This document shows positions 1 through 17,428 of a stretch of 17,428 nt of DNA, piece after piece. The stretch lies in the NCBI GenBank assembly GCA_023402915.1, contig JAEYFO010000092.1:1-17428 (forward strand), written 5' to 3'. A program made the position numbers and the translations under genes. The notes beneath the pieces were generated by a model. It was given only the letters and a program-made list of their open reading frames with translations, did no database searches and was not told where the DNA came from. Every line of letters begins with the position of its first letter. Positions within the stretch are counted from its first letter, which is position 1. The DNA is from Bacillota bacterium. GTDB taxonomy: Bacteria > Bacillota > Clostridia > Christensenellales > CALWSW01.

Positions 1-329
1 GCCCCGCCCGCGCCGATAGTGACGGCCGTTTCTTTGGGGAGCGTCTGGTTTCTTTCCGTCGTGGAGTATCCGCCTCCGCCCCCGCTGCCGCCGTATTCCG
101 CACCTTGCAGCGAAGAACTGTAGCAGCCGCCCGCGCCGCCGCCCACGCAGAAAATGTCCACGTTTCCCGGCACGCGGTTCCCCTTCCATGTCAAAACACC
201 GCTGGACGTGAACTCCGCGTACCCCGAAGAGCCGTCGTCCGAAAGCAGCGTGATCTTCCCCTGCCCGGAATATTGCGGCACATACGAGGGCGTTCCGCCC
301 TTTTGTCCATACAAAATGACTCCTGCCAT
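1..329 (-). CDS. Glycine-rich protein, partial (N-terminal 109 codons)
   Basis: The frame starts at the ATG at 329-327, preceded by an AAAGGAGC ribosome binding site, and runs off the left edge without a stop. The product begins MAGVILYGQKGGTPSYVPQY. It has a polar beta-type segment of about 60 residues (SGQGKITLLSDDG, then SGVLTWKGNRVPGNVDIFCV) followed by glycine-rich stretches such as GGGAGGC and GGSGGGGGYSTTE. The glycine-rich segment after a V-D-I-F-C-V-G-G-G-A-G-G motif is typical of the glycine-rich domain found in phage tail and some surface proteins, where it forms a packed polyglycine bundle. No signal peptide is visible, which favours a phage-like structural protein over a secreted one. 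No other phage gene lies in the window, so prophage origin is only a guess; more sequence to the left would settle it. Confidence 0.72.
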   Translation of the reverse strand, partial: MAGVILYGQKGGTPSYVPQYSGQGKITLLSDDGSSGYAEFTSSGVLTWKGNRVPGNVDIFCVGGGAGGCYSSSLQGAEYGGSGGGGGYSTTERNQTLPKETAVTIGAGG

Positions 330-580
330 CGTTGCTCCTTTCTGTCGTTTTTGCTCCTGGTTTCTTTCATGGCCTCACAAAGATCCTGCCATGAAAATCA
401 TGCCGGAAAGTGCCGCCCTGCACAGCCGCGTCCCGGCCGGTTTCGCTGTTTTTGCACGTCTGTCCTTCGTCGCTGACGCTCATGATTTCCGACAAATTTA
501 TCGCAAAACCGTCCGCAGCTTTCGAGTTTTCCCCCAATTTTTCCCGTTTTGAAAAAGCCTGGGAAATTGCCCGATTTGTG
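330..580. other. Intergenic region between divergent genes
   Basis: This stretch separates the minus-strand glycine-rich gene from the promoter of the plus-strand hydrogenase. I see no convincing gene in it. Its clearest structure is a perfect 9-bp inverted repeat (TTTCATGGC at 365-373, GCCATGAAA at 388-396), which lies 36-67 nt upstream of the glycine-rich gene. Open frames across the stretch lack a ribosome binding site and have no recognisable family sequence. Confidence 0.6.
365..396. repeat. Perfect inverted repeat, 9 bp arms, 14-nt spacer
   Basis: TTTCATGGC (365-373) and GCCATGAAA (388-396) are exact reverse complements. The position upstream of the glycine-rich gene on the minus strand fits an operator or a leader hairpin. 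There is no T-run after it, so it is not a standard terminator. Which protein would bind it cannot be told from the sequence. Confidence 0.55.
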
Positions 581-609
581 CTGACGCTCCGTTTGCTTTG
601 TGGTATAAT
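581..609 (+). promoter_or_regulatory. Sigma-A type promoter for the hydrogenase gene
   Basis: CTGACG at 581-586 (4 of 6 to TTGACA), a 17-bp spacer, then a perfect TATAAT at 604-609 preceded by TGG (extended -10). Transcription would start near 616, giving a leader of about 117 nt before the ATG at 733. Confidence 0.75.
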
Positions 610-674
610 CGTCCGGGTTTGTTCTGATTTTCTCAAAGCGGAACAGCTTGCACAGTTTTCGTTTTCTTCCGTCG

Positions 675-700
675 GGCAGCAGCGCGCTGCATTGCTCCCG
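675..700 (+). other. Hairpin in the hydrogenase 5' leader
   Basis: CGGG and AGCA near 674-681 pair with TGCT and CCCG near 693-700 apart from one bulged C. Inside lies a 12-bp palindrome, GCAGCGCGCTGC (679-690). The hairpin sits in the predicted leader about 18 nt upstream of the GGAGGAG ribosome binding site (718-724). It has no T-tract and matches no riboswitch class I can recognise. Confidence 0.4.
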
Positions 701-732
701 GCGTCGATTTTACCAGCGGAGGAGCCTCACAC

Positions 733-2166
733 ATGCGGAAATTTGACACCAAGGTACAGCATCTCAAATACAAGGTCCTGCGGGAAGTGGCCCGCTATGC
801 CTGGCAGGATCAGCTGCTCGAGCACGTTTCGGACATCCCCAAGCAGATCGTCCCCGGCAAGGAGGCCACCATGCGCTGCTGTGTCTACAAGGAGCGCGCC
901 ATCCTCTCCGAGCGCATCAAAATGGCCATGGGCGGCACCCGGGCGAACCCGAACGTCATCGAGGTCATCGACATCGCCTGCGACGAATGTCCCATGAGCG
1001 GCTACGAGATCACGGACTGCTGCCGCGGCTGCATCGCGCACCGCTGCGAGGACGTGTGCCCCCGCGGGGCCATCAGCTTTGACGAGCACCAAAAGGGCCA
1101 CATCGACAAGAGCAACTGCGTCAACTGCGGCCGCTGCGCCACGGTCTGCCCCTACAGCGCCATCCTCAACCGCAAGCGCCCCTGCCAGAACGCCTGCAAG
1201 GTCAAGGCCATTTCCACCGACGAAAACGGCGCGGCGCTCATCGACAACAGCCGCTGCATCTCCTGCGGCGCGTGCGTGTATCAGTGCCCCTTCGGCGCGA
1301 TCACCGACAAGTCCTTCATCCTCGACGTCATCAACCTCATCAAGGCCAGCGAAACGAATCCCGAAGCGCCGGTCTACGCCGTCGTCGCCCCCTCCATCTC
1401 CAGCCAGTTCGTGTATGCAAAGCTGGGGCAGGTGGTGTGCGGCATCCGCCGTCTGGGCTTTTTCCAGGTGGTGGAAGCGGCGCTGGGCGCCGATCTGGTG
1501 GCGGATGCAGAATCCCGCGAGCTGGTGGAAAAGGGCTTTTTGACCAGCTCCTGCTGCCCGGCGTTCGTCTCGTTCGTGCGCGGCCAGTTCCCCACCATGG
1601 TGGAGCACATTTCCCACAACCCCTCTCCCGCCGCCGCCATCGGCCGCTATATCAAGGAAAACCGTCCCGGCGCGCGCGTGGTGTTCATCGGGCCGTGTAC
1701 CGCCAAAAAGATGGAGTTCCAGCAGGAAGCCGTCCGTCCCTATATCGACGCGGTCATCACGTTTGAGGAGCTTCAGGCGCTCTTTGACAGCAAAGATCTC
1801 GACATCACCACCCTGCCGGAAGAGGCGCTGGACGACGCTTCGCCCTACGGACGCATTTTCGCCCGCAGCGGCGGCCTGTCCGACGCGGTCAAGCAGGGCA
1901 TTCTGGAGCACGGCGACACTGCCTTTGCCTATCAGCCCATCCCCTGCGACGGCATCGAAGCCTGCCGCGTGGCGCTGCTCAAGGCGTCGAAGGGGCTGCT
2001 GCCCGGCAATTTCATCGAGGGCATGGCCTGCGTCAACGGCTGCATCGGCGGCGCGGGCTGTCTGACCCACGGCGATAAAAACAAGATGGAAGTGGACAAA
2101 TACGGCCACAGCGCCGAAAAGAAATCCATCACCGAAGCGGTGAAATCCGTGGGCACCACGTTCTGA
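733..2166 (+). CDS. [FeFe] hydrogenase, group-B-like, with N-terminal ferredoxin domains
   Basis: A 477-residue protein predicted to be a cytoplasmic [FeFe] hydrogenase that couples ferredoxin redox to H2 production or uptake. The N-terminal part carries iron-sulphur cysteines: a CX2CX4CX3CP group at 97-109, then classical CX2CX2CX3CP clusters at 129-139 and 175-185. The catalytic domain has the three H-cluster motifs: TSSCCPAF at 271-278 (both cysteines present), GPCTAKKME at 320-328, and EGMACVNGCIGGAGC at 429-443. The motif variants (PAF rather than PGW; GPCTAKK rather than MPCxxKK) fit the group B enzymes of anaerobic bacteria, whose physiological role is poorly defined. The start is fixed by GGAGGAG 8 nt upstream. 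The gene is monocistronic with its own promoter and terminator, and no hydE/F/G maturation genes are in the window. Family is certain; the group assignment is from memory of motif patterns. Confidence 0.93.
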   Translation: MRKFDTKVQHLKYKVLREVARYAWQDQLLEHVSDIPKQIVPGKEATMRCCVYKERAILSERIKMAMGGTRANPNVIEVIDIACDECPMSGYEITDCCRGCIAHRCEDVCPRGAISFDEHQKGHIDKSNCVNCGRCATVCPYSAILNRKRPCQNACKVKAISTDENGAALIDNSRCISCGACVYQCPFGAITDKSFILDVINLIKASETNPEAPVYAVVAPSISSQFVYAKLGQVVCGIRRLGFFQVVEAALGADLVADAESRELVEKGFLTSSCCPAFVSFVRGQFPTMVEHISHNPSPAAAIGRYIKENRPGARVVFIGPCTAKKMEFQQEAVRPYIDAVITFEELQALFDSKDLDITTLPEEALDDASPYGRIFARSGGLSDAVKQGILEHGDTAFAYQPIPCDGIEACRVALLKASKGLLPGNFIEGMACVNGCIGGAGCLTHGDKNKMEVDKYGHSAEKKSITEAVKSVGTTF

Positions 2167-2237
2167 GTTTCGCCCTTTCGGAAAGGGTGGCGGCGCGATT
2201 TTGACAGCCGCCCAATCCCGCTGCGCACAACATACAG

Positions 2238-2278
2238 AAAACCGGCTTTCCTTTTTGGAAGGCCGGTTTTGCTTTTTT
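2238..2278 (+). terminator. Rho-independent terminator of the hydrogenase gene
   Basis: A 14-bp stem (2238-2251 with 2257-2270, one G-U pair) closes a TTTTT loop and is followed by GCTTTTTTG. It starts 71 nt after the hydrogenase stop codon. Confidence 0.9.
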
Positions 2279-2730
2279 GTTGATCTGTTTTCCGGGTTTA
2301 CTTTTTGCTCTTTCACTTCTTTGGCGTTTTCCTTTTTGATTTTTTGAAGAAGTGCCGCTGCCGCTGGCCATCCGCCCCTTTCAAGCGGGTTTTTCCCTGC
2401 TTCCGGGCGCTTTCCGGCGGACACAAACCCGCTTTTCCACCACCGCAAGACTTCCCAAAGCATCAGACATTCTCGGCTTCTGCGGAAAAGCATTCCCCGC
2501 CGCGGCCTGTTCGCCGCTGGCATTCCAGAACCTCCGGGGGTCAGCTTTCTTTTTGAACCCGCTTTTCTCGCAGGCAGGCAAGGCCCGAACCGCTCCCGCG
2601 CCGCAGGGCTTCCCCCAAACTTCTGACGCTCTTCGGCTTTTTGCGCTTTTCCCTTCTTCTGAAAAACTGCTTCCTTCGCAGCGTGCGGTTTTCCTTCTCC
2701 CCAAATTGACCCCGCGCCGCGCCTGACCGG
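2279..2730. other. Gene-free stretch between convergent hydrogenase and spoIVA
   Basis: No supported gene. The plus strand is pyrimidine-rich. It contains a diverged two-copy repeat: AACCCGCTTTTC at 2426-2437 and again at 2556-2567, each followed by a related segment (2444-2484 and 2602-2645) sharing CGCA, GCTTCCC, TCTGAC and CGGCTT blocks. No clear minus-strand terminator follows spoIVA in this stretch. Confidence 0.55.
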
Positions 2731-4212
2731 TCAGAGCAGAATACAGATCAGGCTGCCGTTTCCGTCGTTCAAAATGCGCGTCACGGTCTCCTGCAATTTG
2801 TCCCGCGCCTCCTCGGGCATCCGGGTGAGCTTGCCGGAAAGCCCTTCGCTCACCAGATCGTGCAGCGATTTTCCAAAAAGATTGGTCTCCCAGATTTTCT
2901 GCGGATCGGCTTCAAATTCGCTGAGGAGATACTGCACCAGCTCCTTGCTCTGCTGCTCCGTCCCGACGAGGGGGGACACTTCGCACACCACGTCCGCCCG
3001 GATCAGATGCAGGCTCGGGCCGCTCGCCCGCAAACGCACGCCGTATTGCGCGCCCCGCTCGATCAGCTCCGGTTCGTCCAGCTTCAGCTCGCTCATCAGC
3101 GGCGCGATCATGGAATAGCCCGTGCTCCGCACCTCTTCGAGCGCCGATTTCACCCGGTCGTATTCCCGCTTGGCCGACACCAGCTCCTTGAGCATGGACA
3201 TGAGGTGATAATCGCTTTCGATCTCGCAGCCACATTCTTCGCCCAGCACCTGATAAAACAGCCCTTCCGCCGGTTCGAGGGCGTATTCCACCTGCCCCTT
3301 TCCCAGATCGATCCCGGCGATCTGCGGCGGCTGCAAGTGCTCGCATTCGTCAAAAGCGTCCAGCAGCGCCCCGTAGTCCCGCACCTTCGAAAAGCTGCCC
3401 ATCCGGGCGGAAATGGCGCCGAGCAGCTCTTTGGCGAGCCAATGCTCCGGCGGCAGCGCCTGCACCCAGCCCGGCACGGAAACATGCACCAGACGCAGCG
3501 GAAATTCAAACAGCAGGTTCTCGAGCAGATCGCTCACGTCCTGCGCCCCCATGTTCAAAACGTCCAGCGCCAGCACGGGCACATCGTATTTCTGCGTGAG
3601 CGCGTCGCGGAGCTTTTGCGTCTCTTCGCTTTGGGGCTGTTTGGAATTGAGCACCACCACGAAGGGGCGGCCCAGCTCCCGCAATTCCCGCACGACCCGT
3701 TCTTCCGCCGGCACATAGGCCGCCCGCGGCAGCTCGGTGATGCTTCCGTCCGTCGTCATGACCACGCCGATGGTGGCGTGCTCGCTGATGACCTTATGCG
3801 TGCCCAGCTCCGCCGCCTTTTCAAAGGGCATGGGCTCGTCGCTCCAGGGCGTGTTGACCATGCGGGGCGCTTCCCCCTCGGAAAAGCCCAGCGCCCCCTC
3901 GACCATATAGCCCACGCAGTCCACCAGCCGCACCCGGACGCTGGCCAGATCGCCGCCCAGGCTCAGCTCCGCCGCTTCCGCCGGCACAAAGCGGGGCTGC
4001 GTCGTCATGATGGTCCTGCCCGCGCCGCTTTGGGGCAGTTCGTCCGTGACCCTGCGCCGTTCGTATTCGTTTTCCAGTCCGGGCAGCACAAACAGATCCA
4101 GAAAGCGCCGGATGAACGTGGATTTTCCGGTGCGCACCGGCCCCACCACGCCCAAATAAATATCGCCCTGCGTGCGCTGTGCAATATCCCGATAAAGGTC
4201 GGTTCGTTCCAT
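2731..4212 (-). CDS. spoIVA: Stage IV sporulation protein A (spore coat morphogenetic ATPase)
   Basis: A 493-residue protein matching the length of Bacillus subtilis SpoIVA (492). In the mother cell this TRAFAC-class ATPase polymerises on the forespore surface, anchored by SpoVM, and forms the base on which the coat assembles. It begins MERTDLYRDIAQRTQGDIYL. Walker A is GPVRTGKS at 24-31 with K30; the threonine pair T70/T71 is in GRTIMTT; the Walker B aspartate is D98 in VRLVDCVGYM. The C-terminus ends in the hydrophobic GSLICILL. An in-frame ATG further upstream at 4329 was rejected because GGGAGGG lies 9 nt before the ATG at 4212 and homologues start here. It appears monocistronic. Its presence implies that the organism, or a recent ancestor, makes spores. 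Confidence 0.97.
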   Translation of the reverse strand: MERTDLYRDIAQRTQGDIYLGVVGPVRTGKSTFIRRFLDLFVLPGLENEYERRRVTDELPQSGAGRTIMTTQPRFVPAEAAELSLGGDLASVRVRLVDCVGYMVEGALGFSEGEAPRMVNTPWSDEPMPFEKAAELGTHKVISEHATIGVVMTTDGSITELPRAAYVPAEERVVRELRELGRPFVVVLNSKQPQSEETQKLRDALTQKYDVPVLALDVLNMGAQDVSDLLENLLFEFPLRLVHVSVPGWVQALPPEHWLAKELLGAISARMGSFSKVRDYGALLDAFDECEHLQPPQIAGIDLGKGQVEYALEPAEGLFYQVLGEECGCEIESDYHLMSMLKELVSAKREYDRVKSALEEVRSTGYSMIAPLMSELKLDEPELIERGAQYGVRLRASGPSLHLIRADVVCEVSPLVGTEQQSKELVQYLLSEFEADPQKIWETNLFGKSLHDLVSEGLSGKLTRMPEEARDKLQETVTRILNDGNGSLICILL

Positions 4213-4262
4213 GGTTGTTTTCCCTCCCGCAATGCTGTTTCGTGCGCCCGTTTCAACGGTAT

Positions 4263-4291
4263 ATCCTATGTGCCGGAGCGGTTGTTCATGC
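4263..4291 (-). promoter_or_regulatory. Possible sigma-E type promoter for spoIVA
   Basis: Read on the minus strand: GCATGAA (4291-4285), 14 bp, CATAGGAT (4270-4263). The -10 is close to the sigma-E consensus CATACAAT (6 of 8) and the spacing is right, but the -35 is a poor match. spoIVA is a sigma-E gene in Bacillus, which is the main reason for the call. Confidence 0.33.
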
Positions 4292-4311
4292 CTTGGGAAT
4301 TGTGATAAAAT
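4282..4311 (+). promoter_or_regulatory. Possible sigma-A promoter for the barnase-barstar operon
   Basis: TTGTTC (4282-4287), 18-bp spacer, TAAAAT (4306-4311) preceded by TGA as an extended -10. It would give a leader of about 250 nt. Its -35 overlaps the proposed -35 of spoIVA on the other strand. Confidence 0.35.
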
Positions 4312-4566
4312 AAAAAACGGCGTTACCAAAGGATTTTGAGAAAAACGGGCAGCGCGCCCTGGGCCGGGTATTTTTCATTGTTCCAAAATGCTTTTCCCTG
4401 TGCTTGGGTTCGCAGCATTGACGAGCCTGCCCGCTTTTCCCATCTTCTCTCAAAAACGGCTTTCGCCTCTGCTTTCACCGCCTGTTTTCCGCGATTTGGG
4501 GAGGCAAGCCCGTTTTGTGGCCGTTTCTACTTTTCAACCATCCACCGAAAGGGGAGCTTTTTTACC

Positions 4567-5229
4567 ATGCGCACGATGAAAACCAGACTGCTTTGCCTGC
4601 TGCTGAGCCTGCTGATGCTCTTTGGCCTGATGGGCTGCACGGCGAAAGAGGCCGGAGAACTGCTCGACGCGGCAGCCGGACTGCTTTTTGAAGAAACCGA
4701 CGACCCCGCCGCTTCCGGCGAAAGCGCTGCGCCCGAAGCGCAAACGCCCGCCGTCACGCCCGCAGAACAAACCGCCGCGCCGGAAGAAAAGCCGGCCGCA
4801 GAAGCCGAAACGCCTGAACCTTCCGAAAAGTCCGCTGAACCGGAACAAACCGCCGCGCCCGGCCAAAACGAAACGGACGGCCTGACGGTCACGGAGGAGG
4901 GCACCTATTCCGACAAGGAGCACGTGGCGCTGTATCTGCACACCTTTGGCCATCTGCCGGACAACTACCTGACCAAATCCGAAGCGGAATCCCTCGGCTG
5001 GGTCAGCAGCGCGGGGAATCTCTGGGAGGTGGCGCCCGGCAAGAGCATCGGGGGCGACAAATTCGGCAACCGCGAGGGCCTTTTGCCCAGCGCGTCCGGC
5101 CGCAAATGGTACGAATGCGACATCGATTTTGACGGCGGCCGCAGAAACGCCAAGCGCATCGTCTTTTCAAACGACGGCCTGATCTATTACACGGAGGACC
5201 ACTATTCCACCTTCACGCAGCTCTATTAA
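4567..5229 (+). CDS. Lipid-anchored barnase-type ribonuclease
   Basis: A 220-residue predicted lipoprotein with a guanyl-preferring microbial RNase domain. Residues 1-23 are a lipoprotein signal ending in the lipobox LMGC, so C24 would be lipidated. Residues 42-106 are a low-complexity linker rich in A, P, E and T. Residues 112-220 align with mature Bacillus barnase along their whole length: LPDNYLTKSEAESLGW, APGKSIGGDKFGNREG and EDHYSTFTQLY. Catalytic residues are kept: E183 (barnase E73), H212 (H102), K137 (K27), R193 (R83) and R197 (R87), so it should cleave RNA. The start is set by AAAGGGGAG about 11 nt upstream. Classical barnase is freely secreted; a lipid anchor with a long spacer would hold the enzyme outside the membrane. 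The barstar gene follows after 20 bp. Possible jobs are nucleic-acid scavenging or attack on neighbouring cells. Confidence 0.93.
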   Translation: MRTMKTRLLCLLLSLLMLFGLMGCTAKEAGELLDAAAGLLFEETDDPAASGESAAPEAQTPAVTPAEQTAAPEEKPAAEAETPEPSEKSAEPEQTAAPGQNETDGLTVTEEGTYSDKEHVALYLHTFGHLPDNYLTKSEAESLGWVSSAGNLWEVAPGKSIGGDKFGNREGLLPSASGRKWYECDIDFDGGRRNAKRIVFSNDGLIYYTEDHYSTFTQLY

Positions 5230-5249
5230 AAAGGGCGAAGGAGTGTTTC

Positions 5250-5528
5250 ATGAATCCAATCAAGTGCATCCTTGACGGCAGCCGGATGACCAGCCGGGCG
5301 GAAGCCCACGCGCACCTCGCCGAAGCGCTGGACTTTCCCGGCTGGTACGGCAAAAACCTCGACGCGCTGTTCGACCTGCTCTCCACCCGCAGCGAAGAGA
5401 CCGTGCTGCTCGTGCGGCACTGCGCGGCGCTCGAAGCGTCCCTCGGCGCTTACGGACGGGCGCTGCTCGCCACCCTTTCGGACGCGGCGGCGGAAAACCG
5501 CCGGCTCCATCTGGTGGTGGAGCTTTGA
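5250..5528 (+). CDS. Barstar-family ribonuclease inhibitor (immunity protein)
   Basis: A 92-residue cytoplasmic protein of barstar length (about 90). The core motif GWYGKNLDALFD (31-42) matches barstar YYGENLDALWD: Y33, N36, L37 and the two acidic residues D38 and D42, equivalent to barstar D35 and D39 that plug the barnase active site. The C-terminal part RRLHLVVEL forms the expected last beta strand. It has no signal peptide, so it would neutralise enzyme that folds before export. GAAGGAG lies 6 nt before the ATG, and the gene begins 20 bp after the RNase stop, so the two are almost certainly one transcript. Confidence 0.93.
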   Translation: MNPIKCILDGSRMTSRAEAHAHLAEALDFPGWYGKNLDALFDLLSTRSEETVLLVRHCAALEASLGAYGRALLATLSDAAAENRRLHLVVEL

Positions 5529-5701
5529 CAGGGAAAGAGTCTGGCACGTCGTCCAGACCACGCTTCAAAGCCCCGTTTGGGCAGCGTTTCCAGACTTTTT
5601 GCGAAAAACAAGACTTTCCGCCGGATTTTTGAAAAGCGCTCTCTGCGCGCTTCTCTGCGGAACGCACAGACTCCCCTCTTTTGAAGGCTTTTCAACCTTT
5701 G

Positions 5702-5744
5702 AGAAAAACAGCCAAATCCCCCGAAGCAATTTGCTCCGGGGGAT
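5702..5744 (-). terminator. Terminator of the flavoprotein gene, probably bidirectional
   Basis: A 12-bp stem with one mismatch (5716-5727 with 5733-5744, ATCCCCCG core) and AATTT loop. On the minus strand it lies 52 nt past the flavoprotein stop and is followed by TTTGGCTGTTTTT. On the plus strand it is followed by a weaker T-rich tract and could also end the barnase-barstar transcript. Confidence 0.8.
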
Positions 5745-5796
5745 CGTTCTATCCCGTTTTGCGGATGGTTTCAGGCTGTTTTGTCAGCCTCGTTCG

Positions 5797-8169
5797 TTAC
5801 TTCGAAAGCCCCTTGACGTACTCGACCGCGTTTGCGCCCGCCAGACGGCCGGAGGTATAGCACCAGCTCATGTCCATACCGCCGTAGGTGGGATAGACCT
5901 TTTCATTGCTGAACAGCACGCCGGTGGAATCGTTGCCCACGGCGTACAGGCCGTTCATCACGCCGCCGTTCGTGTCGAGCACGTGGAATTCCTCGTCCAC
6001 ATCCAGACCGCCCAGGGTGTTATAGATGTACTCTTCGATCTCGAAAGCGTAGAAGGGGCCGTCGCCCGCAATGGCGTCGAGATACTGCGCGTCCTTCCCG
6101 AAATCTTCGTCCGCGCCCGCTGCGCACAGCTCGTTGTAGCGCGCCACGGTGGCGGTCAGCGCGCCGGCAGGCACGCCGATCTGCTGGGCCAGTTCTTCGA
6201 TGGAATCGGCTTTATAGGCGATGCCCAGACCGATGGCTTCTTCCACGATGTCGTACACCTCGGGGATGGGCTGATCGAGATACCAGCCGCCGATGTTGAC
6301 AAAGCCGGAATACTTCTGCGACGTCAGGCCGCTTTGGGCGATCTTGTCCAGATCCGCCTGAGAACGGATGCCGTAGAAGATGTTGCCGCTCTCCGCCGGG
6401 CGGAACATGACCGTCTCGTTGCAGAAGCGCTGGCCGAGCTTGTTGACCTGCAAAACATTGGCGCTCGAGCCGAGGATGGTGGGCAGGTCGTTGAGGCTGT
6501 AAGCCTGCGGCAGGAACATATTGTGGGTATCGCCTTCCGGCGCTTTGACCACTTCCCGGCTGGAAAGGGTGATGCGCGTCGCGGCGTTATGCCATTCGGG
6601 CGGCATGTTCATGTTATACGTGGCCGCGCCCAGATCGATGGCGCTCTGCATCAGATAGCCCTTGTTCTGGGTGGAGCCCACCACGCCCCAGCCGCCGCTG
6701 AAGGGGAAGAACTCGCTGTCGATGTACTGCTCCATCATTTCCGCGTTGCCCGCAAAGCCTCCGGTAGCCATGATGACCGCCTTGGCGTTGACGACGTATT
6801 CCGTGCCGTCCACCAGATCATGCGCCTTCACGCCGGTGATCGCGCCGGAAGCGTCCGTGAGCAGCTCGTAGGCTTCGGTTTCCAGATAGACCTTTGTGCC
6901 CAGCGCTTCCGCCCGTTCCACCATGCTCTTATAGTAGCCCTGGGTCTCCGTGCGGGTCGCGATGGAATAGCCGCCCGAATACTGGAACTTGGTGATGTAA
7001 TGATCCGCCGCCGTAAAACCGCCCACCGGGTCGCGGAAGTTAAAGCCGCAATAGGACGTGAGCCAGTCCACGGTGTTGCCGCTCTCGTCAAAGAGCAGAT
7101 CGACCATTTCCACCTTGGCGTTCTGTTCGCCGTCCGCGCCGGTGGTATAGGCCAGCCAGTTGTCGTGCATCTCAGTGGGGTCCTGATAGTCTTTTCCGCC
7201 GTTGCGCGCCGCCTTCATTTCGGGCGGGTTGACGGCAAACACGTCGCAGGTCATCTGGGACGTTCCGCCGTAGATGCCCGCTTTTTCAATGGCCATCACG
7301 CTCAATTCGCCGTTCGCTTGCTGGGTGCTCGAAGCGAGCGCCGCAAGGCCGGAGCCGCCCAGACCCACCACCAGAATGTCCGTATCCAGCGTCACGGTTT
7401 CATTCTTCTGTTCGATGGTTCCGTCAAAAACCTCCGCGGGGGAACGGTCGCTGCCCGCCGCCTTGAGGGCCTCCGTCAGCGCTTCCGCCGCGGCCAGCTT
7501 GACGGCGTTGGAGGTGGCCGTCGCGCCGGTGATCGCGTCGATGACCACAGAATTGTTCTCGATCATGCGGGGCAGCAGGTTGGCCTTGACGCTCTGCATC
7601 ATGCCGTAGCTTTCGTCGTTGCCGTCCTCAATGGTCACGTCCACGATCTTGCTTTCATCCACCGTGACGCTCACGACCACGGGGTTGACTTTGAAATAGC
7701 CGATGGCCGAGCCGGTATAGGTTCCGGGCGCCAGCGTCACTGCGGCTTCTTCCGTGCCGGCCGCCTGCGCGATGCACTGCTTTGCCGCCGTCAGCACCGC
7801 CGCGCTGGACACCGTTGCGCCGGAAACCGCGTCCACCTCGGCGCTCTGCGCATCCAAAATGGCCTGCGGCAGTTCTTCGATGGCGCGGGAACCCACGCCC
7901 TGGGTCTCACTGTCGCCCACGGCGTTCACCGCGGTAATTGCATCTGCGGAAAACGTCATGGTCACGGTCACATCTCCGCCAAAGCCCTTGACCGTGGCGG
8001 TGTAATCGCCCGCGGCGTAGAGGCTCTGCGCCGCAGGAGCCTGTGTGGGTTCTGCCGTCGGCTCCGCCGTGGGCTCGGCGTCCGCTTCCTTGGCGGGCGC
8101 GCAGGCCGCAAGCGACAGCACAAGCAGTGCCGCAAGCAGCAGCGCAAGCATCTGTCTGGTCTTTTTCAT
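5797..8169 (-). CDS. Exported flavoprotein reductase: lipoprotein, two FMN-binding domains, FAD-binding domain
   Basis: A 790-residue predicted lipoprotein (signal 1-22, lipobox LAAC, C23) with a short T/E/P/A-rich linker. Two FMN-binding domains follow (about 55-137 and 150-236), each with a motif for covalent flavinylation by ApbE: DAVSGATVSS (T119) and DAITGATATS (T217). Residues 262-790 form a FAD-binding-2 domain of the fumarate/urocanate reductase class: VVGLGGSGLAA (267-277) binds the dinucleotide, IEKAGIYGGTS follows, and GQRFCNE (579-585) precedes R590, the likely proton-donor arginine. Residues that bind fumarate in known enzymes seem replaced: the His of HTMGG is N717 (YNTLGG), and the HGANRLGG stretch is unlike (KVYPTYGGMD). 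It is therefore likely a terminal reductase for another acceptor, fed with electrons from the membrane. The start has GGAGGAG upstream. The LysR gene is divergent and probably controls it. Confidence 0.9.
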   Translation of the reverse strand: MKKTRQMLALLLAALLVLSLAACAPAKEADAEPTAEPTAEPTQAPAAQSLYAAGDYTATVKGFGGDVTVTMTFSADAITAVNAVGDSETQGVGSRAIEELPQAILDAQSAEVDAVSGATVSSAAVLTAAKQCIAQAAGTEEAAVTLAPGTYTGSAIGYFKVNPVVVSVTVDESKIVDVTIEDGNDESYGMMQSVKANLLPRMIENNSVVIDAITGATATSNAVKLAAAEALTEALKAAGSDRSPAEVFDGTIEQKNETVTLDTDILVVGLGGSGLAALASSTQQANGELSVMAIEKAGIYGGTSQMTCDVFAVNPPEMKAARNGGKDYQDPTEMHDNWLAYTTGADGEQNAKVEMVDLLFDESGNTVDWLTSYCGFNFRDPVGGFTAADHYITKFQYSGGYSIATRTETQGYYKSMVERAEALGTKVYLETEAYELLTDASGAITGVKAHDLVDGTEYVVNAKAVIMATGGFAGNAEMMEQYIDSEFFPFSGGWGVVGSTQNKGYLMQSAIDLGAATYNMNMPPEWHNAATRITLSSREVVKAPEGDTHNMFLPQAYSLNDLPTILGSSANVLQVNKLGQRFCNETVMFRPAESGNIFYGIRSQADLDKIAQSGLTSQKYSGFVNIGGWYLDQPIPEVYDIVEEAIGLGIAYKADSIEELAQQIGVPAGALTATVARYNELCAAGADEDFGKDAQYLDAIAGDGPFYAFEIEEYIYNTLGGLDVDEEFHVLDTNGGVMNGLYAVGNDSTGVLFSNEKVYPTYGGMDMSWCYTSGRLAGANAVEYVKGLSK

Positions 8170-8347
8170 GATTCTTCTCCTCCTTTTTTGAGGGAATTTT
8201 TGGAAACTCCCCCTCTGTTTCCATCTTACCGCGCTTTTCTTGACAAACAAGTATCGATTTATTACACTATCCGTAACCAAACAGAACATCTCCCCCTTTT
8301 CCTTCTTTCTGCTTTGTGTGCTATCCTATGTTCCGGGAGTGTGTTTT
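8170..8347. promoter_or_regulatory. Divergent LysR/flavoprotein control region
   Basis: This 178-bp gap holds the promoters of both genes. A minus-strand candidate for the flavoprotein is TTGTTT (8250-8245), 16 bp, TAAGAT (8228-8223). Its -35 touches the -35 of the lysR promoter on the other strand, so the two promoters are back to back, as is common where a LysR protein represses itself and activates its neighbour. I could not identify a convincing T-N11-A dyad. Confidence 0.5.
8240..8268 (+). promoter_or_regulatory. Sigma-A promoter of the lysR gene
   Basis: Perfect TTGACA at 8240-8245, 17-bp spacer, TACACT at 8263-8268 (4 of 6). Start of transcription near 8275, about 73 nt before the ATG. 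Confidence 0.7.
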
Positions 8348-9226
8348 ATGGAGATCAATCAACTCAAACAGGTGGTTGCCGTGGCCGACACCGGCAGCAT
8401 TTTTGCCGCGTCCGAAAAGCTCTATCTGTCCCGCCCGGCGTTGAGCAAATCCCTCTCCCGGCTGGAAGCCGAGCTGGGGGCGGAGCTTTTTTCGCGCCAT
8501 TCCTCCGGCGTATCGCTCACGCGGGAAGGAGAACAGCTGCTGCCAAAAATCCGTCAGGCGGTGGAAGCGTTCGAGCAGGTGGAGAAGGAAGCGCTCGCGC
8601 TCCAAAAGCGCCAGAACACCGTGCATTTGGGCTTCGTTTATGGCGCGCAGCGGCTGCTGGACGACCGGCTTTCCGCCTTTTGCGCGGCGCACCCGGAGAT
8701 CAGCGTCGAAAGCAGCTTCATTTCCAACGAAGCGCTGCCCCGGGCGCTCAAAAGCGGTCAGCTGGATCTTTGCTGCTGCGGTGGACGGATGGACGATTTC
8801 GAATCGATCCACTATCCCATCCTGCGCGAGCCCATTGCCTTCGGCGTGTCCGCCCAGAGCGACGCAGCCAAACGGGGTTACCTGACCCACGGGGAATACG
8901 CTTCTTCCGTCGTGTTCGGGCCGACGGAAGGGAACGACGGCGCGTTCGTCATTCACGACGGCAGCAGCTGGATCCGAAAAAACCCTGCTGGCGCGGCCTA
9001 TCTTCACAGCGACGACATGCTCTATCTTTGCAGCCAGGTGAAGGCCGGAAAGGGCATTCTCGGGATGCCGCAGACCATCGCCTCCGCGTTCCATTTTGAG
9101 GGCGTGGTCTTTGTGCCGGAAGAAGCGCCCGTCAAATACTGGGAGCTGTCCATTCATTATTTGACCGCCAAGCCCAACGCCGCCATGCGCCTGCTGCTCG
9201 ACGAAGTGTTTCCGCCCCTGCCGTAG
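8348..9226 (+). CDS. LysR-family transcriptional regulator
   Basis: A 292-residue protein of normal LysR length. Residues 1-60 are the winged helix-turn-helix: MEINQLKQVVAVADTGSIFA, then LYLSRPALSKSLSRLEAELG and LFSRHSSGVSLTREGEQLL. Residues from about 90 on form the two-lobed effector domain. The ATG at 8348 is chosen over an upstream ATG at 8240 because it begins at the family-typical residue and has GGGAG 8 nt before it; the upstream ATG falls on the promoter itself. The gene is divergent from the flavoprotein reductase, so the likely effector is that enzyme's substrate or product. The effector itself cannot be predicted. Confidence 0.94.
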   Translation: MEINQLKQVVAVADTGSIFAASEKLYLSRPALSKSLSRLEAELGAELFSRHSSGVSLTREGEQLLPKIRQAVEAFEQVEKEALALQKRQNTVHLGFVYGAQRLLDDRLSAFCAAHPEISVESSFISNEALPRALKSGQLDLCCCGGRMDDFESIHYPILREPIAFGVSAQSDAAKRGYLTHGEYASSVVFGPTEGNDGAFVIHDGSSWIRKNPAGAAYLHSDDMLYLCSQVKAGKGILGMPQTIASAFHFEGVVFVPEEAPVKYWELSIHYLTAKPNAAMRLLLDEVFPPLP

Positions 9227-9490
9227 CGACGGTTTATTGATAGCTTCCAGCTTATTCTTACACTTTCCCCCGTCAAACGCCCACTTCTTCAGAGAAGCAC
9301 TGCGCGCTGACCGCAGGCGCACTGTTTCGCTCAGCCGCATCCCAAACGCCCGTTGGAACAACATCGCGCGCCCTTTTCCGCATACACTCTTGAGGATTCC
9401 CCTCCCATAAATGTACTTCATCATTGGCTCTTGCAGGACAATTGATATTCAGTCATTTTACTTGAAGCCCGCTCTCTCCTCTTTCCCTGT

Positions 9491-9502
9491 GAGTGTACAC
9501 TC
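9491..9502. repeat. 12-bp perfect palindrome
   Basis: GAGTGTACACTC is self-complementary. It lies in the gene-free stretch with no promoter recognised next to it. It could be a protein binding site or chance. Confidence 0.35.
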
Positions 9503-9850
9503 CTCATCGGCTCTCCATTGCTGATTGTGCTTCCGTCATTGATGTTGGATCCACTTTCCCCCCTTTCCCGTCTGTCCGCTTGCCCACACATACTCTCGCC
9601 CTTCGCGCTTTTTAGAGCTTTTCTTTCAAACTCCTTTGGACTGCCGCCCTTTTCTCTCTCCCCTGGGCCGCTCTCCCACTGCTCATCAATCCGTTTTCAC
9701 GCTTTTTCAAACCGAAACGAATCCCCTCTGCCACGCCTCCACTGCTCGACGAGCTGTTTCCGCCCCTCATCTGCGCGTTTCCCCAAACGTCCCTTTTTCC
9801 CCGCGCCGCTCCCCCAACCTCCTTCCTGCTTCCACCCTTTTTTCAACCTC

Positions 9851-9902
9851 CAAAAATAAAAAAATCGCCCCCGCCGCAGGGTATTTCCCGCGACAGAGGG
9901 CG
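9851..9902 (-). terminator. Terminator downstream of plsY
   Basis: On the minus strand, CGCCCTC (9902-9896) pairs with GGGGGCG (9872-9866) with one G-U pair, an inner CGCGGG/CCCTGCG helix closes an AAATA loop, and a T-rich tract ATTTTTTTATTTTT follows. It is 125 nt past the plsY stop. On the plus strand the stem is also followed by six T, so it may act in both directions. Confidence 0.75.
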
Positions 9903-10026
9903 TTTTTTCATATGCTTTTCGATCGGGTCAGCCCGCCTCTTTTTCGCCTGCTTTGAGCCGCTGCGGCTTTTGCAGGCGCTTTCTGTTCTGTTCAAAACGG
10001 GCAAACCGCCCGCTTTGGTTCCGGCT

Positions 10027-10680
10027 TTACTTGAGGTTGCGGCCGCTCTGCTTCTTTTCCGCGGCCGAGGTGGAATAGCCGTCCTCCTTCTTGCCCGCGC
10101 CATAGAAGGGGTTTTCCGTGCCGCTGATCAGGCGGCGGATATTCTCCCGGTGCGTGAAGAAGATCAGCAGCATCAGCAGGAACATGGCGATCATGTACGC
10201 GGGCTTTCCGCCAAAAAGGCTCACCACGAAGAACGCCAGCACGCTCAGCAGCGACGCGAGGGACACAAAGCGCGTCACCATGGCCAGCAGGAACGCCACC
10301 GCAAAGATGATGGCCGCCGCCAGCGGGTTGATGGCCAGCATCACGCCGAAGGCGGAAGCCACGCCCTTGCCGCCGCGGAAGCCGTACTGCACCGGCCAGA
10401 TGTGACCGAGGATGCAGCACACCGCGCCCACCGCCGCGCACACGTCGCCGCCGATCCAGCGGCAGATCACGACGGTGATGCAGCCCTTGAACAGGTCGCC
10501 CAGGAACGTCAGCGCGCCCATGCCCCAGCCGAACGTGCGGATCATGTTGGTGGAACCGGCGTTGCCGGAGCCGAAGTTTCGGATGTCCTGCTTCGCCACC
10601 TGCGTGCTGAGGATGATGGCCGTCTGAATGGTGCCGAGGAAATAGGCCAAAATGGCGCAGACCAGAATCTTGAGGAACAT
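10027..10680 (-). CDS. plsY: Glycerol-3-phosphate acyltransferase PlsY
   Basis: A 217-residue integral membrane enzyme that moves an acyl group from acyl-phosphate to glycerol 3-phosphate, the first step of phospholipid synthesis. The three family motifs are present: SGNAGSTN at 38-45; GH at 92-93 with FRGGKGVA at 101-108; HRENIRRLISGTE at 177-189. Hydrophobic segments near 1-25, 52-75, 80-97, 110-137 and 140-176 fit its usual membrane topology. The C-terminal tail of about 25 residues is polar. The start at 10680 has AAGGAGGT just upstream; an in-frame ATG at 10782 was rejected because its extension is charged and unlike the family. Downstream of der, with a 361-bp gap, and followed by a terminator. 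Confidence 0.97.
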   Translation of the reverse strand: MFLKILVCAILAYFLGTIQTAIILSTQVAKQDIRNFGSGNAGSTNMIRTFGWGMGALTFLGDLFKGCITVVICRWIGGDVCAAVGAVCCILGHIWPVQYGFRGGKGVASAFGVMLAINPLAAAIIFAVAFLLAMVTRFVSLASLLSVLAFFVVSLFGGKPAYMIAMFLLMLLIFFTHRENIRRLISGTENPFYGAGKKEDGYSTSAAEKKQSGRNLK

Positions 10681-11041
10681 TTGCTCAAACCTCCTTGCTG
10701 AATTGCTTGTTCTGTTTTCTTGGCGTTTTGTGAAAAGGCGTTTCGCTTTCTCTGTTTTCCGGGGAAAAACGAACCGCGCCAAATTCCGGGGCCGCCGCTG
10801 TCAGGCAGGCTTCGGCAATTCGATTTTTCCCTGTTTTTCAACCGTTGATCTTTTCGCTCTTTCCGGCCCTCGGGTTTCGCCGCAAGCCGCCGGAGTTTCC
10901 TTTTCAGGCTTTTCACCGCGATTGGCTGCCGCCAGAGTTATTTTTCAGGCTTTTTTTCGCCAACCTTCGGAGTTTCATTCTTTCCAGTCGCCCGGCCGCA
11001 CGATTTGACGTTTCAGCTTATTGCTTTTCGCTCTTTCGCCG
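10681..11041. other. Intergenic stretch between der and plsY, with degenerate tandem repeat
   Basis: 361 bp with no supported gene, pyrimidine-rich on the plus strand. It is unusually long for two genes normally in one operon, and I find neither a clear promoter nor a terminator. Between 10886 and about 10988 it carries a diverged tandem repeat (listed separately). Confidence 0.55.
10886..10988. repeat. Degenerate tandem repeat, 42-nt period
   Basis: Unit 1 (10886-10927) and unit 2 (from 10928) both begin GCCGCC, then GAGTT, then TTTTCAGGCTTTT and a CGC block. A third partial copy with CGGAGTTTC starts near 10968. The copies differ at many positions. Confidence 0.5.
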
Positions 11042-12373
11042 TCAGTCGTTCTTGTCCCGCTCGCGCTTTCGCACGATCATGCGGATGGGCGTGCCCGTCA
11101 GGCCGAAGGTCTTGCGCAGGTAATTTTCCAGATACCGCTGATAGGAAAAATGCAGGATCGACGGGTCGTTGACGAACAGCACGAACGTCGGCGGCTGCAC
11201 GCTCACCTGCGTGGCGTAGTAGATCTTGAGCCTGCGGCCCTTGTCGGACGGGGGCTCCGTGACGGTCACGGCCTCGTTGAGCACGTCGTTGAGCATACCG
11301 GTGGGCACGCGCATGATGCTCTGGGCATAGACCTCGTCCACCAGATCGATGATCTTGTTGAGCCGCTGTCCGGTTTTTGCGGAAATATACAGCTGCGGAA
11401 CGTAGCTCATGAACGCCAGATCATTTGCGATGTCTTTTTGGAAATGGTTGATGGTATACGTATCCTTTTCCACCAGATCCCACTTGTTGACCAGCACGAC
11501 GCAGGCCTTGCCCTCTTCGTGGCAATACCCGGCGATCTTCACGTCCTGCTCGCTCATGCCCTGCGCCGCGTCCACCACGATCAGGCACACGTCGCACCGC
11601 CGCACCGCGGCCAAGGAGCGGATCACGCTGTAGCGCTCGATGGATTCATCTTCGATGGCGCGCTTTCTGCGGATGCCCGCCGTGTCCACGATGAGGTAAT
11701 TTTTCCCGTCGACGGAAAAGCGGGAGTCGATGGAATCGCGGGTCGTTCCGGCCACGTTTGAAACGATCGTGCGCTCTTCGCCCACCAGCGCGTTCACCAG
11801 CGAGGACTTGCCCACGTTGGGCTTTCCGACCACGGCGATCTGGATGAGGTTCTCTTCGCCCTCGTGCTCCTCCGGTTCGGGGAAGTGGGAAACGATCTCG
11901 TCGAGCAGGTCGCCAAGGCCCAGCCCCTGTCCGGCGGAAATGCCGATGGGTTCGCCGATGCCCAGGGCGTAAAAGTCGTAGATATTGTCCGCAATGCCCT
12001 GATGATCGATCTTATTGACCCCAAGAACGATGGGCTTTTTCGTCCGGCGCAGCATGTTGGCCACTTCGTAATCCGCCGCCGTGATGCCCTCGCGCGCGTC
12101 GCACAGGAACAGGATCACGTCCGCCGTCTCCATGGCCAGCTCGGCCTGGCGGCGCATCTGCGCAAGGATGATGTCCTCGCTCAGCGGCTCGATGCCCCCC
12201 GTATCAATAAGGGTAAAGGAGTGGGAAAGCCATTGTGCATCGGCGTAAATGCGGTCGCGGGTCACGCCGGGCGTGTCCTCCACGATGGCGATGCGCTTTC
12301 CCACCAGTTTGTTAAAAAGGGTGGATTTGCCGACGTTTGGCCGGCCCACCACCGCAACCAGTGGTTTTGCCAT
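11042..12373 (-). CDS. der: Ribosome biogenesis GTPase Der (EngA)
   Basis: A 443-residue double GTPase needed for maturation of the 50S ribosomal subunit. First G domain: GRPNVGKST at 10-18, DTGG at 57-60, NKID at 120-123. Second G domain: GKPNVGKSS at 183-191, DTAGIRRK at 230-237, NKWD at 296-299. The C-terminal KH-like domain runs from about 350 to the basic end RKRERDKND. The length is normal for the family. Start at 12373 with GGAGGAC upstream. It begins 27 bp after the DUF512 gene, so the two are likely co-transcribed. The DUF512 - der - plsY order is conserved in many clostridia. Confidence 0.98.
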   Translation of the reverse strand: MAKPLVAVVGRPNVGKSTLFNKLVGKRIAIVEDTPGVTRDRIYADAQWLSHSFTLIDTGGIEPLSEDIILAQMRRQAELAMETADVILFLCDAREGITAADYEVANMLRRTKKPIVLGVNKIDHQGIADNIYDFYALGIGEPIGISAGQGLGLGDLLDEIVSHFPEPEEHEGEENLIQIAVVGKPNVGKSSLVNALVGEERTIVSNVAGTTRDSIDSRFSVDGKNYLIVDTAGIRRKRAIEDESIERYSVIRSLAAVRRCDVCLIVVDAAQGMSEQDVKIAGYCHEEGKACVVLVNKWDLVEKDTYTINHFQKDIANDLAFMSYVPQLYISAKTGQRLNKIIDLVDEVYAQSIMRVPTGMLNDVLNEAVTVTEPPSDKGRRLKIYYATQVSVQPPTFVLFVNDPSILHFSYQRYLENYLRKTFGLTGTPIRMIVRKRERDKND

Positions 12374-12400
12374 GGGCTGTTGTCCTCCAGCTCTGTTTGT

Positions 12401-13705
12401 TTAGTCGTCCAAAAGGGCGCGTACGAAATCCGCGCCGTCCACATACGCCGCCCGCACCTGGCAGCCGAGAGCCTTCCCAAGGTCGCCGAGGTGGGAATCG
12501 TCCAAAAAAGTATCTTCGTTTTCCCGCAGCATGGAACGTGGGAGCACCAGCCTGCCGCCTTCGATCTGCCCCGAAAGCGCGTCGATGAGGTCGCGCCCCA
12601 CCAGCAGGCCCGCCACGGTCACCGTGCCGCCGAAGAAGCGGTTTTTCACGGTGATGATCTTGCAGCGCACGCCGGTTTTTTCCGTCACCAGATCGGCCAT
12701 GCGCCGCAGCCACCGGGACGCGGAAACGCCCGTGGCCATGGTGACGGTTCTGCCCTTTGCGCAGCCTTTTTTCCGGCTCCTGAGCGCCGCGTGCAGCTCG
12801 TCCTCGAATTTTCGCATCATGCCGATGCCGTTTTCGATCTGCGGATAGCCCTCATACACCTCCGCCGGGGGCGCCGGCCGGTCGCACAGGGCGTAAAATT
12901 CATCCGCCGGGAAGATAAAGTGCGTGCCGCGCTCCGCAAAGCAGCGCTTCTGCCAGCGCTCGATCTGTTCAAGCACCTTTGCCGCGCCCTCGGGCGTATA
13001 GGTGTCCAGCCTGGCAAGGCCCTCCCGGTGTCCGGTCAGGCCCACGGGCACCGCCGCCACGCTGCGCACGCCCGGCCCCAAGTTCCAGAGGTCATTGAGC
13101 GTCTGCTCGAGAACATCGCCGTCGTTCCAGCCGGGGCAGAGCACGATCTGGCAATTGAGCGCCACGCCGCCCGCGATGAGCTTTGTGAGCTGATCCATGA
13201 GCTTGGCCGCCCGGGGCTGGCGCATCATGCGCACCCGCGCCTCAGGGTTCGTGGCGTGAACGGAAACGTATAGAATGGGGATCTGCCGGTCGATGATGCG
13301 CTGCAATTCCCGGTCGGACACGTTGGTGAGCGTGACAAAATTGCCCATCATAAAGGACATACGCCAGTCGTCGTCCTTGACATAGAGCGTTTCGCGCATT
13401 CCTTTGGGCATTTGATCCACAAAGCAGAACACGCAGTGGTTCGCGCAGCAGCGGATGGAGCTCATCAGGCCGTTTTCAAAGCCCATGCCGAGGATCTCCT
13501 CCTCCTCCTTTTCGATCTCCGCTTCCAAAAGCTCGCCGTCCGGCTTTCGCACCGTGACGGTCAGCTCCTCCTGCGCGCAGAAAAATTCGTAGTCCACCAC
13601 GTCGCGGACCGGCTGGTCGTCGATGGCCACGAGAACGTCGCCCGGCTCGATGCCCACTTCTTCGGCAATGCTTCCCGGTTCTACGTCCACAATGACATGT
13701 TCCAT
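12401..13705 (-). CDS. DUF512 protein: PDZ domain plus radical-SAM-like CX3CX2C protein
   Basis: A 434-residue cytoplasmic protein. Residues 1-65 form a PDZ-like domain (EPGSIAEEVGIEPGDVLVAI). Residues 87-94 are C87-A-N-H-C91-V-F-C94, the CX3CX2C spacing of radical SAM enzymes, followed by FVDQMPKGMRETLYVKDDD. The middle has LYVSVHATNPEARVRMMRQP and the C-terminal part is the DUF512 domain, with TGVSASRWLRRM and VKNRFFGGTVTVAGLL. The family is widespread in clostridia and cyanobacteria next to der, and its substrate is not known to me. The start at 13705 has GGAGAG about 11 nt upstream. It heads the likely DUF512-der transcript. Confidence 0.93.
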   Translation of the reverse strand: MEHVIVDVEPGSIAEEVGIEPGDVLVAIDDQPVRDVVDYEFFCAQEELTVTVRKPDGELLEAEIEKEEEEILGMGFENGLMSSIRCCANHCVFCFVDQMPKGMRETLYVKDDDWRMSFMMGNFVTLTNVSDRELQRIIDRQIPILYVSVHATNPEARVRMMRQPRAAKLMDQLTKLIAGGVALNCQIVLCPGWNDGDVLEQTLNDLWNLGPGVRSVAAVPVGLTGHREGLARLDTYTPEGAAKVLEQIERWQKRCFAERGTHFIFPADEFYALCDRPAPPAEVYEGYPQIENGIGMMRKFEDELHAALRSRKKGCAKGRTVTMATGVSASRWLRRMADLVTEKTGVRCKIITVKNRFFGGTVTVAGLLVGRDLIDALSGQIEGGRLVLPRSMLRENEDTFLDDSHLGDLGKALGCQVRAAYVDGADFVRALLDD

Positions 13706-13815
13706 GTTGCTGTTGCTCTCCGTTTTTCTCAGTTGTCAAAGGCGCTGCGCCTTCATCCGTCTGGATCTGCGGATGCGCTCGCGCGACCGCCGCTTGAAAA
13801 CTGTTGGCCTTTGAC

Positions 13816-13826
13816 GTATAGTATAC
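13816..13826 (-). promoter_or_regulatory. Candidate -10 within an 11-bp palindrome, DUF512-der promoter
   Basis: GTATAGTATAC has perfect 5-bp arms about a central G and contains TATACT on the minus strand. The upstream -35 is weak (nothing close to TTGACA at 16-18 bp). Confidence 0.35.
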
Positions 13827-14057
13827 ACCATTTTGCGGCGGATTAACAGTCTCTGTGCGGGGCAAACAGGCGGAAATCCCGTCCTTTTGCCCTTTGCCGC
13901 AGGGATTTTGGACAAGCCGCCGTGCCGATGTTTTTTCTCTTCCAAAGCAGCGCTCCCTGTGCATCCTGTAAAAAGTGCGCCGCGCAACTTTCTTCGGCTT
14001 TTTCTCGCTGTGCTTTCTTTATTTCTAATTTCTTTTTCCAATTTTTCCAAAATACAC

Positions 14058-14086
14058 AAAAAATTCCGGCCGCCTTCCGCCGGAAT
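14058..14086 (-). terminator. Terminator of the small membrane protein gene
   Basis: On the minus strand ATTCCGGC (14086-14079) pairs perfectly with GCCGGAAT (14070-14063) around an 8-nt loop, followed by a run of T. It starts 21 nt after the stop codon. Confidence 0.9.
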
Positions 14087-14107
14087 CTTCTTTCCCAATT
14101 TCCAAAT

Positions 14108-14674
14108 TCACCGCGTTCCCGCGCCGCGCAGCCGCCGCCTTCTTCCCTTCAAACCCTCGACCGCGCCCCAAAGGAGCGCCGAACCGATCGCCGCCGTGAC
14201 CGCCGCGTCGAAATAGGCCGTGTTGGGCAGGGAGAACACCACGCCGCACAGCCCCTCGAGCGCCAGCGCCGCCCCAAGCACTGCGCCGAGCGCGCCGAAA
14301 CCCGCCGCCATGGCCGCGCGCCGATCGCCCAGCAGCGCCGGGAGCAGCGCCGCTGACAGACCCAGGAACACGCCCGGTTCTACCAGCAGCGAAAGACCGC
14401 CCAGCGCGCAAAGGAGCAGACCGCCCACCGCCGCCGCAGAAAGCAGGGCGCATAATTTTTCCATGCGGCCGGGAATTCTTTTCCAGAGCGCCGCCGCCGG
14501 GACGCACAGGAACCAGACCGCGGCAAAGGGCTCCACCGCGCCGAGCAGCAGCAGCGAAACGAAGGTCATCGTCGCCGGGAACCGCTTCACGCCCAGCGCG
14601 TGCAAAAGGGGCTGCGCCGCGCCGGTCGCAAGCGCCGCCAGCGCGCAGAGGGTCAAAGGAACGCCAATCGTCAT
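14108..14674 (-). CDS. Small integral membrane protein of unknown function
   Basis: A 188-residue, very hydrophobic protein from the ATG at 14674 (MTIGVPLTLCALAALATGAA). Membrane segments are visible near 5-20, 36-64, 72-96, 99-116, 120-147 and 156-173, with an arginine-rich C-terminus (GRRRRLRGAGTR) expected on the cytoplasmic side. The segment LPNTAYFDAAVTAAIGSALL (149-168) resembles the C-terminal GGAGTFDGIFLTGI pattern of DUF1614 membrane proteins, but the match is loose and from memory. In its favour as a real gene are the membrane periodicity and the perfect terminator right after it. Against it: the ribosome binding site is weak (GAAAGCGAG, no AGGAGG) and it is alanine/leucine-rich in a GC-rich genome. 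An upstream ATG at 14839 would place a basic, non-hydrophobic extension inside a repeat and was rejected. Confidence 0.62.
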   Translation of the reverse strand: MTIGVPLTLCALAALATGAAQPLLHALGVKRFPATMTFVSLLLLGAVEPFAAVWFLCVPAAALWKRIPGRMEKLCALLSAAAVGGLLLCALGGLSLLVEPGVFLGLSAALLPALLGDRRAAMAAGFGALGAVLGAALALEGLCGVVFSLPNTAYFDAAVTAAIGSALLWGAVEGLKGRRRRLRGAGTR

Positions 14675-14822
14675 GGGGAGGTTTTCTCGCTTTCCAATCG
14701 TCGGCTCGCCGGTCGCCCGGGATCGCAAAGCCGCTCCCCTTACTCTGCGCCGCGCGCCCTCCCGCCACACCCGGAAAAGTTTGGGGCGGGGATCTTTGGG
14801 GGAGACGTTGGGGAGACTTTTT

Positions 14823-14857
14823 GAAAAAAGTCCCCCCAAACCCCCTCAAAAACTTTC
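14823..14857 (-). repeat. Inverted repeat arm A
   Basis: On the minus strand it reads GAAAGTTTTTGAGGG at one end and GGACTTTTTTC at the other. It matches arm B (15273-15306, plus strand) at roughly three quarters of positions. A shorter related sequence, TTTGAAAGTTTTTCGGGGGC, is at 15165-15184. Confidence 0.55.
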
Positions 14858-14881
14858 AAAATGAAAGAAAAGCAAAAGGCC

Positions 14882-15069
14882 AAGGCTTCCCTTCTGATGG
14901 GGGATAAAAAAGGATTTCTTCAAACCGAAAGGCTCCCCTTTTGATGGGGGAAAGGAAAAACTTTTATAAAGCCCGAAGTGCTTCCCGTCTATTGGGATCG
15001 GGAGAAAAATTTTCGCAGGGGAAAGGGGTTCTTCTCACGAAGCAGGCTCAATTTCCAATTTTCGCTTTC
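14882..15069. repeat. 47-nt-period repeat array with a small hairpin in each unit
   Basis: Units start at 14882, 14929, 14976 and 15023, each beginning AAG, exactly 47 nt apart. The first 23 nt of units 1 and 2 agree at 21 positions (AAGGCT-CCC then TGATGGGGGA). Units 3 and 4 have diverged but keep register. Each unit can fold a short hairpin: TCCC/GGGA in unit 1, TCCCC/GGGGA in unit 2, TCCCG/CGGGA in unit 3, CTTC/GAAG in unit 4. There are no unique spacers of CRISPR type. Confidence 0.5.
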
Positions 15070-15272
15070 TTCGAAAAAGAAATTTCCAAACGCAGAATTG
15101 TTTCTGAAAATTTTTCGGAAACTTCCTCAAGAAGCCAGCCACTCGTCTTTATTTTCTCTTTTCTTTGAAAGTTTTTCGGGGGCAAAGCACAAACCTGCCG
15201 CTCACTTTTCTCCCTTTCTTCAGCCGCTCGTCAGAAGGCAGCTGCCCCGTTTTCCAAATTTCTCTTTTCTAT

Positions 15273-15306
15273 AAAAGTTTTTGAAGGGTCTGGAAAACTT
15301 TTTTTC
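15273..15306 (+). repeat. Inverted repeat arm B, itself a hairpin
   Basis: AAAAGTTTT (15273-15281) pairs perfectly with AAAACTTTT (15294-15302) around TGAAGGGTCTGG. It is the counterpart of arm A in opposite orientation, so the two bracket about 415 bp. Confidence 0.55.
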
Positions 15307-15312
15307 AAAGGT

Positions 15313-15599
15313 TGTCACCCGCGAGGGTGACATGCTTCCTTGCTGAAATGCCAAATTTTCAGCAGGAAAATTTGGTAAAAAGTTTCCCAGCGGGGTCAAG
15401 GGGGGCTGACACCGACCGCGCCCAGCGGGCGAAAAAGGAAGGGGGAAGCCCACTGAGCAAAGGAGTTCCGGAAGCGTTAGCGAACCGGAACGACTATTTC
15501 CCCAAACCGCCTACGGCGCTTTGCGGATTTTATCAAGGAGGTATATCGCCCTTTGGGCGATGAGGTTGCGAAGTGAGGACGTACCCTTGCGTTACGTCC
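15313..15599. repeat. Cluster of seven perfect hairpins
   Basis: Perfect stems: TGTCACCC/GGGTGACA with a GCGA loop (15313-15332); CCAAATTTTC/GAAAATTTGG with AGCAG loop (15351-15375); CGCCC/GGGCG with AGC loop (15419-15431); GTTCCGG/CCGGAAC (15465-15491); CGCC/GGCG with TAC loop (about 15510-15521); ATCGCCC/GGGCGAT with TTT loop (15545-15561); GGACGTA/TACGTCC (15577-15599). None has a T-run on the minus strand, so they are not standard terminators for pgeF. Confidence 0.6.
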
Positions 15600-15603
15600 C
15601 CCC

Positions 15604-16464
15604 TCACACCAGCCGCAGAAACGCTGCCATTGCGCCGGTCTCGCCGAGCGCCTTCTTGTCGCGGCGATAGGAGAAAAACCCTTCGCCGCAGCAGGTGCAG
15701 GCCCCGCTCTGCGCGATATGCTGCGGCAAAAGCCCCGCTTCGAGCAGCTGCGCGCCCATGACCCGCCACAGATCGACGTGATACTTCTTCGTCGCTTCCG
15801 TATAGGAAATACAGGGCACTTCCGGGAAGTTCTTTTGAAAAATCTCCATCACCGGCGCGTCCACCTCAAAGCAGTCCGCACAGATCGACGGCCCCACGCC
15901 CGCCAGAATGTCCTCCGGCCGGCTGCCGAATTTTTCCTGCATCAAAAGCGCTGCCTTCCTCCCGACGCGCAGGCTCGTGCCCCGCCAGCCGGCGTGTACC
16001 ATGCCGCCCGCCTTTTTGACCGGATCGTACAAAAACAGCGGAATGCAGTCCGCATGCAGCGTCGTGAGCGTCACGCCCGCTTCGTTCGTGATGAGCCCGT
16101 CGCAGTCCGGATAGCGCGCCCCGCCCGGAAACCCCATGCCGCCGTCGCCGCTGTGGGCGACCTCCACGCCGTCGCCGTGGCAATAGCTCACCAGCGCCAT
16201 GGAGCCATAGGGGAACCCCGCCGCTTTCGCGAACCTCCGGTAGTTTTCAAAGAGCGCTTCCCGGCTGTCCGGCCGGTTCCAGCCCAGATTCAGCGTGGAA
16301 AACGCCCCCGTGCTCACGCCGCCAAAGCGCATCGCCAGCCCGTGGGACACGCCGCCCGCCGCTTCAAGCAGCGGGATCGCCGCCCACTTCACACCGTCTT
16401 TTTCCCGAATGGAAAAGCCGCACGGCATTGCTGCAAATGCGGCTTCGTAGTCTGTTTTGTTCAT
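15604..16464 (-). CDS. pgeF: YfiH/PgeF family protein (Zn-dependent purine nucleoside phosphorylase / peptidoglycan editing factor)
   Basis: A 286-residue protein of the family once called multicopper polyphenol oxidase. Members are reported as purine nucleoside phosphorylases/adenosine deaminases and, in E. coli, to correct mis-incorporated residues in peptidoglycan precursors. Metal-site motifs are present: H96 in YCHGDGV (usually QVHG), C140 in [14 protein letters not shown]157 in VHAGWRGT. Also visible are CDGLITN (121-127), [14 protein letters not shown] and the C-terminal FFSYRRD. The stretch before HGLAMRFGG is slightly longer than in short members. The ATG overlaps the nrdR stop (ATGA), so translation is coupled to nrdR. 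Which activity applies here cannot be told from sequence. Confidence 0.93.
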
Positions 16465-16931
16465 TTCGTTTCCTTTTCTTTTTCCTGAAGCAGCAGACGC
16501 ATCTCTTCCATGAAGGTGTTGATGTCCTTGAACTGGCGATAGACCGACGCAAAGCGCACGTAGGCCACTTCGTCCAGCTCCTTGAGCTGCTGCATGATGA
16601 TCTCGCCGATGCGCTCGCTGGTGATCTCCTGCTCAAGGGTGTTGAACACCCGCCGGGACACTTCGTCCGCCACGCGCTCGATCTCCGCCGAAGGGATGGG
16701 CCGCTTTTCGCAGGCTTTTCGCAGTCCGCCGAGGATCTTTTGGCTATCGAACGGCTCGCGCCGCCCGTCCTTTTTGACCACCATGATGGGGATCTCTTCG
16801 ATTTTTTCATAGGTGGTGAAGCGCTTCCCGCAGCTGAGGCATTCCCTGCGGCGGCGGATGGAGCTGCCCTCGTCCGTCGGGCGGGAATCGATCACCTTGC
16901 TTTCGGGGTATCCGCAATACACGCATTTCAT
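16461..16931 (-). CDS. nrdR: Transcriptional repressor NrdR of ribonucleotide reductase genes
   Basis: A 156-residue regulator that senses ATP/dATP and represses nrd operons. The N-terminal zinc ribbon has C3, C6, C31 and C34 (CVYC ... CLSCGKRF), with the family sequence [20 protein letters not shown] between. The ATP-cone follows from about 49 to 139 ([20 protein letters not shown]). The start at 16931 is fixed by GGAGGAAC upstream and by the universal MKCxYC beginning; an in-frame ATG at 17030 is rejected. The stop overlaps the pgeF start by 4 bp. A good promoter lies about 90 bp upstream. No ribonucleotide reductase gene is in the window. Confidence 0.98.
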
Positions 16932-17020
16932 CGCTCGTTCCTCCGGAGGCGTCCGCCTTTTTTTGAAAAACCCTTCGGCCTGTCCGCCCCTGTCAAATTT
17001 CGGCAAATTTCTGAGATAAT

Positions 17021-17049
17021 AGTATATCACACCTGCCGGCCGATTGCAA
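17021..17049 (-). promoter_or_regulatory. Sigma-A promoter of nrdR-pgeF
   Basis: Minus strand: TTGCAA (17049-17044), 17-bp spacer, TATACT (17026-17021) preceded by TGA (extended -10). It lies just downstream of the ymxH stop, so nrdR is not dependent on ymxH transcription. No clear NrdR box was seen. Confidence 0.7.
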
Positions 17050-17081
17050 TTTTCGCCCCGATCTCGCCGTTTTTCCGCTTT

Positions 17082-17324
17082 TCAGCACCGGCTCAGATCC
17101 ACCAGGATCACGTCCTCGCCGAACTTGACGATCTTTCCATAGGGAATGACGCATTCCTGATCCCCCTTGAGCAGCCCGAACAGCCGCCCCGGCCCCGGCA
17201 CGATCACCGCCATGATCCGCCCGTCGCACAGCTCGATCTGCAGATCCTCGATGTGCCCCAGCCGCCGCCCGTCGCAGATGTTGATGACTTCTTTGGCGCA
17301 AAGGTCGTCAAACGTCGATCGCAT
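17082..17324 (-). CDS. ymxH: YlmC/YmxH family PRC-barrel protein
   Basis: An 80-residue protein of the YlmC/YmxH family, linked to sporulation in Bacillus and clostridia. The sequence MRSTFDDLCAKEVINICDGR, then LGHIEDLQIELCDGRI and VIPYGKIVKFGEDVILVD, is a single PRC-barrel with the expected beta-strand pattern and normal length. The start at 17324 has AAGGAGGAG about 6 nt upstream. An in-frame ATG at 17420 adds a basic, unlikely leader and was rejected. Its exact role is not known to me. A minus-strand CATAAGGT near 17368 could be a sigma-E-like -10, but this is weak. Confidence 0.92.
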   Translation of the reverse strand: MRSTFDDLCAKEVINICDGRRLGHIEDLQIELCDGRIMAVIVPGPGRLFGLLKGDQECVIPYGKIVKFGEDVILVDLSRC

Positions 17325-17428
17325 TGCGCTCCTCCTTCCCGCCCGCGCAGAAACGAACCTTTTTTGATACCTTATGCCCCCTGCGCGCCGTTGTTTCCGC
17401 CTTTTTTCCGGGAAAGCCAAAACTGCCA

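What the first reader, a model, noticed from the sequence alone, without database searches (positions are those of the whole stretch)
4567..5528. Lipid-anchored barnase with its barstar in a spore-forming clostridium
Known barnases are released into the medium. This one has a lipobox (C24), a 60-residue A/P/E/T linker and an intact barnase domain (E183, H212, K137, R193, R197 all retained), with barstar 20 bp downstream. An RNase tethered to the outer face of the membrane could feed the cell nucleotides at the surface or act on touching competitors, with barstar protecting against enzyme that folds before export. What I see is the domain layout and residues; tethering and function are inferred.
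Basis: partly seen in the sequence, partly recalled or inferred. Interest (0 to 1): 0.72.

Follow-up and report, generated by a model that had tools for sequence, protein, structure and literature searches.

The report
Membrane-tethered barnase with cytoplasmic barstar
An uncultured clostridium carries the RNA-cutting enzyme barnase with a predicted lipid anchor that should hold it to the cell surface, next to the gene for its usual inhibitor; comparison suggests that this anchored form is common in related bacteria although the studied textbook enzymes are freely secreted.

Summary
4567-5229 encodes a 220-residue protein with a lipoprotein signal (LMGC24), a 93-residue acidic Ala/Glu/Thr/Pro-rich linker and an intact barnase domain (118-219; six active-site residues kept). 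A barstar gene starts 20 bp downstream.

The context changes the picture: this is not an oddity. By my lipobox rule 50 of the 80 nearest genome loci pass. In 291 genomes drawn evenly from the class of relative L008 (Clostridia), 27 of 47 barnase matches carry an N-terminal export signal: 16 lipobox, 11 a hydrophobic segment, 6 of these without a cleavage-like motif. In a second class (probably Bacilli) 21 of 30 examined pass by rule. A stricter pattern passes the window but only 25 of 80 relatives. All 26 genomes with a signal-bearing barnase hold a barstar, against 29 of 265 others.

Best reading: an envelope-tethered RNase that cuts RNA arriving at the cell, for recovery or clearing, with cytoplasmic barstar as insurance before export. 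Tethering is predicted; barstar's role is supported by co-occurrence; nutrition is inferred. Contact killing is poorly supported. Nine literature searches naming barnase, barstar or such RNases found no description of lipid-anchored barnase.

The parts
4550..4556 (+). ribosome-binding site AGGGGAG, 10 bp before the barnase ATG
   Evidence: read directly
4567..5229 (+). lipobox barnase gene, 220 aa
   Evidence: PF00545 1.6e-19; PDB barnase/binase 3.3e-39
4567..4635 (+). lipoprotein-type signal peptide, residues 1-23
   Evidence: passes G+LPPv2 (recalled); 2 of 8100 shuffles pass
4636..4638 (+). Cys24, predicted lipid attachment site of LMGC
   Evidence: invariant in the 38 rows, which were chosen for their lipobox
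4639..4917 (+). acidic A/E/T/P-rich linker, residues 25-117, mostly predicted disordered
   Evidence: composition; pLDDT 45-58 at residues 41-100, short helix predicted at 29-40
4918..5223 (+). barnase catalytic domain, residues 118-219, with K137 R169 E183 R193 R197 H212
5238..5243 (+). ribosome-binding site AAGGAG of barstar
   Evidence: read directly
5250..5528 (+). barstar gene, 92 aa, no export signal; D38 and D42 = barstar D35 and D39
   Evidence: PF01337 2e-19; fold match to barstar; D35 kept in 65 of 68 and D39 in 66 of 68 barstar rows
5575..5595 (+). terminator-like hairpin with T tail after barstar
   Evidence: consensus scan only; 7 such sites in the stretch against 3.3 in shuffles

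Best explanation
A two-gene operon makes (1) a barnase that is exported by Sec, lipidated at Cys24 and held on the outer face of the membrane by a flexible acidic linker, inside or just through the cell wall, and (2) a cytoplasmic barstar that blocks any barnase that folds before export. The tethered enzyme cuts RNA that diffuses to the cell, leaving short pieces at the surface for further breakdown and uptake, or clearing RNA from the wall. Shown: domain, residues, signal type, gene order, co-inheritance of barstar. Inferred: co-transcription, lipidation, RNase activity, RNA recovery.
For: Intact active site and fold. Lipobox beyond chance (2 of 8100 shuffles with the strict pattern; 92 of 7800 with my looser rule). 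By that rule 50 of 80 nearest loci and 16 of 27 signal-bearing barnases of the class sample have a lipobox; the other 11 have a hydrophobic N-terminal segment, 6 of them without a cleavage-like motif. The rule gives only 11 of 119 for the list, of which 76 look like ordinary signal peptides, so it does separate classes. Anchor type changes on the barnase tree (lipobox label 26 changes, shuffled mean 48.6; firm branches force only 3). Barstar lies within 400 bp downstream in 63 of 80 and next door in 22 of 27; it is in the genome in 26 of 26 against 29 of 265 (p 3.9e-22). Of 14 genomes with no barstar beside the barnase, 12 hold one elsewhere, which looks like housekeeping-like inheritance rather than a mobile toxin pair.
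Against: No SignalP/LipoP run and no proteomics; lipoproteins can be shed. The strict lipoprotein pattern passes the window but only 25 of 80 relatives. 30 of 80 nearest loci fail my rule, and some have ordinary-looking signal peptides (e.g. L036, L049), so tethering is not strictly required; 5 of the 11 hydrophobic-segment members of the class sample have a possible cleavage motif. Nutrition rests on analogy: 5'-nucleotidase-type enzymes are commoner in these genomes (19 of 26 vs 104 of 265, p 0.0014), but a control family, peptidase M14, is skewed as strongly the other way (5 of 26 vs 135 of 265, p 0.0019), so lineage make-up can explain such numbers.
Confidence: 0.55

Rival explanations
1. 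Surface-displayed antibacterial toxin with immunity: the anchored RNase is passed to touching cells and barstar is the immunity protein, as in the SitA/SitI lipoprotein toxins of myxobacteria.
For: Toxin-then-immunity gene order; simple barnase-barstar pairs were proposed as an incipient form of that order (PMC3482391, passages); SitA shows that lipoprotein nuclease toxins exist (PMC5562445, passages); one named relative pair lies on a 592-kb Aerococcus plasmid.
Against: SitA is delivered by outer-membrane exchange, for which a Gram-positive envelope has no membrane. 13 of 73 measurable lipobox proteins have at most 35 residues between Cys and barnase core, too short to cross a wall (thickness recalled). 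Apart from barstar no gene recurs beside more than 12 of 81 loci, and the few annotated are not known delivery genes. Barnase and barstar unlinked in 12 genomes. No phage record matches.
Confidence: 0.13
2. The protein is lipidated but shed by proteolysis of the long linker, so it works as an ordinary released barnase.
For: Long disordered linker; some relatives have ordinary-looking signal peptides.
Against: Short-linker relatives; hydrophobic N-terminal segments without cleavage motif in 6 of 11 non-lipobox members of the class sample.
Confidence: 0.15
3. Lipobox not used: ordinary type I cleavage and release.
For: The prediction rests on sequence patterns alone; the strict pattern fails in 55 of 80 relatives.
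Against: The window itself passes the strict pattern, which 2 of 8100 shuffles do; 106 of 118 further relatives listed pass my looser rule, many of them near-copies.
Confidence: 0.07
4. Intracellular toxin-antitoxin pair.
For: Toxin and inhibitor genes adjacent.
Against: Export signal on the toxin; toxin first; barstar not linked in some lineages; no PADLOC family.
Confidence: 0.03

Closest known systems
Barnase-barstar of Bacillus amyloliquefaciens (and binase)
   Same: Same catalytic domain, residues, fold; same inhibitor family
   Different: Studied enzymes are released (PMC12020853 passage lists barnases in the growth medium; otherwise recalled); here a lipobox and a 93-residue linker precede the domain; barstar about 26% identical
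'Ribonuclease domain-containing protein' + 'barstar family protein' of Aerococcus tenax and unannotated relatives
   Same: Lipobox (LAGC), barnase, barstar 38 bp downstream: the same layout in an annotated record
   Different: Product names say nothing of anchoring; shorter linker
Barnase-barstar pairs in the polymorphic-toxin survey (Zhang et al. 2012)
   Same: Barnase/barstar pairing and toxin-then-immunity order (PMC3482391, passages)
   Different: In the passages seen, lipoboxes are named for other proteins only (Amoebophilus effectors, Imm65)
SitA/SitI lipoprotein toxins of Myxococcus
   Same: Lipobox, C-terminal nuclease, inhibitor gene downstream (PMC5562445, passages)
   Different: Delivered by outer-membrane exchange; variable toxin domains, a WHH nuclease and a tRNase among those named in the passages seen

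Membership tests
Barnase / RNase N1 family (PF00545) | Profile match and barnase fold | tested here: met
   70.7 bits against cut-off 24; TM 0.98 by target to barnase
Barnase / RNase N1 family (PF00545) | Catalytic K27, R59, E73, R83, R87, H102 | tested here: met
   all six kept in the window; across 81 rows E73, R83, R87, H102 in 81, K27 in 80, R59 in 33
Barnase / RNase N1 family (PF00545) | Guanyl-preferring RNase activity | not testable with these tools
   needs an assay
Barstar (PF01337) | Profile match, fold, barnase-binding acidic pair D35/D39 | tested here: met
   69.8 bits against 23.4; fold; D38 and D42
Barstar (PF01337) | Inhibits the neighbouring barnase | not testable with these tools
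   co-occurrence only, 26 of 26 genomes
Bacterial lipoprotein | Positive n-region, hydrophobic stretch, lipobox ending in Cys | tested here: met
   G+LPPv2 (recalled pattern) passed; shuffles 2 of 8100
Bacterial lipoprotein | Actual lipidation; Lgt and LspA in the genome | not testable with these tools
   no whole genome is held for the window
SitA-type lipoprotein toxin | Outer-membrane exchange system (TraA/TraB) in a myxobacterium | not tested
   not searched for; the host is a spore-forming clostridium
Polymorphic toxin | Constant leader with exchangeable toxin domains | tested here: inconclusive
   between Cys24 and E110 no column is invariant among 38 lipobox rows; whether the leader carries other toxins was not searched
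Type II toxin-antitoxin | Both partners cytoplasmic | tested here: not met
   toxin has an export signal

The most novel reading that the evidence does not exclude
Surface tethering is the ordinary and perhaps ancestral state of barnase in anaerobic Firmicutes, reached by interchangeable anchors (lipobox, uncleaved helix), so that these cells wear a guanyl-cutting RNase coat under or in the wall; the released barnase of Bacillus, on which a textbook system was built, would be the special case.
Probability: 0.28. Interest if true: 0.62.

Novelty: new variant of a known kind. Interest (0 to 1): 0.45.

Why it matters
Barnase-barstar is one of the best-studied protein pairs, yet what barnase does for its bacterium is little known (recalled). 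If most members in gut and rumen Clostridia are anchored, the natural job is probably at the envelope (RNA recovery or clearing) rather than in the medium, and it can be tested in cultured species that carry the pair.

Tried and rejected
Polybasic linkers as a substitute wall anchor in signal-peptide members: 2 of 10 against 2 of 73 lipobox members, p 0.07, dropped. Link to extracellular nucleotidases: p 0.0014, but a control family was equally skewed, so not used as support. Catalytic decay in barnases without a neighbouring barstar: none seen at K27, E73, R83, R87, H102. Known defence system: no PADLOC hit. Rfam RNA in the window: none at the gathering scores. Sigma-70-like promoter in 4250-5850: none found. 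Phage carriage: no hit in 50,697 records at E 1e-5. Dating the lipobox: not possible, 59 of 149 inner branches are poorly supported.

Limits: the 80 loci are the best of 566 and so biased to close relatives. In one search only 30 of 46 matches were fetched and read. Genome completeness was not told by the tool. Start codons of relatives were chosen by a simple rule (ATG, Shine-Dalgarno, hydrophobicity). Lipobox counts depend on the rule: 26 of 81 rows (window included) by the strict pattern, 49 of 80 by a first loose rule, 50 of 80 by the rule used here. Five second-class rows that fail the rule read as lipoboxes by eye (L146, L157, L161, L165, L168); L146 has no ATG, GTG or TTG start before its hydrophobic stretch in the frame printed, and L161 and L168 have an unusual Asn in the box. 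In the tree six rows were set to lipobox by eye; one of them (L054) already passed the rule. In one search the barnase core was located by a pattern; only 73 lipobox rows could be measured.

Full report
WHAT IS THERE. The frame 4567-5229 (+) encodes 220 residues beginning MRTMKTRLLCLLLSLLMLFGLMGC; 5250-5528 (+) encodes 92 residues. The first matches Pfam Ribonuclease PF00545 (1.6e-19), the second Barstar PF01337 (2e-19). Barnase and binase chains align without gaps to residues 118/119-219. The six catalytic positions checked are kept: K137, R169, E183, R193, R197, H212. AlphaFold2 gives a barnase fold for the domain and low confidence for residues 41-100 of the linker, and a barstar fold for the neighbour. 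Each gene has its own ribosome-binding site and the gap is 20 bp. A terminator-like hairpin follows at 5575-5595 (consensus scan only).

THE ANCHOR. LMGC24 ends the hydrophobic stretch and passes the strict G+LPPv2 pattern (recalled, not from a call); 2 of 8100 shuffled N-termini of the family pass it. The linker 25-117 has 93 residues, 23 acidic and 4 basic. No lipoprotein predictor could be run, so lipidation is a prediction.

HOW COMMON IT IS. A protein search gave 7365 relatives among 7999 scored and a second, drawn to shorter proteins, 8000 of 8000; 120 rows are listed of each. Of the 118 rows new, 106 pass my lipobox rule, but many are near-copies. Among the 80 best of 566 genome loci, 50 pass that rule; under the strict pattern only 25 of these 80 do, partly because boxes such as LFTGC fall outside it. 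To escape the bias to close relatives I took 291 genomes drawn evenly from the class of G018, the genome of locus L008 (titled uncultured Clostridia bacterium). 43 of 291 have a PF00545 match, 47 matches in all. All 47 were fetched and read. 27 carry an N-terminal export signal: 16 lipobox, 11 a hydrophobic segment; of the 11, 6 show no cleavage-like motif and 5 a possible one. One match (L127) is below the family cut-off. The other 19 are a more distant kind without an export signal by my rule, except two borderline rows (L113, L114). Three of the 19 were scanned and all three hit phage Mu F-like protein, two above and one below the Pfam cut-off. In a second class (that of G310, genome of L059, titled Erysipelotrichales; presumably GTDB Bacilli) 44 of 395 genomes match. 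Of 46 matches, 30 were fetched: 21 pass the lipobox rule and five more read as lipoboxes by eye, with the reservations given under limits. The rule is not indiscriminate: shuffled N-termini pass in 92 of 7800, and only 11 of 119 proteins of the list pass; the 12 of that list read in full all have two barnase domains. Named examples are Acetoanaerobium noterae (SFVAC) and a plasmid of Aerococcus tenax (LAGC, with an annotated barstar family protein 38 bp downstream).

BARSTAR. A barstar profile built from the loci finds it within 400 bp downstream in 63 of 80; three more have it further away (L031, L067, L076); 14 have none in the fetched stretch, two of these (L003, L042) close to contig ends. 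In the class sample 22 of 27 signal-bearing barnases have it next door. By genome, 42 of 43 with barnase hold a barstar against 13 of 248 without; for signal-bearing barnases it is 26 of 26 against 29 of 265, p 3.9e-22. Of the 14 genomes without a neighbouring barstar, 12 hold one elsewhere and two none; each has a single barnase. In one the two genes lie about 125 kb apart on one contig (L048/G012). Around some of these barnases a fixed block of genes recurs (clusters in 9-12 of 81 loci, with examples from L030, L032, L048, L053; full membership not listed); in L048 it includes a methyltransferase, a DUF6077 protein and an EpsG-like protein below cut-off. In 7 of 11 such unlinked-barstar stretches (L128-L138) the same kind of downstream ORF follows, which I take for glyA from its sequence (not tested). 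In 0 of 68 barstar matches was there a hydrophobic N-terminus; D35 is kept in 65 and D39 in 66 of 68. This fits a cytoplasmic safety partner that must be present but need not be linked.

MECHANISM. The domain is an intact RNase of a family that cuts 3' of guanosine without metal (recalled). Export with a lipobox puts it outside the membrane. Linker length from Cys to barnase core, in the 73 lipobox rows where the core could be located, runs from 18 to 305 residues (median 69; 13 of 73 at most 35; window 95). With about 0.35 nm per residue and a wall of tens of nanometres (both recalled), the short ones cannot reach beyond the wall, so the shared working place would be the zone between membrane and wall. 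RNA reaching that zone would be cut and the products kept close. This favours recovery or clearing of RNA over action on other cells. I tested the nutrition idea by asking whether 5'-nucleotidase-type enzymes (PF02872) go with these barnases: 19 of 26 genomes against 104 of 265 (p 0.0014). But peptidase M14 goes the other way at similar strength (5 of 26 against 135 of 265, p 0.0019) and sortase is neutral (18 of 26 against 141 of 265, p 0.15), so lineage make-up can explain it. The nutrition step is inference.

EVOLUTION OF THE ANCHOR. On a tree of 155 barnase domains the lipobox label changes 26 times (shuffled mean 48.6), but few branches are firm and they force only 3 changes. The anchor seems exchangeable; which state came first is open.

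WHAT IS KNOWN. Ten searches of the held library (open-licence papers only): nine on barnase, barstar or such RNases (three of them, 61-63, returned no paper at all) and one on SitA. I saw listings and starts of abstracts, and passages of four papers. None of what I saw describes a lipid-anchored barnase. Zhang et al. [quoted passage not shown] the text held is cut at 300,000 characters). SitA (PMC5562445, passages) is the nearest lipoprotein nuclease toxin but is delivered by outer-membrane exchange. PMC12020853 (passages) lists barnases among enzymes of the B. amyloliquefaciens growth medium; PMC6901985 (passages) reviews the studied Bacillus enzymes. Subscription papers are not covered, so prior description cannot be excluded.

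VERDICT. New variant of a known kind, interest 0.45.

Noticed in passing
L107-L110, L112-L126 (class sample): 19 short barnases without clear export signal; 3 of 3 scanned join a phage Mu F-like piece (PF04233; one PHROG-scanned: head morphogenesis) to the barnase, and most have barstar downstream; the 18 placed on the tree form one clade (SH-aLRT 98). They look like phage-derived barnase modules.
   Followed up: partly
P0003-P0121: Relatives with two barnase domains in tandem (12 of 12 read in full), mostly with ordinary-looking signal peptides; P0003 and P0004 combine a lipobox with two barnases.
   Followed up: partly
L030, L032, L048, L053 and similar; L128-L138: Lachnospiraceae-type genomes with a lipobox barnase in one recurring neighbourhood and barstar in another: an unlinked but conserved pair.
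   Followed up: partly
L157-L160, L163, L165: Lipobox-like barnases whose spacer resembles the surface repeat YTVxFDSDGGTxIxSQxIEEG instead of low-complexity sequence; the repeat family (InlB/Listeria-Bacteroides type) is recalled, not tested.
   Followed up: no
window 5797-8289, minus strand: FAD- and FMN-binding reductase with its own lipobox-like LAAC and a TEPTAEPTAEPTQ linker, divergent from a LysR regulator at 8240-9226: a second predicted anchored enzyme next to the barnase operon.
   Followed up: no
window 2731-12373: The barnase-barstar pair and the reductase/LysR genes lie between spoIVA and plsY-der, genes that I recall as usually close together in Firmicutes; this would suggest an insertion, not tested.
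   Followed up: no
window 4894-5226: The barnase domain of the window is acidic (17 D+E against 11 K+R in residues 110-220), whereas the classic enzyme is basic (recalled).
   Followed up: no
class sample: 13 of 248 genomes without a PF00545 match still hold a barstar: orphan inhibitors or partners of other nucleases.
   Followed up: no
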